A DNA stretch of 64,000 bases from an uncultured Bacteroidia bacterium (GTDB lineage Bacteria > Bacteroidota > Bacteroidia > Bacteroidales > Prolixibacteraceae), in contig CAIVGL010000011.1 of the NCBI GenBank assembly GCA_903905505.1, forward strand, positions 1-64,000, in the 5' to 3' direction. Below the pieces are notes generated by a model. That model did not search any database. It was not told the DNA's origin and worked only from the letters and a program-made list of their open reading frames with translations. Of this stretch, positions 1 through 64,000 are shown in pieces. Position 1 is the stretch's first letter, and each line of letters opens with the position of its first letter. Both the position numbers and the translations under genes were made by a program.

Positions 1-68
1 AAAAGAGAAACACAATAGACACAATAGAACACATAGGTTTCTAATGTGCTTATTTAATTGTAATTGTT

Positions 69-1550
69 ATGTCTAATCGCACCTCCGGAATATTGCTTCA
101 TCCTACCTCATTGCCTGGGAAATATGGTATTGGATCCTTAGGCGTTGAGGCATATCGTTTTGTCGATTGGCTTGCTGATTCGGGACAGCAGATCTGGCAA
201 ATTCTCCCTTTGGGCCCTACTGACTTTAGCCATTCTCCATATCAGTGCTATTCCGCTTTTGCTGGAAATGCTGACCTTGTTGACTTAGACGAACTTGACA
301 AACTTGGTTTGCTTATTGACAAAATTGCGAAGCCAACTAAAGCCTTTCCTTTAGAGAGTATCGATTATCATCAGGTGCGCAGATTTAGAGAGCCATATTT
401 ACAGAAAGCCTTTAATCGATTTCGTGAGACTGGTGGTTTTGGATGGGATGAATATCTTTATTTCTGGAATGAAAATAGCTGGTGGTTGGAAGCTTGGTCG
501 ATGTTTTATGCCTGTCGTAAGAATCTTAAAGCAAAAGATTGGAGTCATTGGGAAGCATCGCTGGTGAGTTTAAATTCTGAAGCCCTTCATACCCATTATC
601 GGACTTATCGAGACGATAATGAATACCAGCGATTCATTCAGTTTATGTTCTTTAAACAATGGTTTGCACTGAAGCAATATGCGAATAAAAAGGAGGTGCA
701 AATATTTGGTGATATTCCACTTTATGTCTCATACGACAGTGTTGATGTTTGGACCAATCAGAAACTTTTTCAATTGGATCAAAAGAAACAACCAATCGCT
801 GTCGGGGGAGTTCCCCCTGACTATTTTAGTGAGACTGGGCAGTTGTGGGGTAATCCACTCTATAATTGGCAGGAATTACAAAATCAGAATTATGATTGGT
901 GGATCGCTCGTTTGCATTTTAATCTAAGGATGTTTGATCTCGTTCGCATTGATCATTTCAGAGGGTTAGAATCGTATTGGGCCATTCCATACGGTGAAAA
1001 GACTGCCGTGACAGGTGAATGGTTGAAAGCCGACGGAGAGGCGATTTTGTCGATCTTACAAAGCCAGATAGGTCAATTGCCAATTGTAGCGGAAGATCTT
1101 GGAACCATTACCGAGGAGGTCCATCAGTTGCGTAAGAAATTCCAACTTCCAGGCATGAAGGTGCTACAATTCGCATTTGCTTCAGATTCGACAAATGAAC
1201 ATCTGCCCCATAATTATGAGTCGGACTTTATCGTTTATACGGGGACTCATGATAATGATACCATGGCAGGTTGGCTTCTAAAGGTTAAAGGAGAAGAGCG
1301 TCATTTATTGAAAACCTATTTGGGTAATTCAACACTTAATCACTGGTCGATGATTCGTTCAGTGATGGGATCTTCAGCACAAACTGCTATTCTGCCTTTG
1401 CAAGATATTTTAGGACTTGATTCGAATGCAAGGATAAATACCCCAGGGACCATTGCAAATAACTGGTGCTGGAAGTTAAGTGATCAGGTTGATCTGAAGG
1501 AATGCGGAGAGCATCTAAGGTTTTTGACTGAGCTATATAACCGACTTTAA
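69..1550 (+). CDS. malQ: 4-alpha-glucanotransferase (amylomaltase, GH77)
   Basis: Cytoplasmic disproportionating enzyme that transfers alpha-1,4-glucan segments between maltooligosaccharides during glycogen/maltodextrin metabolism. The 493-aa length is normal for the short bacterial form without extra N-terminal carbohydrate-binding domains. It opens with the family motif HPTSLPGKYGIGSLG, and the GH77 catalytic triad is visible: Asp295 in VRIDHFRG (nucleophile), Glu342 in VAEDLG (acid/base) and Asp395 in TGTHDND. The substrate-loop motif GGVPPDYFSETGQLWGNPLY is present. The ATG at 69 fits the family N-terminus. The last 18 nt overlap the convergent hydrolase gene tail to tail. Nothing recognisable lies in bases 1-68 except a 9-nt direct repeat (CACAATAGA twice). 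Confidence 0.97.
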   Translation: MSNRTSGILLHPTSLPGKYGIGSLGVEAYRFVDWLADSGQQIWQILPLGPTDFSHSPYQCYSAFAGNADLVDLDELDKLGLLIDKIAKPTKAFPLESIDYHQVRRFREPYLQKAFNRFRETGGFGWDEYLYFWNENSWWLEAWSMFYACRKNLKAKDWSHWEASLVSLNSEALHTHYRTYRDDNEYQRFIQFMFFKQWFALKQYANKKEVQIFGDIPLYVSYDSVDVWTNQKLFQLDQKKQPIAVGGVPPDYFSETGQLWGNPLYNWQELQNQNYDWWIARLHFNLRMFDLVRIDHFRGLESYWAIPYGEKTAVTGEWLKADGEAILSILQSQIGQLPIVAEDLGTITEEVHQLRKKFQLPGMKVLQFAFASDSTNEHLPHNYESDFIVYTGTHDNDTMAGWLLKVKGEERHLLKTYLGNSTLNHWSMIRSVMGSSAQTAILPLQDILGLDSNARINTPGTIANNWCWKLSDQVDLKECGEHLRFLTELYNRL

Positions 1551-2342
1551 CACTTCAATGAATTTCTCCGGTTGTTCGGCGTGTAGCCAATGACCAGCAT
1601 CTGAAATGTCGATAATTCGCGCATCGGGATAGATTCCTTTAATCATTGGAATATCATCGTTGGTGATGTAGTCAGATTGCAATCCCCGAATAAAAGTAAC
1701 TGGATATTGAAGTATAGGTCGCCTATCATCAAACCAATCGCTGCTCATGCCACTACTTATGGTAATCAGAGCCTTTTTAAGCACTGGCACATTGATTTTC
1801 CATTCGAAGTGATTCTCTTTTGTGCGATGGATATTTTTGATTAGAAACTGACGTAAGGTGCTATCTTTTAATTTTTCAGAAAGATAATGGTCGATCTCTT
1901 TACGTGAATGAACAGTTGTCAGGTTGAGGTTTTCCATTAGACCTAAGATTATTTCATGCTGAAGTACAGCAGTAAATGGTCGGTCGATTAAGTAATAACT
2001 CTTTGGAGCAATATCGGCTATCACCAGCCCTTTGATAAGTTCTGGGTATTCGGCCGCAAACATCATTGCCGCTTTTCCACCCATGCTATGACCTAAGATA
2101 ATCGCTCTGGAAAGATGATGATCGACAAAAAACTGGTGCAGATCGTCAACCAGATCTTGGTAGGTATGTGAAGGAGCGTGAGGTGAAGAACCGTGATTTC
2201 GTAAGTCGGGGATAAAGACGGTAAATCGTGCCTCTAGAGCTCTTCCTATGGTGCTCCAGTTATCTGATGATCCATAGAGTCCATGTAGAATTACAACAGG
2301 TTCGCCATGCCCTGATTTTCTATAGTGTAAGGTTACACTCAT
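1533..2342 (-). CDS. alpha/beta-fold hydrolase (YbfF-like esterase)
   Basis: Probable cytoplasmic esterase of the alpha/beta hydrolase fold, 269 aa. Visible are the oxyanion strand VVILHGLYGSSDNW (residues 17-30), DLRNHGSS, the nucleophile elbow GHSMGG with Ser86, and the C-terminal His of DAGHWLHAEQPEKF (about residue 251). The DLRNHG and GHSMGG pattern is that of the YbfF/ABHD11 group; the substrate is unknown. I chose the ATG at 2342 because it forms an ATGA overlap with the pdxJ stop codon. A longer frame begins only at a TTG 12 nt upstream. The overlap implies translational coupling to pdxJ. The 3' end overlaps convergent malQ by 18 nt. Confidence 0.9.
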   Translation of the reverse strand: MSVTLHYRKSGHGEPVVILHGLYGSSDNWSTIGRALEARFTVFIPDLRNHGSSPHAPSHTYQDLVDDLHQFFVDHHLSRAIILGHSMGGKAAMMFAAEYPELIKGLVIADIAPKSYYLIDRPFTAVLQHEIILGLMENLNLTTVHSRKEIDHYLSEKLKDSTLRQFLIKNIHRTKENHFEWKINVPVLKKALITISSGMSSDWFDDRRPILQYPVTFIRGLQSDYITNDDIPMIKGIYPDARIIDISDAGHWLHAEQPEKFIEVLKSVI

Positions 2343-3055
2343 CCGTTTAGACAAGCTTTGTATTTAAGTATCGTCTGCTCAAGACCGAGATACAAGGCAT
2401 CCGCAATTAAGGCATGACCAATTGAGACTTCTAATAAATTGGGGATCGAATCGTTGAAGAATTTTAGATTATCTAGATTTAAATCGTGCCCAGCATTGAC
2501 TCCGAGATTAAAGGCCTTAGCCGCTTTTGCAGCGAGCACGAAAGGTGCGATAGCTGAATCACGATCCAGTGCATACTGGGTAGCATAAGGCTCGGTGTAA
2601 AGTTCGACTCTGTCGGCTCCAATAATAGCCGCCCCTTCCACCATCTTTTCATTAGCCCCTACAAACAGCGAAACTCTTATTCCAGCTTCTTTAAGCTCTG
2701 CAACGATATCTGTAAGTGAGTTTTTATGCTTTAATGTGTCCCATCCAGCATTCGAGGTGATGGCATCATCGGCATCGGGGACCAATGTTACCTGGTCTGC
2801 CCGCACTTCTAAGACTAAATCCAGAAATGAACGATTTGGAAATCCTTCAATATTGAATTCTGTTTTTACAATTGGTTTTAAGCTTCTTACGTCAGCATAA
2901 CGGATATGTCTTTCATCTGGGCGAGGATGGACGGTGATTCCCTGAGCTCCAAATCGCTCACAATTTACTGCAGCTAATAATATATTGGGTATATTTCCAT
3001 CTCGGGTATTCCGCAGTGTTGCAATTTTATTTATATTTACGCTTAATCGGGCCAT
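2339..3055 (-). CDS. pdxJ: pyridoxine 5'-phosphate synthase
   Basis: Condenses 1-deoxy-xylulose 5-phosphate with 3-amino-2-oxopropyl phosphate to make pyridoxine 5'-phosphate (DXP-dependent vitamin B6 route), cytoplasmic TIM barrel. The 238-aa length is standard. The N-terminus LSVNINKIATLRNTRDGN matches the family start (usually LSVNIDHVATLRNAR). Active-site residues are His43 and His50 in TVHPRPDERHIR, Glu70 in FNIEG, and the late His of VNAGHDLN. It is the first gene of a leftward pair; its stop overlaps the hydrolase start. It is divergent from the CBS-domain gene, as is common in Bacteroidota. Confidence 0.97.
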   Translation of the reverse strand: MARLSVNINKIATLRNTRDGNIPNILLAAVNCERFGAQGITVHPRPDERHIRYADVRSLKPIVKTEFNIEGFPNRSFLDLVLEVRADQVTLVPDADDAITSNAGWDTLKHKNSLTDIVAELKEAGIRVSLFVGANEKMVEGAAIIGADRVELYTEPYATQYALDRDSAIAPFVLAAKAAKAFNLGVNAGHDLNLDNLKFFNDSIPNLLEVSIGHALIADALYLGLEQTILKYKACLNG

Positions 3056-3126
3056 TGTTTTAAATCACTTATTTGAGTGTGCAATTTACAACTTTGATTC
3101 GATTTAAAGTTAAAAATAATAGAGTT

Positions 3127-3798
3127 TTGATTGCTAAAAATCTCATATCGGAATCCATTCCAATCGTAACACCAGATGAGATTGGCTCTAAAGTGCTTGC
3201 GCTTATGGAGATATTTCGGATCTCTCATCTTCCAGTTGTTGTGGATAAGCTTTTTGTTGGGGTGATCTCTGATAAAGCTATTTACGATGCTGAAAATTTT
3301 GAAGATAAGATTGATAAAATTATTAGTCCAACAGCACTTCAGCCCTATGTTTATTTCAATCAGCATATTTTTGAGGTGGCTAGTATGGCTTTAAATTTTG
3401 GGGTCTCCATTGTTCCGGTTTTATCTCTAGATAATACTTATTTAGGATCAATTACACGAGATGATTTAGCGCTTAAGTTATCGGAGTTGTTTTCGTCTAG
3501 TGAGCCAGGGGGAATTATAGTCTTGGAATTGTTAGAATCTGATTATTCGCTTTCACAGATATCTCAAATTGTTGAAGGGAATGATGCCCGAATTCTTAGT
3601 CTTTATGTCTCAAAACAACTTGGAGCATCAAAGAAAATGGAAGTTACTCTAAAGGTAAGTGCAGTTGATCTTTCAGCAATTATTCAGACCTTTACGCGAT
3701 ACGATTATCAGATTAAAGCAACGTACCTAGATCAGTCGGAGAATAAATCATTTTTTGATGATCGATACGACCTGTTGATGCGTTATATTAATACTTAA
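3127..3798 (+). CDS. CBS-domain pair protein (with ACT-like C-terminus)
   Basis: Probable regulatory protein of about 223 aa. Residues 1-120 form two CBS modules (for example SHLPVVVDKLFVGVISD and IVPVLSLDNTYLGSITRDD), which usually bind adenosyl nucleotides. The remainder (GIIVLELLESDYSLSQISQIV onward) resembles an ACT-like sensory domain. The start is uncertain. No ATG exists near the 5' end. The frame opens at a TTG at 3073, but I favour the TTG at 3127 because MIAKNLISESIP matches the usual start of these proteins. It lies 6 nt upstream of nadK, so the two are probably co-transcribed. The function beyond ligand sensing is unknown. Confidence 0.8.
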   Translation: MIAKNLISESIPIVTPDEIGSKVLALMEIFRISHLPVVVDKLFVGVISDKAIYDAENFEDKIDKIISPTALQPYVYFNQHIFEVASMALNFGVSIVPVLSLDNTYLGSITRDDLALKLSELFSSSEPGGIIVLELLESDYSLSQISQIVEGNDARILSLYVSKQLGASKKMEVTLKVSAVDLSAIIQTFTRYDYQIKATYLDQSENKSFFDDRYDLLMRYINT

Positions 3799-3804
3799 TA
3801 TTCA

Positions 3805-4683
3805 ATGAGAATAGCAATTTTTGGACGAGATATCAAGCCGGTTTTTTATGAAAGTTTAAAACGGTTATTTGAAATACTTCTTCAGCATAAGGTTGAGGTG
3901 ACTATTTATCGTCCGTTTTTAGCCTATATGGATCGTGAACTAGCCTTTAAGCCTTCTCATGTGACTGATTTCTCTAGTCATAATGAGTTGAAAAATGTTG
4001 ATTTTTTCTTTAGTATAGGTGGTGATGGAGCTTTTTTAGAGGCCATATCGTTGGTTCGGGATTCTGGAATTCCCATGGTAGGTATCAATAGTGGTCGTTT
4101 AGGTTTTCTTGCCGACGTAGCACAGGCTGAGCTTGAGAGTGCCCTTGAGCGGTTTTTCGCGGGTCAATATTATTTACAGTCCAGATCGCTTATCAAACTT
4201 GAAAACGACTTGGGTTTATTTGCTGATTTTCCCTATGCCTTAAATGAGTTTACGGTCCATAAACAAGATACTTCTCAAATGATTACAGTTCATGTTGAGG
4301 TTGGTGGGGATTTTTTGAATTCGTATTGGGCTGATGGCTTAATCGTTTCAACTCCAACAGGATCAACAGCTTATTCATTAAGTGTAGGAGGTCCAATCAT
4401 TACCCCTACAGCAGCAAATTTTATTATTGCACCCATTGCGCCACACAATCTGGCTATAAGGCCCGTGGTTGTGCCTGACAGTGAGGAGATAAAACTGATG
4501 ATTGAGGGGAGAGGTGAGCGATACTTAGCTTCATTGGATTCAAGGTCTGATGCATTTGGTTCTGACATTGTGATGAGCCTAAAAAAGGCTGATTTTTCGA
4601 TTAATGTTTTACAGTTTGATAATCAGTCTTTTTATAGTACCTTAAGGAATAAATTAATGTGGGGAATTGACAAGCGAAATTAA
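3805..4683 (+). CDS. nadK: NAD kinase
   Basis: ATP-dependent NAD+ kinase (cytoplasmic), sole usual source of NADP+. The 292-aa length is typical. Signature motifs are SIGGDGAFLEA with the catalytic Asp74 of GGDG, GINSGRLGFLADV, the NAD-binding loop NEFTVHK, and TPTGSTAYSLSVGGPI. It follows the CBS gene by 6 nt and precedes the outer-membrane block, an order conserved in many Bacteroidota. Confidence 0.97.
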   Translation: MRIAIFGRDIKPVFYESLKRLFEILLQHKVEVTIYRPFLAYMDRELAFKPSHVTDFSSHNELKNVDFFFSIGGDGAFLEAISLVRDSGIPMVGINSGRLGFLADVAQAELESALERFFAGQYYLQSRSLIKLENDLGLFADFPYALNEFTVHKQDTSQMITVHVEVGGDFLNSYWADGLIVSTPTGSTAYSLSVGGPIITPTAANFIIAPIAPHNLAIRPVVVPDSEEIKLMIEGRGERYLASLDSRSDAFGSDIVMSLKKADFSINVLQFDNQSFYSTLRNKLMWGIDKRN

Positions 4684-4765
4684 AAATACGACCCGAATTA
4701 AGGGATAAAACAAATTATTATAAGTTAATTTTTGTTGTAAAAAAGGGAAATTTGGGTTAATCTAT

Positions 4766-4773
4766 TACTTTTG
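4766..4773 (+). promoter_or_regulatory. candidate -7 box upstream of the DUF6089/uppS/bamA block
   Basis: TACTTTTG matches the Bacteroidota -7 consensus TAnnTTTG exactly, about 70 nt before the ATG at 4844. No TTG sits at the ideal spacing upstream (the nearest are 11 and 28 nt away), so this is only a candidate. Confidence 0.3.
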
Positions 4774-4843
4774 TAACCTTTAGTAAAAACAGAATAGTTT
4801 TAGATATTCTTATTTTGAACTGAAACCAGTCTATATTTTGAAG

Positions 4844-5734
4844 ATGAGAAAGTTGATAGTGATTGTAATGCTTTTATTTATAAGTGGTTGTGCGTATGCG
4901 CAGCAGACTTCGGATATTGGGGTTCAGGTAGCTGCAGCAACCTACTGGGGTGATATACAAAAAGTTGATTATTCGAAATCTATTTCTCCAATGTTTGGAT
5001 TATTTGGACGTTGGAACTTTAACAAACGTTTAGCTATTAGAGGACAACTTTTGACTGGAAATCTTCAAGCACAGGGTTTGTTTTCGAATAGTTATATCGA
5101 TCAACCATCTTATGTACCCACAACAGTTCCACCCACCTACCAACGTGACCTAACCTATGCCTATAGCTTTAGCCGGTCTATTCAGACGGTTGAAGGATTG
5201 TTTGAATTTAATTTCCGCAATTATAAATTGGGAAATATGAAAAAAGAGGCTTTTACCCCTTTTTTAGCCTTGGGAGTAGGTGTTTTGTATTCTAGAGCTC
5301 CTCTGTTAAATTCGTTTATTCTTGATCCGAATCCTGCTATTTCAGCTAATCCTTTAGCTACCCCACCTGTGCCTTTTGATTTGTATTCGCCTTTTGTTGA
5401 TGGCGATAATAAAAAAACAAATGGCTTTGATGTGTTAACATTAACCATTCCTGTGGGTGCTGGGCTTAAATTTAATCTCACCAAACGGCTTGGTGGAATG
5501 GTTGAAATGATGGTTCGTAAAACATTTTCTGACAACATTGATAACCTAAACGACCCTAAGAGATATCAGAATCCAATTTCTTCGGGTACTGTTCCAGTTC
5601 TGAGCTATTCGCCAGCTGTGTCAGGTTTAAATAATAACGATTGGTTTGCCACTTTTGCCTTTTCATTGTCGTACCAGATTGGCAGCGATGTTGGCGATTG
5701 TTCGGTATACCACTTGTTGAAAAATAGAAAATGA
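4844..5734 (+). CDS. DUF6089-type outer-membrane beta-barrel protein
   Basis: Exported protein of about 296 aa with a clean signal peptide (MRKLIVIVMLLFISGCAYA, cleavage before QQ), then alternating amphipathic strands ending in an aromatic-rich C-terminus, as in small outer-membrane barrels. It resembles the DUF6089 family, which in Bacteroidota sits directly before uppS and bamA. I chose the ATG at 4844; the frame extends only to a TTG 6 nt upstream. The stop codon overlaps the uppS start (ATGA), so translation is probably coupled. Exact function is unknown. The cysteine in the hydrophobic core (SGCAYA) could be read as a lipobox, but the AYA-QQ signal-peptidase I site looks better. Confidence 0.85.
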   Translation: MRKLIVIVMLLFISGCAYAQQTSDIGVQVAAATYWGDIQKVDYSKSISPMFGLFGRWNFNKRLAIRGQLLTGNLQAQGLFSNSYIDQPSYVPTTVPPTYQRDLTYAYSFSRSIQTVEGLFEFNFRNYKLGNMKKEAFTPFLALGVGVLYSRAPLLNSFILDPNPAISANPLATPPVPFDLYSPFVDGDNKKTNGFDVLTLTIPVGAGLKFNLTKRLGGMVEMMVRKTFSDNIDNLNDPKRYQNPISSGTVPVLSYSPAVSGLNNNDWFATFAFSLSYQIGSDVGDCSVYHLLKNRK

Positions 5735-6471
5735 ATATCGAACAAGTAAGCAAGAGTGGTATACCCAGGCATGTTGCAGTTATCATGGATGGTAATGGCA
5801 GATGGGCACAGAAGCATGGAAGTGAACGAATTCTTGGGCATCGACAAGGAGTTAATTCTGTTCGGTCTATTGTTGAAGGTGCAGGAGAATTGGGAATTGA
5901 ATACCTAACCCTTTATGCTTTTTCAACGGAGAACTGGGATCGACCAAAAGAAGAGGTGAGTGCGCTAATGGTCCTGTTGATCGATGCTATTGTTCAGGAG
6001 ATTGATAATTTGAATGAAAAAAATGTACGGATGTTAGTCATTGGTGACCTCTGCTGTTTCCCAAAAGAGGTTGAAAACAAACTAAGAGAAGCCATTCAAA
6101 CTACCTCAAAAAATACTGGATTAAACTTGATTTTAGGATTGAGTTATTCGGGACGATGGGATATCCTGGAGGCCGTGCGGAAAATTAGTCTTGAGGTTAA
6201 AAGTGGACAAATAGAGGTTAGCGATGTGAATGAACAGTTTTTTGTTGATCATTTATCTACCTCCGGAATACCAGACCCAGAATTGTTAATCCGAACAAGT
6301 GGAGAATTTCGAATAAGCAATTTTTTACTTTGGCAGATAGCGTATAGTGAATTTTATTTTTCTAATATATTGTGGCCAGATTTTCGTAAGGAGAATTTAT
6401 TTGAAGCCATCGTCGATTTCCAAAATAGAGAGAGAAGATTTGGAAAGACTAGTGAACAAATCAGAAACTAA
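5731..6471 (+). CDS. uppS: isoprenyl transferase (undecaprenyl diphosphate synthase family)
   Basis: cis-Prenyltransferase that elongates farnesyl diphosphate with isopentenyl diphosphate to the undecaprenyl carrier used for peptidoglycan and O-antigen synthesis. The 246-aa length is typical. Motifs: VAVIMDGNGRWA with catalytic Asp20, GHRQGVNSVRSI, LTLYAFSTENWDRP, and the diphosphate-binding end LIRTSGEFRISNFLLWQ followed by AYSEFYF. It overlaps the preceding gene by 4 nt and is 2 nt from bamA, forming an envelope-biogenesis operon. Confidence 0.97.
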   Translation: MNIEQVSKSGIPRHVAVIMDGNGRWAQKHGSERILGHRQGVNSVRSIVEGAGELGIEYLTLYAFSTENWDRPKEEVSALMVLLIDAIVQEIDNLNEKNVRMLVIGDLCCFPKEVENKLREAIQTTSKNTGLNLILGLSYSGRWDILEAVRKISLEVKSGQIEVSDVNEQFFVDHLSTSGIPDPELLIRTSGEFRISNFLLWQIAYSEFYFSNILWPDFRKENLFEAIVDFQNRERRFGKTSEQIRN

Positions 6472-6473
6472 AA

Positions 6474-9095
6474 ATGTACAAAAAAATTATAATTTTTTCC
6501 CTGTTCGTGTTTGGCAGCTATAGTCTTATGGCACAAACAGTGGCTGATAGTACCAATTTTTCAATTCATTACGATTCAGCTAAGAAGTATACGTTGGGGG
6601 GGATTGAAATTAGTGGTATCCGTTTCTTAGATACAGAGGTGCTGAAAAATCTTTCCGGATTTGCGGTAGGTGAAGAACTGACTATTCCTGGAGACCAAAT
6701 AACCTCTGCACTTCGAAAATATTGGCGTCAAGGATTATTTTCTGATGTTAAGATTACTGCGACAAAAATAGTGGGGTCTAAGATTTGGTTAAATATTTAC
6801 TTGCAAGAACGACCTCGTCTATCCAAGAAAAATTATACTGGAGTCTCGAAAAGTGAACGGGAAGATGTTGAGAAGAAGGTGATGCTACTTGTTGGTGGAC
6901 AGGTTACTGACAACCTTATAAATACAGCTAAGCGCCAAATATTAGCCTTGTTTCAAGGTAAGGGATTTTACAATACTGAGGTTGAAGTTATTCAACGTGA
7001 TGACCCAGCAAAAGAGAATCAGGTCATTTTAGATATCAAGGTTAATAAGAAGGAAAAAGTTAAGATTCGCACGATTCAGTTTGTTGGTGTTAAGGCTCTT
7101 AGCTCTAAAGTGTTGGAGGCTTCGATGAAAAAGACTAAAGCGAAGAAACTTCGGAATTTCTTCTCTTCTAAGAAATTTCTTGAAGATAAGTTTGAGGAAG
7201 ATAAGATAAACTTAATCAAGAAATACAACGAAAAGGGGTACCGCGACGCAATGATTATTGCCGATTCGATCACTAAGGATACTGCAAACAATACGGTGCA
7301 TTTAAAATATTGGATTGATGAAGGTCGGAGATACTACTTTAGAAATATTCGTTGGGTTGGAAATACAGTGTTAGGAGATCCTCAATTAAACAGGGTGTTG
7401 GGGATTAAGAAGGGGGATATTTTTGATCAAAAGCTTTTAGACAAACGACTAACCGAAGATGACGATGCCGTGTCTAATGAGTATTTAAATACCGGTTACT
7501 TGTTCTTTAACCTTACTCCAGTTGAGGTAAATGTGGCAAATGACTCCATCGATTTTGAGATGCGAATGGTTGAGGGAACTCAAGCTACCATTGATAAGGT
7601 TGGCATACGTGGGAATACCAAAACCAATGAGCATGTGGCTCGTCGTGAACTATTTACTCGTCCAGGACAATTATTTAGCAAAGAAAATATTATACGATCT
7701 GTACGAGAACTTTCTCAGATGGGTCACTTTAATCCAGAAACAATTAAGCCAGATGTGCTTCCTCATCCAGAAGATGGTACAGTTGACATTAATTATGAAC
7801 TTGAAGAACGTGCTAACGACCAGATTGAATTATCTGGAGGATGGGGTGCTGGAATGTTCGTGGGGACAGTAGGATTAAAATTCTCAAATTTCTCTATTCG
7901 GAATATTCCAAATAAAAAAGCTTGGAAACCGTTGCCTACTGGAGACGGACAGGCTGTTTCATTAAGGGCACAAACCAATGGTAGTTATTACCAATCGTAT
8001 AGTTTATCGTTTACAGAACCGTGGCTTGGTGGTAAAAAACCAAATTCATTTACGTTCTCACTCTATTATTCGAAACAAACCAGTGGTAACCAGTCGTATA
8101 ATTATACAGGTAATTACTCCGGTTATGGAAGTGGTTATGGTGGTGGCGGTTATGGCGGCGGTGGTTATGGTGGCGGCGGTTATGGTGGCGGCGGTTATGG
8201 TGGTGGTGGTTATGGTGGTGGTGGTTACTATAATCCATATAACTATGTGATCACCCAAAAGATGGGGGTTATTGGAGGTTCTATTGGATTAGGCTATCGT
8301 TTGAAATTCCCAGATGACTTTTTTACCGTGTACCACGAAATGTCTTATCAGCTTTATGTGCTTGATAACTGGCAGTATTTCTTCTTTAAGAATGGTACTT
8401 CTCATAATTTCAGCTTTAAGACTGTTTTTGGACGCAACTCAACGGATAATCCATTGTATACTAAAAGAGGTTCTAACTTCTCTTTTATGCTTCAATTTAC
8501 TCCTCCATATTCGCTCTTTTCAAATAAAGACTATAGTAGTCCAATGCTGACCTCTGAGGAGCGGTATAATTTAATAGAGTTTCATAAGTGGGTGTTTAAG
8601 GGAGACGTATTTACTCCTCTAAGTGTCAATAGCAAGTTGGTGCTACGCTCTAAATATGAGACTGGATTCTTAGGTTATTATAACAAAAACCTTCGATCTC
8701 CTTTTGAGAGTTTCCGCGTTGGAGGTGATGGTATGTCTGGATATAGTATGTATGGAAGTGATATAATCGGTCTACGTGGTTACGCAAATAATTCAGTAAC
8801 TCCTGCAAACGGTGGAAATATTTATGAAAAATTAACGATGGAATTGCGCTACCCCATTACCTTAAGCCAGTCTGCTACGATCTATGCATTAAGTTTCTTT
8901 GAAGCAGGTAACTCCTGGTTTGATTTTACAAATTATAATCCATTTAGTATTAAACGATCTGCTGGACTAGGAATTCGAATTTTCTTGCCAATGTTTGGGT
9001 TGATGGGCTTTGATTGGGGTTATGGTTTTGATGATGGATATACCAAAGGTACCGGAGGAAGTCAGTTCCACTTTATTATGGGTCAACAGTTCTAA
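6474..9095 (+). CDS. bamA: outer membrane protein assembly factor BamA (Omp85)
   Basis: Core of the machine that folds and inserts beta-barrel proteins into the outer membrane. 873 aa: signal peptide MYKKIIIFSLFVFGSYSLMA, then about five POTRA domains (residues about 40-440; for example VRTIQF-like KVKIRTIQFVGVKALSSKVL and IDKVGIRGNTKTNEHVARRE), then the 16-strand barrel to the C-terminal GSQFHFIMGQQF. The late motif GLRGYANNS is the Omp85 VRGY/F-type motif. A Gly/Tyr-rich insertion (about residues 545-590, including six exact Gly4-Tyr units) falls in the barrel region and is probably an extracellular loop. The gene is 2 nt downstream of uppS. Confidence 0.96.
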   Translation: MYKKIIIFSLFVFGSYSLMAQTVADSTNFSIHYDSAKKYTLGGIEISGIRFLDTEVLKNLSGFAVGEELTIPGDQITSALRKYWRQGLFSDVKITATKIVGSKIWLNIYLQERPRLSKKNYTGVSKSEREDVEKKVMLLVGGQVTDNLINTAKRQILALFQGKGFYNTEVEVIQRDDPAKENQVILDIKVNKKEKVKIRTIQFVGVKALSSKVLEASMKKTKAKKLRNFFSSKKFLEDKFEEDKINLIKKYNEKGYRDAMIIADSITKDTANNTVHLKYWIDEGRRYYFRNIRWVGNTVLGDPQLNRVLGIKKGDIFDQKLLDKRLTEDDDAVSNEYLNTGYLFFNLTPVEVNVANDSIDFEMRMVEGTQATIDKVGIRGNTKTNEHVARRELFTRPGQLFSKENIIRSVRELSQMGHFNPETIKPDVLPHPEDGTVDINYELEERANDQIELSGGWGAGMFVGTVGLKFSNFSIRNIPNKKAWKPLPTGDGQAVSLRAQTNGSYYQSYSLSFTEPWLGGKKPNSFTFSLYYSKQTSGNQSYNYTGNYSGYGSGYGGGGYGGGGYGGGGYGGGGYGGGGYGGGGYYNPYNYVITQKMGVIGGSIGLGYRLKFPDDFFTVYHEMSYQLYVLDNWQYFFFKNGTSHNFSFKTVFGRNSTDNPLYTKRGSNFSFMLQFTPPYSLFSNKDYSSPMLTSEERYNLIEFHKWVFKGDVFTPLSVNSKLVLRSKYETGFLGYYNKNLRSPFESFRVGGDGMSGYSMYGSDIIGLRGYANNSVTPANGGNIYEKLTMELRYPITLSQSATIYALSFFEAGNSWFDFTNYNPFSIKRSAGLGIRIFLPMFGLMGFDWGYGFDDGYTKGTGGSQFHFIMGQQF
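8136..8225 (+). repeat. six tandem 15-bp repeats encoding Tyr-Gly4 inside bamA
   Basis: Six consecutive in-frame 15-bp units (TAT followed by four GGN codons) encode YGGGG x6 at BamA residues 555-584. The Gly third positions vary between T and C, so units differ by synonymous changes only. The block is flanked by looser Gly/Tyr/Ser sequence (GNYSGYGSG before, YYNPYNY after). Unit number is likely to vary between strains by slippage. Confidence 0.95.
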
Positions 9096-9167
9096 CCTTT
9101 GGCTTGATTATTGTAAAAGTAATTTAAGTTATACTTGAGTGATTTTAATCCGCTAATTTTAAGTAAA

Positions 9168-9677
9168 ATGAAAAAATTGCTACTTGTTTTGTTTTTTAGT
9201 AGTGCTTTTGTTGGTTTTGCACAGAAATATGCATTCGTTGATACGCAATATATTCTGAGCAACATACCTTCATTTAAAGCAGCTCAAGACCAATTGGATA
9301 AGTTCTCGGTGCAATATCAAAAGGAACTTGAAACAATCCATGGCGAATTGGATAAGATGTACAAAGATTTTCAGGGTGAGGCGGTCTTGCTTTCTGATGA
9401 TATGAAGCGTAAACGTGAAGATGTAATTATCACAAAAGAAAAAGAGTATAAGAAATTGCAACGTCAATATTTTGGAGCAGAAGGGGAGTTGTTTCAGAAG
9501 CGCCAGTCACTAATCAAACCTATACAAGATGATGTTTTTAAGGTAATTCAGGAAATTTCGGAGCAAGGTGGATATGCAATGGTCTTTGATAAGTCAGGCA
9601 GCCTTTCTATGGTTTACGCTAATTCGAAGTATGATTTAAGTGATCAGATACTGCAAAAACTTGGATATAAAAATTAA
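9168..9677 (+). CDS. OmpH/Skp family periplasmic chaperone (first copy)
   Basis: Periplasmic holding chaperone for unfolded outer-membrane proteins. 169 aa: signal peptide MKKLLLVLFFSSAFVGFA, then the family start QKYAFVDTQYILSNIP, then a long charged coiled coil (about residues 35-125) and a short C-terminal beta segment (GYAMVFDKSGSLSMVYA). I chose the ATG at 9168, which gives the signal peptide; the frame extends to a TTG at 9135 without merit. It follows bamA and precedes a second ompH, the usual duplicated arrangement in Bacteroidota. Confidence 0.93.
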   Translation: MKKLLLVLFFSSAFVGFAQKYAFVDTQYILSNIPSFKAAQDQLDKFSVQYQKELETIHGELDKMYKDFQGEAVLLSDDMKRKREDVIITKEKEYKKLQRQYFGAEGELFQKRQSLIKPIQDDVFKVIQEISEQGGYAMVFDKSGSLSMVYANSKYDLSDQILQKLGYKN

Positions 9678-9690
9678 TAGTATATATTTG
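9661..9690 (+). promoter_or_regulatory. Bacteroidota-type promoter for the second ompH
   Basis: TTG at 9661-9663, a 19-nt spacer and TATATTTG at 9683-9690 match the -33/-7 consensus (TTG, N19-21, TAnnTTTG) very well. The predicted start lies about 20 nt before the ATG at 9719. The element overlaps the 3' end of the first ompH. Confidence 0.55.
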
Positions 9691-9718
9691 CCAACAAATT
9701 TTAAATCAAAAAAGAAAC

Positions 9719-10237
9719 ATGAAAAATTTTATTAAAGTAATAGTTATTTGTGCTGCAGTTTTTGCAGGTAGTCTTTCTGCACAAACCTTGAAATTTGGCC
9801 ATATCGATTTTCAACAATTGCTTGCCGCAATGCCTGAGCGTGATGCTGCTAAAGCTGCACTTGAAAAAACACAAGCCGATTTAGAGGCCAGATTACAAGC
9901 AATGCAAAAAGAATATGGTGAGAAAGGAAAAGAGTACGTTGCTTTAGCTCAAGCAAAAGATGCAAATGAGGCAGTTGTAAAAGCTAAACAAGATGAAGTT
10001 CAGAGCATCCAAGAACGGATTCAAACTTTCCAACAAACAGCTCAAGAAAGTCTTCAGAAAGAAGAAGCAAAACAATTTCAACCAGTTGTTGAGAAGGCGC
10101 GTAAAGCTATTACCGATGTTGCAAAAGAGCAAGGTTTAGTTTATGTTTTTGAAGCAAACCAAGTGTTGTTTCATTCTGAACAATCTATTGATCTCGCCCC
10201 TTTAGTAAAAGCTAAGTTGGGTATAACTAAGAAATAA
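9719..10237 (+). CDS. OmpH/Skp family periplasmic chaperone (second copy)
   Basis: Second Skp-like chaperone, 172 aa. Signal peptide MKNFIKVIVICAAVFAGSLSA, then QTLKFGHIDFQQLLAAMPERDAA, then a long Ala/Glu/Gln/Lys-rich helical hairpin (residues about 40-130), then VYVFEANQVLFHSEQSIDLAP. It differs strongly in sequence from the neighbouring copy, so this is an old duplication. It has its own good promoter and is followed by a strong intrinsic terminator, so it can be expressed independently of bamA. Confidence 0.94.
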   Translation: MKNFIKVIVICAAVFAGSLSAQTLKFGHIDFQQLLAAMPERDAAKAALEKTQADLEARLQAMQKEYGEKGKEYVALAQAKDANEAVVKAKQDEVQSIQERIQTFQQTAQESLQKEEAKQFQPVVEKARKAITDVAKEQGLVYVFEANQVLFHSEQSIDLAPLVKAKLGITKK

Positions 10238-10260
10238 TTAGTCACAATATAATATCCTTT

Positions 10261-10293
10261 AATAGGGCACCTGACCAGGTGCCCTATTTTTTT
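10261..10293 (+). terminator. intrinsic terminator after ompH
   Basis: Perfect 12-bp inverted repeat (AATAGGGCACCT / AGGTGCCCTATT) with a GACC loop, followed by a run of T to 10293. It ends the envelope operon 24 nt after the second ompH stop. Confidence 0.92.
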
Positions 10294-10338
10294 GACCATT
10301 CACTTAGATTTATCTTTTTAGGTGTCTCAAATTTAAAA

Positions 10339-10368
10339 TTTGCAATTAGGATAGTTTTTGTACTTTTA
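10339..10368 (+). promoter_or_regulatory. candidate promoter of murI
   Basis: TTTG at 10339-10342, an 18-nt spacer and TACTTTTA at 10361-10368 (7 of 8 to TAnnTTTG). The predicted transcription start would leave a very short leader before the ATG at 10382. Confidence 0.4.
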
Positions 10369-10381
10369 GGTCAATATTTAA

Positions 10382-11221
10382 ATGAAACTTGTGCAACAAG
10401 ATTATAAACCTATAGGGGTCTTTGATTCAGGTTATGGTGGTTTGACTATTCTGAAATCGATCATGACTGAGTTGCCACAGTATGACTATATCTACCTAGG
10501 AGATAATGCGAGGGCTCCCTACGGTTCTCGCTCCTATGATGTCGTCTATGAATATACGCTGCAGGCTATCACCCATCTTTTTTCTCAAGGTTGCGAATTG
10601 ATTATAGTCGCTTGCAATACGGCTTCTGCTAAAGCCTTACGAACAATACAGCAAAATGATTTGCCCTTGATTGATTCCTCAAAACGTGTTTTAGGGGTTA
10701 TTCGGCCAAGTGTAGAGAAAATACCTCAGTACACCTCAAATGGTCATGTTGGGGTATTGGGTACCACAGGGACAATCCTTTCTGGTTCTTACCCAATGGA
10801 GATTGCTAAAGTTTCCAATAATGAGATTTTAGTTACTCAAGAGGCCTGTCCAATGTGGGTTCCATTGGTCGAAAATGATGAGTTGGAGAGTGTCGCAGCC
10901 GATTATTTTGTTTCCAGAAATATTCAGAATCTATTTGAAAAGGATCCTCAGATTGATACGGTAATTCTGGGGTGTACTCATTATCCTTTGCTTATCCCAA
11001 CTATTCAAAAATTCTTGCCGTCTCATGTTCAGTTGCTTGAGCAGGGACCAATTGTTGCAGTAAGTCTTCGCGACTACCTTAATCGACATCCTGAAATGGA
11101 ACAGATTTGCTCAAAGAAAGGTTCGTTAAAACTCTTGACCACTGAGTCGGTTCAGAATTTTGAGCCACGGGCAAGTCTATTTCTTGGTCGTCAAGTTAAA
11201 GCTGAGAAAATTCAGCTCTAA
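10382..11221 (+). CDS. murI: glutamate racemase
   Basis: Makes D-glutamate for peptidoglycan from L-glutamate by a two-cysteine mechanism (cytoplasmic). 279 aa. Motifs: GVFDSGYGGLTI (Asp15, Ser16), YLGDNARAPYGSRS, the first catalytic cysteine Cys78 in VACNTASA, and the second Cys198 in ILGCTHYPLL. The gene is preceded by its own promoter after the ompH terminator. Its 3' end faces the convergent DEAD-box helicase gene 16 nt away. Confidence 0.97.
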   Translation: MKLVQQDYKPIGVFDSGYGGLTILKSIMTELPQYDYIYLGDNARAPYGSRSYDVVYEYTLQAITHLFSQGCELIIVACNTASAKALRTIQQNDLPLIDSSKRVLGVIRPSVEKIPQYTSNGHVGVLGTTGTILSGSYPMEIAKVSNNEILVTQEACPMWVPLVENDELESVAADYFVSRNIQNLFEKDPQIDTVILGCTHYPLLIPTIQKFLPSHVQLLEQGPIVAVSLRDYLNRHPEMEQICSKKGSLKLLTTESVQNFEPRASLFLGRQVKAEKIQL

Positions 11222-11237
11222 GCTCAGTTTTTCAATT

Positions 11238-12518
11238 CTATTCTGTTTGATGACCTTGGTGAGTCCCTCTGTCACGATGTCTAAAGATCTTCTTCTTAGT
11301 AAGAATGGCTGTTTTTTGATGGTCATTAGATCTTGAAGGAGCTCTTTTCCCAAATATCTTTCCACTAATTGGATTGTAGACCGGTGCCTCTTGGAACTCT
11401 GGTGGCAAGGGTATTTTTATAATCTCACGCTCAATTAGATCTTCAATCTTTTTAAAATTGTGCTGATCAAGATCGGAGATCAAGGTGATGGCAATTCCTG
11501 AACTTTGAGCTCTTGCAGTTCTTCCAATGCGATGCACATAATCTTCAGGATCACGCGGAACATCATAGTTCATGACCATATCAATGCCATCGATATCAAT
11601 TCCTCTCGAAACAATATCCGTAGCAACAAGAACCTGCGTATCACGGTTTTTAAACCGAAGCATAACTTCTTCTCGCTCTTTTTGATCTAGATCAGAGAGC
11701 ATTCCATCAGCTTTAAAGCCCATTCTCCTGAGATCGCGAACTAATCCGTTAACGTTTATTTTTCGGGATGTGAAAATAATGACCGATTTATAATCCGTTT
11801 TTCCTTTAAGTAACGATTTTACTAAGGCTACTTTCTGATTCTCATAAACCATATAGGCCTGCTGAACAATATTTTCAGCAGGTTTTGAGATTGCGATATT
11901 TATACTTTCCGGATTTTTAAGAATTCCTTCCGCTAATTTTCGAATCTTTGGAGGCATAGTCGCCGAAAACATTAACGTTTGTCGAGATGTTGGTAATTCG
12001 CGTACAATGCGCATTAGATCGTCGAAGAATCCCATGTCGAGCATTCTATCCGCTTCGTCTAAGATCAGGTGTTTTATGGTGCTAAAATCGGTGTATTTTA
12101 AACTAATATGTGAAAGTAATCGCCCAGGAGTAGCCACGATGATATCTGCCCCTTGAACTAGAGCCGCTTTTTGTTGCTCAAAAGCGGCACCTTCTCCGCC
12201 GCCATAGACTGCTAATGAAGTAGCCCCTGAAAAATAGGAGAACCCTTCGATCTGCTGATCTATTTGGAGTACTAATTCTCTTGTTGGGGCTATGATTAAC
12301 GTGTTTATCCCTTGACCTGGATGATCAGCTATTCGGTTTAACACAGGCAAGAGGTAAGCAGCTGTTTTCCCTGTTCCAGTCTGCGCACAGGCTATAAGAT
12401 CTTTTCCTTCCCATATAACGGGCATGGATAACTCTTGTACGGGAGTGCACTCATCAAATCCCATGGAGTCAAGGCCATCTAGTATTTCAGGGACAAAATC
12501 AAAGGCTTTAAATTTCAA
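11238..12518 (-). CDS. DEAD-box ATP-dependent RNA helicase
   Basis: RNA helicase of the RhlE/DeaD type, probably acting in ribosome assembly or RNA turnover. 426 aa: Q-motif region FDECTPVQ, Walker A AQTGTGKT (Lys51), PTREL, DEAD at residues 154-157, SAT in MFSATMPP, then the second RecA-like domain with VATDIVSRGIDIDGID and HRIGRTARA. The short basic C-terminal tail (KKKIFRHRDRGTHQGHQ) probably binds RNA. It is downstream of the rlmI-like gene in the same direction, 32 nt apart. Confidence 0.95.
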   Translation of the reverse strand: MKFKAFDFVPEILDGLDSMGFDECTPVQELSMPVIWEGKDLIACAQTGTGKTAAYLLPVLNRIADHPGQGINTLIIAPTRELVLQIDQQIEGFSYFSGATSLAVYGGGEGAAFEQQKAALVQGADIIVATPGRLLSHISLKYTDFSTIKHLILDEADRMLDMGFFDDLMRIVRELPTSRQTLMFSATMPPKIRKLAEGILKNPESINIAISKPAENIVQQAYMVYENQKVALVKSLLKGKTDYKSVIIFTSRKINVNGLVRDLRRMGFKADGMLSDLDQKEREEVMLRFKNRDTQVLVATDIVSRGIDIDGIDMVMNYDVPRDPEDYVHRIGRTARAQSSGIAITLISDLDQHNFKKIEDLIEREIIKIPLPPEFQEAPVYNPISGKIFGKRAPSRSNDHQKTAILTKKKIFRHRDRGTHQGHQTE

Positions 12519-12550
12519 TGTTTTCTATTTTAAAAATGTAAATTATTTGT

Positions 12551-13738
12551 CTATTCAACATAGACTACTAATCCTTTTAGGTATTCTCCTTCAGGATGAT
12601 AGATGTTTATTGGATGGTCTGCAGGCTGCGATAACTGATGTAAGATGCGAATATTTCGCTTTGATATGGCAGCGGCTGAAAATATAGCCTCGCGAAAATT
12701 AGTTTTAGAGACAACTTGAGAGCAAGAAAAAGTAAACAAGATGCCCCCTGGGCGAATTTGTTGGAATGCTCTACTATTTAGTCTTTTATACCCTTGTAAC
12801 GCTTGACCTAATGCATTTTTATGTTTCGCGAATGCAGGGGGGTCAAGGACGATCAGATCGTATTTATTATTTATATCCTTCATGAAATCAAATGCATCCG
12901 CTGTGAAGGCTTCATGACGCTTATCGTCAGGGAAATTAAGGGCCACATTCTTATTGGTTAGTTCAATTGCTTTTACTGAGGAATCCACCGAATGGACTAA
13001 ATTAGCACCTCCCTGCATGGCAGAGAAGGAAAATCCACCTGTATAACAGAACATATTTAATACATCTTTCCCAGCTGCATATTCGCTGAGTAATTTTCTG
13101 TTTTCGCGCTGATCGACAAAAAAACCAGTCTTTTGACCCTCTTCCCAATCAACAATAAAACGATTTCCATCTTCCATGACCTCAGTCTTACCTTGCTTGC
13201 CTAATAGATAACCATCTTGAGGTTCTATAGCAGCCTTAAAGGGTAATGTTTTCGCGCTTTTATCATAGATGGCTTTTAATCGCACTCCTAATACGCTTTT
13301 TAAGGCTTGAGCTAATAGATCACGTATGAGCCACATCCCAACCGTGTGAGCTTGTATGACCGCTGTTCCATTGTAGAAATCGACAATTAGACCTGGCATT
13401 CCATCACCTTCGCCATGTATAAGTCGAAAAACATTGGATTTTTTGCGTGTTGTCAGTCCAATTCTTTGTCTTAAATCTAAAGCCGATTGAAATTTTGAAC
13501 ACCAGAATTTCAGATCAGGCTCAATATCTTGAAATGAAAATAGCCTAACTGCGATAGATCCAATCGCACTATGACCGATTCCGAGAAAACGGTCGTCACT
13601 AGCATAAACGGTTACGATATCACCTTCTTCAACACTTCCTTCAATGCGATCAATGGCACCTGAGAATAACCAGGGATGAAAACGGAGGATTGACTCCTCT
13701 TTCCCCTTTTTTAAGACTACTTTACTGAATTTTGACAT
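12551..13738 (-). CDS. rlmI: class I SAM-dependent rRNA methyltransferase (RlmI-like)
   Basis: Probable 23S rRNA 5-methylcytosine methyltransferase. 395 aa: N-terminal PUA domain (VVLKKGKEESILRFHPWLF, residues 1-80), a central EEHEE-type region, and a Rossmann methyltransferase domain (residues about 180-395) with VLNMFCYTGGFSFSAMQGGA (SAM motif I), VDSSVKAIE and the catalytic LIVLDPPAFAKHK. FTFSCSQ supplies the late Cys region seen in this family. Same strand as the downstream helicase, fitting RNA metabolism. The exact target base is inferred from family only. Confidence 0.9.
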   Translation of the reverse strand: MSKFSKVVLKKGKEESILRFHPWLFSGAIDRIEGSVEEGDIVTVYASDDRFLGIGHSAIGSIAVRLFSFQDIEPDLKFWCSKFQSALDLRQRIGLTTRKKSNVFRLIHGEGDGMPGLIVDFYNGTAVIQAHTVGMWLIRDLLAQALKSVLGVRLKAIYDKSAKTLPFKAAIEPQDGYLLGKQGKTEVMEDGNRFIVDWEEGQKTGFFVDQRENRKLLSEYAAGKDVLNMFCYTGGFSFSAMQGGANLVHSVDSSVKAIELTNKNVALNFPDDKRHEAFTADAFDFMKDINNKYDLIVLDPPAFAKHKNALGQALQGYKRLNSRAFQQIRPGGILFTFSCSQVVSKTNFREAIFSAAAISKRNIRILHQLSQPADHPINIYHPEGEYLKGLVVYVE

Positions 13739-13771
13739 AATAGATAGGATTCGTGCTGAAGCTTTTAAGTA

Positions 13772-14392
13772 TTATTTTTCAGCGTTTTCTGTATTTTCTT
13801 GCTTTGGTAAGCTAGGTTCTTTTGGGGTGATTAGTAGTTTTTTGTAAATATCGCAAGAGACCCAGGCATCGGTTGCTCCATAGATTAATTGTTGCTCTGT
13901 AAGGATTTCTGCATCCCAATTGGTAAGTCGTTGTGATTTTGATATTTTAAATCCAAGAACGATTGCGGAGAGTTTTTTTAGACTGAAATTTTCAATTCCA
14001 TACTCTTTCACTAATTCCTGAAGCTCAATAAATCCCCCAGGTTTGAAGTTTGTAATTTTTTGTAGAATTTTGATATCGTCTCGAATGGCTACCCCAGCTT
14101 TTATGATTTTAGGAGAGGAGAGTATATTAATTAGTTCACGAGGTAATCCAATCTTATTTATTCGAAATAAAAATGCTTGGTCTGATGTTGACAATTGAAG
14201 CAGCGAAACAGGAAAGACTTGTCCTTTTTTAAAGGCAGGTTTAGTCTCTGTGTCAAATCCGATGATCGTCTGTTTGCTCAGATAGATCAAGGCATTCTCT
14301 AACTCATCATGTTTCTCAATAACATGAATAACCCCTTCGTATGAACAAAGAGGCAGCTCGGCTAACTCTTCATTGGAAATGTTTTTCCTCAT
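13772..14392 (-). CDS. 3'-5' exonuclease (DEDDy, RNase D-like)
   Basis: Single-domain 206-aa exonuclease. DEDD residues are visible: IGFDTETKP (Asp, Glu), VSLLQLSTSD, GVAIRDDIKIL (Asp) and the last motif YGATDAWVSCDIYKKL (Tyr and Asp of DEDDy). It resembles stand-alone WRN-exo/RNase D proteins of Bacteroidota; whether it acts on RNA or DNA cannot be told. It lies between the RlmI-like gene (33 nt) and the DUF5063 gene (57 nt), all leftward. Confidence 0.9.
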   Translation of the reverse strand: MRKNISNEELAELPLCSYEGVIHVIEKHDELENALIYLSKQTIIGFDTETKPAFKKGQVFPVSLLQLSTSDQAFLFRINKIGLPRELINILSSPKIIKAGVAIRDDIKILQKITNFKPGGFIELQELVKEYGIENFSLKKLSAIVLGFKISKSQRLTNWDAEILTEQQLIYGATDAWVSCDIYKKLLITPKEPSLPKQENTENAEK

Positions 14393-14449
14393 TTTCCTTA
14401 ATCCTTCTATATAATTCTTAGACTATCGTATTTTAGCTTTCCTAATTTT

Positions 14450-15028
14450 TTATTCTAAATCTAATTCGGTTGTTTCAGTTGCGTCGGTTGTCTCTTCCAA
14501 ATCAGCTAATCCATAAACTAAATTGTGTATTGCTCTTAATCCGTTGACAAGTCTTTGTCCCCAGTATTGTTCAAAGTTGTTGCGACATTCACCAAGCGCA
14601 TCATTCATAACTTCAAGTGTTCCTATTCGATAGGAAAGAATAAAATCTTTAAGGTCTTGATAGATGTCTGTTATGTTTTCTGAGATGCTAGATTCAAGTG
14701 CTTCTTCACTGTATTGCATGGAAGGATCAAAAACTTCCTGATAGGCATCGAATTGAGCGAATTTAAGTTTTAATTTATTGAGAATGTAGTTGTAATCCTC
14801 TTCGTTGACATGTTTCTCAGGCGTGTCATCCGAAAGTTCAAGATCAGGAGCCGGTATTAACAGCGCTTTTAGGTATAGTAACGGCAGTAATTTCTGCAGT
14901 TTCATGATAAAATTCTTGCGCTCAAATTGGTCGACATTCTCAATAAACGAGCAATATTCGTTGGCAACAGTGGCAAATTCGATTACATTCTTGGAATAGA
15001 CTACTTCTGAAAATGGATCCTTACTCAT
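14450..15028 (-). CDS. DUF5063 domain-containing protein
   Basis: Predicted soluble helical protein of 192 aa, no signal peptide or membrane segment. The body (VIEFATVANEYCSFIENVD and FEQYWGQRLVNGLRAIHNL) matches my memory of DUF5063, a Bacteroidota family of unknown function normally found beside a 3'-5' exonuclease gene, as here. The C-terminus is acidic and Thr-rich (DLEETTDATETTELDLE). A perfect TAnnTTTG box lies in the gap before it. Confidence 0.8.
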   Translation of the reverse strand: MSKDPFSEVVYSKNVIEFATVANEYCSFIENVDQFERKNFIMKLQKLLPLLYLKALLIPAPDLELSDDTPEKHVNEEDYNYILNKLKLKFAQFDAYQEVFDPSMQYSEEALESSISENITDIYQDLKDFILSYRIGTLEVMNDALGECRNNFEQYWGQRLVNGLRAIHNLVYGLADLEETTDATETTELDLE

Positions 15029-15055
15029 CTATAAATTATCTTAAGCAATAGGGTA

Positions 15056-15063
15056 CAAAGGTA
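15056..15063 (-). promoter_or_regulatory. candidate -7 box for the DUF5063 / exonuclease genes
   Basis: Read leftward, TACCTTTG matches TAnnTTTG exactly, 28 nt before the ATG at 15028 and after the recQ stop. No upstream TTG at good spacing, so a candidate only. Confidence 0.3.
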
Positions 15064-15075
15064 ATTAAAATCGGA

Positions 15076-17010
15076 TTAGTCGAGGATGTGGTCTAAATCT
15101 CGAGTTTTTAGCTCGGCCGTTAGATGGCCTTCGGAATTTGTTTTTAGTTTTCCGTTGTCAAGTAGCCATCGCGAGACTTTTGTAATATTTGATTCTGTCT
15201 CATTTAGCGCATAGATGATTTTCTCAATGGGGTAGGGCTTTGACTCAAGTAACACCTGTATCTCTTTTGAAATTCTTTCGAAATCAGAAACCTTGATTCC
15301 AGAGTTGTGATTGCCCATGCATACGTCGCAGGTTCCACACGGTTTTGAATTTAATTGTCCGAAATAGGCCAATAAAACAACACTTCGACACTGGTCGCTT
15401 TTTGAAGCATAATCTAAAACCGCTTCGACCTGTTGTTGATATTTTACCTTGCGATGGATATAATTCTCTTGACTGATATGAACTCTTAATTGTTCAATTC
15501 TTTCAGTTTCAAAAATTAACATCGGTACTTTTTTGGCTGGGATATATTCGATGATCTTTTGTTGCGCTAGGAATTTAAGTTGTTCGTAGATTAGTTCACT
15601 TGTTGCATTGGATCTGCGTGCTAGTAAGGCTTCGTCAATGTAGGTGAAATCATTGAATACACCTGTGTAAGATCGGAGGATTAGCTTTATAAATAAATCG
15701 AGGTCGTTATTGTTTAATTGAACCTTGTATAAATCATCTCGTCTGATTGTGAAAAGAATCCTGGAACGACTATCTACATTCTCCACATAAGAGAGGTAGC
15801 CTTGCCGTTCAAGTAATTTTAGACTGTGGTAAACCGCATTAATTTGGAATTTAAACTTCTTGGAGAAGTCTTCGATTCTAAAACTAAAGATGGCTCCTTT
15901 CCCACTTCCAATTGCCACCATAAGGTAGTTTCCTAGTGCTTGATAGATCGATTGAATAACCTTCTGCTCAGGAAAACAATCGGTAACCATTTTATGCAGT
16001 CTCCGTTTGTCTGAATTGTTGTAAAGCAATACAGCTACAGCTTTTTTCTCATCTCGTCCTGCTCGTCCCGCTTCTTGAAAATAAGCCTCTAAAGAATCGG
16101 GAAGATCAAGATGAACCACGAATCTAACATCTGGTTTATCGATGCCCATTCCAAATGCATTGGTTGATACAATCACACGAGAGGTCCCATTCATCCAATT
16201 GTCTTGCTTCTGATTTCTAATTTCAGAAGCAAGTCCAGCATGATAGTAGTCTGCTTGAATACCTTCAGCCGTTAGGAGTTGCGCAATCTCTTTCGTTTTT
16301 TTTCTGCTTCTAACATAAACGATACCAGTTCCTTTTGCCTTTTTTATGGTCTCAATCAGATAACCGATTTTGTCTTCTTTGAGCCGTACGAGGTAAGTGA
16401 GATTTTCGCGTTGAAAGCTTTTCTGGAGAACATTTTTAGATTTAAATAAAAGCTTATCTTGAATGTCTTCAACTACCTTTTGCGTCGCGGTAGCTGTTAA
16501 AGCAAGAATTGGTATGGTTGGAAAAAGTACTCTTAGGTCTGAAATAGCCAGGTATGAAGGTCTGAAATCATACCCCCATTGAGAGATACAATGGGCTTCA
16601 TCAACAGCAATAAGGTTGAGTTTCATCCGGATCAGAAAATCTCGAAATTTATCAGATGCTAAACGTTCAGGCGAAACATATAAAAATTTATAATCCCCAT
16701 AAATTGCATTGTTTAAGGTGATGTCGATTTCGCGAGCCGACATACCTGAATAAATAGAGAGGGCTTTAATATTTTTGGCTCTTAGATTCTCAACTTGATC
16801 TTTTATCAACGCAATTAATGGGGTAACAACAAGGCATATTCCTTCAGTAGAAAGTCCATATACTTGAAATGTAATCGATTTTCCGCCACCAGTCGGCATT
16901 AAAGCTAACGTGTCTTTTTGCTCTGCAACAGATCGGATAACCTCCTCTTGTAGAGGTCGGAATTCGCTATAACCCCAATATTGTTTTAGTATTTGCTGAT
17001 ATATACTCAT
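15076..17010 (-). CDS. recQ: RecQ-family ATP-dependent DNA helicase
   Basis: 3'-5' DNA helicase for recombination and fork repair. 644 aa: helicase core with FRPLQEEVIRS, Walker A PTGGGKS (about residues 39-45), DEAHCISQWGYDFRPSY, TATAT, the second RecA-like domain with STNAFGMGIDKPDVR and QEAGRAGRDE, then a divergent RQC region with the zinc cluster (QCRS ... PCGTCDVC, about residues 549-573). No typical HRDC domain is evident; the tail after the zinc cluster is a short winged-helix-like segment. This is the shorter Bacteroidota RecQ type. Read leftward from the edge of a long non-coding stretch. Confidence 0.95.
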   Translation of the reverse strand: MSIYQQILKQYWGYSEFRPLQEEVIRSVAEQKDTLALMPTGGGKSITFQVYGLSTEGICLVVTPLIALIKDQVENLRAKNIKALSIYSGMSAREIDITLNNAIYGDYKFLYVSPERLASDKFRDFLIRMKLNLIAVDEAHCISQWGYDFRPSYLAISDLRVLFPTIPILALTATATQKVVEDIQDKLLFKSKNVLQKSFQRENLTYLVRLKEDKIGYLIETIKKAKGTGIVYVRSRKKTKEIAQLLTAEGIQADYYHAGLASEIRNQKQDNWMNGTSRVIVSTNAFGMGIDKPDVRFVVHLDLPDSLEAYFQEAGRAGRDEKKAVAVLLYNNSDKRRLHKMVTDCFPEQKVIQSIYQALGNYLMVAIGSGKGAIFSFRIEDFSKKFKFQINAVYHSLKLLERQGYLSYVENVDSRSRILFTIRRDDLYKVQLNNNDLDLFIKLILRSYTGVFNDFTYIDEALLARRSNATSELIYEQLKFLAQQKIIEYIPAKKVPMLIFETERIEQLRVHISQENYIHRKVKYQQQVEAVLDYASKSDQCRSVVLLAYFGQLNSKPCGTCDVCMGNHNSGIKVSDFERISKEIQVLLESKPYPIEKIIYALNETESNITKVSRWLLDNGKLKTNSEGHLTAELKTRDLDHILD

Positions 17011-17794
17011 TAGTGCTTATCAAAGAGCCGGTTTTAATCTCACCGTAAAGTTATTCTAAATCGTTAAATAGTTGTTTAATAATTTGTGCCTCGTTTAATT
17101 TTACTATTTGTAAAATAGCGATAGGATGATTCCTGGATCAACTATGTTTTCGACAAAAAAATAGAGTTTTAATAGCAAATATTGAAATTAGTCACTTCTT
17201 CCTTTTTTCGCTTTTTCGAGGTAAATTTGACCTTCTTAACCTTTTGGTTGGGGCTTCTATAAAGCGGAAGCCTATGATTTTGTATTTTTTTGCAATCGTT
17301 GTTGAGCAAGAAATTTTTAAATAAGTGGTTTTTGTGCAAAAAGGGGTCAAGTCACTTTTAGGGTTGTATAAATTGGGGGATAAATTAGACCATCTAAATC
17401 ACTGATTGAACGCTTTAGATGATAAATCGCGAATCTATTTGTGTAAATTTAGTTTTCAATTAGCTCTTGAATGTCATTTTGTAATGCTATTTTTGTTTGG
17501 CGATGTGTTTGTAAGTATCAGTAATTCAGTGGTTTTGACTTGTTATTACGTGATATAAAAACGAATTAGTTTTATTGAATTATCTGACGAGAACAAATAC
17601 TATCTTGCAGCTATTAAAGAGTACTCATGAATTGGTGAAAAGGGAACGTTTTATTTTTTAAAATATCGAATGAAAGCTTTGATTTTGAATGGCTGAAAAA
17701 TAGAGTTTGAATTGCAATTTCATATCATTAGCTATTAAAAAGTGAAAATGATCCATCCGTTTCAAATTACAATATGATTTATAAGTTATATAAA
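17011..17794. other. long non-coding stretch between divergent recQ and surA-like genes
   Basis: 784 nt, strongly AT-rich, with no reading frame that looks like a protein. It holds at least two TAnnTTTG boxes on the + strand (17222-17229 and 17488-17495), the second with a well-placed TTG. No tRNA, terminator-strength hairpin or family RNA was recognised. The distance from the 17488 box to the surA start gives a leader of nearly 300 nt, or leaves room for a small RNA. Confidence 0.6.
17467..17495 (+). promoter_or_regulatory. candidate promoter upstream of the surA-like gene
   Basis: TTG at 17467-17469, an 18-nt spacer and TATTTTTG at 17488-17495 match the Bacteroidota promoter consensus. The predicted start is about 295 nt before the chosen ATG. 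Confidence 0.4.
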
Positions 17795-19150
17795 ATGATT
17801 AAAGTTCGCATTAAAAATTTTCTTGTCTTTGGAGTCTTAATCTTAACTCCGGCTATTCTAAACGCTCAAGATAAGGTTATTGATCAGGTTCTTGCAGTAG
17901 TTGGAAGTAATCCCATCTTAAAGTCCGATATCGAGACTCAAGTCATCCAGAATCAAGCACAGGGGATCAATCTTCAAGGGGATGTTAAATGTGCCATATT
18001 AGAGCAACTACTAGAGCAGAAGTTGTTACTTGCTGAAGCAGAATTAGATACTTTAATTGTGGTGACCGACAATCAAATTAATCAGCAAATGGACCGTCGG
18101 ATGAACTATTTTATTGAAAATATTGGGTCAGAAAAAGAGGTTGAGAAATATTTTAGTAAGCCAATTATGCAACTTAAGTCGGAGATGAGCGAGACTATAA
18201 AAGAGCAGCTTAAAACTGAGCAAATGCAGACTAAAATTATCTCTAAGGTTACTGCAACGCCCTCTGAAGTGCGACAGTATTATAAATCTTTATCCTCAAA
18301 AGATATTCCTGAAATTGGCTCTCAGCTTGAATATGCACAGATTACGATGTTACCAAATATTACGGAGAAGCAAGATTTAGAAGTTAAAGCTAAGCTTCGA
18401 GAGTTTAAGAAACGAATTGATAATGGGGATAATTTTGCTACCCTTGCAATCATGTATTCTGAAGATCCTGGATCAGCTAGAAATGGTGGTGAGATGGATT
18501 ATGTTGGTCGGGCAATGCTTGATGCAACTTTTGCAACTGAAGCCTTTAACTTAAAGCCGAATCAAATTTCAAAAGTTGTCCGAAGTGAATTTGGTTATCA
18601 CATCATTCAATTAATTGATCGAAAGGGAGAGAAAATTAAATGTCGTCATATACTTATTCGACCTAAGATTGATCCGAAGGAGTTGGAGTCAGCAAAAAAT
18701 AAAATTGATACTGTGGCTGATTTTGTGCGTAAAGGAAAGCTTATTTGGGAACAGGCTTGTTATTTGTATTCATCCGATAAAACGACACGTAATAATGGGG
18801 GATTGGTTACTTCACAACGAAACGGTTCCGCTAAATTTGAAATGTCAGAGATTGATCCTGATGTGAGTAAGGTGATTGCAAACATGAATGTAGGCGAAAC
18901 TTCTCGCCCATTTTTAACTCTTGATGATAAACAACGTCAGGTGTATAAGATTATAAAGCTGAACAATAAATCGAATCCGCATAAAGCAAATATGCAAGAG
19001 GATTATCAACGACTTACTGAGATGTTTTTAGCTAAGAAGAAGGAAGAAACCTTTCGTAAGTGGATCGATAAACAGCAAGCAAAGACTTATATTCATGTGG
19101 ATGATTCTTATGCGAACTGCAATTTCAAGCTTAAATCTTGGAAAAAATAG
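17795..19150 (+). CDS. surA: SurA-like periplasmic peptidyl-prolyl isomerase (parvulin)
   Basis: Periplasmic chaperone and prolyl isomerase for outer-membrane proteins. 451 aa from the chosen ATG, which gives a standard signal peptide (MIKVRIKNFLVFGVLILTPAILNA, then QDKVIDQVLAVVG). A longer frame begins at an ATG at 17774, 7 codons upstream. The N-terminal SurA_N-like helical region (VLAVVGSNPILKSDIETQ) is followed by two parvulin domains (about residues 175-275 with YSEDPGSARNGGEMDYVGRA and FGYHIIQLIDRKGEK, and 280-400 with CRHILIRPK and NNGGLV). It is 31 nt before the OstA-like gene, so outer-membrane protein and LPS assembly are linked here. Confidence 0.92.
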   Translation: MIKVRIKNFLVFGVLILTPAILNAQDKVIDQVLAVVGSNPILKSDIETQVIQNQAQGINLQGDVKCAILEQLLEQKLLLAEAELDTLIVVTDNQINQQMDRRMNYFIENIGSEKEVEKYFSKPIMQLKSEMSETIKEQLKTEQMQTKIISKVTATPSEVRQYYKSLSSKDIPEIGSQLEYAQITMLPNITEKQDLEVKAKLREFKKRIDNGDNFATLAIMYSEDPGSARNGGEMDYVGRAMLDATFATEAFNLKPNQISKVVRSEFGYHIIQLIDRKGEKIKCRHILIRPKIDPKELESAKNKIDTVADFVRKGKLIWEQACYLYSSDKTTRNNGGLVTSQRNGSAKFEMSEIDPDVSKVIANMNVGETSRPFLTLDDKQRQVYKIIKLNNKSNPHKANMQEDYQRLTEMFLAKKKEETFRKWIDKQQAKTYIHVDDSYANCNFKLKSWKK

Positions 19151-19181
19151 ATTGCTGATCTAGTCTATAGCATCAATCAAA

Positions 19182-20789
19182 ATGAGACAATCATTTACCG
19201 TTAATTCTTATCCTTTAATTTTATTTGTTGTTGGGTTGTTTTTTATTCAAGCCACACAGCCTCAGGATGGAAGGAAGAAGAAAAAGGTTGATATTGAAAA
19301 TGCTGACTTGTATACCTATGACGCGTCGATTATTGCCAATGCCCAACGCCTGTTAGGTAATGTAAGGTTTCGACACAATCAAGCACTGATGTTTTGTGAT
19401 AGTGCTTATTCCTATAATGATAGCAATAGATTTGACGCCTTTGGTCATGTACATATTATTCAAGGTGATACTCTTCATATGTATGGTGATAAAATGTTCT
19501 ACAATGGCGATACTCGGATGGCTCGATTTGTTCGCAATGTTAAGCTGGTTGATAAGTCGATTACACTAACCACGGAAGCGATGGATTTTGATCTGGGTTC
19601 GAATGTGGGGTATTACAACCATAATGGTAAGATTGTCGATACAACAAACGTACTTACCAGTGTTGTTGGACGCTATTATTCGAATGAGAACATGATGTTC
19701 TTTAAGGATTCAGTGGTTTTAACCAATAAGGATTTTGTGCTACGCGCCGATACGTTAAAATACAATAGTGAAACTGAGAAGGCTTTTATAGTCGGACCTA
19801 CAACCATAAAAGGGACGAAGAAAGATGGTGTTCTTTATTCGGAAAGAGGTTGGTATGATACTCGAAAAAATCTTGCTGAACTTTATCGTTCGTCAAAAAT
19901 CACCAACAAATCTCAAGTTCTTGAAGGGGATACCCTATTCTACGATCGTAAAACAGGAAATGGGAGAGGTCGCCACCGAGTGACTCTTCGAGATACAACC
20001 AATCATGTTGTCATTAAGGGCAAGTTTGGTATCTACAACGAAAATTCAAAGCTGGCATTTGTTACGGATTCGGCCATGTTTATTCAATATGGTAAAAAGG
20101 ATACCCTTTATATGCATGCTGATACCCTTCGAACTATGCCTGATACTGCCACGACCAAACAAAAAGATGGAAAGTATTTTTTAGCCTTTCACAATGTACG
20201 GTTTCATAAGAGGGATTTGCAGGGAAGATGCGATTCGCTGAGTTATCGAATGATCGATTCGACCATGTTTATGTTCCATGATCCAATTATTTGGTCAGAG
20301 AAAAATCAAATGACAGCTGAGAAAATACAATTTGTTTCGAAAACACCTGATCCAAGTATTGCTAATTTAGAGGGTAATGCTTTTATTGTGATGTCACAAG
20401 ATTCGCTGCTTTTTAACCAGATCTCAGGAAAACTCATCGTAGGGCAGATATTTAATAATAAACTGCGCGTTGCTGATGTTAACGGAAATTCGCAGACCCT
20501 TTATTATTTGAAAGAAAACAATAGAAATTCAGGTATGAATAAACTGTTGAGTAGTAAAATTAAGTTGCACTTAACAGATAATCATATTGATAGCATCCGA
20601 TTTTATCCCAAGCCTGAGGGGCGAACAATTCCAATGTTGGAAATTAAGCCTGAGGACAAGAGTCTGGATGGTTTTATCTGGCGCGATACCGAAAGGCCTA
20701 GAAATGCGAATGACCTCTATCCAATTGATGAGAAGCGCAAAAAAAATGCAGGCTCTATAAAAAAACCTGCATTGTCTAATAAAAACTAG
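19182..20789 (+). CDS. OstA/LptA-like LPS-transport protein
   Basis: Exported 535-aa protein with an N-terminal hydrophobic segment (YPLILFVVGLFFIQAT) and a long succession of beta-jellyroll repeats of the OstA/LptA type (for example LLGNVRFRHNQALMFCDSA, AFGHVHIIQGDTLHMYGDKM, VLRADTLKYNSETEKAFIVG). It probably forms part of the periplasmic LPS bridge or an LptD-like N-domain; no C-terminal barrel is present. It follows the surA-like gene. The last 45 bases carry a hairpin that acts as a terminator for the opposite strand. Confidence 0.88.
   Translation: MRQSFTVNSYPLILFVVGLFFIQATQPQDGRKKKKVDIENADLYTYDASIIANAQRLLGNVRFRHNQALMFCDSAYSYNDSNRFDAFGHVHIIQGDTLHMYGDKMFYNGDTRMARFVRNVKLVDKSITLTTEAMDFDLGSNVGYYNHNGKIVDTTNVLTSVVGRYYSNENMMFFKDSVVLTNKDFVLRADTLKYNSETEKAFIVGPTTIKGTKKDGVLYSERGWYDTRKNLAELYRSSKITNKSQVLEGDTLFYDRKTGNGRGRHRVTLRDTTNHVVIKGKFGIYNENSKLAFVTDSAMFIQYGKKDTLYMHADTLRTMPDTATTKQKDGKYFLAFHNVRFHKRDLQGRCDSLSYRMIDSTMFMFHDPIIWSEKNQMTAEKIQFVSKTPDPSIANLEGNAFIVMSQDSLLFNQISGKLIVGQIFNNKLRVADVNGNSQTLYYLKENNRNSGMNKLLSSKIKLHLTDNHIDSIRFYPKPEGRTIPMLEIKPEDKSLDGFIWRDTERPRNANDLYPIDEKRKKNAGSIKKPALSNKN
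20739..20773 (-). terminator. leftward intrinsic terminator inside the 3' end of the OstA-like gene
   Basis: Read leftward: AATGCAGG, a 13-nt loop, CCTGCATT, then an unbroken T run (A tract 20739-20746 on the + strand). It would stop transcripts of the 73-aa gene. The same bases encode the Lys/Ala-rich end of the OstA-like protein. Confidence 0.75.
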
Positions 20790-20796
20790 TTATTAT

Positions 20797-21018
20797 CTAG
20801 TATTCATCTTCGTTGAAAAAGAAATCATCTTTACTTGGATAGTCAGGCCAGATATCTTCAATTGATTCATAAATTTCCCCTTCGTCTTCCATTTCCTGTA
20901 GGTTTTCAATCACTTCCAATGGAGCTCCTGATCGAATGGCAAAATCGATTAACTCATCCTTCGAGGCAGGCCAAGGTGCATCTTCTAGTTTAGAGGCTAA
21001 TTCTAATGTCCAGTACAT
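20797..21018 (-). CDS. small acidic DUF2795-type protein
   Basis: 73-aa cytoplasmic acidic protein, MYWTLELASKLEDAPWPASKDELIDFAIRSGAP and an Asp/Glu-rich tail, written here as two stretches: MYWTLELASKLEDAPWPASK and DELIDFAIRSGAPLEVIENL. The PWPASKDELIDFAIRSGAP part matches the DUF2795 fold (a small helical domain, function unknown) found as a stand-alone gene in Bacteroidota. It is separated from the adenosyltransferase by 88 nt and followed by an intrinsic terminator. Confidence 0.85.
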   Translation of the reverse strand: MYWTLELASKLEDAPWPASKDELIDFAIRSGAPLEVIENLQEMEDEGEIYESIEDIWPDYPSKDDFFFNEDEY

Positions 21019-21106
21019 ATTTAATTTTTAAGATTTTAGTATGCTTTTCCCAAAGCGCGATTTTAACACTTATTTTTATAAAATAAAAACTAAACCGTTG
21101 TTTTTT

Positions 21107-21652
21107 TTATGATTTCCACGGAATTTCTTCAATACCGCTATCTTGAGCTACTTTACGCGATAATACATAAAGGAAATCGGATAGTCGATTTAGATATTTT
21201 AAGATAGGCTCAGGCACTATAATCTCTGCCGAAAGTTGATAAGTCCTTCTTTCAGCCCTTCGACATACGGTACGCGCAAGATGACAGTATGAGACGGCAT
21301 TGTTCCCGCCTGGTAGAAGAAAGTTCGTTAATGGAGGCAAGTTATCTAAAATTTGATCCATTCGATTTTCAAGAACATTAATATGGGTGGTAATGGAATT
21401 GTAATTTGGTTCGGTTTTAACTTGACTTGAATCGGTGGCTAACAATGCTCCAATAACAAATAAATTATTTTGTATCTCAATTAAGTCTGTCGTATCTTCC
21501 GCTTTTAGGTCTTGCGAACGGACTAATCCAATCCATGAGTTTAATTCGTCAACTGTCCCATAGGCTTCTAATCGCAGATCGTATTTCTTAACCCGCGTTC
21601 CGCCAATTAATCCGGTAGTTCCATCATCACCTGTACGAGTATAAACACGCAT
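21107..21652 (-). CDS. cob(I)yrinic acid a,c-diamide adenosyltransferase (PduO type)
   Basis: ATP:cob(I)alamin adenosyltransferase making adenosylcobalamin, soluble trimer. 181 aa. Motifs: the ATP-binding N-terminus YTRTGDDGTTGLIGGTRVKK, AYGTVDELNSWIGLVRSQD, and FLLPGGNNAVSYCHLARTVC followed by RRAERR. It starts 17 nt after the ABC ATPase gene on the same strand. This may be simple read-through, because cobalamin adenosylation has no known link to such exporters. Confidence 0.94.
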   Translation of the reverse strand: MRVYTRTGDDGTTGLIGGTRVKKYDLRLEAYGTVDELNSWIGLVRSQDLKAEDTTDLIEIQNNLFVIGALLATDSSQVKTEPNYNSITTHINVLENRMDQILDNLPPLTNFLLPGGNNAVSYCHLARTVCRRAERRTYQLSAEIIVPEPILKYLNRLSDFLYVLSRKVAQDSGIEEIPWKS

Positions 21653-21669
21653 CCTTCGAGTTATTTAAA

Positions 21670-22368
21670 TTAATAGATTGGATTCTTATTGATTTGGTCG
21701 GTGGCTATTTCACCATCTTTAAGTTTGATGATGCGATGAGCATGCTTCGCAATATCTTCCTCGTGTGTCACTAAGATTATCGTGTTCCCCGCTGCATGAA
21801 TGGCTGCAAAGAGTTTCATAATCTCCTCTGAAGTCTTAGAATCTAGGTTACCTGTAGGTTCATCGGCTAATAATATCGACGGTGTATTGATCAATGCTCT
21901 AGCTACAGCCACACGCTGACGCTGTCCACCCGATAGTTCATTGGGTTTATGCTCCATTCGGTCGCTTAAGCCAACGCTGACCAGTTTTTCAGTGGCAAGC
22001 TTGATCCGTTCACCTTTGTCAATTCCTGCATAGACTAAAGGCAACATTACATTTTCAAGTGCCGAATATCGAGGGAGTAGATTAAAAGTCTGAAAAACAA
22101 AGCCGATTTCAGTGTTTCGGATCTCCGCTAGTCGATCATCATTTAACATGCTTACATCTTTACTGTTAAGTGTGTAAGTGCCAGATGTAGGAGTGTCAAG
22201 ACACCCAATGATATTCATTAGTGTTGATTTTCCGGATCCTGATGTGCCCATGATCGCCACATAATCTCCTTTGATGATATCTAGAGATATAGAGCGCAAA
22301 GCCAAGACCGCCTGTGTGCCTACTTGGTAGTTTTTTACGATATCACGAAGCTCAATTAATTTTTCCAT
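21670..22368 (-). CDS. ABC transporter ATP-binding protein (MacB/LolD type)
   Basis: Energises the export system encoded upstream. 232 aa: Walker [10 protein letters not shown] (about residues 40-48), Q-loop [11 protein letters not shown], signature [15 protein letters not shown], Walker [15 protein letters not shown]-loop VTHE. This is the LolD/MacB/FtsE class used by permeases of the FtsX/MacB fold. It is the last export gene of the leftward operon, 86 nt after the second adaptor. Confidence 0.94.
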
Positions 22369-22454
22369 TCTTTGTTTCTAGCTTTTACAAATCTACAAAA
22401 AAATGTCCTTTATTTTGTTAGCTAATCTTTACTTCTACGTTATGGGAAAAGTAA

Positions 22455-23693
22455 TTAAAGCTCCGGCCTATTCAATAAAATTAACTCTCCATTAGTTAAT
22501 CCGCTTTTTATCACCACCTGTTTGTCGCTTTTGATTCCTGCAATAACTTCTTTCTTTCGATTCTCTCCGAAGCTTTTAGTGATTACATATTGCTTTCCAT
22601 TTTCTAGGATTAATGCTGTTCGTGGAATGACTAATACATTTGACTCTTTTGCAATAATAATTTCATTGTTAGTCGTCATTGCAGGCTTTATTTTGTTTTT
22701 CTCACTAGATATTCGAATATTTACCTTGAAAACCTTAGAGTCAAAACCTACCATCTCCTGTCCGACATTGGATATACTTGAAATGACTCCAATACGTTGC
22801 TCGTTCTTTAGCGCATCTACAAATACTCTTGCACTGTCGCCAATTTTAATTTTTGAGATGTAAATCTCCTCAACATAGGTTTCCGAATTTAAAACAGATA
22901 ATTCAGGTAACGTCGCAATGGTTGGACTATGCATACTTACCATTGCTTCAATAGTTATTTTTCTAGGTCCACTTCGACCAAATGTTCTTCCATAAATTAA
23001 CATTCCATCTTTTGGCGCTTTAATCCTGGCTTGTTCAAAAGCTATCCCGTAATTCTTGTCTTTTAACCTTAACCTTCGGATAACCTCTTCGTCTCTTTTA
23101 ATCCGTATGCGTAGTGATTTTTGAAGGATAAGATAGGCGCGATACTTTTCGTCATACTGCATCGAAGTTCTTTCATAGGCCATAGCTGCCTTACGTTGAT
23201 AGGCAGGCGATTCATATACAGATTGTTCTAGCTCTATTTTCTTTACTTTCACATCGAAGGTGAATTGTTCAAGATCCTGACGAAGTGCGACAAGGTCTAC
23301 TGCACTATCTATCTTAGAGTCTGTAAGTTCAAATGCCTCTTTTTTAAGAATTTCCTCGTTTGACTCCTTATACTGCTTGATCGTTCCTTGGTCAAGTAGT
23401 GCGACATAATCGCCTTGCTTAACAATCGATCCTTCAGGTATTAAGTCTTTGATACGTGATTCGTAAAGTTCTAAGGTTGCATCTCCAAAAATATCTGGAA
23501 TCGTTATTAAAGTTGATTTTTCACTTTGAATCTCACCTTTACATGCAATGATCGATTCGAAGTTTTCACGCTTAACCTTATAGTAATTTACAGATGGTTT
23601 ACCCTTTAGGAAGAAAACAGCCAGATTAACTAGGACGATCAACCCAATGCTCGCTATGGCAACTTTTTTCTTGTGATGTCTGATATAACTCAT
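22455..23693 (-). CDS. HlyD/MacA-type periplasmic adaptor (second of the operon)
   Basis: 412-aa membrane-fusion protein. One N-terminal transmembrane anchor (VAIASIGLIVLVNLAVFFL), a lipoyl-like domain (EGSIVKQGDYVALLDQG), a coiled-coil hairpin (residues about 110-215), the second half-lipoyl (RIKAPKDGMLIYG), a beta-barrel domain and the C-terminal membrane-proximal domain. It bridges the inner-membrane permease and the TolC channel. Its ATG overlaps the TolC stop by 4 nt. Confidence 0.92.
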   Translation of the reverse strand: MSYIRHHKKKVAIASIGLIVLVNLAVFFLKGKPSVNYYKVKRENFESIIACKGEIQSEKSTLITIPDIFGDATLELYESRIKDLIPEGSIVKQGDYVALLDQGTIKQYKESNEEILKKEAFELTDSKIDSAVDLVALRQDLEQFTFDVKVKKIELEQSVYESPAYQRKAAMAYERTSMQYDEKYRAYLILQKSLRIRIKRDEEVIRRLRLKDKNYGIAFEQARIKAPKDGMLIYGRTFGRSGPRKITIEAMVSMHSPTIATLPELSVLNSETYVEEIYISKIKIGDSARVFVDALKNEQRIGVISSISNVGQEMVGFDSKVFKVNIRISSEKNKIKPAMTTNNEIIIAKESNVLVIPRTALILENGKQYVITKSFGENRKKEVIAGIKSDKQVVIKSGLTNGELILLNRPEL

Positions 23694-25177
23694 TGATTAA
23701 TGATTTTATCGAAATCAGCACTTAGATCAACTCCACGTTCAAAATCATGCAATGTTAGTTCTCTTATCAGGTAATAGGAGATCCAATATTTGCGCAACGA
23801 GCTAATGTAAGCTCTTCGGGCATTTTCTAAATCATTGCGGGCCAGATTTAGCTTTGTTACATCTAATTTTCCAATTTTAAAGCGGCGCATCGTGACATCG
23901 AAGCCTAACTGAGCTATCGTATCAGCCCGCGCTGAATTTAATACTTGATTAGCTTGCAGGTTAAACTCCATAACATTCATAACGACAGATTGCTCAAAGT
24001 CTATGCGCTCCTGTTTTATGCTGTTCACCACAACCTCCCTATTTGATTTAGCCATCAAGATTTGCCCTCTTCTCTTGCCCCAATCGATGATTGGAACCGA
24101 CAATCCTACGATGGCAATATTTTGAAACTTATTGGGATTTTGATACGCATTTGATACGGCTAGACCAGTCTGGTTTAAACCTGCAGAAACACTTATGTCA
24201 GCACTTAGTCCATTCTTGGCCTTCACTAAACTAACGTTATTGTCCTCTTCTAACAATCGCTCGTTTTGAGATATGATGTTTGGATTGTTGCTCATCGATT
24301 TTTGAATCGCTTCGTCAGTTCCAATTTGTAAGTTTTTCGAAATCGTTGTTGGAATCACACATTCAACGACTGTTTTTTTATCAAACCCTAAAAAAGAGTT
24401 AAGGTCTGATCGAGCTCTAACTAACCCTTGATTGGCTTTGATTAAGGCAAGTTTGGCATTCATTAAGTTAAGCTCAAAATTTAACAGCTCATCCTGCGTA
24501 ACAGTGCCTACTTGATATCTTCCTTTCCCAATTTGATAGAGTGTATCCGAATTCGCGAGATTTGTTTTGGCTATTTTAATCTCAATCTGAGCATCCACTA
24601 AGGTGAAAAACTTACTTGTAGCTTTTATCGAAATATCTTCTTTCGATTGAATAAATCCTTTTTTAGCCATGTCAAATCTCAAGGGCTCTATTTTAGATTT
24701 CCATCGCATACTATTGTAGCCGTTTACCCGTTGAGTGTATCCAATACCAATAGTATTTGCCGAGAAGGTGGTTAGTTTTGAACCGAAAAAGTTTCTGGCC
24801 ATCCCTAAGTCTGAACTTAGGGAGAGGTTACCTCCTGTAAGTGCAATATTCTGATTTAATTTTAAAGAGGTGCTTGAGGTGATATTCTTTTGCTCGCTAT
24901 ACTGCCAAGTCTGATTTTGCGGAACATAATCCTGCCTGATTGAATTGTTGTATGAAAAAGGGTTTGCTCCAACGGATAAGAATGGCAGCTTGTCAGCGCG
25001 ATAGTACTTAAAAGCATAATAGCTTGCTAAATACATGTTCTGTTGTTTAAAGGCATCAATAGACTGCTTGGTAGCTTGATCAATGATGTCTGTTAAGGTC
25101 AGCTTTTTTGTTTGCTCTTGAGCTAGAGCTGTAAACGAAAAGAAAATAACTGTGACTAGGATTAATATGTGATTCAT
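23690..25177 (-). CDS. TolC-family outer-membrane channel protein
   Basis: Outer-membrane exit duct, about 495 aa. Signal peptide MNHILILVTVIFFSFTALA before QEQTKKLTLTDIIDQA; two TolC-type helical repeats follow (for example GRYQVGTVTQDELLNFELNL in the first and RRFKIGKLDVTKLNLARNDL in the second). I chose the ATG at 25177; the open frame reaches a TTG 9 nt upstream. It lies 10 nt after the permease gene and overlaps the next adaptor gene (ATGA). Confidence 0.92.
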   Translation of the reverse strand: MNHILILVTVIFFSFTALAQEQTKKLTLTDIIDQATKQSIDAFKQQNMYLASYYAFKYYRADKLPFLSVGANPFSYNNSIRQDYVPQNQTWQYSEQKNITSSTSLKLNQNIALTGGNLSLSSDLGMARNFFGSKLTTFSANTIGIGYTQRVNGYNSMRWKSKIEPLRFDMAKKGFIQSKEDISIKATSKFFTLVDAQIEIKIAKTNLANSDTLYQIGKGRYQVGTVTQDELLNFELNLMNAKLALIKANQGLVRARSDLNSFLGFDKKTVVECVIPTTISKNLQIGTDEAIQKSMSNNPNIISQNERLLEEDNNVSLVKAKNGLSADISVSAGLNQTGLAVSNAYQNPNKFQNIAIVGLSVPIIDWGKRRGQILMAKSNREVVVNSIKQERIDFEQSVVMNVMEFNLQANQVLNSARADTIAQLGFDVTMRRFKIGKLDVTKLNLARNDLENARRAYISSLRKYWISYYLIRELTLHDFERGVDLSADFDKIINQ

Positions 25178-25187
25178 AATTGGCAAC

Positions 25188-26558
25188 TTATTGTCTTAAT
25201 GATTCAACAGGATCTTTTTCTGCAGCTCTTTTAGCCGGCAGATAACCAAAGATAATCCCGATAAATACCGATACTCCAAAAGAAACAAAAATTGAAAAAA
25301 TAGAGATGATTGTTTTAATGTCAAACATCGTTTGTATAATCTTCGATAAGGCAACACCTAGGATAATACCTAGAATTCCCCCAGCTACACTAATCAGTGT
25401 TGATTCGGATAAAAATTGGAATACGATATCTTTTCTAGATGCCCCGATAGCTTGTCGTGTACCAATCTCTCGTATGCGCTCCATTACAGAGGCTAACATA
25501 ATATTCATAATTCCAATACCACCAACGATAAGTGAGATTCCTGCGATTGCACCTAATACGATATTGAATATATTTTTAGTTTTTTGCTGCTGTTTTAATA
25601 ATAATTCAGGAATGCTAATTTCAAAATCTTGAATTTTGTTGTGCTTACGAATAAGCATGTTTCCAGCGATTTTAGCCGTTGCCGTTAATTGACTTGTCTC
25701 CTTAACTCGAACGATTATTTTGTCAAGTTGATTGTTGTCAAGCGTTTTGGCCGCTTGGCTATTTGAACTACTTGCTAGGCTTGCCTGTTTGACTTCATCA
25801 CTTCGAATTAATCCTCTATTTCTAAATCGCAGTAACATCGTTTTTGCTGGAATAATTATGCTATTGTCTGTGCTGCTGATCGCCATAGTTCCACTGCTGC
25901 TACCCGCAAAGCTTCGTCTTTCAATAACTCCAATAACAAGAAGCCAGATTTGTCCACATTTGATGTATTTCCCTACAGGTGACTCCTGGTTAAAGAAAAC
26001 GTTTTTTACATTATTCCCAATGATACAGACAGGTCGTCCTTCATTGAGGTGTGATTGGTGAAATAATGTGCCGCTTTCTAACTTTATATCAAAAAGGTTA
26101 AAGTAAGTATTGTCGGTTCCATCAAGTTTTATGGGACTACTAATGTCATGCAGAATAGCATTGTAATTAAATGTGATGATTGGACAAACATCTTGAACTG
26201 TTGGGATAATCTGTTTGATGGCTTCTGCATCAAGCATGGTTAATCCCTTTGAGAACTTTTTCTTGCTTCCGTTAATTTGGTTCGCTTCTGATGCTGCAGT
26301 GGATTTCGTGTCATTGGTACTCGCTTGATCGGCCTGTTGGATCGGAGTAATGATAATATTATTTACCCCAACCATTTTAATCTGATCTAGGATCTCTTGC
26401 TCTGCACCATTGCCAATGGCTAACATACTTATTACAGCAGCCACTCCAAATATAATCCCCAATGCCGTTAAAAGTGATTTTACTTTATTTGCAAATATGG
26501 CTTCCACGGCAATAAGTACATTGTAGGAATAACGTTTATAATAAGCTTTTATTTTCAT
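25188..26558 (-). CDS. ABC transporter permease (MacB-like)
   Basis: Inner-membrane permease of the MacB/FtsX fold, 456 aa: an N-terminal transmembrane helix (KSLLTALGIIFGVAAVISML, residues about 25-45), a large periplasmic MacB-PCD-like domain (about 50-325) and three C-terminal helices (starting NIFNIVLGAIAGISLIVGGI). MREIGTRQAIGA-type coupling sequence appears as REIGTRQAIGASRKDI. Unlike true MacB the ATPase is a separate gene. A Ser/Thr/Asn-rich insertion (residues about 75-100) is less conserved. Confidence 0.92.
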   Translation of the reverse strand: MKIKAYYKRYSYNVLIAVEAIFANKVKSLLTALGIIFGVAAVISMLAIGNGAEQEILDQIKMVGVNNIIITPIQQADQASTNDTKSTAASEANQINGSKKKFSKGLTMLDAEAIKQIIPTVQDVCPIITFNYNAILHDISSPIKLDGTDNTYFNLFDIKLESGTLFHQSHLNEGRPVCIIGNNVKNVFFNQESPVGKYIKCGQIWLLVIGVIERRSFAGSSSGTMAISSTDNSIIIPAKTMLLRFRNRGLIRSDEVKQASLASSSNSQAAKTLDNNQLDKIIVRVKETSQLTATAKIAGNMLIRKHNKIQDFEISIPELLLKQQQKTKNIFNIVLGAIAGISLIVGGIGIMNIMLASVMERIREIGTRQAIGASRKDIVFQFLSESTLISVAGGILGIILGVALSKIIQTMFDIKTIISIFSIFVSFGVSVFIGIIFGYLPAKRAAEKDPVESLRQ

Positions 26559-26585
26559 GAATACAGATTTTTTTAACCTTAAGCT

Positions 26586-27935
26586 TTAAATCTTGTTCCC
26601 ATTTTTTAATGAATCAGCACGAGTGATTTCAGTCGGAAGATTTTCTCGCTCTTTAATCTGTTTCTGCTTTTCAAGCTGCTCTTTATAGATTTCCCATCCA
26701 ATGGTTTGAATGTCGTCTATTTTTTCAGGTTCTACCAATAAGATGGTTTGCCCTTTTTCTAATCCTTTATTGACAATTGTATAGTTGTCGTTATCATCGC
26801 CTAGATCAACAATCTGTTTGATAATTTTGTTTTTCTGGAGATACACAAATTTTGTTGAATCAGTTTCGAAAACTGCCTCTGATGGTATGTAAAGCTTATT
26901 GTCGTAGGATCCAGTCTGAATCATATTGCCAGTGGTCATTGCCGGTTTAAGATCTCTGTCACTGCCAAATACGCGTATGCTTACTTCAAATACTTTTGAA
27001 TCGCTCCTAGGCATCGGCTGTCCTATATTTGCGACCGACATTACCTCTCCTGTTAACTCTTTTTCTGGAAAGGCATCTATCGATAAGGTTACTTTCTGTC
27101 CTATCTTTATTTTGGCAATATCGATCTCATTGACAAAGGTTTCAGATATTAGTTTTGTCATGTCTGGAAGGGTGGTAATAACCGCATTCCAGGGTGTTAA
27201 AACAGACCCTACCTGCACTTTCACTCCATATCGATCCTTGGCATAGAGCACCATCCCTGATTTTGGAGCTTTTATTGTCAAGGCATCATAAAGTTTTAAG
27301 AGATCATCAACACGTTTCTTCTTAAGTCGTTGGTCGATGTTTCGACGTTCCATTTGAGAACTTAATTGGCGGATCCTCATCTCTAGCCCTTTGATATTCC
27401 CCTCAAGCTTTCGCTCTACCTTCGTTAGGTCCATCTGAGCCTTTTTAATCACAGAGGGTGATTCATAGACCGATTCTGCCAAGACTATTTTTTGTTCCTC
27501 TACATCAGCATGAGAGTTAACTATGAGGTCCCTGTAATTACTTAAATATACATTCGTGTCTAACTTCGCATCCTCAATAACAGAGTTTGCCGTTTCTAAG
27601 TCTAATCTCGCAGCAGTTAAAACCTCCTCGATAACCTTGTGGTCAAGGGTGGCAATGTACTGACCCGAATCGACAACAGTTCCCTCTTGAACCAAGTCGG
27701 TAATTTTTATTTCATAAACACGAATGTTCTGACTATTAAGCACTTCGGGCAGAACGATGTTTGAGGAGTTTTCCGATTTAAGCTGGCCAGAAGTGTGTAT
27801 CTTAACCTCTATAGGCCCTTGCAAAACACTACAGGTTATCACTTCTTCTCCGGAGTGCTTGTTCCTCTTGGTAAAGAAAAAGAATATGGCCAGGATTAAA
27901 ATTCCTACTAGGATAAAAACTTGCTTTCTACTCAT
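26586..27935 (-). CDS. HlyD/MacA-type periplasmic adaptor (first of the operon)
   Basis: 449-aa membrane-fusion protein: N-terminal anchor (VFILVGILILAIFFFF), lipoyl half (EGTVVDSGQYIATLDH), long coiled coil (about residues 110-215), second lipoyl half (TIKAPKSGMVLYA), beta-barrel and membrane-proximal domains, then a charged tail (EQLEKQKQIKERENLPTEI). It is the first gene of the leftward export operon and is only distantly similar to the second adaptor. Confidence 0.92.
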   Translation of the reverse strand: MSRKQVFILVGILILAIFFFFTKRNKHSGEEVITCSVLQGPIEVKIHTSGQLKSENSSNIVLPEVLNSQNIRVYEIKITDLVQEGTVVDSGQYIATLDHKVIEEVLTAARLDLETANSVIEDAKLDTNVYLSNYRDLIVNSHADVEEQKIVLAESVYESPSVIKKAQMDLTKVERKLEGNIKGLEMRIRQLSSQMERRNIDQRLKKKRVDDLLKLYDALTIKAPKSGMVLYAKDRYGVKVQVGSVLTPWNAVITTLPDMTKLISETFVNEIDIAKIKIGQKVTLSIDAFPEKELTGEVMSVANIGQPMPRSDSKVFEVSIRVFGSDRDLKPAMTTGNMIQTGSYDNKLYIPSEAVFETDSTKFVYLQKNKIIKQIVDLGDDNDNYTIVNKGLEKGQTILLVEPEKIDDIQTIGWEIYKEQLEKQKQIKERENLPTEITRADSLKNGNKI

Positions 27936-28100
27936 ATTTTTTGAATGAACGTCTGAATGGTTCAGGACGAAAATTTCTAATGACTTAAACCTTAATTTAC
28001 AATGTTAATTTTAAGTTTATTTGTTGCCTTGTTTAATGTTGTAAATATACGAATAGAATTGATTAATCCCATACTTGTACGTTAACGGCGGCTGTTTTTC

Positions 28101-28856
28101 CTAGAATTTTAACTCGAAATTTTCCTTTTGTGATTTGTCGCGAAGGAAGGTAATTCCGAGGTTGAAAAGAGTCAGTGTAACACGAACTTTAGGGTTTAAA
28201 GTTAAGGTGTGCCAAACTTGGTTCATCTCTTTCGATTCATGGATTCCAACCAGAATTAGCACATCGTTTTTACCCGGATCTTTAAGGTGCTCCTCGACTC
28301 GTTTAAATGCTATTTCAGGTTCTTTGGGATGATTAATAAGGATGAAATCTGGTTTGATGGGAGGTTCTGAATTGTCTGTAATTCTTGAAATTGAGTTGAT
28401 GTTTAATTCTTTCAAGGTGCTTTCCGACCATGAGAAAAATGGGGAGTGGCTTTCCGATTGGTAGACAGGCATATTCATATTGGCAAGTGCCATCGCTACT
28501 AGATCATGACCCATAGTTGATCCAAAATAAATAGCCGCTTTGGGTTTGAATTCTGAAACTAGCCGAAAGAGTAACTTTCGATAGCGCATTGGAAGATCAA
28601 TTTTCTGAAGCCCTTTTATCTCTTTTTTGTTCGCTTTTTCAGTATTAGATTCCCGAAGTTGAATTGTTGAATGGGCTTTTAATAAAAGGTTAGTTTTTAA
28701 ATTAAAGTGTTTTAAAAGGGAGTATTCAAGGTGTGAAGTCTTACTTTCAATCACTTCGGTAATCAGCCGAAATAAAAATGGCGAATGAATGCCGTGTCCA
28801 CCTCGGTGTTTCGAATTTTTCCAATGATTCCAATAGCTCTGCAAACGATAGTTCAT
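28101..28856 (-). CDS. SAM-dependent methyltransferase-like protein
   Basis: About 251 aa from the ATG at 28856 (MNYRLQSYWNHWKNSKHRG), which I prefer over an upstream ATG at 28934 because SKHRGGHGIHSPFLFRLI is the usual beginning of this Bacteroidota family. A Rossmann-type methyltransferase fold is suggested by AAIYFGSTMGHDLVAMALA (motif I position) and DFILINHPKEPEIAF. Motif I is atypical (FGSTMG instead of the usual GxGxG), so SAM binding is not certain. It is divergent from recG. Confidence 0.75.
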   Translation of the reverse strand: MNYRLQSYWNHWKNSKHRGGHGIHSPFLFRLITEVIESKTSHLEYSLLKHFNLKTNLLLKAHSTIQLRESNTEKANKKEIKGLQKIDLPMRYRKLLFRLVSEFKPKAAIYFGSTMGHDLVAMALANMNMPVYQSESHSPFFSWSESTLKELNINSISRITDNSEPPIKPDFILINHPKEPEIAFKRVEEHLKDPGKNDVLILVGIHESKEMNQVWHTLTLNPKVRVTLTLFNLGITFLRDKSQKENFELKF

Positions 28857-28948
28857 AAACCTGATTTTGGTGTTGCAAAAATAGTAAACAAACAGTAAGC
28901 TCAATTCAGTAGTTTGCAAAGCTATATTTTTCATGTAAGTTTGTTTTT

Positions 28949-31054
28949 ATGTCTGGATTACTTTCACAAGAGATAAAATTTCTACCTGGAGTTGGGCCCC
29001 GCAAGGCTTTAATTCTAAATCAGGAGCTGAAGGTCTTTACTTTGGGTGATTTAATCTACTATTTTCCCTTTAAATATGTTGATCGCACTAAGTTTTATCT
29101 TATTAAAGAGATTAGCGGCGACTTGCCATATATTCAAGTTAAAGGACGCATCACTGGAATGGAACTCTTAGGCGCTGGTCGAAATCAACGGTTGGTCGCT
29201 TATTTTACGGATGGGACAGCGATTTTAGAACTTATCTGGTTTCAGGGGATAAAATTTGTTAGTCAGACAGTAAAAGCTGGAGTTGAATATATCGTATTTG
29301 GAAAACCAACAGCTTTTAATAATCAGTTTAGTATTGTTCATCCTGAAATTGATGAGTCTAATGCAGAGGCCTCTAAACAAACAGGGTTTATTCAGGCATT
29401 TTACAATACCTCTGAGCGGCTTAAAACGAATTTCATCCACTCACGTAATATTCTTAAGTTTCAATATGTAGCTATTCAGCTTGTGAAGGGGGCAATACTG
29501 GAATCGATGCCTGCTTGGCTTGTCCAAAAGCTCGGGATGATGAGTCTAGAATTGGCACTAATAAATATCCATTTTCCAAGTTCTCCGCAAGCGTTAAAAC
29601 AAGCAGAGTACCGACTAAAGTTTGAAGAGCTGTTTTATATTCAGCTAAAATTACTCCACCTTAAAGAGGATAGACATAAGAAATTCAAGGGTCATATTTT
29701 CGAAAGTGTTGGGTCTAATTTCAACGATTTTTTTTACGATCATCTTCCATTTGAACTTACCAATGCTCAGAAGCGCGTTGTAAAAGAGATTCGCAAAGAT
29801 ATGGGGACTGGAAGGCAGATGAATCGACTTTTGCAGGGTGATGTTGGAAGTGGTAAAACGATGGTGGCCTTGATGTCGATGCTCATTGCCTTAGATAATG
29901 GTTTTCAGTGTTGTTTAATGGCTCCAACCGAGATATTAGCGAATCAGCATTTTGCCTCTATTCGGAAATTCTTAGGGGAGATGCAGGTCAATCTGAAACT
30001 TCTAACTGGATCGACAAAGAAATCTGATCGGGCAATTATACATGAAGAGTTATTAAATGGCAATTTAAATATATTGGTTGGAACACATGCTCTACTAGAA
30101 GACATTGTGCAGTTTAAGTCGCTTGGATTGGTAGTTATTGATGAGCAGCATCGTTTTGGTGTCACGCAGCGTGCTCGTTTATGGCGTAAGAATTACATTC
30201 CTCCTCATGTGTTAGTGATGACTGCAACCCCTATTCCTCGGACCTTAGCGATGACCGTTTATGGAGACTTAGATGTCTCTGTAATCGATGAACTTCCTCC
30301 TGGTCGGAAGCCGATTCATACGGTTCATTATTTTGAGAATAAACGGGCCGAGACCTATGATTTTATCCGTCAGGAGATCTCTCAAGGACGTCAAATATAC
30401 ATTGTCTATCCATTGATCTCTGAGTCTGAAAAGCTGGATTATAAAAATCTAGAGGTTGGTTACGAGCAAGTTGCCAAAGTTTTTCCTGCTCCTAATTATT
30501 CGATAAGCATGGTTCATGGGAAGATGAAACCTGCCCTGAAAGATCAGGAGATGCAACGATTTAAAAATGGCGAGACGCAAATCCTTGTGGCAACGACGGT
30601 TATCGAGGTGGGTGTCGATGTGCCTAATGCCTCAGTGATGATTATTGAAAGTTCTGAACGTTTTGGATTATCTCAACTACATCAGCTTAGAGGTCGGGTT
30701 GGTCGAGGTGCAGAACAATCTTATTGCATGCTGTTAAGCGGCTTTAAATTAAGCGCTGATAGTCGAAAACGTATTGAAACGATGGTTTCTACCAATGATG
30801 GCTTTGAGATCGCTGAAGTGGATATGAGGTTACGTGGACCCGGCGATATTGAAGGTACACAACAGAGTGGTATTGCTTTTGATTTGAAAATTAGTAACCT
30901 GGCTAAGGATGGTCAGATCCTTCAATATGCTCGAGATATTGCCGAATCAATCCTTTCAACAGACCCTTCACTAGATCAACCGCAAAATGAAATTTTAAGA
31001 AAACAGTTAATTGCATTGCGAAAGAATCATTTAAACTGGGGATCAATTAGTTAG
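28949..31054 (+). CDS. recG: ATP-dependent DNA helicase RecG
   Basis: Branch-migration helicase that remodels stalled forks and Holliday junctions. 701 aa: wedge/OB domain (residues about 1-240; LPGVGPRKALIL and DLIYYFPFKYVDRTKFY), helicase domain 1 with QGDVGSGKTMVALM (Walker A), VGTHALLEDIV, DEQHRFGV and MTATPIPRTLAMT, helicase domain 2 with VATTVIEVGVDVPNA and HQLRGRVGRG, and the C-terminal TRG motif region RLRGPGDIEGTQQSG. Complete. Confidence 0.97.
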   Translation: MSGLLSQEIKFLPGVGPRKALILNQELKVFTLGDLIYYFPFKYVDRTKFYLIKEISGDLPYIQVKGRITGMELLGAGRNQRLVAYFTDGTAILELIWFQGIKFVSQTVKAGVEYIVFGKPTAFNNQFSIVHPEIDESNAEASKQTGFIQAFYNTSERLKTNFIHSRNILKFQYVAIQLVKGAILESMPAWLVQKLGMMSLELALINIHFPSSPQALKQAEYRLKFEELFYIQLKLLHLKEDRHKKFKGHIFESVGSNFNDFFYDHLPFELTNAQKRVVKEIRKDMGTGRQMNRLLQGDVGSGKTMVALMSMLIALDNGFQCCLMAPTEILANQHFASIRKFLGEMQVNLKLLTGSTKKSDRAIIHEELLNGNLNILVGTHALLEDIVQFKSLGLVVIDEQHRFGVTQRARLWRKNYIPPHVLVMTATPIPRTLAMTVYGDLDVSVIDELPPGRKPIHTVHYFENKRAETYDFIRQEISQGRQIYIVYPLISESEKLDYKNLEVGYEQVAKVFPAPNYSISMVHGKMKPALKDQEMQRFKNGETQILVATTVIEVGVDVPNASVMIIESSERFGLSQLHQLRGRVGRGAEQSYCMLLSGFKLSADSRKRIETMVSTNDGFEIAEVDMRLRGPGDIEGTQQSGIAFDLKISNLAKDGQILQYARDIAESILSTDPSLDQPQNEILRKQLIALRKNHLNWGSIS

Positions 31055-31136
31055 GCTTTTGATCCGCTGTTTATTAGTGATTCAATTCTTGTTGTGAAAC
31101 TCATTTGTCGATATGTTTACATTTATACCTCTTTTA

Positions 31137-31170
31137 TTGTTTTTTTGTTAAAACAAAAAACCTACTTTTG
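31137..31170 (+). promoter_or_regulatory. candidate promoter of the MgtE-like/NRAMP-like operon
   Basis: TACTTTTG at 31163-31170 fits TAnnTTTG exactly; a TTG at 31137-31139 lies 23 nt upstream, the long end of the accepted spacing. The predicted start near 31177 gives a leader of about 120 nt. Confidence 0.45.
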
Positions 31171-31177
31171 CCAAGCA

Positions 31178-31299
31178 AACCAAAATCATTGCATAAATGG
31201 ACGAAGGCCCTACGGATATAATTTTATTAACTCTGATATCGAGGGATCGTTAAGCTACGTTTACGCTCCTTGTAATATCCCAAAATCAAGGAGCTACTC
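31178..31299 (+). promoter_or_regulatory. structured leader RNA sequestering the ribosome-binding site (possible riboswitch)
   Basis: Two stems are visible. Stem A: CCCT-ACG-GATAT (31208-31219) pairs with ATATC-G-AGGG (31236-31245). Stem B: a perfect 8-bp pair GCTCCTTG (31265-31272) with CAAGGAGC (31287-31294), 14-nt loop. The 3' arm of stem B contains AAGGAG, 6 nt before the ATG at 31300. An alternative pairing GGGAT (31243-31247) with ATCCC (31277-31281) would enclose the left arm of stem B and open stem A. The pentamer CTACG occurs twice (31210-31214, 31255-31259). Strong Shine-Dalgarno sites are uncommon in this phylum, so a buried one suggests translational control. I could not match it to the M-box, yybP-ykoY or NiCo consensus as I remember them. 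Confidence 0.5.
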
Positions 31300-32568
31300 A
31301 TGACATCAATCACTACATTTTATTTAAGCCGCATCATTGGTCTACGTGCAACCGGTTCTAATGGTAGTTTCCTTGGCGTGGTAAAGGATCTGTTGGTAGA
31401 TGCCGATTCATCGAATTCACCTACTGGTCATCCGGTTTTAAAAGGAATTAAATTAAAAACGAAACTCGGCGGTGCATTTTATTCTTTTCAAAATTTTCAT
31501 GTTGAAAAGGATAATGGAAAGTTGAGAATTATCTGCGACCAATTATTAGACCTCTCTACCGAAGAATTAAACCATAGTCTCCATTTAGTTGAAGCTGTTC
31601 TGGACAATCAGATTGTTGATTTGAATGGACGCAAACTCGTTCGGGTAAACGACGTGAGATTAGTGACGATTAATAGTGAGACCTTTGCCGTGGCCGTTGA
31701 TATTGGCATTGAAGGCCTATTGCGTAGAATTGGAATCGTTAAGCCCTTGATGTCTATCGCTAGCCTATTCGGAGGGACAATACCTGCTAAGTTTATTCTT
31801 TGGGAAGATGTAGAGACGATTGATTTCTCCAATTTAAATATTAAACTTTCTAAGAGTTATTCTAAACTTCAGACTCTCCATCCTTCTGATCTAGCTGATA
31901 TTATCGAAGATCTTGGTCGTAAGGCTAGTGCCGAAGTTTTCTCTGCATTGGATGAAGAGAAAGCGGCTGATGTTATGGAAGAGCTCGATAAGGAAACTCA
32001 GCTTCACATTCTGGAGAGTCTTTCCATTGAAAAAGCAGCTGATGTCTTAGATCGTATGCCAGCTGATGAGGTCGCTGATATCTTGGATTCCTTAGAAGAC
32101 GATAAGGTAGAGCTGTTGCTTAACGAGATGGAGAAGGACACTTCTCAAGAAGTACGTGAGTTATTGGTATATCCTGATCATACGGTGGGAAGTATCATGT
32201 CATCAGAGTATCTCTCCTTTAGTGAAAATACGACCATCGAAGAGGTTCTTACAGAACTTCGAACCAATCAGCCTGAATTTGAAACATTATATAACTTCTT
32301 CGTGATTGATGAACAGGAAGTTTTAATCGCAACCTTCTCCATTCGGGATGTTGTTGTTTCTGCTCCTGATTTGCAGTTGAAGCAGATTATGAAGCCATCT
32401 CCTGTTCATTTAATTGATTATCAAAAGATTAATGAGATTGCTGAGATAGTTTCGAAATATAACTTGTTGGCAATCCCGGTTGTTGATAAAAATAATGTCC
32501 TCAAAGGAATGGTTGTTATTGACGACGTTATTGAAGATTTAATAAAGAAACGTAGGACAAATAAATAG
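31300..32568 (+). CDS. cytosolic PRC / MgtE_N / CBS-domain protein without transport domain
   Basis: 422 aa, no transmembrane segment. Residues about 1-85 and 100-180 look like PRC-barrel-type modules (IGLRATGSNGSFLGVVKDLL and LVRVNDVRLVTINSETFAVA). Residues about 190-290 are the MgtE N-domain of repeated helical units (LHPSDLADIIEDLG, KAADVMEELDKET, KAADVLDRMPADEVADILDS). Residues about 295-415 are a CBS pair (DHTVGSIMSSEYLSF, MKPSPVHLIDYQKINEIAEI, LLAIPVVDKNNVLKGMVVID). In MgtE these two domains sense Mg2+ and gate the pore; here the pore is missing and an NRAMP-like transporter follows 10 nt downstream. I infer it regulates that transporter. Confidence 0.9.
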   Translation: MTSITTFYLSRIIGLRATGSNGSFLGVVKDLLVDADSSNSPTGHPVLKGIKLKTKLGGAFYSFQNFHVEKDNGKLRIICDQLLDLSTEELNHSLHLVEAVLDNQIVDLNGRKLVRVNDVRLVTINSETFAVAVDIGIEGLLRRIGIVKPLMSIASLFGGTIPAKFILWEDVETIDFSNLNIKLSKSYSKLQTLHPSDLADIIEDLGRKASAEVFSALDEEKAADVMEELDKETQLHILESLSIEKAADVLDRMPADEVADILDSLEDDKVELLLNEMEKDTSQEVRELLVYPDHTVGSIMSSEYLSFSENTTIEEVLTELRTNQPEFETLYNFFVIDEQEVLIATFSIRDVVVSAPDLQLKQIMKPSPVHLIDYQKINEIAEIVSKYNLLAIPVVDKNNVLKGMVVIDDVIEDLIKKRRTNK

Positions 32569-32578
32569 GGGATTAGTC

Positions 32579-33829
32579 ATGTTTAAGAATAAGAAGTCAT
32601 TTTTTCAGAGGCTGGGGATCTTTCTGGCAATCCTTGGTCCGGGCATCATTACAGGAAGTGTGGATAATGATGCTGGTGGAATAACAACTTATTCGGTTGC
32701 TGCTGCTCTATATGGCTATAATCTGATCTGGACATTAATCCCCTCTTTTATTGTATTGGTCGTTATCCAAGAGATGAATGCTCGAATGGGTATTGTAACT
32801 GGTAAAGGATTGGCTGATTTGATTCGCGAGAATGCAGGTGTTAAAATTACTTTCTTTATTTTTATTGGTTTACTGATTGCCGACATTGGCAATACAACCA
32901 CTGAATTTGCTGGCGTTGCTGGTAGTATGGAGGTCTTTGGAGTGAATAAGTACATCTCCGTTCCAGTGGTAGGCTTTTTAATTTGGTTTCTTGTTGTTAA
33001 AGGGACCTATAAAATAGCTGAACGAATTTTTCTGCTCTTTAGCGTCTCCTTATTAATGTATGTTGTTTCTGCCTTAATGGGTAAACCGCATTGGGGGGAA
33101 ATAGGACAAGCGGTATTGCACCCTCAAATGGAACTCAATACGCAAAGCTTGGCTATGATTATTGGGATTATTGGTACAACGATAGCCCCATGGATGCAAT
33201 TTTATATGCAGTCATCGGTGATCGAAAAGGGATTAAAGATGAAACAATTCAAATACACTTTAATTGATATTGTTGTTGGCTGTATTGCAACCGTAGTTGT
33301 GGCTTTCTTTATCATGGTGGCTTGTGCTTCAACCTTACATGAGAACGGGATTCAAATCAATGAAGCTAAAGATGCAGCTTTAGCTTTAAAGCCACTTGCT
33401 GGTGCATTTGCTTCTCAACTTTTTGCATTTGGATTGTTTATTGCCTCTATATTTTCGGCTACGATATTGCCATTGGCTACAGCTTTTTACGTCTGTGAGG
33501 CTTTCGGATTTGAGGCTGGTATTGATAAAAAATGGGATGAGGCTAAAGAATTTTACGTTCTATATACCGGAATTTTAATTATTGGAGCAGCTATAATTTT
33601 AATTCCTAATGCACCTCTAATTAAAATCTCCCTCTGGACACAAGTTATTAATGGAATGTTGCTTCCAGTAGTGTTGATCTGTATGATTTTATTGGTGAAC
33701 AACAAGAAAATCATGGGCCAATATGTCAACAATTGGTTTAATAATCTTATTGGATGGTCGGCCGTAATTGTCTTGGTTGTGCTTTCTATAATTCTATTGT
33801 TATTGCCCTTGTTTTCCCATTCTACCTAA
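32579..33829 (+). CDS. NRAMP-like divalent metal transporter lacking canonical metal-site motifs
   Basis: 416-aa inner-membrane protein with about 11 hydrophobic helices and the LeuT-fold layout of the SLC11/NRAMP family. In TM1 the family motif DPGN is replaced by Asp29-Asn-Asp-Ala (GPGIITGSVDNDAGG), and in TM6 the metal-binding MPH is replaced by Ala203-Pro-Trp (GTTIAPWMQFYMQSS). Loss of the TM6 methionine removes the soft ligand that selects Mn2+/Fe2+. NRAMP-related Mg2+ transporters (NRMT type) are known to lack it, so Mg2+ is a plausible substrate. Co-transcribed with the MgtE_N/CBS protein. Confidence 0.88.
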   Translation: MFKNKKSFFQRLGIFLAILGPGIITGSVDNDAGGITTYSVAAALYGYNLIWTLIPSFIVLVVIQEMNARMGIVTGKGLADLIRENAGVKITFFIFIGLLIADIGNTTTEFAGVAGSMEVFGVNKYISVPVVGFLIWFLVVKGTYKIAERIFLLFSVSLLMYVVSALMGKPHWGEIGQAVLHPQMELNTQSLAMIIGIIGTTIAPWMQFYMQSSVIEKGLKMKQFKYTLIDIVVGCIATVVVAFFIMVACASTLHENGIQINEAKDAALALKPLAGAFASQLFAFGLFIASIFSATILPLATAFYVCEAFGFEAGIDKKWDEAKEFYVLYTGILIIGAAIILIPNAPLIKISLWTQVINGMLLPVVLICMILLVNNKKIMGQYVNNWFNNLIGWSAVIVLVVLSIILLLLPLFSHST

Positions 33830-33908
33830 TGGATAGAGTCTGATTTTATTCGGTATCGAAAACAGTTTTAGAAGTTAGTGACTATTTTTGTTTAAAAGGA
33901 TAAGCGTG

Positions 33909-34469
33909 ATGAGGTATATTTCAAAATTTATATTGTGGATTACTGGATGGAAGGTTATTAGCGGCATTGCTCCAGTACCAAAATGCGTCGTGCTGGGGGT
34001 ACCCCATACTTCGATATGGGATTTTGTCATCTCATGGCTTTTTTACAATTCTATTGGCGGAAAATCTAGTATTATTGTCAATAAAAAATTCTTTTTCTTT
34101 CCAACAAAATATCTCCTTAACTACATGGGAGCTATTCCATTAGATTTGTCTAAAGGGATTAGTTTGGTTAAGCAGATTGTTGCTGAATTTGAAAAACGGG
34201 AAGTGATGCATTTAGCAATTGCCATTGAGGGAACTCGTAAGCCTACCACAAAATGGAAGGGGGGCTTTCATACCATTGCCAGGGCTGCCAATGTTCCAGT
34301 CTTTTTCGCGGTATTTGATTGGGGTAGAAAAGAGATTGGCATAGTTGAGCAGATGGTATTAACGGATGATTTAGCCGCCGATATGCTAACGGTTAAGAAA
34401 TGGTACAAGCAAAGGGGAGTAGTGGGTAAGCACCCCAAGAATTTTGTCTTTGGCGATGGCCTTGATTAG
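33909..34469 (+). CDS. 1-acyl-sn-glycerol-3-phosphate acyltransferase-like protein
   Basis: 186-aa PlsC-type acyltransferase, probably membrane-associated phospholipid remodelling. The NHx4D-type motif appears as PHTSIWDF (about residues 32-39) and the second block as AIEGTRKPTTKWKGGFHTIA. I chose the ATG at 33909; an in-frame TTG at 33888 lies 21 nt upstream, and a TAnnTTTG-like box (TATTTTTG, 33883-33890) would start transcription just before the ATG. It precedes the omega-amidase gene by 8 nt. Confidence 0.88.
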   Translation: MRYISKFILWITGWKVISGIAPVPKCVVLGVPHTSIWDFVISWLFYNSIGGKSSIIVNKKFFFFPTKYLLNYMGAIPLDLSKGISLVKQIVAEFEKREVMHLAIAIEGTRKPTTKWKGGFHTIARAANVPVFFAVFDWGRKEIGIVEQMVLTDDLAADMLTVKKWYKQRGVVGKHPKNFVFGDGLD

Positions 34470-34477
34470 TTCGTCTA

Positions 34478-35263
34478 ATGAAAACTTTAGATAACCTTCG
34501 TGTTGCACTTATTCAAGATGATTTAGTCTGGGAAAATCCAATTCAGAATAGACTGAATTTTGAGCAAATCATCCTTTCATTAATTGGTAAGTCCGAGGTT
34601 GTTTTTCTTCCCGAAACATTTACCACTGGATTTACCATCGCTATACCACAATTGGCAGAAAATATGGATGGGCCAACTTTAGGCTGGCTGACCGAGCTTT
34701 CAAAAAGGACTAATATCGCAATCGGAGGGAGCCTTTTTATTAAGGAAGCTGATGAATATTTTAACCGTTTCGTATTTGTTACCCCAGAAGGTGAACTTTC
34801 ATTTTACGATAAACGACATCTGTTTTCAATCGGGGGAGAATCCAATCTTTTAAAGTCTGGCGCTAAACGGGTGGTTATTTCCTATTTGGGATGGCGTATC
34901 GCTCCGTTTATTTGCTACGACCTTCGTTTCCCCGTTTGGTGTAGAAATAAGTCGGATATCGATCTAATGGTTTTTATGGCTAATTGGCCAGAATCTAGAC
35001 AAGAAGTTTGGAAGATATTGCTTCGTGCAAGAGCCATTGAGAATCAAGTTTATGTCGCTGGCATAAATCGAATTGGAATGGACGGCAATGGTATTTCTTA
35101 CACTGGCGATAGTCAACTGGTAACGGCAAAAGGAGAAGTTGCTGAGCCTGTTGCGAACCTCGACTCTCGAATCTTGTTTTATAACTTGTCTAAATCTGAT
35201 CTTCATGATTTTAGAGTTAAGTTTCCGGTAGAAAAAGATGCCGATCAATTTTTAATTACCTAA
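34478..35263 (+). CDS. omega-amidase / nitrilase-superfamily amidohydrolase (YafV-like)
   Basis: 261 aa. The Glu-Lys-Cys catalytic triad is visible: Glu in VFLPETFTTGF, Lys in SFYDKRHLFS and Cys in APFICYDLRFPVWCR. The DKRHLFS and CYDLRFPVW pattern is that of omega-amidases, which hydrolyse alpha-ketoglutaramate or alpha-ketosuccinamate in glutamine/methionine salvage. Probably co-transcribed with the upstream acyltransferase, although no functional link is apparent. Confidence 0.93.
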   Translation: MKTLDNLRVALIQDDLVWENPIQNRLNFEQIILSLIGKSEVVFLPETFTTGFTIAIPQLAENMDGPTLGWLTELSKRTNIAIGGSLFIKEADEYFNRFVFVTPEGELSFYDKRHLFSIGGESNLLKSGAKRVVISYLGWRIAPFICYDLRFPVWCRNKSDIDLMVFMANWPESRQEVWKILLRARAIENQVYVAGINRIGMDGNGISYTGDSQLVTAKGEVAEPVANLDSRILFYNLSKSDLHDFRVKFPVEKDADQFLIT

Positions 35264-35353
35264 GATTATCGTCGATTTCTAGTCTTTTAAATAGAAGTCG
35301 AAGATTTCTATTTTGCTGATAATCAATATAGGAGGTTTGAATTTATTTTTGGC

Positions 35354-35361
35354 TACCTTTG
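35354..35361 (+). promoter_or_regulatory. candidate -7 box of the ABC-F gene
   Basis: TACCTTTG fits TAnnTTTG exactly, 50 nt before the ATG at 35412. The nearest TTTG upstream (35336-35339) is only 14 nt away, shorter than usual. Confidence 0.35.
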
Positions 35362-35369
35362 CGCATTAA

Positions 35370-37025
<1,656 letters not shown>

Positions 37026-37099
37026 TATTCGCTAATATATTTCTGTTTGCCATCATTTTACATTAGTTTTAATATAAATTAATTTTAAAGTCAGAAAAC

Positions 37100-37981
37100 A
37101 TGAAAAAGCTTTGCTATATCTTGATGATCCCATTTCTTGTTGCGTTCTACAGTTGCGATAATCGGAAAGCTGAAGTCGCTCGTCTTAAAGCGCAGAATGA
37201 TAGCTTAAGAGCTGTTGGATCGGATAAAGATTCCAATATTTCTGAGTTTGTAGCCACTTTTAACGAAGTTGAGGCTAATTTAGATTCTATTAAACGTATT
37301 GAACGAGTAATCTCCACGGCTACCAAGTCTGGCGAAGTGCAGAGCTCTCGTAAAGAACAGATTAAAAGTGACATCGCTTATATCTATGATTTACTTCAAA
37401 AGAATCGTAAGCTGGTGGCTGATTTAACGGCCAAGTTAAGCAAGTCGAATCGTCATGCGGCTGAGCTTCAGAAAATGATCAATAACTTAAACAAGTCGAT
37501 CGATGAGAAGAATACGCAGATTGCACAACTATCTGATGAACTTGGCAAAATGAATATTGAGGTTAAGGACTTAAATGTGAAGGTTTCTAACTTAAAGACG
37601 AATGTTAGCAATTTAAGTGCTGAGAACCAGAAAAAACAGGCTGATATTGAGGCTAAGACGGAAGCATTGAATACTGCATATTACGTCATTGGTACAAATC
37701 GTGAGCTAAAAGAGAAGAAAATTATCACTGGAGCTGGTGGTTTTATTGGTATTGGTCGTACGAAAAATGTGCTTGCAGACCTTAATTTATCAGATTTTAC
37801 CAGAGTTGATATTACTAAGGTAAATGAGATTCCAGTTTTGAAAAAGAAAGTTACCATAATAACTACTCATCCAACAGGTTCTTATAAGTTGGAAGGGACT
37901 AACTCCGTAGAAAAAATTGTTATTCTGAATGCTAAAGAGTTTTGGAGTGCATCTAAAGTCTTAGTTGTAGTCGCAAAATAA
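37100..37981 (+). CDS. coiled-coil lipoprotein of unknown function
   Basis: 293 aa. Lipoprotein signal MKKLCYILMIPFLVAFYSC with Cys19 as the predicted lipidated residue. Residues about 25-200 are almost entirely helical heptad-like sequence with many Lys, Asp, Asn, Ser (for example VADLTAKLSKSNRHAAELQK and VSNLKTNVSNLSAENQKK), a long coiled coil. The C-terminal 90 residues (KIITGAGGFIGIGRTKNVLA then VTIITTHPTGSYKLEG) form a small beta-rich domain. It resembles uncharacterised Bacteroidota Cbp1-like/lipoprotein families. Monocistronic, followed by a bidirectional terminator. Confidence 0.85.
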   Translation: MKKLCYILMIPFLVAFYSCDNRKAEVARLKAQNDSLRAVGSDKDSNISEFVATFNEVEANLDSIKRIERVISTATKSGEVQSSRKEQIKSDIAYIYDLLQKNRKLVADLTAKLSKSNRHAAELQKMINNLNKSIDEKNTQIAQLSDELGKMNIEVKDLNVKVSNLKTNVSNLSAENQKKQADIEAKTEALNTAYYVIGTNRELKEKKIITGAGGFIGIGRTKNVLADLNLSDFTRVDITKVNEIPVLKKKVTIITTHPTGSYKLEGTNSVEKIVILNAKEFWSASKVLVVVAK

Positions 37982-37997
37982 ATACCATATGGCTAGT

Positions 37998-38038
37998 ATA
38001 AAAAAGGGCTGCATCAAATTGATGCAGCCCTTTTTTAT
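37998..38038. terminator. bidirectional intrinsic terminator
   Basis: Perfect 20-nt inverted repeat around position 38018: ATAAAAAAGGGCTGCATCAA and its complement TTGATGCAGCCCTTTTTTAT. The GC core GGGCTGCATC is flanked by A and T tracts, so it works in both directions between the convergent lipoprotein and GH20 genes. Confidence 0.95.
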
Positions 38039-38054
38039 CAAATGATTTAATTCG

Positions 38055-39683
38055 TTAAAGAGCTACTTTAAATTCAGCTTTGCTGTAGGTTATCTTTTCT
38101 GCCTCATATCGTTTAACCTGAAATTGCATTCTTTTCATAAACCACAGGTAGTTACGACTCTCTTTCGGTGACCATCCAACTTCTGCTAAAGCGGCGGCAC
38201 GCGGAAAGGTCATATATTCTACAACCATAGGAATTTTCATATATGGAGTCCATAAGTTAGCTTGAATTCCAATAATATTCCTTGATTCTCGCAAAGACAA
38301 ATCTTTTGGGACCGGTTCGAAATTATAGACCTGTTCAAGCGTGATAAGGCCGCCAACAGCCAGTGGCTCTTCCTTTGGATTGTTTTGATATTGATCGAAA
38401 TTGTAGAATCTTCCTGGAGATACTACTGTTTGATTATTTCTTTTTGTAGCCTTGATAATTCCATCTTCACCATGCCAAGTAATAATAACTCCTTTCGAAA
38501 CAGTAGAGTCTTGCAATACATCATCCCACTCAGCCGTTTCTTTTCCGGCAGCATGCACAATATCGCTCACTCTTTTTTGAAAGTACCCATGAAGAGCATG
38601 GGAAGTTTCTAAGCTATCACTTTGCATCCTTTGTTGGCATTGCGAGCATTTCTCCCATCTAGACTCTGGACATTCGGCGCCTCCAACGTGAAAATATTTA
38701 CCAGGGAATAAGGGTGCCATCTCCTGAATAACCTCTTTTATAAAGCTAAAGGTTGTCTCTTTTCCGGGGCAAAAGACATCACTAAATTGTCCCCATCGTG
38801 ATGCTACCTCGTAATTCGATGCTGTACATCCCAACTCTGGATAGGCTGCCAAAGCAGCAAGGGAATGACCAGGCATTGCTATTTCAGGCACAATGGTGAT
38901 ATAACGTTCTTTCGCATAGGCGACGATATCACGTATGTCATTTTGAGTATAATAGCCACCTACTGATAATGTATCTGAACTATATGAATTGTTAATGTGT
39001 CCTATAATTGTTTTATTTCGCACGGATCCAATTTCCGTAAGTCGGGGATATTTTTTGATCTCAACTCTCCATCCTTGGTCATCCGTTAAATGCCATTGTA
39101 GCGTGTTTAATTTATGCAACGCCATGGCGTCTATGTATTTTAGCATGAAATCTTTTGGCATAAAATGCCGACTGACATCAAGTTGGAGTCCTCTCCAAGC
39201 AAAGCGCGGTGTATCATTAATCTCAACCCCAGGGATGTTTACCGCGGTAAGCTTTTTCGGTACTGCTGGCATTAACTGTATTAGCGTCTGTACCCCATAA
39301 AAAAGACCATTTGGAGATGAAGCCTCTATGATAATCCCATTGGATTGCACATTGAGATGATAATCTTCTTTCCCAATTTTTAAATTCTCGTCAAGCTTTA
39401 AAAAGATCGCTTTCTTATCTTTTGAATCAGAGATGATTATGTCATTGGATAATCCGAAATATGTTTCAATGTGATTACTTAGGTACTTTGCAATTTTACG
39501 CAGCTGATCACTTTCATTATTTATCTCTATACGGGTGCTACTTTCAAGGGTGTAGATCTCGTCAACATCTGCCGATTGAGCCGGAAGTGGAATGATCCGA
39601 ATGACTGGCCTTATAGGAGCATCTTTGCACGAGAATAGAAGCAAGATGGTGACAAGAATTACTAAGGTTGGGCGCAGATTCAT
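38055..39683 (-). CDS. GH20 beta-N-acetylhexosaminidase-like lipoprotein with altered active site
   Basis: 542 aa, lipoprotein signal (LVILVTILLLFSC). N-terminal GH20b domain (residues about 25-155), then the GH20 TIM barrel with FAWRGLQLDVSRHFMP, WHLTDDQGWRVEIKKYP and PEIAMPGHSLAALAAYPELG. The catalytic Asp-Glu pair of the family (HxGGDE) reads FHVGGAECP: Ala336-Glu337. The usual WRG and QANLWTE motifs read ITWHGEDG and QANLWTPY. Reading the codons confirms GCC GAA, not GAC GAA. The acid/base Glu is kept but the Asp that orients the 2-acetamido group is missing, so activity or substrate is probably different. Neighbours suggest amino-sugar or glycoconjugate use. Confidence 0.9.
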   Translation of the reverse strand: MNLRPTLVILVTILLLFSCKDAPIRPVIRIIPLPAQSADVDEIYTLESSTRIEINNESDQLRKIAKYLSNHIETYFGLSNDIIISDSKDKKAIFLKLDENLKIGKEDYHLNVQSNGIIIEASSPNGLFYGVQTLIQLMPAVPKKLTAVNIPGVEINDTPRFAWRGLQLDVSRHFMPKDFMLKYIDAMALHKLNTLQWHLTDDQGWRVEIKKYPRLTEIGSVRNKTIIGHINNSYSSDTLSVGGYYTQNDIRDIVAYAKERYITIVPEIAMPGHSLAALAAYPELGCTASNYEVASRWGQFSDVFCPGKETTFSFIKEVIQEMAPLFPGKYFHVGGAECPESRWEKCSQCQQRMQSDSLETSHALHGYFQKRVSDIVHAAGKETAEWDDVLQDSTVSKGVIITWHGEDGIIKATKRNNQTVVSPGRFYNFDQYQNNPKEEPLAVGGLITLEQVYNFEPVPKDLSLRESRNIIGIQANLWTPYMKIPMVVEYMTFPRAAALAEVGWSPKESRNYLWFMKRMQFQVKRYEAEKITYSKAEFKVAL

Positions 39684-39712
39684 TGCTGTTTTGATTTATT
39701 ATTTCTGTGATA

Positions 39713-39720
39713 CAAAGGTA
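39713..39720 (-). promoter_or_regulatory. candidate -7 box of the GH20 gene
   Basis: Read leftward, TACCTTTG fits TAnnTTTG exactly and lies 30 nt before the ATG at 39683. No TTG at a suitable distance upstream. Confidence 0.35.
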
Positions 39721-39725
39721 TGAAA

Positions 39726-41075
39726 TTAATTATTTTTAGTTGGTTTTGGACTAAAAAGAATCGCTGCGTTCAAGATGAAACCGATGATTATTAGCCAATT
39801 GCCGATGTTGCTCAGGTGGTTTACACAATATATTTTTCCACTAACGGCAACAACTCCTCCAATTATCATGGCTGAGCTGCTTCTTATTTTACTGGTTTTG
39901 TAGCCAAATAACCCCGCAATTGTTGGGATAATAAAGGCTCCTGAAAACATGGATAAGGCAATGAGTAACGATTGGATTATGGACTGAACACTAAGGGCTA
40001 GAAAGATGCTTAAAACTCCCATCAATAGCATAATAATCTTCGTCTTAGTAACTGCACCTTTTTGGTTTAGCCCTTTTGATAAGGGATCGCTAATGATCGT
40101 AGATGCTGTAAGTAAGGTTGTAGATCCTGTTGACATAACGGCTGAAAGGAGTGCTGCAACGAGTAATCCAATACCCCATTCCGGTAAGTTTGCTAACATA
40201 ACGGGTATCAGAGCCGATCCTTTGATTTGGCTTATTTCAGGAAATTTATAAGCTGAGTAAACACCTAAAAAAGTTATGCAGAGCGAGAAGGGGATAAGGA
40301 TTAAGGCGCTGATAAGGACACTTTTCTTCGCTATTAACTCATTTTCTGCACAAAATAATCTCGTGTAGATATCAGGTCCAACCACAAAGGCTGTGGAGTA
40401 GGTTAGCAATAGTATAACTAAGTCAAAAGGCTGAAATCCTTCATTGAACGGAAAGTTAAGTGTTGTTAGGGTAAGTGGTGATACCGGTTCTTTTAATAGG
40501 AGATAGATAGCTGTCAGCATAATCCCTCCAATAATGAGTATCGATTGGTACAGATCGGTTTTTAAGACTGAAATTTGCCCACCTATTATCGTGTAAAAAA
40601 TAAATATCGCCCCAGCACCCCAGACCCCAAGACTATAGTTTAATCCTGTAAAGCCAGTCATAATTTTAGCAGCCCCAATAATTTGCGCTGCGATAATTCC
40701 AATCCAAGCAATTGCAATAATGGTTGATGATACTATCTTGGCCTCTGAGCCATAATACTCACCAATCATCTGGGGTAATGTAATTTTATCTTGTCGTCTT
40801 ATGTATTTCGAAAGAGGGACGAGGAAGAATAAGCCAATTGCGGCGCAGAATAGGAGCCATGAGGCTGCCCAACCCTGAGTAAATGCTAAATCAGCTGTTC
40901 CTAAAATAGCAGAACTGCCAAGGATTGTAGCTAATAATGAGCCGGTGATTTGCCAGATGTTGCCTCGTCTTCCCGCAATAAAATAGTCGTCTTCAGACCT
41001 TATTTTTCTGGCTGAGATCATTCCAATGATGAGCATTGAAACAAGGTACACAGCAATGATGATGTATTTTAGCAT
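39726..41075 (-). CDS. sodium:solute symporter (SSS family)
   Basis: 449-aa inner-membrane transporter with about 13 hydrophobic helices. The family signature region is seen in GMISARKIRSEDDYFIAGRRG and in LVAALLSAVMSTGSTTLLTA (the Na+-site Ser/Thr helix). The substrate cannot be read from sequence; the neighbouring GH20 and NagX-like genes suggest a sugar or amino sugar. It lies 42 nt upstream of the GH20 gene on the same strand. Confidence 0.93.
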   Translation of the reverse strand: MLKYIIIAVYLVSMLIIGMISARKIRSEDDYFIAGRRGNIWQITGSLLATILGSSAILGTADLAFTQGWAASWLLFCAAIGLFFLVPLSKYIRRQDKITLPQMIGEYYGSEAKIVSSTIIAIAWIGIIAAQIIGAAKIMTGFTGLNYSLGVWGAGAIFIFYTIIGGQISVLKTDLYQSILIIGGIMLTAIYLLLKEPVSPLTLTTLNFPFNEGFQPFDLVILLLTYSTAFVVGPDIYTRLFCAENELIAKKSVLISALILIPFSLCITFLGVYSAYKFPEISQIKGSALIPVMLANLPEWGIGLLVAALLSAVMSTGSTTLLTASTIISDPLSKGLNQKGAVTKTKIIMLLMGVLSIFLALSVQSIIQSLLIALSMFSGAFIIPTIAGLFGYKTSKIRSSSAMIIGGVVAVSGKIYCVNHLSNIGNWLIIIGFILNAAILFSPKPTKNN

Positions 41076-41165
41076 GGTTCAGATCGGATAGACTTTGATT
41101 TATTTTAACTTCATAACTATCCATTTAACCAAACGGATTGATTTAATCTGGTTCTCTTGAATGCC

Positions 41166-42059
41166 TTAGTTTTCTGACTCCGTTGAAACGGTTGGATCAG
41201 CCTCTTTCCGAAATGGAGGGAGAAAAACCCAATATAATCCTCCAAAAGAGATTATTGCAGAGAGAAGAAAAAACATAAGGCTCAGTGCGATACATAGTTC
41301 ATTATTAAGACCTAACATTTTTGCGCCAACAAGAAAAACCATTTCGCGGGCTCCAATTCCTCCAATGGTAATTGGTAATGCTGTGGCAATAGCCGAGATG
41401 AAAAATAAAAATAAATAATCAAAAATATCGGTTGTTTGATGGAAGGCATAAAGGATGAAAATAGCCGAAATAAACTGCATTGTTTGAAGAGCTAAAGACC
41501 ACCAGAACAATCCAGCATGGATATTCAGAAAGCTTTTGAAAAAGTATTTCAGGACTACAAGATAAAATAGGTATAGCAACGGAATTAAAATCCAAACTTG
41601 CTTGCCATAAGAAAGGTGCAAGCCCGAGAGGTAATATAGCACTATGGTTATCATGCCAATGGCTACTAGGCCGGCAATGCGGTTAACGAGCATTGTGCCA
41701 ATATTCTTCTTTAACCCATTTTTTCGGTATTTATTGACCAGGTAAACTTTATAGCCATCACCGCCAATACCTCCTGGAAGAAATAGATTGTAGAACATTC
41801 CAAGCCAAAAGAGCTTTATATTCAAGGCCTGCGAGAGGTTCGCGCCTGTGTTTCGAAAGGATAGGTTTTGACGAAATGCCGAAAAAACAAAAGAGATGAA
41901 TAGCAATACAAAAGCTGCAGCCAAGTAGTAGAAATTAGCTGTTGAAAACACACCTAAGACCTCTTTGAATGATATCTTCGATAGGACCCACCAAATTGCA
42001 CCTACTGAAACTCCTAGTTTTAATAAGTTGATGGTAATTTTCTTAATCTGACTTTTCAC
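41166..42059 (-). CDS. flippase-like / lysylphosphatidylglycerol synthase TM-domain protein
   Basis: 297-aa inner-membrane protein with about 8 helices. Family marks are FYNLFLPGGIGGDGYKVYLV and ALPITIGGIGAREMVFLVGA (LPG_synthase_TM / YbhN-like family). These proteins are believed to translocate or modify lipid-linked molecules. The function here is unassigned. It is 16 nt after the DUF5009-like gene in the same direction. Confidence 0.9.
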   Translation of the reverse strand: MKSQIKKITINLLKLGVSVGAIWWVLSKISFKEVLGVFSTANFYYLAAAFVLLFISFVFSAFRQNLSFRNTGANLSQALNIKLFWLGMFYNLFLPGGIGGDGYKVYLVNKYRKNGLKKNIGTMLVNRIAGLVAIGMITIVLYYLSGLHLSYGKQVWILIPLLYLFYLVVLKYFFKSFLNIHAGLFWWSLALQTMQFISAIFILYAFHQTTDIFDYLFLFFISAIATALPITIGGIGAREMVFLVGAKMLGLNNELCIALSLMFFLLSAIISFGGLYWVFLPPFRKEADPTVSTESEN

Positions 42060-42075
42060 AATCTAATCGTGTTAA

Positions 42076-43185
42076 CTATAATCGAATAAATATTTTTCGC
42101 TTGTAAAGGAAATAGCATATTCCCCACATAGCCATCCAGACGGTCATGGACAGGGCCATTTGGCTCGGCAACTCTCCGAATGAACCAAAAAGTAAGTTTA
42201 CAAAGGGCTTAACAAGCGAGCTAACCCAACTGGTTCCATTTGTATGCGCAAAGAAGTAAATAAACAATGGATTCATGCCGATTATGGCAAAGAATAGTGC
42301 AAATTTTTTGTAGCCCTTTACATCCACAAACCAGTACGAAAAGGCCATGGCGATAAGGCACCATCCACCGCTTACAAATACAAATGAACTCGTGCAGATA
42401 TGCTTAATGATAGGAGTGAAGGGACTTAGAGCGTAACCGATAACAAGACCTGTTAGGCCGGCAGCTAATAAAGTCTGTATCTTTTTTTTAGGTGTCCAGT
42501 CATTCATTAAGATCAATCCTGCAAGCACCCCCCATATGGTATGGGCTGATGTGGCGATAGCATTAAAGGAAACCCAATGGCCACCACCTAGATGTCCAGT
42601 AAGGGCAAGGTCAAACCACGATCCGAAATTCTGGTCAGGGGTGAATGGTTGATTAAACCCTTCGACGGGCCAGAAGCGATAAAGCAAATCGGCCAGAAGA
42701 ATTAATGCAAACGAGACTATGAGTTGCCATTTTACAGTCTTGCGCAAGAGCAAGAAAGCGATGAAATAGGTTACTGAAAGTTGTGCTAAGACATTGGTAA
42801 ATCGGAAAGTTATTTTTCCAGGTCCAATGCAATAAAGGGCCCATCCAAGAAACAATAAAGAGATTGATCGAATGGCGGCATGTCGCAAGGTTGAGGGCCA
42901 AGTTTCACCATTGTTCCACCTTTTTGTCATCGAAAATGGCATTGCAACACCAACAATAAACATGAAAAAGGGCTGGATTAAATCCCAAAAATGGAGCCCA
43001 ATCCATTCGGCATGATCAAGTTGTTCGCCAATGGCGCTGATAAATGTCCCTTCAAAGAACGGATTACTCAAAGTTCCAAGAAATCCAGAAAATTCTCCAA
43101 TAAGCATAAACATGGTAAAACCCCGAAAAAAGTCAATTGACTGAATTCTTGATTGTGCCGAAAGTGTTGTATTTTCTGAACTCAT
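42076..43185 (-). CDS. DUF5009 / NagX-like membrane acyltransferase
   Basis: 369-aa protein with about 10 transmembrane helices. The N-terminus RIQSIDFFRGFTMFMLIGEF is the HGSNAT-like family start (R-x-x-x-D-x-x-R-G), and FFMFIVGVAMPFSMTKRW and AIIGMNPLFIYFFAHT are family blocks. Relatives include human heparan-alpha-glucosaminide N-acetyltransferase and bacterial NagX proteins tied to N-acetylglucosamine use. With GH20 and the symporter in the same run, an amino-sugar role is a reasonable inference. Confidence 0.88.
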   Translation of the reverse strand: MSSENTTLSAQSRIQSIDFFRGFTMFMLIGEFSGFLGTLSNPFFEGTFISAIGEQLDHAEWIGLHFWDLIQPFFMFIVGVAMPFSMTKRWNNGETWPSTLRHAAIRSISLLFLGWALYCIGPGKITFRFTNVLAQLSVTYFIAFLLLRKTVKWQLIVSFALILLADLLYRFWPVEGFNQPFTPDQNFGSWFDLALTGHLGGGHWVSFNAIATSAHTIWGVLAGLILMNDWTPKKKIQTLLAAGLTGLVIGYALSPFTPIIKHICTSSFVFVSGGWCLIAMAFSYWFVDVKGYKKFALFFAIIGMNPLFIYFFAHTNGTSWVSSLVKPFVNLLFGSFGELPSQMALSMTVWMAMWGICYFLYKRKIFIRL

Positions 43186-43215
43186 CTTGTATTTATTATC
43201 TAGTAATTAATCAAA

Positions 43216-43257
43216 TTAAGCCACTTTTTCAGTGAAAAAACTAAAAAAGTGGCTTAA
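43216..43257 (-). terminator. probable terminator after the DUF1080 gene
   Basis: 14-bp inverted repeat TTAAGCCACTTTTT (43216-43229) and AAAAAGTGGCTTAA (43244-43257), loop 14 nt. It lies between the DUF1080 stop and the next leftward gene; the trailing T run is short. Confidence 0.6.
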
Positions 43258-43303
43258 GCAATAGGGTTTTCTGTAATGACCTATCTTTTATTCTAGGTAA
43301 GAC

Positions 43304-46300
43304 TTATTTTTTCTTTTTTGTCAAATCTTTCAATCTGATATTTCTGAACTTCACAATTGATCCATGACCTAAGAAGCCAATATGACCTTTTGCATTAAAT
43401 AATCCAGGGTGTTCTTTATGATCTAATGGGCCATTTTTCGCATCTTCTTTAATGTCTCCATCTAAGATCACCGTTCCGTTAAGTATAACTTTGATCTTGT
43501 TTCCTTTTGCAATAACCTCTTCTGTATTCCATTGTCCAAGTGGCTTTAAATAGCCTCTTTTTGCTGGAAGTATACCATAAACAGAACCGTGATATTGATA
43601 AGGTGCAAGATTTGCATAAACAGGATCTTCGTTGTCTAGAACTTGGATTTCGATTCCTTGGTAAGCAGCATCTCCTTTTAATGGTGAACGTATTGCTAAT
43701 CCGTTATTTGCAGCAGGTGTAAGTTGAAATTCTAGTCTGATACTGAAATCTCCATATTCATCGGCTGTGAAAATATTGCCATGTGATGGGCCATTGTCAA
43801 CATGAAGCACTATTTCTCCATTTTCAGCATGGTAATCAATTAGATTGCCTGTCCATCCATTAAGGTTTTTACCATTGAAGAGTGCTTTGTATCCTTCTTT
43901 TGCTTCATCAGCAGGAACAACATATTCTTCATTGTTTAATTCTTGAACATAGATGTCGCGAAAAGCTAGATCTGTACCATGTGCCTGCAATTCGATGGCT
44001 TCTTTAGGGAAGATTGGATTTGCGCGATCCCAATAGTTTTCTAGAGTAACATTATCTACGACTAACTCACCATTTAAGTAAACCGTAACTTTTTCGCCAA
44101 TCATTCGAACTCTGAATGTGTTCCATTCTCCAACTGGATTGTCTGCTACTTTAAGTGGGGTAGCACGATTTTTCTTGTTGTTGTATAATCCACCTGAACC
44201 CACTTGTGCACCTACCTCTACGCGTGAAGTATCCCAAATTTGTATTTGAGGAGTGCCACGTAGATAGATTCCGCTATCTCCTTTTTTTGTTATTCTCCAA
44301 TCAACGACCATCTCGAAATCACCATATTTTTTCACAGAGCAAAGGTTGTCGCCCGAACCATTAAAGGTGATTGCTCCATCCTTAACAACCCAGTTATTAC
44401 CTAGTTTTGAGTTTGCCTCTGCCTGTTTCTTGGCAAGCTCTTCAGCACTCATTTTACCTCGTGTCACTGGATTTCCAACTAACGCTTGCCAGCCAGTCAA
44501 ATCTTTGCCATTAAACATTGGGGTCAGACCATCTTCATAGGTCATCTCATCGAGGTAGTTTTGAATTCTCGTTCTGTCGTATTCGCTTTCATTGCCTCCT
44601 AAGCTGCTTAGTGCTTTGTTTAATGCATTTCGCACAGTTACACCTGAAAGCCCTTTTTTGCCTCCAGAAGGTAATGCAATAGTCATGACAGCTGAAGTAG
44701 CCTCTTCTTTAACATCTGGGTTGTCTAAATAAGATGCCGCAGTTACTAAGGATAAGAATGTTTTTACTTGAGCTAATGATCCAACTAAAAGTTGTTTGTC
44801 TTTTTTGTCTGTTGCATAAGGCATGATTTTGCGGTATTGCAAAAGTTTTTGATCATCCGGTAATTTTGAGCTCTTAATCTGACGCACATAGCTGGTAATG
44901 GCACTTGAAAGTTTTGATCCAGTAAGTTTCTTGCTTAACTCATAAAGTGTATTTGAGGCTTCCTCGTCTTTCCAAGAGAGCAGAGCAGTAAAGGCAGCAT
45001 CACTGTCTGCTGCATTTTTTGAGCGAATTAAATTCTTCATCGCTTTTAATGCTTTAGCTCCTCCAAGGCTAGGTAGTATTTCAGTAATACGCACTATGTT
45101 TGTTGTTAATTCTATTTTTGCTAACAAAGGTGCAGTCTGACTATTTTTGTCTTGGATTTCCGAAGCGGCATTCACCATACCCTCCTGAATGCTTTTAATT
45201 TTATCCTTGTCATCAGTGGCATACAAAAGTTGCAACAGTTGATCGTAGTTTTTTGCTGAGGCTGTGTTTTTCATTGCACCATATGCAGCTGATTGAATCG
45301 CAGCATTTGTGCTTTGGGTATATTTATAAATTTGATCAAAGTATTGTTTTCCTGATTTAGCCCCAATAATCGTGATGATCTCACTCTTTGATTTTTCAGG
45401 TGCTTTATCTAGCGTTTGTGCCAGTTGGTCAAGCCCTTTACTGTCAACTAATGACATCAAAGTTTTTGCGGTGTATGCTGGCTGAATACCTTTGCTTAAC
45501 AAGGTTGTAAGGTCTGCGATAGCCTCTTTGCCTTTAAGTTTGCCGTAAGCCGATATTGAGGCTTCACTAACCACAGCTGATTTATCTTTGAAATGTTTCG
45601 TGATAAATGATTCAGCAGAAAGATCACCTTTCTTGCCAAGCATTTCAATAATCTCAGCTTGCTGCTCTGGTTTGGCTTTAGTTGCCTTTTTGATCCATGC
45701 TTTAACTGATGCAGCTTTACTTTTTGCAACTAAGTTTAATACAGAATGTCTAAATGGCTTGTCGTTATTGTCGAATACATTAAGCAGTTTAGCTTGCGCA
45801 TCGTTTTCAAAGAAATGCATATAGGTACTTAGCGCAGAAGATTTGGTGTGAAGTTGAGCTACAGATTGACAGCTGTTGATCAACTCGTCACACGCTTTGG
45901 CACATAAAGCCAGATTGCCAGTCTCACCTAAACGGTTTGCATACGACAAGAATGCGGATGTTGCATTCGAAGGCTCATATACTAATCCAGCAGCTTTTGC
46001 CGCATTTAATAGTGGTTCATATGAATCGGCAGAAGCGATGGATGCTAAAGCAGCTAATGAAACACGCTTAAGATTTTGGTTGTCAGAATTGATATTTTTG
46101 ATTATTGCACCATTGGCTTCAGTCACCTGAAGCACCCCTAATGATCTTATGATGGTCGTTAAACACGATCCTTCAGCTCTAGGTAATGCATTTAAAAGAC
46201 TATTTCTGGCATCCTCAGTGCCAATAGATGTTAATGCAAATGCAGCTGGTTCACATAATTCTACATGATTAAGATACCCAGTAATAGCTCTTACCGTTTT

Positions 46301-46702
46301 GTCTTTACCAATTAATTTTAATTGACGAATAAAAAAGGCTTTAACTTCAGAATCTGAGGCCTTTCCTAATGCGGTAATAAACGCCGATTCAGCAAAGCTA
46401 CGAGCGGCCTCTTTGCCGGGTTGACTTGCATATCGAGTTAGACCGTTTATAGCAAACACAAGAGCTGAATTATCACCTTTTCCAGAAGGGGTCATTTTTT
46501 CAGCCATTTGTTGGAAACCCTCACTCCCAAGAGCGATAACTTCTTCTGCTAATTTGTCTCGAAGTTGAAGATTGCTTGAAGGCATCTGAGCCATCAAATC
46601 GGCAATCTTGGTCGTTATTGTTCTGTTTTCTTGCGCTTGAAGGCTAGTTGAAACTAGCATTATTGTCAAGGCTATTACAAGAGAATTAAAAATTTTGTTC
46701 AT
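43304..46702 (-). CDS. secreted HEAT-repeat protein with two DUF1080 (3-keto-disaccharide hydrolase-like) domains
   Basis: 1132 aa. Signal peptide (LVIALTIMLVSTSLQA before QENRT). Residues about 30-715 are helical HEAT/armadillo-like repeats rich in Ala, Lys, Ser (for example LLNALPRAEGSCLTTIIRSL, EIIEMLGKKGDLSAESFITK). Two tandem LamG-like DUF1080 domains follow: about 722-925 (MFNGKDLTGWQALVGN, WRITKKGDSGIYLRG, GEWNTFRVRMIGEKVTVYLN) and about 935-1128 (LFNGKNLNGWTGNLIDYHAE, EFQLTPAANNGLAIRS, GQWNTEEVIAKGNKIKVILN). The family is named after 3-keto-disaccharide hydrolases. Probably co-expressed with the Gfo/Idh gene 73 nt upstream. Confidence 0.92.
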   Translation of the reverse strand: MNKIFNSLVIALTIMLVSTSLQAQENRTITTKIADLMAQMPSSNLQLRDKLAEEVIALGSEGFQQMAEKMTPSGKGDNSALVFAINGLTRYASQPGKEAARSFAESAFITALGKASDSEVKAFFIRQLKLIGKDKTVRAITGYLNHVELCEPAAFALTSIGTEDARNSLLNALPRAEGSCLTTIIRSLGVLQVTEANGAIIKNINSDNQNLKRVSLAALASIASADSYEPLLNAAKAAGLVYEPSNATSAFLSYANRLGETGNLALCAKACDELINSCQSVAQLHTKSSALSTYMHFFENDAQAKLLNVFDNNDKPFRHSVLNLVAKSKAASVKAWIKKATKAKPEQQAEIIEMLGKKGDLSAESFITKHFKDKSAVVSEASISAYGKLKGKEAIADLTTLLSKGIQPAYTAKTLMSLVDSKGLDQLAQTLDKAPEKSKSEIITIIGAKSGKQYFDQIYKYTQSTNAAIQSAAYGAMKNTASAKNYDQLLQLLYATDDKDKIKSIQEGMVNAASEIQDKNSQTAPLLAKIELTTNIVRITEILPSLGGAKALKAMKNLIRSKNAADSDAAFTALLSWKDEEASNTLYELSKKLTGSKLSSAITSYVRQIKSSKLPDDQKLLQYRKIMPYATDKKDKQLLVGSLAQVKTFLSLVTAASYLDNPDVKEEATSAVMTIALPSGGKKGLSGVTVRNALNKALSSLGGNESEYDRTRIQNYLDEMTYEDGLTPMFNGKDLTGWQALVGNPVTRGKMSAEELAKKQAEANSKLGNNWVVKDGAITFNGSGDNLCSVKKYGDFEMVVDWRITKKGDSGIYLRGTPQIQIWDTSRVEVGAQVGSGGLYNNKKNRATPLKVADNPVGEWNTFRVRMIGEKVTVYLNGELVVDNVTLENYWDRANPIFPKEAIELQAHGTDLAFRDIYVQELNNEEYVVPADEAKEGYKALFNGKNLNGWTGNLIDYHAENGEIVLHVDNGPSHGNIFTADEYGDFSIRLEFQLTPAANNGLAIRSPLKGDAAYQGIEIQVLDNEDPVYANLAPYQYHGSVYGILPAKRGYLKPLGQWNTEEVIAKGNKIKVILNGTVILDGDIKEDAKNGPLDHKEHPGLFNAKGHIGFLGHGSIVKFRNIRLKDLTKKKK

Positions 46703-46775
46703 TAGATTAATGGTTTAAATCCTTCAACTGTTGGTTTAGGATATCGTTTAAGATATATTAATGGTTAATGAAAAA

Positions 46776-48047
46776 TTAAATGGTTGTCCAAGGACCACGC
46801 ATCGGCTGATGGATTAAGCGATTTGCAGCCTCGTCGTCGATAAACACTTGTTTGTCAGGATCAAAATTCAATGTCCGTCCTAGTCTAATAGCTAAAATAC
46901 CCATGTTAACTAAGGTACATGAACGATGACCATTCATCTCATTTAAGGCAAATTTTTGTCTTGTTCTTACAGATTCAGAGAACGTTGTAATTCGTGGTTC
47001 TGGATCTGGGAGTGTTTCGATAAACTGTTTAATGTTTGGAATGGTAGATTCAAATCCTTTAAAGATTTTTCCGTGAGGTCCTTCGATATAAGCAGCATCT
47101 TTATCTTTGTTTTCGCCATCAAGGATTATCTTGCAGCCATCAGCGTAGGTGTATTCAATTCTGCGCCATACGCCAACTGCATCCTCATGTTGTTGTGGAG
47201 CGTCCACTTCAACTTTTACAGGGCTAGTATTGTCTTTTCCAAGGAAGTATTGTACTGGATCAAGGTAGTGTTGACCCATATCGCCTAAACCACCACCATC
47301 ATAATCCCAATATCCACGGAAGTTTGTATGTACACGTTTCGCATTATATGGACGATGAGGTGCAGGACCTAGCCAGAAATCATAGTCTAACTCTTCTGGA
47401 ATTGGTTCTGGTGATAGGTTGTTTTCACCACGCCAGTAGAATTTCCAGTCGAAACCTGTAATTCCACTTACTGTTACCTTTAAAGGCCATCCTAATATCC
47501 CACTCTCGATCACTTTTTTCAATGGTTTAACATCTGTTCCTAAACCATAGAAATTATCTTTAAATCGGAACCACGTGTTTAAACGGAACATCCGACCATG
47601 TTTGTTAACCTCTTCAACTACCCGTTGTCCTTCGCCAATGGTACGAGTCATTGGTTTTTCACACCAGATATCTTTACCTGCACGAGCAGCTTCAATTGCC
47701 ATTAGACCATGCCAGTGAGGTGGTGTTGCAATATGCACGATATCTATTTCGGGGCGAAGTAATAGTTCGCGATAATCATGAAATGTAGCTACGTCATTTG
47801 GAATTAGTGATTTAGCTAGTTGAAGATGTTTTTTGTCGACATCGCAAATAGCCACAACTTTGGTTCCTTCATATTGAATATGGCCGCGACCCATTCCTCC
47901 GGTACCAATAATCGCTTTAGTTAGCTGGTCGCTCGGTGCAATAAACCCTGGTCCACCAAGGGCATGACGTGGAATAATCATCATTCCTGCAGCTGCTGCA
48001 GCTGATGCTTTTAGAAATGTTCTACGATTAGGGGAATTTTTATCCAT
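46776..48047 (-). CDS. Tat-exported Gfo/Idh/MocA family oxidoreductase
   Basis: 423 aa. Twin-arginine signal at the N-terminus (NRRTFLKASAAAAAGMMII). NAD(P)-binding Rossmann domain follows (TKAIIGTGGMGRGHIQYEGT), then the family motif IDIVHIATPPHWHGLMAIEA and GKDIWCEKPMTRTIGEG with the catalytic-type Lys, then the C-terminal alpha/beta domain (LGDMGQHYLDPVQYFLG). I chose the ATG at 48047, which gives the Tat signal; a TTG lies 45 nt upstream. Periplasmic Gfo/Idh enzymes often carry tightly bound NAD(P). Next to DUF1080 proteins such enzymes are candidates for glycoside 3-oxidation. Confidence 0.93.
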   Translation of the reverse strand: MDKNSPNRRTFLKASAAAAAGMMIIPRHALGGPGFIAPSDQLTKAIIGTGGMGRGHIQYEGTKVVAICDVDKKHLQLAKSLIPNDVATFHDYRELLLRPEIDIVHIATPPHWHGLMAIEAARAGKDIWCEKPMTRTIGEGQRVVEEVNKHGRMFRLNTWFRFKDNFYGLGTDVKPLKKVIESGILGWPLKVTVSGITGFDWKFYWRGENNLSPEPIPEELDYDFWLGPAPHRPYNAKRVHTNFRGYWDYDGGGLGDMGQHYLDPVQYFLGKDNTSPVKVEVDAPQQHEDAVGVWRRIEYTYADGCKIILDGENKDKDAAYIEGPHGKIFKGFESTIPNIKQFIETLPDPEPRITTFSESVRTRQKFALNEMNGHRSCTLVNMGILAIRLGRTLNFDPDKQVFIDDEAANRLIHQPMRGPWTTI

Positions 48048-48089
48048 ACTAGTTGATTGTTTTGTTTGGAAGTTTTTAATATAGGGTAA

Positions 48090-48119
48090 CAAAAATAAGA
48101 TTTACTTGGTGATAGACAA
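48090..48119 (-). promoter_or_regulatory. Bacteroidota-type promoter of the Gfo/Idh - DUF1080 operon
   Basis: Read leftward: TTG (48119-48117), a 19-nt spacer, TATTTTTG (48097-48090). Both boxes and the spacing match consensus. The predicted start is about 35 nt before the ATG at 48047. Confidence 0.6.
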
Positions 48120-48224
48120 GTGCATTTAGGAACTATTTCAGTCTATCTGAAAAATTTATCATTTTAGACTATCGTAAACATTCGATATAGCCCTTTTATA
48201 GGAGTTTTTTAATTTGTGTGGCAT

Positions 48225-49244
48225 TTATCTCGTCTCCTCGACACCATTGTTATACTTGGCAAATCGCCCTTTCTCACGCGGGTGTACCATCTCTCTGCTA
48301 GGCCATGGCCATCCACCAAATTCAGTCGCATTATATTCTTCAAACGCTTCTTGAATTTCACCTTTTGAATTCATCACAAAAGGCCCGTGCTGAACGATTG
48401 GCTCATCAATGGGCTTGCCTTGTAAAAGAAGAAGGTGGCTTTCACTATCTCCATTCTCAATTTGTATGGACTGATTTGCTTTCAACGATATGGCATGACC
48501 AGAGTCAACTTTTGTTTGATTGATTACCAATGAATTTCCAACATGAAAATAGAGTGTTCTGTTGACCTGTTCACTTGCTGAAGGTAAAACCCAAACAGCT
48601 CCTGGCTCTAGTTTGATGGTCCAGACTGCTACTTCATGGTCTGGATTAGAGGCCCATGAATCGGGGGCATTAGGCAAAGCGCCCTGGCCATCCAAAGAAC
48701 CGGCAATCTGTGTAACCTCACATGTTCTTCCATTGGCATCTTTAAAGACCTGTTTAGGTATCTCTTCGGACCATAACATCTTATAATAGGGAGCCGCAAA
48801 CTTATTGGCTTTTGGCATGTTTAGCCAGATTTGAAATAACTCTGCCGGATTTGGACCATCTTGGTTCAGCAAAGGGAACATCTCACAATGTTGAAGCCCT
48901 GATCCAGCCGTCATCCACTGCACATCGCCTTGTCCAAACCGACCGGCTTGTCCATGCGAATCCGAATGATCGACAAACCCCTCCTTGACAATCGTTATTG
49001 TTTCGAATCCTCTATGCGGGTGAACTGGAAATCCAGGTATTTCTTGTCCGTGATACATCCGCCAACCATCCTTAGGTGTGAAATCTTGTCCGATATCACG
49101 ACCTGACAGAGAAGCTGCAGGCCCCATCTTCTCATTTCCTGCTGGATAAAGATCACGATGATGCGCACAGAAAAGAAATGGATTCGTCGTAGGCCACATA
49201 AAGCCAAGAGGCTTAATGCTAAGTATAGGCGTATTAAATATCAT
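48225..49244 (-). CDS. pirin family protein
   Basis: 339-aa bicupin. The N-terminal cupin metal ligands of pirin are visible: two His in FPVHPHRGFETITIV, His in DHSDSHG and Glu in GSGLQHCEMFP. The C-terminal cupin contains the later SHLLLLQGKPIDEPIVQHGP. Pirins are Fe-binding proteins with quercetinase-like or redox-sensing activity; the role here is unknown. It follows the DUF3500 gene by 22 nt. Confidence 0.92.
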   Translation of the reverse strand: MIFNTPILSIKPLGFMWPTTNPFLFCAHHRDLYPAGNEKMGPAASLSGRDIGQDFTPKDGWRMYHGQEIPGFPVHPHRGFETITIVKEGFVDHSDSHGQAGRFGQGDVQWMTAGSGLQHCEMFPLLNQDGPNPAELFQIWLNMPKANKFAAPYYKMLWSEEIPKQVFKDANGRTCEVTQIAGSLDGQGALPNAPDSWASNPDHEVAVWTIKLEPGAVWVLPSASEQVNRTLYFHVGNSLVINQTKVDSGHAISLKANQSIQIENGDSESHLLLLQGKPIDEPIVQHGPFVMNSKGEIQEAFEEYNATEFGGWPWPSREMVHPREKGRFAKYNNGVEETR

Positions 49245-49266
49245 TTGATTTACCTAAAATATTCAA

Positions 49267-50280
49267 CTATAGGTGATGCTTAGAGTTGTGATAATGCTCA
49301 CGCAGTAAGTCAGCTCCAAAATCGCCATTGAAATCGCGCCATACCGTATGGACATGGTTCGAATTGTCTTGCGTATTGTCAAATTCAATTAGAAATGTTT
49401 TGCCTTGAATACGGTAATAATGTGGCTTGCCAGGTTCAGTATCTCCACCCCAACCAAATCGAATGGCATTCATATCCTCCGTTGCAATTCGCTTAATCCT
49501 TGCATTTGCAAGCGCATTAGGCATCGAAAGGAGATAGGCAGCAATAACTTTATTTAAAATAATTTTTTGTTCTGGATTCATAGCGTTTGCCAAGATACCA
49601 ACAGGCTCCATTGGACCAACTTTTTGAGAGTTTGTTGTTACCACCTCTGTAAATGCTTTTAATTGAAAGATTGCCTTCTCCTTTTGCTCTGGTGTAAAGG
49701 AATGGATCAACTCAAAGCCAAAATCTTCTTGGTCTTTAAGTAATCTAGTCCCCTTTTTAGCACCTTCCTTAACTTCAGCTGGGTATGCGCCGAAGAAAAA
49801 TGGAGCGAAACCAATTTTGTCTTTCACGATTGTAAAGTTTAGAGCTAGATGATGACCGCTGAACTTAAATCCCCAGATGCTATCCTGACAAGGAGTACCA
49901 TAGATCGAGATTGAATAGTTTTCAGGAATTCGATTGGCATTTTGAGGTTGCATCTCTTTCAATAAATATTCGAAATCCATGATATTCTTGCTTCTCGTAT
50001 ATCCTTCTTTGCTTAAATAACTTTGCAGAAGGTGATGCACGTTCTCTTTTTGAAGACTATCTAAATCCTTTACCGCAATACCCGTTCTGCCTACCATGGC
50101 AGCTGGAAGAAAATGCCATTCGTAACGATTCATATTTTCGAAGGCAAAAACAGCCTTTTTCTGTTGTACTTCATTTAGCGATTTAACAAAAGCCATAGCT
50201 TTAGTAGATCCTGAAGATAATTCATTCGAGGGCTGTGCCATTAATCCGAATGGAAGGAGAAGAAGAAAAAGTAGTTTCAT
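49267..50280 (-). CDS. secreted DUF3500 domain-containing protein
   Basis: 337 aa with a signal peptide (MKLLFLLLLPFGLMA before QPSNE). The body matches the DUF3500 family (RYEWHFLPAAMVGRTGIAVK, SIYGTPCQDSIWGFKFSGHH, IEFDNTQDNSNHVHTVWRDF); the conserved His and Asp residues near the end (NHVHTVWRDFNGDFG) suggest a metal or active site, but no reaction is known to me. First gene of a pair with pirin. Confidence 0.88.
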   Translation of the reverse strand: MKLLFLLLLPFGLMAQPSNELSSGSTKAMAFVKSLNEVQQKKAVFAFENMNRYEWHFLPAAMVGRTGIAVKDLDSLQKENVHHLLQSYLSKEGYTRSKNIMDFEYLLKEMQPQNANRIPENYSISIYGTPCQDSIWGFKFSGHHLALNFTIVKDKIGFAPFFFGAYPAEVKEGAKKGTRLLKDQEDFGFELIHSFTPEQKEKAIFQLKAFTEVVTTNSQKVGPMEPVGILANAMNPEQKIILNKVIAAYLLSMPNALANARIKRIATEDMNAIRFGWGGDTEPGKPHYYRIQGKTFLIEFDNTQDNSNHVHTVWRDFNGDFGADLLREHYHNSKHHL

Positions 50281-50368
50281 TGGTTTAATTCTATTGGTTT
50301 TTTTTATTAGTCGTTTAAGGACGCAATATTACATAATTTTTCAGGGCTTTATCACCCGGTAAAAACGG

Positions 50369-50669
50369 TTATTTGATGAGTATTGGAGCTGTTTTGTATT
50401 GATAATAGCGATTGACCCTTAAGTTGTAAATCATAAGCCTGCAAAGTCTGCCTTGTGATCTCACTATTTTCTGTGCTTCTTTCCATTTCAGTTGCTCGAT
50501 GGCTTGTCGTATGCTAGGCAACTTTTTTACGCCATACTAAGTCATACTTCACAATTACAATCTTGCCCTTCACCGAAACACCTAACCGTTCGAGTTCATC
50601 GTAATCATTTTGAGCACCGCGATCACCTGAACAGTTAATATAATTAGAAGAACTAGAAGTTTTTTTATT
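50369..50669 (-). pseudogene. decayed fragment resembling the PA domain of an M28-type peptidase
   Basis: Leftward frame 50669-50514 reads GDRGAQNDYDELERLGVSVK then GKIVIVKYDLVWRKKVA and a stop, with no start codon context. NDYDELERLGVSVKGKIVIV is close to the PA-domain motif of M28 peptidases such as glutamate carboxypeptidase II. A shifted frame continues from about 50530 to a stop at 50369 (KKLPSIRQAIEQLKWKEAQK and RLCRLMIYNLRVNRYYQY), with only faint resemblance to the next PA segment. No catalytic domain follows. The rest of the 420-nt gap (50281-50700) shows nothing else. Confidence 0.45.
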
Positions 50670-50700
50670 TTATAACTAGATGGAGTTATTTTGAACTGAA

Positions 50701-51243
50701 TTATTTCACTAGTCTTGAGATCGCTTTAAAAGATTCGGATTGTGATGTTCGGGTTAATTCAAAAAGTATAGATTCGTATCCGGAGGTCATGATTTGTTCG
50801 TGGCGAAGTCGTTCGAGTGCTATTTCGACATTCGCTGATGTGCGAGCGGAAATGCAATCTGTAATGACGATAGGGGTGAAGCCTGCCTCTTTTAAATCAA
50901 TAGCTGTTTGTAAAACACAAACATGAGCCTCAATTCCACATAGTATAACTTGTTTACTCTTGTTGGTGCGAAGGAACTCCTTGAACTCAGTTGATCCATA
51001 ACAGCTGAAATCTGATTTCTCTACTGGCGAGAAATTTGGTATCAAGGATTGAAGTGGCTCAATAGTTTCACCCAAGCCTTTGGTGTATTGTTGCGTGAAT
51101 ACAAGTGGGATCTCTAAAACCTGTAAGCCCTGTAGTAAAATTTGAATATGCTCAAGCAACGTCTCCTTCTCGTTCATCACCGGAACAAGCTTCTCTTGAA
51201 TGTCAATAAATACGGCACTGGTATTTTCTTTCGTGATTCGCAT
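50701..51243 (-). CDS. isochorismatase-family cysteine hydrolase
   Basis: 180 aa. Catalytic triad visible: Asp14 in VFIDIQEKLVP, Lys76 in PVEKSDFSCYG and Cys109 in CGIEAHVCVLQTA. The type is that of YcaC/nicotinamidase-like hydrolases; the substrate is unknown. Last gene of a leftward run after the glycosyltransferase (29-nt gap). Confidence 0.92.
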   Translation of the reverse strand: MRITKENTSAVFIDIQEKLVPVMNEKETLLEHIQILLQGLQVLEIPLVFTQQYTKGLGETIEPLQSLIPNFSPVEKSDFSCYGSTEFKEFLRTNKSKQVILCGIEAHVCVLQTAIDLKEAGFTPIVITDCISARTSANVEIALERLRHEQIMTSGYESILFELTRTSQSESFKAISRLVK

Positions 51244-51272
51244 AATCGGATTGTTTTGAACAGTTTTTTGAT

Positions 51273-52331
51273 TTAAACGTTGTTAGTTTCCGTTTCAGCA
51301 GCCCTAAGAGATTGAAATTTCAAGGCTGAAAAAGTTCTTTTTCGAGCGATATAAAAGTCGTAAATCAGACTTCCACGATAGATCTCAGGATGAATGGTTT
51401 TTACACAGGTTGCAGTCAAGGATTTTCGCTGTTTTTTTAATCGTTTCAGACTGTTGTAAAACCCAGCATGAGCCCTTAGGACGCTGAATACTGCTCTGAA
51501 TTGACCTGTTAACAAAAATTGAATAGCCGCCACACCATCGAGGATCATTCTGGGAGTTAATGTTTTTACCAACTGACCTGGAGGGAGATTTTTATAGAGT
51601 AGAAAAAGATTGTTGCGAAAGTTTAGGAAAATTTTCTGGGTGCTGCCGTATGCTAGACTTCCACCACCCAAATGATATACAGTAGAGGCCGGTTCTATTT
51701 TGATTTTATAGCCTAAATTTTTGATCCGCCAGCAAAAATCGATCTCTTCCATGTGAGCCCAGAAATTAGGGTCGAACCCCTTCGCTTCATGCCATAGGCT
51801 ACCACGTATAAGTAGAGCAGCTCCACTGGCCCAAAAAATTTCTGTTGAATCGTTGTATTGTCCAAGATCCTCTTCTTGGTGATTAATGATGCGACCTCTG
51901 CAAAATGGATAGCCTAAACGATCGATGAAACCACCTGAGGCACCTGCATATTCAAAGTGATTAGGCGACTGCAAGGAGAGAATTTTAGGTTGACAAGCAC
52001 CAATTTGGGGATCTTGATCCATCAGAGCGACTAAGGGATTTAGCCAATTTTTGGTGACCTCTACATCTGAGTTGAGAAGTAGGATATAATCTGCATTGTT
52101 ATCCTGTAAAGCGAAGTTATAGCCAGCTGCAAAACCATAGTTTTCAGTTAGTCGAATTAGTTTGATGGTTGGAAATTCACGCTCAATTAAGGCACAGCTG
52201 TCATCGGTTGACCCATTGTCTGCCACAACGATCTCAACCCAGTCGAAATTTGAATGAGTTACAACTGAGGGGAGGAAATGCTTGAGGTGTGCACTTCCGT
52301 TCCAGTTTAAGATGACAATTGATAACTTCAT
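51273..52331 (-). CDS. glycosyltransferase family 2 (rhamnosyltransferase-like)
   Basis: 352 aa, GT-A fold. LSIVILNWNGSAHLKHFLPS begins the nucleotide-sugar domain; VVADNGSTDDS and the DxD-type LLLNSDVEV follow, with WASGAALLIRGSLWHEAKGF and FWAHMEEIDFCWRIKNLGYK typical of WbbL-like rhamnosyltransferases. It probably adds a sugar to a cell-surface polysaccharide or lipid. The C-terminal part (about 250-350) is a helical membrane-associating region. 14 nt after the LpxL-like gene. Confidence 0.92.
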   Translation of the reverse strand: MKLSIVILNWNGSAHLKHFLPSVVTHSNFDWVEIVVADNGSTDDSCALIEREFPTIKLIRLTENYGFAAGYNFALQDNNADYILLLNSDVEVTKNWLNPLVALMDQDPQIGACQPKILSLQSPNHFEYAGASGGFIDRLGYPFCRGRIINHQEEDLGQYNDSTEIFWASGAALLIRGSLWHEAKGFDPNFWAHMEEIDFCWRIKNLGYKIKIEPASTVYHLGGGSLAYGSTQKIFLNFRNNLFLLYKNLPPGQLVKTLTPRMILDGVAAIQFLLTGQFRAVFSVLRAHAGFYNSLKRLKKQRKSLTATCVKTIHPEIYRGSLIYDFYIARKRTFSALKFQSLRAAETETNNV

Positions 52332-52345
52332 AGGATATTATAGTT

Positions 52346-53239
52346 CTATTGAACGTCTTTTCTAATATGCTTCCACCGTTTATGAGACCATAACCAAAAT
52401 TCGGGTCGGTCATTAATTTGCTCCTCTAATAAGGCCATGCACTTATCGGTAATTTCAAATTTAGGCGAATCTTTAGCTTGGTCAGTAATGAGCTCATATT
52501 CGCATTCGTATTGACCTCTTTTGATTTTACGTGAATGCATAAAAGCGACCACTCCATTAATCTTTTGAGCTGCTTTCTCAGCTCCTAATATTACGGGCGT
52601 ATCTTGATTTAAAAAATTAACCCAATGTTGTATCTCATAAATTCGAGGTGTCTGATCAAATAAAAATGCCGACATCGATGGAACACCATTTTGATGATCG
52701 GAAATTAACTTCCTAAATGTGTCAGCTCGCTCAAGTGGCATAGCTCCAAACCGACTTCTTAGATTGTAATAAAATTTCTCGAAGTTTCTATTTTTAAGCT
52801 TTTTATAGATGGGGTAGAATCGATGTGGAGAGTATAAGGCCCAGTTTGCACTCAACTCCCAGTTGTTATAATGACCTAGAATCAAAATCACTTGACGTCC
52901 TTGGTCCATGTATTTATTTAGTAGCTCCGGGTTCGTGTAATGTACAATGCCCCTAGCTTCTTCCAGTCCAATACGATCAAAATACAACGTTTCAACAAAT
53001 GAATCACAAAAATGACGAAAGAATTTCTTCTCGATTTGCAATCGCTCGTACTTTGTTTTTTGTGGAAATGATTTGGCCAAATTTTCTCGGACTACTGACT
53101 TCCTATATCTGATCACATAATAAGCAACAATAAAAAATAAATCGGAGACCACATAATGAACCTTTAGCGGAAATCGCTGCATGATCCAAGTTATAGCTCG
53201 GAGGAGTAAATAGCCTAACTTACTGATGCCTAATGTCAT
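52346..53239 (-). CDS. LpxL/HtrB-like lysophospholipid acyltransferase
   Basis: 297 aa, inner-membrane lipid A or phospholipid acyltransferase. The N-terminal helix (LGYLLLRAITWIMQRFPL) is followed by FPQKTKYERLQIEKKFF and the catalytic Hx4E-type motif GHYNNWELSANWAL; later DQTPRIYEIQHWVNFLNQDT matches the family loop. The ATG overlaps the IMPase stop by one base (TAATG), so it is translationally coupled. With the GT2 gene it may act in lipid A or envelope glycolipid synthesis. Confidence 0.92.
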   Translation of the reverse strand: MTLGISKLGYLLLRAITWIMQRFPLKVHYVVSDLFFIVAYYVIRYRKSVVRENLAKSFPQKTKYERLQIEKKFFRHFCDSFVETLYFDRIGLEEARGIVHYTNPELLNKYMDQGRQVILILGHYNNWELSANWALYSPHRFYPIYKKLKNRNFEKFYYNLRSRFGAMPLERADTFRKLISDHQNGVPSMSAFLFDQTPRIYEIQHWVNFLNQDTPVILGAEKAAQKINGVVAFMHSRKIKRGQYECEYELITDQAKDSPKFEITDKCMALLEEQINDRPEFWLWSHKRWKHIRKDVQ

Positions 53240-54045
53240 TATAGTTCTTTATTTTCAACAAAATATTGATGAATAATTTGATAGAATTCATCGTAATAGG
53301 CTCCATTTGATGCGACAAGCTCACCATTAAAAATGAACTCCTCCGTGCCATTGAAGTCAGAAACCTTACCGCCAGCTTGCTTTAAGATAAGAGCTCCAGC
53401 AGCGACATCCCAAGGTTTTAGACCGTGTTCATAAAAAGCTTCAAATCGACCAGCCGCCACATAAGCTAAATCGGTTGCTGCAGATCCTAAACGCCTTAGT
53501 CCATGTGAATGAAGCATAAAATAACGCATCGATGCGATGAAAATATCTAAGGTGTCCATAGCTGAATACGGAAATCCAGTTCCTACTAAAGCGTCTGTTG
53601 TAGTAGCCGCAGTGGTGACCTTGATCTCTTCGCCATTTAAATAAGCCTTGCTTCCTTTCCAGGCGTAAAAGCATTCTTTCTGGGTAATCTCATAAACGAC
53701 ACCTAAGATTAACTCCTTTCCCTCCATCAGCGCAATGCTTACAGCGTAGGGAGGAAGTCCATGAATAAAATTTGTTGTGCCATCTAGCGGATCAATGATC
53801 CACTGATAGTTATCGGCTGTTCTTTCAGTTGTATCCTCCTCTGCAATAAAGCCTGAATCAGGTAGCAGTTCTCTGAGTTTTTCAATGATCTGAATCTCGG
53901 CCTGTTTATCCACATAGGATACGAAATTCGCTTTGCCCTTAACTTCAATATCTTTAAGGGTAAATTTCTTGCGCTCACCAGCGATAAAAGTACCGGCTAA
54001 TTTGGCTATATTTTGAACCTCTTGACAAAGCTTTTCTAAATCCAT
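53239..54045 (-). CDS. suhB: inositol monophosphatase family protein
   Basis: 268-aa Mg2+-dependent phosphatase. Metal-binding motifs: VSYVDKQAE, IAEEDT, WIIDPLDGTTNFIHGLP and the C-terminal PWDVAAGALILKQAGG. Could be a true inositol-1-phosphatase, a SuhB-like rRNA-processing factor or an NADP phosphatase; sequence alone does not decide, so the gene name is provisional. First gene of the leftward run. A TATTTTTG box lies at 54063-54056 just before it. Confidence 0.9.
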   Translation of the reverse strand: MDLEKLCQEVQNIAKLAGTFIAGERKKFTLKDIEVKGKANFVSYVDKQAEIQIIEKLRELLPDSGFIAEEDTTERTADNYQWIIDPLDGTTNFIHGLPPYAVSIALMEGKELILGVVYEITQKECFYAWKGSKAYLNGEEIKVTTAATTTDALVGTGFPYSAMDTLDIFIASMRYFMLHSHGLRRLGSAATDLAYVAAGRFEAFYEHGLKPWDVAAGALILKQAGGKVSDFNGTEEFIFNGELVASNGAYYDEFYQIIHQYFVENKEL

Positions 54046-54325
54046 GTTTTTTTTTCAAAAATAGCGATTTATTTTGTTCGCCTCTCATTCAACTTAACCG
54101 ATTGTATTTCTGTCGCGGTATGCATTGCTGTTGGCTCGTTTGGCTAACTGTCTGCTATGAAGTGAAATTAATCGATGGTGTGTATGTCTTTAAAACCTTA
54201 CCTAGATACTGAAATAAGATGGATTTTATACCTCTGAAAATAGGCTTATCTTTCTAATCTGCAAATAATTGATATCTATTTGTAGATGAATATTATATGT
54301 TTGCGTTGGGTTTTAAATTCAGGGG
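54046..54325. other. 280-nt gap without a recognisable gene
   Basis: AT-rich, no convincing reading frame, no hairpin of terminator strength. A leftward TATTTTTG (54063-54056) could be the -7 box of the IMPase operon; the only CAA (TTG leftward) upstream is 26 nt away. Confidence 0.4.
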
Positions 54326-54748
54326 TTATGAATTTATTTTAAAGTTTGTGATTTCAAATCCTACCTCCTCATCGGCTATCTCCTTAACAAAGTCAAAATA
54401 CACATGCTCGGGATACCCTAGCACCGAATTATATTCAACTTTTTTGATGTAGGGGTTTTTGTCTATGCTTGTTTTAATGTAGGCGATAAGTTCATCGATT
54501 GTCATTAATGGCCCAGTTTTAGTAACGTCATAAGGGAGGTTATTTACCGAGATGATTTTATCATTTAAAACTTTAATTAGATGTGGACCTCTCCTCTCAA
54601 CAGTACAATAGCAACTGATCTGAAGCGTAAATTCATAGTTAACTGCCTTGGTTGAAACCCATTTCAATCTATTTGACGCTACATCATTGGTAGTAATTGA
54701 TTTACTACATGAGCAAAATAAAAGGAGTAAAAGGGCCAGGATTTTCAT
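54326..54748 (-). CDS. small lipoprotein, DUF6174-like
   Basis: About 140 aa from the ATG at 54748; the open frame extends to a TTG 27 nt upstream. The N-terminus MKILALLLLLFCSCSKS is a lipoprotein signal with a Cys near residue 14. The body (AVNYEFTLQISCYCTVERRG, ELIAYIKTSIDKNPYIKKVE and VLGYPEHVYFDF) matches the DUF6174 family as I remember it: small secreted proteins with a Cys-x-Cys pair and a YPxxxxxD-type motif. Function unknown. Stands alone. Confidence 0.8.
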   Translation of the reverse strand: MKILALLLLLFCSCSKSITTNDVASNRLKWVSTKAVNYEFTLQISCYCTVERRGPHLIKVLNDKIISVNNLPYDVTKTGPLMTIDELIAYIKTSIDKNPYIKKVEYNSVLGYPEHVYFDFVKEIADEEVGFEITNFKINS

Positions 54749-54869
54749 AGAAATAGAATTTGATAAAAAGAACAATAATAACTCGATACCAATTAATTAT
54801 TCGTTGATTAAAATTGAAAACCCTGGCGCTTTTTATCGCACTAAAATTAGGCAATAGAAAGATTAGGTA

Positions 54870-55151
54870 TTAAATATATTGACAATGATAAGCTACCTGT
54901 TCAGAAGCCTTAACGTTGAATTTCACACCCTTCTCCACTTCGAAAACGCCTCCTTTAGGATAACTCGTCCATTGGGTTTCGCCCGGTAGCATAACGTCTA
55001 AGGTGCCTCCAGTGATCGTCATGATCTCCACCGATGAGGTTCCAAACTCATATTCACCTGCTTCCATTACGCCTATGGTTGCAACTCCTTCTTCATTCTC
55101 GACTGCGATTGATTTTACGCTTCCTCCAAAATACTCGTTTACTTTTAACAT
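54870..55151 (-). CDS. ppnP: pyrimidine/purine nucleoside phosphorylase (DUF1255 cupin)
   Basis: 93 aa small cupin. MLKVNEYFGGSVKSIAVENE and GVATIGVMEAGEYEFGTSSV are the family start; VEIMTITGGTLDVMLPGETQ and the C-terminal SEQVAYHCQYI complete it. PpnP cleaves several nucleosides by phosphorolysis. Transcribed leftward, 48 nt after phoH. Confidence 0.94.
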   Translation of the reverse strand: MLKVNEYFGGSVKSIAVENEEGVATIGVMEAGEYEFGTSSVEIMTITGGTLDVMLPGETQWTSYPKGGVFEVEKGVKFNVKASEQVAYHCQYI

Positions 55152-55199
55152 GGTTGCTTTTTTTGTGATTTTAAATTATTCTATTTGATGTGTTTGAAC

Positions 55200-56522
55200 T
55201 TAAAGTAGGTTGCTTGCAAGCTCAGCAAGGTAGCTGCGTTCTCCTTTGACTAAGTTGATATGTGCAAAAATATCTTGCCCTTTCATCCGGTCGGTGAGAT
55301 AGGCTAAGCCATTTGACTGCATATCCAGATAGGGAGAATCAATTTGTTGTATGTCTCCAGCGAAGATCATCTTCGTCCCTTCTCCAGCTCTGGTGATGAT
55401 TGTTTTTACTTCGTGTGGCGTCAGATTTTGCGCTTCATCAATGATAAAAAAGCAATTAGATAAGCTTCGACCTCTAATAAATGCTAGTGGGCTTATCACT
55501 AAACGTTCGTCTTTTTTTAGATCTTCAATTTGCTTGTATTCAGCACTGTTGTGTGCAAAGCATCTTTTAATGACAGCGAGGTTGTCAAAAAGTGGTTGCA
55601 TATAGGGAAGCACTTTTTCTTCTGCATCACCTGGAAGAAAGCCAATGTCGCGATTGCTTAGAGCTACGATTGGCCGAGCCAGCATGATCTGTTCGTAAGT
55701 GGTATGTTGTGCAATAGCGGCTGCTAAAGCTAAGAGAGTCTTGCCCGTTCCTGCCTTGCCTGTTAGACTAACAAGTTTTATTTCTGGATCTAAAAGTGCA
55801 TTAATGGAAAAAGTCTGTTCTGCATTACGAGGCTTAATACCGTAAGCAACTTTTTTATCGATCCGTTCAAACCGTTGTCGAAAAGGACTATAGTGAGCAA
55901 GTACACTTGATTTAGCACTTTTTAAAATAAAAAATTCGTTGGCAAATGGGGCAGGAGTGATGCCAGCTTCCTCTAAAGTTAAAAAATTGTCTTCGTATAG
56001 TTTGGCAATTAACGTGTCACTATAGTCTTTTATTTCTCGTATTCCTTGGTGTAGTACGTTGATGTCCTGAACTTTGTCGTTCCTATAGTCTTCTGATTCA
56101 ATGTGAAGCGATTTCGCTTTCATCCGAAGATTTACATCTTTGGTGACTAAAACGACCTTCCTTTCTTTGTACTTATCTCTAAGGTATTCGGTGATAGCCA
56201 GAATGCGGTGATCAGGAATATCCTCTCTAAAGGACTCTTTTAGCTTATCTGAAAAAGGCTTTCCAGTCTCAATCGTTAACTTCCCTTTGTCTGTTCCTAA
56301 AGCTATTCCTCCGTTAAATAGCTCATTACCAACGATTTCGTCGAGTATTCGAACGAATTGCCTCGCTTGGAAATTGATCTGGTCGTTTCCTCGTTTAAAT
56401 CGGTCTAGCTCTTCGAGCACCGTAATGGGAAGAACTACGTCGTTGTCGTTGAAATGATAAATGCATTCATGGTCATGCAGAATTACATTGGTATCAATAA
56501 CGAACACTTTTGACTTTGGCAT
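55200..56522 (-). CDS. PIN-domain / PhoH family ATPase
   Basis: 440 aa fusion protein. N-terminal PIN RNase domain (KVFVIDTNVILHDHECIYHF; acidic residues in FVIDTNV, VLEELDRFK and VTKDVNLRMKAK). C-terminal PhoH domain with Walker A TGKAGTGKTLLALAAA (about residue 255), VALSNRDIGFLPGD, FIIDEAQNLTPHEVKTIITR (Walker B) and MIFAGDIQQIDSPYLD. YlaK/PhoH2-type RNase-helicase, probably in RNA turnover. Divergent from folC. Confidence 0.95.
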   Translation of the reverse strand: MPKSKVFVIDTNVILHDHECIYHFNDNDVVLPITVLEELDRFKRGNDQINFQARQFVRILDEIVGNELFNGGIALGTDKGKLTIETGKPFSDKLKESFREDIPDHRILAITEYLRDKYKERKVVLVTKDVNLRMKAKSLHIESEDYRNDKVQDINVLHQGIREIKDYSDTLIAKLYEDNFLTLEEAGITPAPFANEFFILKSAKSSVLAHYSPFRQRFERIDKKVAYGIKPRNAEQTFSINALLDPEIKLVSLTGKAGTGKTLLALAAAIAQHTTYEQIMLARPIVALSNRDIGFLPGDAEEKVLPYMQPLFDNLAVIKRCFAHNSAEYKQIEDLKKDERLVISPLAFIRGRSLSNCFFIIDEAQNLTPHEVKTIITRAGEGTKMIFAGDIQQIDSPYLDMQSNGLAYLTDRMKGQDIFAHINLVKGERSYLAELASNLL

Positions 56523-56633
56523 TTTGACAACTTTTATTTCAGTATAAAAATAGAAAAAATAGTTGCGCTTTGGCTTTTTACCCTTGGGAATTTATCATCT
56601 TTGCTTACGATTTTGTTAACAAAAGATTCAGCA

Positions 56634-57935
56634 ATGCAGAATTACGAAGAGGTAATAGCTTATTTATACGATCATCTTCCTTATTATCAGCGGTCAGGAC
56701 AGTCTGCTTACAAGGGAAGTCTGGACAATACCTTAGTGCTGGATCAGCTATTTAACCACCCACATCATAATTTTAAGTCTATTCACGTTGCTGGAACCAA
56801 TGGAAAGGGTTCTGTGTCGCATATGTTAACGAGTATTTTGATGGAGGCTGGATATAAAACCGGACTTTACACCTCGCCTCATTTAAAAGATTTTAGCGAA
56901 AGGGTGAGGGTAGACGGTCAACCAATCGATCCAGATTTTGTCGTTCAATTTGTTAATGACTTTCTGAAATTAAACAGCGATAACACCTTAGAACCCTCAT
57001 TTTTTGAGTTAACCGTGATTCTTGCTTTTGATTATTTTGCAAAATGCCAGGTTGATGTTGCACTTGTTGAAGTGGGACTGGGAGGCAGACTAGATTCAAC
57101 AAATGTTATAAGCCCGGTTTTATCCGTGATCACGAATATTAGTCTTGATCATATGGGAATATTAGGGGACACGCTTGGTAAGATAGCTTTAGAGAAAGGG
57201 GGAATCATAAAGCCGAATATTCCAGTGGTGATCGGGGAGACGCACCCACAGACGGAGGTCATTTTTAAAGGTTTAGCAAAGAGCCAAGCAGCACCAATCT
57301 TTTTTGCAGATCAGATTTTTCAGATCGACCCGATTGGTCATGTGAGTTTTAAGACACAAGACTTCCAAGTCAGGATGAGCGGAAAGGTTGTGTTTAAGAA
57401 CCTATCTTTGGATCTACTGGGTATTTATCAACGGAAAAATTGCAGCACGGTATTGTCAGCAGTCGTGCAATTGCGAGATCAAGGGTTTGAAATCTCAGAT
57501 CAAGCGATTGTAGCTGGGTTGAAGAACGTTGTTGGTAATACAGGGTTGAAAGGTCGGTGGCAGATCTTATCTGAAAATCCGTTAACGATTTGTGATACTG
57601 GTCATAATGAAGGGGGGATTCGCGAGGTTGTTAATCAGTTAAAGTTAATCCCTTATCATAAACTTCATTTTGTGATTGGCGTCGTTGATGATAAGGATAT
57701 TGCGGGAATTTTATCACTTTTACCCAATAAGGCTGCTTATTATTTTACAAAGGCTAATATTCCAAGGGCTATGGATGAAAATCAACTGATGAAAAGAGCC
57801 GCCTATTTTCAATTGACAGGAGATAGTTTTGGAACTGTTGAAAGTGCGATTGCTGAGGCGCGCAAAAATGCAGGAGTCGACGATCTGATTTTTATTGGTG
57901 GGAGTACATTTGTTGTGGCGGAAGCCTTAAGTTGA
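56634..57935 (+). CDS. folC: bifunctional folylpolyglutamate synthase / dihydrofolate synthase
   Basis: Adds glutamate to dihydropteroate and folates (Mur-ligase fold). About 433 aa. P-loop IHVAGTNGKGSVSHMLTSIL (residues 50-69), YTSPHLKDFSERVRVDG (family loop), VEVGLGGRLDSTNVI, and ISLDHMGILGDTLGKIALEK; the C-terminal domain has RWQILSENPLTICDTGHNEG. I chose the ATG at 56634 (MQNYEEVIAYLYDHLPYYQR, the family start); the frame extends to a TTG at 56601. Confidence 0.96.
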   Translation: MQNYEEVIAYLYDHLPYYQRSGQSAYKGSLDNTLVLDQLFNHPHHNFKSIHVAGTNGKGSVSHMLTSILMEAGYKTGLYTSPHLKDFSERVRVDGQPIDPDFVVQFVNDFLKLNSDNTLEPSFFELTVILAFDYFAKCQVDVALVEVGLGGRLDSTNVISPVLSVITNISLDHMGILGDTLGKIALEKGGIIKPNIPVVIGETHPQTEVIFKGLAKSQAAPIFFADQIFQIDPIGHVSFKTQDFQVRMSGKVVFKNLSLDLLGIYQRKNCSTVLSAVVQLRDQGFEISDQAIVAGLKNVVGNTGLKGRWQILSENPLTICDTGHNEGGIREVVNQLKLIPYHKLHFVIGVVDDKDIAGILSLLPNKAAYYFTKANIPRAMDENQLMKRAAYFQLTGDSFGTVESAIAEARKNAGVDDLIFIGGSTFVVAEALS

Positions 57936-57962
57936 TTTTTATTGGCGACTAATCTTTGTTCT

Positions 57963-58820
57963 ATGGATAAATATATTAATCAGATTGTTAGTTACTTAGC
58001 TGGCGTACTCCTGTCGTCAGCAACTCAGCTGTTTATCTTGTTTGGACCATTATTGATTCTGGCGCTATTTTTAAATCTATCAGCAACATTAAATGCGCGC
58101 TTGAGCATTCGTTTTTGGGGTCGTGATGCTTTTTTATATGGCTTTGTATGGCTTGGCTGTTCAATTCATGAATTAAGTCATGCTTTCTTTGCACTGATCT
58201 TTGGCCATAAGATCAACGAGATTTCACTTTTTAAGCCGAATAGTTCTGGTGACTCGTTAGGTCATGTTAGTCACTCATTCAATAAGAAAAGCAGTTATCA
58301 GAAAATTGGTAATTTCTTTATTGGAATTGGACCTCTTTTGGCAGGGGGAGTTGTGCTTTTTGGTGCCATGTTTTTACTGTATCAAATAGATATTACTACT
58401 ATTTTCAAGTTTCAAATTTCGACCAGTGTTATTACGAATAAAGTCGTTTTTGAACAATTCCTGACTGCGTGCTGGAGTAGTTTGCTTGCCTTCAAGGATC
58501 TTCTTTTGCCAACGAAGGGTACTCCTTGGTGGAAAATAGCTTTGTTGATTTATTTACTGTATGCCACTTGCAGCTCAATGACATTAAGTAAATCGGATGT
58601 CAAGGGCGCCCTGTCTGGATTGATCTGGTTGACAATTTACGTGTTGGTATTTAATTTGTTGACCTTATGGATTGGTGACTTTGCGGCTAAGTCTCTTTCT
58701 AAGGCTATGCTTTATATTACTGCCTTTTACTTTCTACTTATTCTTTCGTTCGTTTTCAATGTTATATTTATTGTGATCTTCTTTTTGCTTAACCTCTTGA
58801 AGAATCTTTTTGTCCGATAA
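57963..58820 (+). CDS. integral membrane protein with HELSH zinc-protease-like motif
   Basis: About 285 aa, roughly six transmembrane helices. WLGCSIHELSHAFFALIFGH (about residues 64-83) holds an HExxH motif within a helix followed by a hydrophobic stretch, as in M50 site-2 proteases, and FFIGIGPLLAGGVVLF resembles the M50 NPDG-helix region but without the Asp-Gly. It may be an M50-like protease or a non-proteolytic relative. Start chosen at the ATG 57963 (MDKYINQIVSYLAG); a TTG lies 21 nt upstream. 27 nt downstream of folC and followed by a terminator. Confidence 0.75.
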   Translation: MDKYINQIVSYLAGVLLSSATQLFILFGPLLILALFLNLSATLNARLSIRFWGRDAFLYGFVWLGCSIHELSHAFFALIFGHKINEISLFKPNSSGDSLGHVSHSFNKKSSYQKIGNFFIGIGPLLAGGVVLFGAMFLLYQIDITTIFKFQISTSVITNKVVFEQFLTACWSSLLAFKDLLLPTKGTPWWKIALLIYLLYATCSSMTLSKSDVKGALSGLIWLTIYVLVFNLLTLWIGDFAAKSLSKAMLYITAFYFLLILSFVFNVIFIVIFFLLNLLKNLFVR

Positions 58821-58825
58821 AAACG

Positions 58826-58866
58826 AAAAATCCCGCACCGAAATTGAATATTTCAGTGCGGGATTT
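58826..58866. terminator. bidirectional intrinsic terminator
   Basis: Inverted repeat AAAATCCCGCAC ... GTGCGGGATTTT with an inner GAAA/TTTC pairing, flanked by A and T tracts, between the convergent membrane-protein and beta-barrel genes. Confidence 0.92.
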
Positions 58867-58883
58867 TAAGCGTTTGAGGGTTA

Positions 58884-59363
58884 TTAAAACTGATACCTTA
58901 CACTTAAGGCTAGGCTATTTCTTAATATGTTGCCATGAATAAGTCCTATTTCTGGCCTGGCATCGAGACCAATTTGAATTCCAATAGGAAAGCTATATTC
59001 TAGCCCAACATTACCCACTGCAGCAAGCACCATTCCTCCTGTATCATCACTCGGATGTGATTTGTTTTCATTCCAGGATCCAATTCGGCCACCCGCCCCT
59101 GCAAACCAACTTAAATGGTCGTCAATTCCGTATGACCATTGATATATTCCAGCAAGACTCCAGGCTGAGTATTGATTATTGGAATTTGTACCTAAGTCGA
59201 GCTCTATGCGATTGACGTCTTTAAATCGATGCTGAAAGGAAATCTCCGTGCCGAAGCCATCACCACTTCCGAGGCGCAGCCCTATTCCATTGTTAGAAAA
59301 CTGAGCACTTGCAAGATTAATTGATAGCAGAAATGCGAAGGCAAATAATAATTTTTTCATCAT
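58884..59363 (-). CDS. small outer-membrane beta-barrel protein
   Basis: About 159 aa. Signal peptide MMKKLLFAFAFLLSINLASA before QFSNNG, then a regular run of amphipathic strands (GIGLRLGSGDGFGTEISFQH, GLEYSFPIGIQIGLDARPEI) ending in LALSVRYQF, the C-terminal aromatic residue of barrel proteins. OmpW/opacity-like size; role unknown. I chose the first of two adjacent ATGs; the frame extends upstream to a TTG at 59402. Confidence 0.85.
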   Translation of the reverse strand: MMKKLLFAFAFLLSINLASAQFSNNGIGLRLGSGDGFGTEISFQHRFKDVNRIELDLGTNSNNQYSAWSLAGIYQWSYGIDDHLSWFAGAGGRIGSWNENKSHPSDDTGGMVLAAVGNVGLEYSFPIGIQIGLDARPEIGLIHGNILRNSLALSVRYQF

Positions 59364-59439
59364 GTGTATTTTATTATTAAATATAACATAAAATAAGATC
59401 AAATTTTATGCCATTTGAAGTGTATTTTAATTTCACCTA

Positions 59440-60915
59440 TTAATCCACGATATAACTTTTAAATCTTTCGTAATGCAACTCCCATTTGGAAGCATCCTCC
59501 GGATTGAATACCGTTGTTGCGAATGATTCAGAAACCATCTTGCGAATGGCATCGAGTGACTCCACAGCACCCAAAGCTTTTGCTTGCATCATAATATTCC
59601 CAATAGCCGTAGCTTCGGTTGGTCCTGCGAAAACGGTGAGGTTGGTGGCATTAGCTGCGTACTGACAAAGTAGCTCATTGTTAGCCCCTCCTCCAATGAT
59701 ATGAATTTTCTCAATGGCAATTGAACTTACCGATCGGATCGCTTCAAGAGTATATCGATATTTAAAAGCAAGACTTTCGAATATTGACCGAATCACTTCG
59801 CCATGATTCTCCGGGATAGGCTGACCCGTTTTTTTGCAAAATTCAGCGATTGCAGCAGGCATGTCACCTGGATTTAGAAACTCACGAGCATCTGGATCAA
59901 TGAGGCACTTAAACGGCTCCGCATTCAGACTCATATCGACCATCTGTGGCCATGAATAGTTCTCTGTTGAAGACCAGGTTCGACGGCATTCTTGTAAAAG
60001 CCAAAGTCCCATGATATTTTTTAGAAACCTTGTCGTTCCTTCAACGCCACCTTCGTTGGTGAAGTTTAACTTCTGAATCTCCTCTGAGATAAGAGGATGA
60101 TCACTTTCGATTCCCATTAACGACCAAGTCCCAGAACTTATATAAGCCCAGTTGCGTCCTGTCGCAGGTACTGAGGCTATTGCAGAGGCGGTGTCATGGG
60201 CTGCCACTGCAACGACTGGAATAGCGGTGCTTCCAGTCTCTTTTTGCACATCAGCTTTGATCGGACCTAAAATGGTACCAGGAAAGACAATGTCTTGCAT
60301 TAAATTAATATCTACGCCAATGGCCTCGAAAAGTTTATTTTCATATTCTCTCTTTCCTGGCCTTAGAAACTGTGACGTTGAAGCAATAGAAAATTCATTT
60401 TTCTTAATGCCACTAAATAGATAACACAAGGCGTCAGGCATGAATAGAATGTCTTTTGTTATTTCAAGCAGCGGTGATTGATCTCTTTTGTAGGCATGCA
60501 ATTGAAATAAGGTGTTAAACTGCATCAGTTGAATACCAGTCATAAGGTAAAGTTCTTTTTTGGGAACAACCTTGAACACCTCCTCCATCGCATTGTTGGT
60601 CCTAAGATCTCGGTATGCATAAGGTAACCCGACAATCATCCCATTGCGATCTAATAAGGCAATATCCACCCCCCAGGTATCAACACCAATCGACTCTGGC
60701 TGGACGCCAAAATCTTGAATGCACTTTTTTAATCCGGTTTTTAATTCTCCAAAGAGGCTGAAGATATTCCAGAAATAAGAACCATTGAGCTCCACCATTT
60801 GATTTTCAAAACGGTGTATTTCAGTTAAACTTAGTCTGTTATTGGCTATAGTGCCTAAAATTGCCCTTCCGCTGGATGCTCCAAGGTCAAAGGCGAGAAA
60901 ACTTCGTATTGTCAT
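59440..60915 (-). CDS. rhaB: rhamnulokinase
   Basis: Phosphorylates L-rhamnulose at O1 (FGGY kinase). About 491 aa from the ATG at 60915 (MTIRSFLAFDLGASSGRAIL); the frame runs to a TTG 30 nt upstream. RhaB-type motifs: LAFDLGASSGRAILG (ATP site), GVDTWGVDIALLDRNG, and IHIIGGGANNELLCQYAANA with TGPTEATAIGN-like FAGPTEATAIGNIM. No rhaA, rhaD or rhaT homolog lies in the window, so it is separated from the rest of its pathway here. Confidence 0.93.
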   Translation of the reverse strand: MTIRSFLAFDLGASSGRAILGTIANNRLSLTEIHRFENQMVELNGSYFWNIFSLFGELKTGLKKCIQDFGVQPESIGVDTWGVDIALLDRNGMIVGLPYAYRDLRTNNAMEEVFKVVPKKELYLMTGIQLMQFNTLFQLHAYKRDQSPLLEITKDILFMPDALCYLFSGIKKNEFSIASTSQFLRPGKREYENKLFEAIGVDINLMQDIVFPGTILGPIKADVQKETGSTAIPVVAVAAHDTASAIASVPATGRNWAYISSGTWSLMGIESDHPLISEEIQKLNFTNEGGVEGTTRFLKNIMGLWLLQECRRTWSSTENYSWPQMVDMSLNAEPFKCLIDPDAREFLNPGDMPAAIAEFCKKTGQPIPENHGEVIRSIFESLAFKYRYTLEAIRSVSSIAIEKIHIIGGGANNELLCQYAANATNLTVFAGPTEATAIGNIMMQAKALGAVESLDAIRKMVSESFATTVFNPEDASKWELHYERFKSYIVD

Positions 60916-61056
60916 TCGGTTAGGTTCAAAATTATAATCTTGCAAAATAATAAGTTAAATAAAGGTAGTGCAAAGATAACTCTTTAATGTTTTCAGGCTG
61001 AATTTAGATTATGCTAATTCATTAAAGCAGGCTAAATATTTTGTAGGTATTAAATC

Positions 61057-62013
61057 TCAAGAGATACTCCACAAGGCCATCCAAACTGGAATAGCAATAA
61101 TGCAAACGGCGTAGGATATAAGCATCAGACTTCCACTCTTTTGTGCATCGCCTCCGTAGTTGTTTATCTGGATCAGGGTTGCAATGGCTGGGGGTGAGAC
61201 CGCTTGGATTAAGATAACATCACTCATTAAGGCATTGGATGACTTAATATTTAATATTAACATGAGCACGAATACGGCCAGAGGGATGACGAAGAATTTA
61301 ATGCCAATCACCCGAATGGTATCTACAAATGATGGCCAGACTTTCAAGGAGATCCCTCCTAACACTGCGCCCAATATAAAGTTGGCCAATGGCACGGTTG
61401 CGGTGCCAGCTAGTTCAATGGCATTCAAGGCTATTTTGGGAATGAAATGGTCGAATCCTAATAGCACCACTGTAATGCCTAGTATATTGGCTATGAATGG
61501 TGGAGTAACCAAAAGTTTCCAGGAGAATTCAAAGGTATGACCTCCCGTGTTTAGGTATTTTCCAACACTCCAAAGTATTGGATTAAGCCCCATGATAATT
61601 AGGAAGGTGTAAAGGGCATACATATCAAAGTGTTCAGGATAAATCGCTTGTCCGAGTGGGAGAGCTAAATAACCAGCATTTTGCATGCTTGCAATGGGTA
61701 ATAAACTTCTCTTGGCTGATAAATCTTTTATGAAAAATAGAAATGAAAAGATTATTCCAATTGCTATTAATCCAACACCTACAAGTGGAAGAATCCACCA
61801 CAAAGGAAAAGTTGTTGGATTAAGGGATCGGATGATCTTCGAGAAGATCATGGCAGGTAGGAAAACATTAACTATCGCAAGGGTTAGTCCTTTAACATCA
61901 CTTGGTTTGAAGATCTTTTTACGGACCAATATGGCCCCAGTAAAGGCAATAAGTAATACTTGCAGCAGGGCAAGGATGTTATTGGATAAGGTGGTGATAA
62001 ATATGTCGGGCAT
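61057..62013 (-). CDS. AEC family transporter (auxin efflux carrier type)
   Basis: 318-aa inner-membrane protein with about 10 helices, Mem_trans family. Typical end-features: VFLPAMIFSKIIRSLNPTTF in the first half and DVILIQAVSPPAIATLIQIN in the second, the paired inverted repeats with conserved Pro. Relatives carry malate or other organic anions; the substrate is not deducible. Begins 2 nt after the YeeE/YedE stop, so it is likely translationally coupled. Confidence 0.92.
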   Translation of the reverse strand: MPDIFITTLSNNILALLQVLLIAFTGAILVRKKIFKPSDVKGLTLAIVNVFLPAMIFSKIIRSLNPTTFPLWWILPLVGVGLIAIGIIFSFLFFIKDLSAKRSLLPIASMQNAGYLALPLGQAIYPEHFDMYALYTFLIIMGLNPILWSVGKYLNTGGHTFEFSWKLLVTPPFIANILGITVVLLGFDHFIPKIALNAIELAGTATVPLANFILGAVLGGISLKVWPSFVDTIRVIGIKFFVIPLAVFVLMLILNIKSSNALMSDVILIQAVSPPAIATLIQINNYGGDAQKSGSLMLISYAVCIIAIPVWMALWSIS

Positions 62014-62015
62014 TA

Positions 62016-63014
62016 TTATTTTTTATAGAAAACATGACCTGTAAGTAACAGACCAATAAAGACAAAAACCGCAAATAAAAGACTACTTGCGGCAAGCTGC
62101 ATGCCTCCTGAAATAATATGTCCACTGGTGCAACCACCTGCCAGACGAGCTCCAAAAATAAGAATAAAACCTCCAATCAAAGCCCAAATAATTCGTTTGG
62201 CTTTACTATCCCCTTTGTATTTAGACCAATTGTCAGCGATAAGACTAATTTTAAAATCTTTACGTAAGAGTGAAATTACAATCCCTGAGATAAATGACCC
62301 AGCAAGAAAAATGACTTCCCAGTTACCTGACTTAACACTTTTTGTGAAGTATTCGTTTTGCGTGTTTCCTGCAATTAAATTAGCTAGATATGGGTAAGCT
62401 GTCGATGCTCCCAGTTGCCGGTCCATGCCAGAGGTTAAGAAAAGTATCGCATTTAGTAGCGCTAATCCAAGTCCAGCCCAAATCCAAGTCCGATCACTTA
62501 CTTTTTCTAGCTTATGCACCCAGAATGAAATTCCAATAAATAGCGCTCCAAAGGCGAAAATCAGAAGGTAGAACAATGGAGAATTTCCACTTGTCAATGA
62601 ACTTAAAGAAATTATTCCTAGGTCTGGGCCTGTTAGGCTGCTGATGCTCGGAAGAATAGCTGTATAGAATAAACCGCCTAATAAGCCACCGATTAGTCCT
62701 ATTCCTGCATCAATTGAACCTTCTCCGAGCGATACGATCATGGTGCCAGGGCAATAACCAAGTATGGCCATTCCTGCACCAAAAATTAATCCGCCAAGTA
62801 TAACACCCGTTAAAATTAGAGGTTTGACGTGGTATGATGCCAGGTTGAAGTTGATTTCTAGATTGATCAAAATAATTCCAACGCCTATAGCAAAGGCAAT
62901 AGCTTTAGCAACCTTGTAGTTTTCGAGTGTGGCCATACCACTAATGGTATCAAACTTATTCAGTTTAGCGCTTTGAAGTAGGGCACCAAAAATAAAGCCA
63001 TAGAGTAGTATCAT
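62016..63014 (-). CDS. YeeE/YedE-family sulfur-compound transporter (double-repeat)
   Basis: 332 aa with two tandem YeeE/YedE-type halves. Conserved cysteine motifs are LGYCPGTMIVSLGEG in the first half and LAGGCTSGHIISGGMQLAAS in the second, the pattern of thiosulfate/sulfur-ion permeases (TsuA-type, formerly DUF395). About nine hydrophobic helices. A leftward TATATTTG (63062-63055) precedes it. No neighbouring sulfur-transfer gene (TusA, rhodanese) is present. Confidence 0.9.
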   Translation of the reverse strand: MILLYGFIFGALLQSAKLNKFDTISGMATLENYKVAKAIAFAIGVGIILINLEINFNLASYHVKPLILTGVILGGLIFGAGMAILGYCPGTMIVSLGEGSIDAGIGLIGGLLGGLFYTAILPSISSLTGPDLGIISLSSLTSGNSPLFYLLIFAFGALFIGISFWVHKLEKVSDRTWIWAGLGLALLNAILFLTSGMDRQLGASTAYPYLANLIAGNTQNEYFTKSVKSGNWEVIFLAGSFISGIVISLLRKDFKISLIADNWSKYKGDSKAKRIIWALIGGFILIFGARLAGGCTSGHIISGGMQLAASSLLFAVFVFIGLLLTGHVFYKK

Positions 63015-63054
63015 ATTCGTCTAGAGTAAGGTTGGTTATCTGATTGATTTCCGA

Positions 63055-63062
63055 CAAATATA
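63055..63062 (-). promoter_or_regulatory. candidate -7 box of the YeeE/YedE-AEC pair
   Basis: Read leftward, TATATTTG fits TAnnTTTG exactly, about 40 nt before the ATG at 63014. No TTG at a suitable distance. Confidence 0.35.
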
Positions 63063-63188
63063 GCGAAATAAGAGTCTATTTATTAAGAATAATTGCTGTT
63101 TGGATGCAAAAGTTTAGTTGAAGTATTCGATTTTTTAATTTTTAAAGCCATCTTTGTAACATTATTTCACACAAATTTACATCTGAAT

Positions 63189-64000
63189 ATGTCGCAACAA
63201 CAATCCAGAGAAAGCCAAGTTACTAATTATCAAATTGATGACAGTGGTTTTAGACAGCGTTTAGAAGATTTTAAAGCTTCGATGAATCGCGCTTTTCATC
63301 AAATTGATAATATTGATGAGTTTTGTACCACACGTGGCTTACCGCCAGCGGTTTTGGCTGAGTTAATGTCAACCAATCCAATGGCTTTGTGTATCCCAAC
63401 TCAATATGGTGGATTAAATGGAGATGTAAAACACAATATTGCTGTAGTTTCTGCTGCTTCATACGAATCACTTGCCTTATCCTTAACTTTAGGGATCAAC
63501 AATGCACTGTTTATTCAACCATTTGCGAAATATGGTCAGGAAGCGGCAAAAGTTGAGGTTTTCAAGCGATTTTTGAATAATCAAGCTATGGGTGGTTTGA
63601 TGATCACTGAGCCAGACTTTGGTAGTGATGCCTTGAATATGACCACTTCATGCACGGAGAAAGATGGTTCTTATCATCTTAAAGGGAAGAAACATTGGGC
63701 TGGACTTACTGGTATGGCTGATTTTTGGATTCTTACCTCCAGACGTACCAGCGAATCAGGTAGTCTAATGCGTGATATTGAGATGTTTGTTTGCGATGTG
63801 CATGCAAAAAATCAAAATATTGTCGTTGAGGAGTATTTCGAAAATTTAGGCTTATATCAAATTCCATATGGCCGCAATCATATCGATGTGATCATTCCTG
63901 AGGATAGAAAGCTTATTCCAAAAACAAATGGTATTCAGATGATGCTTGATCTGTTGCACCGCAGTAGATTCCAGTTTCCTGGTATGGCATTAGGATTTGT
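63189..64000 (+). CDS. acyl-CoA dehydrogenase (5' part; runs off the window)
   Basis: Open from ATG 63189 (MSQQQSRESQVTNYQIDDSG) to the window edge, about 270 codons, no stop. FAD/acyl-CoA dehydrogenase N-terminal and middle domains are recognisable: ALCIPTQYGGLNGDV, LSLTLGINNALFIQPFAKYG, MGGLMITEPDFGSDALNMTT (FAD/substrate site) and KGKKHWAGLTGMADFW. The catalytic Glu lies in the missing C-terminal half. A flavoprotein of fatty-acid or branched-chain oxidation; substrate unknown. Confidence 0.92.
   Translation, partial: MSQQQSRESQVTNYQIDDSGFRQRLEDFKASMNRAFHQIDNIDEFCTTRGLPPAVLAELMSTNPMALCIPTQYGGLNGDVKHNIAVVSAASYESLALSLTLGINNALFIQPFAKYGQEAAKVEVFKRFLNNQAMGGLMITEPDFGSDALNMTTSCTEKDGSYHLKGKKHWAGLTGMADFWILTSRRTSESGSLMRDIEMFVCDVHAKNQNIVVEEYFENLGLYQIPYGRNHIDVIIPEDRKLIPKTNGIQMMLDLLHRSRFQFPGMALGF

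Follow-up and report, generated by a model that had tools for sequence, protein, structure and literature searches.

The leader ahead of a Mg2+-transport operon in the 64,000-nucleotide stretch of Bacteroidales DNA analysed here (the window) probably works as a translational attenuator controlled by a leader peptide that is sensitive to Mg2+. Two computed features point this way, namely an early acidic/proline ORF ahead of a Mg2+ transporter and mutually exclusive helices that a ribosome on this upstream ORF (uORF) could gate. The uORF (MDEGPTDIILLTLISRDR, 18 aa; 31197–31253, forward strand, stop TAA at 31251–31253) is identified from the sequence and its orthologs and opens with the codons Met-Asp-Glu-Gly-Pro; an earlier sequence-only reading of this DNA missed it, and it is the most conserved element of the leader. 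Four segments on the same strand make up the predicted switch: segment 1 (GGCCCTACGGATAT, 31206–31219), which lies within the uORF and is predicted to fold onto segment 2; segment 2 (GATATCGAGGGATC, 31235–31248), an anti-anti-Shine-Dalgarno (SD) strand at the uORF end whose proposed ON-state partner is segment 3; segment 3 (GCTCCTTGTAATATCCC, 31265–31281), the anti-SD strand, whose partner is either segment 2 or segment 4; and segment 4 (ATCAAGGAGC, 31285–31294), the SD arm, which carries AAGGAG at 31288–31293 and is supported by 3:4 co-evolution. The 2:3 and 3:4 helices are mutually exclusive, both using segment 3. Upstream lies a putative Bacteroidota-type promoter (31137–31170, forward strand) with TTG at 31137–31139 and TACTTTTG at 31163–31170 as a -7 box of Bacteroidota type, from which transcription is expected to start at about 31177–31180. 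The motif TAnnTTTG is found no more than 60 nt 5' of the uORF ATG in 87 of 100 leaders, most commonly at a spacing of 33–35 nt, and the window's uORF ATG (31197) lies 34 nt past the first base of TACTTTTG.

The leader follows recG and precedes two genes on the forward strand, which the sequence-only reading had taken for a Mg2+-type operon, an assignment that protein comparisons bear out. Gene 1 (31300–32568, 422 aa) encodes an MgtE_N and CBS protein according to Pfam (MgtE_N 3.7e-24, CBS 1e-13) and PDB matches, the best of which is the MgtE cytosolic domain 2yvy (3.7e-31); judged by these matches, it resembles the cytosolic part of MgtE minus the channel. Gene 2 (32579–33829, 416 aa) belongs to the Nramp family and has EleNRMT (7qia) as its top PDB match at 361 bits, compared to 86.8 bits for the runner-up, an MntH-type Nramp. 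NDAGG and GTTIAP are common to gene 2 and 7qia in their alignment and fit DxxG in TM1 and TxxA/T in TM6, the signature given for NRMTs in PMC8806188. By sequence, gene 2 is NRMT-like, with Mg2+ as its predicted substrate; one NrmT-group protein with an adjoining MgtE-like gene, that of A. capsulatum, is reported as a likely Mn2+ transporter (PMC4072509). Further along the same strand, 1.6 kb past the transporter gene, is a YbiT-like ABC-F ATPase gene (window 35412–37025), whose PRK15064 match of 615 bits falls under that model's cut-off of 762.

The leader ORF accompanies gene 1 well beyond the window. By protein search, 16 of 18 genomes of the genus contain gene 1, and in all 15 with upstream DNA an ORF of the form MD[ED][GE]P[AT] is present. 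At E 1e-60, gene 1 occurs in 31 of 140 family, 25 of 247 order, 7 of 395 class and 4 of 296 phylum genomes, sets that overlap and that each count the window's own genome. Three loci without upstream DNA (L016, L030 and L031) and five duplicates were dropped before counting, and L065–L079, judged copies of loci already counted, were left out. Among the 61 distinct orthologous loci found by protein search and having usable upstream DNA, 57 carry an acidic leader ORF 93–126 nt upstream and four (L046, L060, L063 and L064) lack one. Together with two pattern-found loci, this gives a set of 63 in which a leader ORF lies within 200 nt in 59, compared to a mean of 0.75 and a maximum of 4 in 100 shuffles.

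The peptides encoded by these 59 leaders start with MDEGPA (23), MDDGPA (10), MDEGPT (6), MDEGPD (5) or MEEGSS (4), and the starts seen once include MDPEPA, MDPYPS, MDGDPA, MDSDPA and MDDDPG; in these outliers (MDPEP, MDPYP, MDGDP, MDSDP and MDDDP) the bases change while the acidic residues and proline are kept. Uncorrected for relatedness, the entropies at codon positions 1, 2 and 3 over the 59 leaders are 0, 0 and 0.64 for codon 2; 0.34, 0.43 and 1.34 for codon 3; 0.21, 0.60 and 1.74 for codon 4; and 0.36, 0 and 1.09 for codon 5, with codon 6 (0.85, 1.03 and 1.09) having a small third-position excess. Since the third positions of codons 2–5 vary most, it is the amino acids that are conserved, not an RNA motif. 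When the pattern-found leaders are counted too (100 in all), residue 2 is Asp in 95 and Glu in 5, residue 3 is Glu or Asp in 95 and residue 5 is Pro in 79. Downstream of this start, the uORF ends differently in the window and in its relatives L003 and L004: the window has an additional T that shifts the frame, so that the stop is TAA at 31251–31253 (18 aa) and not the TGA within CCTGATAT (12 aa). A CTACG repeat noted earlier is present twice, but it is not a general feature and is kept only in these two closest relatives.

Several structural elements had been proposed from the window alone. The perfect 8-bp stem between GCTCCTTG (31265–31272) and CAAGGAGC (31287–31294) is there, as is AAGGAG (31288–31293) 6 nt ahead of the ATG at 31300, and GGGAT (31243–31247) is complementary to ATCCC (31277–31281), a pairing whose co-evolution was measured on the whole segments 2 and 3. 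The upstream stem between CCCTACGGATAT (31208–31219) and ATATCGAGGG (31236–31245) can pair, and the minimum-free-energy fold of the leader (-25.0 kcal/mol) holds both this stem and the 8-bp one. The stability of the whole leader is mild and not significant (z -1.5; equalled or bettered by 16 of 200 shuffles), so that folding energy alone makes no case and comparative evidence must make it.

We therefore rely on a comparison of 69 representative leaders less than 80% alike, reduced from 96, in which the energies of cognate duplexes were set against those of pairs from different species; the pairing tests excluded four leaders that lie over 135 nt from their gene. With fixed windows, the 2:3 helix has a cognate energy of -12.80 versus -7.90 kcal/mol (z -15.1; 67 usable leaders of 69), and the 3:4 helix one of -13.16 versus -9.10 kcal/mol (z -14.2; n=69), values reached in 0 of 5000 permutations in either case. 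The 3:4 helix was retested in this way because the first test was biased by a choice of segment 3 that relied on its match to segment 4. NrmT and CorA leaders taken apart give the same result for both helices, and the seven MgtE leaders support 2:3 and 3:4 weakly (47 and 279 of 5000 permutations). In the 69 leaders, no co-evolution was found for the pairings 1:2, 1:3, 2:4 and 1:4, nor between segment 3 and either the 28 nt before the uORF or its first six codons; five control pairings within these tests were not significant. A regulatory leader that hides an SD in a two-state switch, as the sequence-only reading had suggested, is thus upheld across diverse leaders by the co-evolution of 2:3 and 3:4. 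The upstream 1:2 stem was rejected as a general part of this switch, since 1822, 453 and 432 of 5000 permutations were as low for the NrmT, CorA and full sets, respectively; it is perhaps lineage-specific.

The expectation that orthologous leaders would contain covarying stems holds in these alignment-free tests and not in a column-based count, in which both helices fell below the shuffle mean in an alignment (A1) of 25 close relatives including the window. In several rows the SD hairpin slips by a few bases, a shift that a column count cannot track. In the same alignment more cells pair than in slid versions, an excess that is expected because the structure was taken from the window.

The position of a ribosome on the uORF would determine which helix can form. 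In 53 of 69 leaders, half or more of segment 2 lies under a ribosome that terminates at the uORF stop; with the ribosome at codon 5, this holds for 7 of 69. In transcripts ending before the SD, a ribosome at codon 5 allows at least five expected 2:3 pairs in 65 of 69 leaders and a terminating one in 9 of 69; for the window, the expected numbers are 16.1 and 1.2 pairs, respectively. The pre-SD transcript also forms 2:3 without any ribosome (mean 10.8 pairs), and completed translation would therefore be the OFF signal. Once the window leader is complete, 3:4 is the preferred helix at equilibrium for every ribosome position modelled, with an unpaired probability for AAGGAG of at most 0.01. Because the equilibrium fold of the finished leader always hides the SD, the switch must, in the model, be kinetic. 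Over the 69 leaders, SD exposure is only modestly greater upon abort (0.33 versus 0.21), being higher by more than 0.1 in 24 leaders and lower by more than 0.1 in two.

From these data, we infer that the uORF is translated and that its translation responds to Mg2+ in a defined direction. Ribosomes would start on the uORF at the codons for MDEGP. With ample Mg2+, the ribosome would reach the stop codon and cover segment 2, so that segment 3 would pair with the SD (3:4) and the operon would be OFF. When Mg2+ is scarce, the acidic/proline nascent chain would destabilise the ribosome at codons 2–6, leading to a pause or drop-off, after which the free segment 2 would capture segment 3 (2:3) during RNA synthesis and leave the SD open for translation of the MgtE_N-CBS and NRMT-like transporter genes. 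Mg2+, the signal guessed from the genes alone, is likely the right one, read by a translating ribosome, as we propose, rather than by an RNA aptamer.

A Mg2+-dependent abort on MDEGP is proposed because the anatomy matches that of Salmonella mgtQ and E. coli MgtL. PMC8092293 describes mgtQ as an 8-aa ORF with Asp2, Pro4 and Glu5 that controls mgtB through 1:2/3:4 versus 2:3 pairing, and reports by experiment that its acidic residues are required for mgtB. The two systems share a very short ORF with early acidic residues and proline, alternative helices and a ribosome-binding site hidden in 3:4 and freed by 2:3, and mgtQ control is translational, as we propose for the Bacteroidales leader. They differ in that mgtQ lies between mgtC and mgtB and has a working 1:2 helix, whereas here the genes are others, the ORF has 18 aa and 1:2 is not conserved; the leader described here also belongs to another phylum, has its own putative promoter, serves four transporter classes and has starts such as MDEGP or MDDYH. 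With genes and length that differ and a 1:2 helix that is unsupported, it does not belong to mgtQ proper by homology. For E. coli MgtL, PMC11282234 shows by experiment that the same logic operates through Rho, low Mg2+ causing ribosomes to drop off at an EPDP motif. The mgtL-mgtA leaders of E. coli and Salmonella likewise combine an acidic/proline start with a downstream Mg2+ transporter, but they act by Rho-dependent transcription termination, whereas the target here would be the SD (PMC11282234, PMC11552253). By analogy, the Bacteroidales leader would thus work like mgtQ and mgtL, and we do not claim homology to either. We found no report of acidic leader peptides before Mg2+ transporters in Bacteroidota in the open-licence literature, which leaves absence unproven; the principle is known, and what looks new is the phylum, the four-class breadth, the class of sequence and the SD context.

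The same leader could be read as a metal-binding riboswitch, with a 5' aptamer for Mg2+ or a different divalent ion and an ORF that is there by chance. A metal-transport operon downstream and a two-hairpin fold would suit this, and there is a precedent in M-boxes, which are found ahead of related MgtE-fragment/nrmT operons (mostly those of Clostridia and Deltaproteobacteria) and so place the same kind of gene pair behind a Mg2+-answering 5' leader, a response that is proposed for the leader described here; the M-box is an aptamer RNA mostly with a terminator, whereas this leader has no Rfam M-box match (PMC4072509). The conserved 5' part of the leader, however, is the codon-conserved acidic ORF: codons 2–5 vary at third positions and conserve acid and proline, no co-evolving helix was found in the 5' part and none of the switch segments co-evolves with it, and CorA leaders share little beyond ATGGAYGA and the layout. 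Rfam covariance models gave no match in the window at the gathering score, a permissive scan of 31050–31400 returned two matches (E 4.1 and 4.6), both to eukaryotic families, and the scan of 20 chosen leader loci (see below) returned one tRNA and nothing else; the sequence-only reading had doubted a fit to M-box, yybP-ykoY and NiCo layouts, and no Rfam family matches the leader. Following the codon analysis and the Rfam scans we dropped the riboswitch, which that reading had favoured, as the main interpretation and regard it as quite improbable.

Leader-peptide attenuation could in principle answer a signal other than Mg2+, such as ribosome stress, polyamines, the state of an ABC-F protein or bL31, or initiation efficiency, given that the anatomy suits anything that stalls or drops ribosomes early. 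The nearby YbiT-like gene would fit, given that in E. coli the ABC-F protein EttA acts at the acidic MgtL codons (PMC11282234), but the leader accompanies four unrelated Mg2+ transporter classes and is absent at 22 of 22 distant MgtE paralogs, which makes another signal unlikely. That the short ORF encodes a small membrane or regulatory protein acting in trans on the transporter, with the hairpin only setting their ratio, is suggested by the hydrophobic tail of some leader peptides (MDEGPASILFINLI); this is very improbable, given that only the first 5–6 residues are kept, the peptides span 8 to 27 aa and differ at their C-termini, and the window's C-terminus departs from that of its closest relatives by a one-base shift. 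Control by a Mg2+-sensitive leader peptide is the reading that we favour.

Leaders of this kind also precede other Mg2+ transporters. Within the order, the pattern TTTG-N(12-42)-ATGGAYGANGGNCC has 65 matches in 60 of 295 genomes versus 39 for the reversed pattern, and because the reversed pattern also matches often, the number of matches is weak evidence and it is the genes behind them that matter. Among 30 pattern loci listed (L081–L110), 21 lead into a Mg2+ transporter, six lie inside ORFs of at least 62 aa and were set aside, and three do neither; no plausible gene was found behind L098 and L108. The genes downstream of 20 regions chosen from the pattern matches encode CorA (11), MgtE (5), the nrmT operon (2), a Mg2+ P-type ATPase (1), which scores above two NCBIfam cut-offs, and an OprB porin (1), with Pfam used to check six of the 20.

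Since a pattern search is biased, CorA and MgtE loci were then searched by protein. The final criterion for an acidic leader was an ORF within 260 nt with residues 2 and 3 acidic, or residue 2 acidic and at least three D/E/P. In the order, 24 of 30 CorA loci have an acidic leader, one of them 253 nt upstream, and six have none; the starts include MDEGP, MDEVP, MDDYHPER and MDDSNP. Among 30 MgtE loci listed from 51 matching genomes, four of eight close MgtE have an acidic leader, a fifth (L164, MKDDP) falls outside the final criterion, and no acidic leader was found at any of the 22 distant MgtE paralogs. These counts follow a criterion that was widened after a first look at the data: the first one (ORF of 6–35 aa, at least three D/E/P in residues 2–6) gave 19 of 30 for CorA, 6 of 8 for close MgtE and 0 of 22 for distant MgtE, with two of the leaders so counted (L139 and L163) looking spurious, while a looser one (residue 2 acidic, at least two D/E/P) adds one distant MgtE, L189. 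A search of the class identified 15 new CorA loci, one of them with an acidic leader and from the same order, three others with an acidic leader (4 of 15 in all) and 11 without. Across the phylum, the pattern has 12 matches, among them the window's own, in 11 of 193 genomes, versus 27 for the reversed pattern, and none of these matches except the window's leads into any of the four transporter queries, so the MD[DE]GP form is mainly an order-level trait. The presence of the same kind of leader before four Mg2+ transporter classes points to a common ribosome-built Mg2+ sensor.

The output of the proposed switch poses a puzzle. Bacteroidia ribosomes are reported in PMC9976891 and PMC8710568 to be SD-blind, with the anti-SD held by bS21, bS18 and bS6, which calls into question the last step of our model, an SD-driven start. 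These reports note strong SDs for Bacteroidia rpsU and rpsR, that of rpsU being read by ribosomes without bS21. The leaders described here resemble rpsU and rpsR in having rare strong SDs in an SD-blind class, and differ in that rpsU and rpsR are ribosomal-protein genes while here the SDs belong to Mg2+ transporters in a predicted leader-peptide switch. Among the 52 window ORFs of at least 150 aa, gene 1 alone has AGGAG or GGAGG no more than 20 nt before its first ATG, with the qualification that first ATGs may not be the true starts. These motifs are found in 56 of 59 NrmT, 23 of 34 CorA and 6 of 7 MgtE leaders versus 3 of 22 distant MgtE and 1 of 100 uORFs. Matches of at least 8 bases to what we take to be the anti-SD tail occur in 36 of 59 NrmT, 8 of 34 CorA, 1 of 7 MgtE and 2 of 22 distant MgtE loci (shuffles, 0.6%), and the window's SD matches this tail over 6 bases. 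These genes may be read by ribosomes whose anti-SD is free; otherwise, the SD arm would mainly serve to hide the start region.

A bolder proposition, which we put forward tentatively and consider rather doubtful, is that Bacteroidales share a Mg2+ regulon in which acidic leaders span all four known bacterial Mg2+ importer classes and whose SD output is unreadable by ordinary Bacteroidia ribosomes, such that expression is doubly gated and SD use is a dedicated stress channel and not a relic. With such double gating, abort of the peptide at low Mg2+ would open the SD, and starts there would fall to ribosomes whose anti-SD is exposed, such as those without bS21, which are perhaps commoner at low Mg2+. 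If the leader-peptide model itself is true, a Mg2+-sensing principle of enteric bacteria would also exist, newly arisen or retained, in a distant phylum, where it would form a regulon at the level of the order and tie CorA, MgtE, MgtA-type and NRMT importers to one ribosome-based sensor. An M-D-[DE] uORF with an anti-SD hairpin would then be a simple mark for annotating Mg2+ genes and would help to predict which NRAMP-like genes move Mg2+, and the purpose of the rare strong SDs in SD-blind Bacteroidia would become testable.

Several further observations concern individual loci. The leader MDEGPATRLLTVSMER (L103/L120) precedes an OprB-family porin in genome G203, which also has an nrmT leader, and the porin might be part of the Mg2+ regulon. 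The window's genome, a 2.9-Mb draft, encodes a second CorA (L218; G000:C126:50011-50880, 364 aa from the first ATG) without an acidic leader, and the window itself contains a second TTTG-N-ATGGACGA match at 47323–47355, two matches being at chance level (22 of 100 shuffles). Lastly, at five of the 11 leaderless class CorA loci, all five outside the order and four from one family (L197, L198, L199, L200 and L205), the CorA start is preceded at 7 nt by an ATG in another frame, and the ORF beginning there, M(D/N/E)DD..., runs over the corA start and is perhaps another form of the same control.
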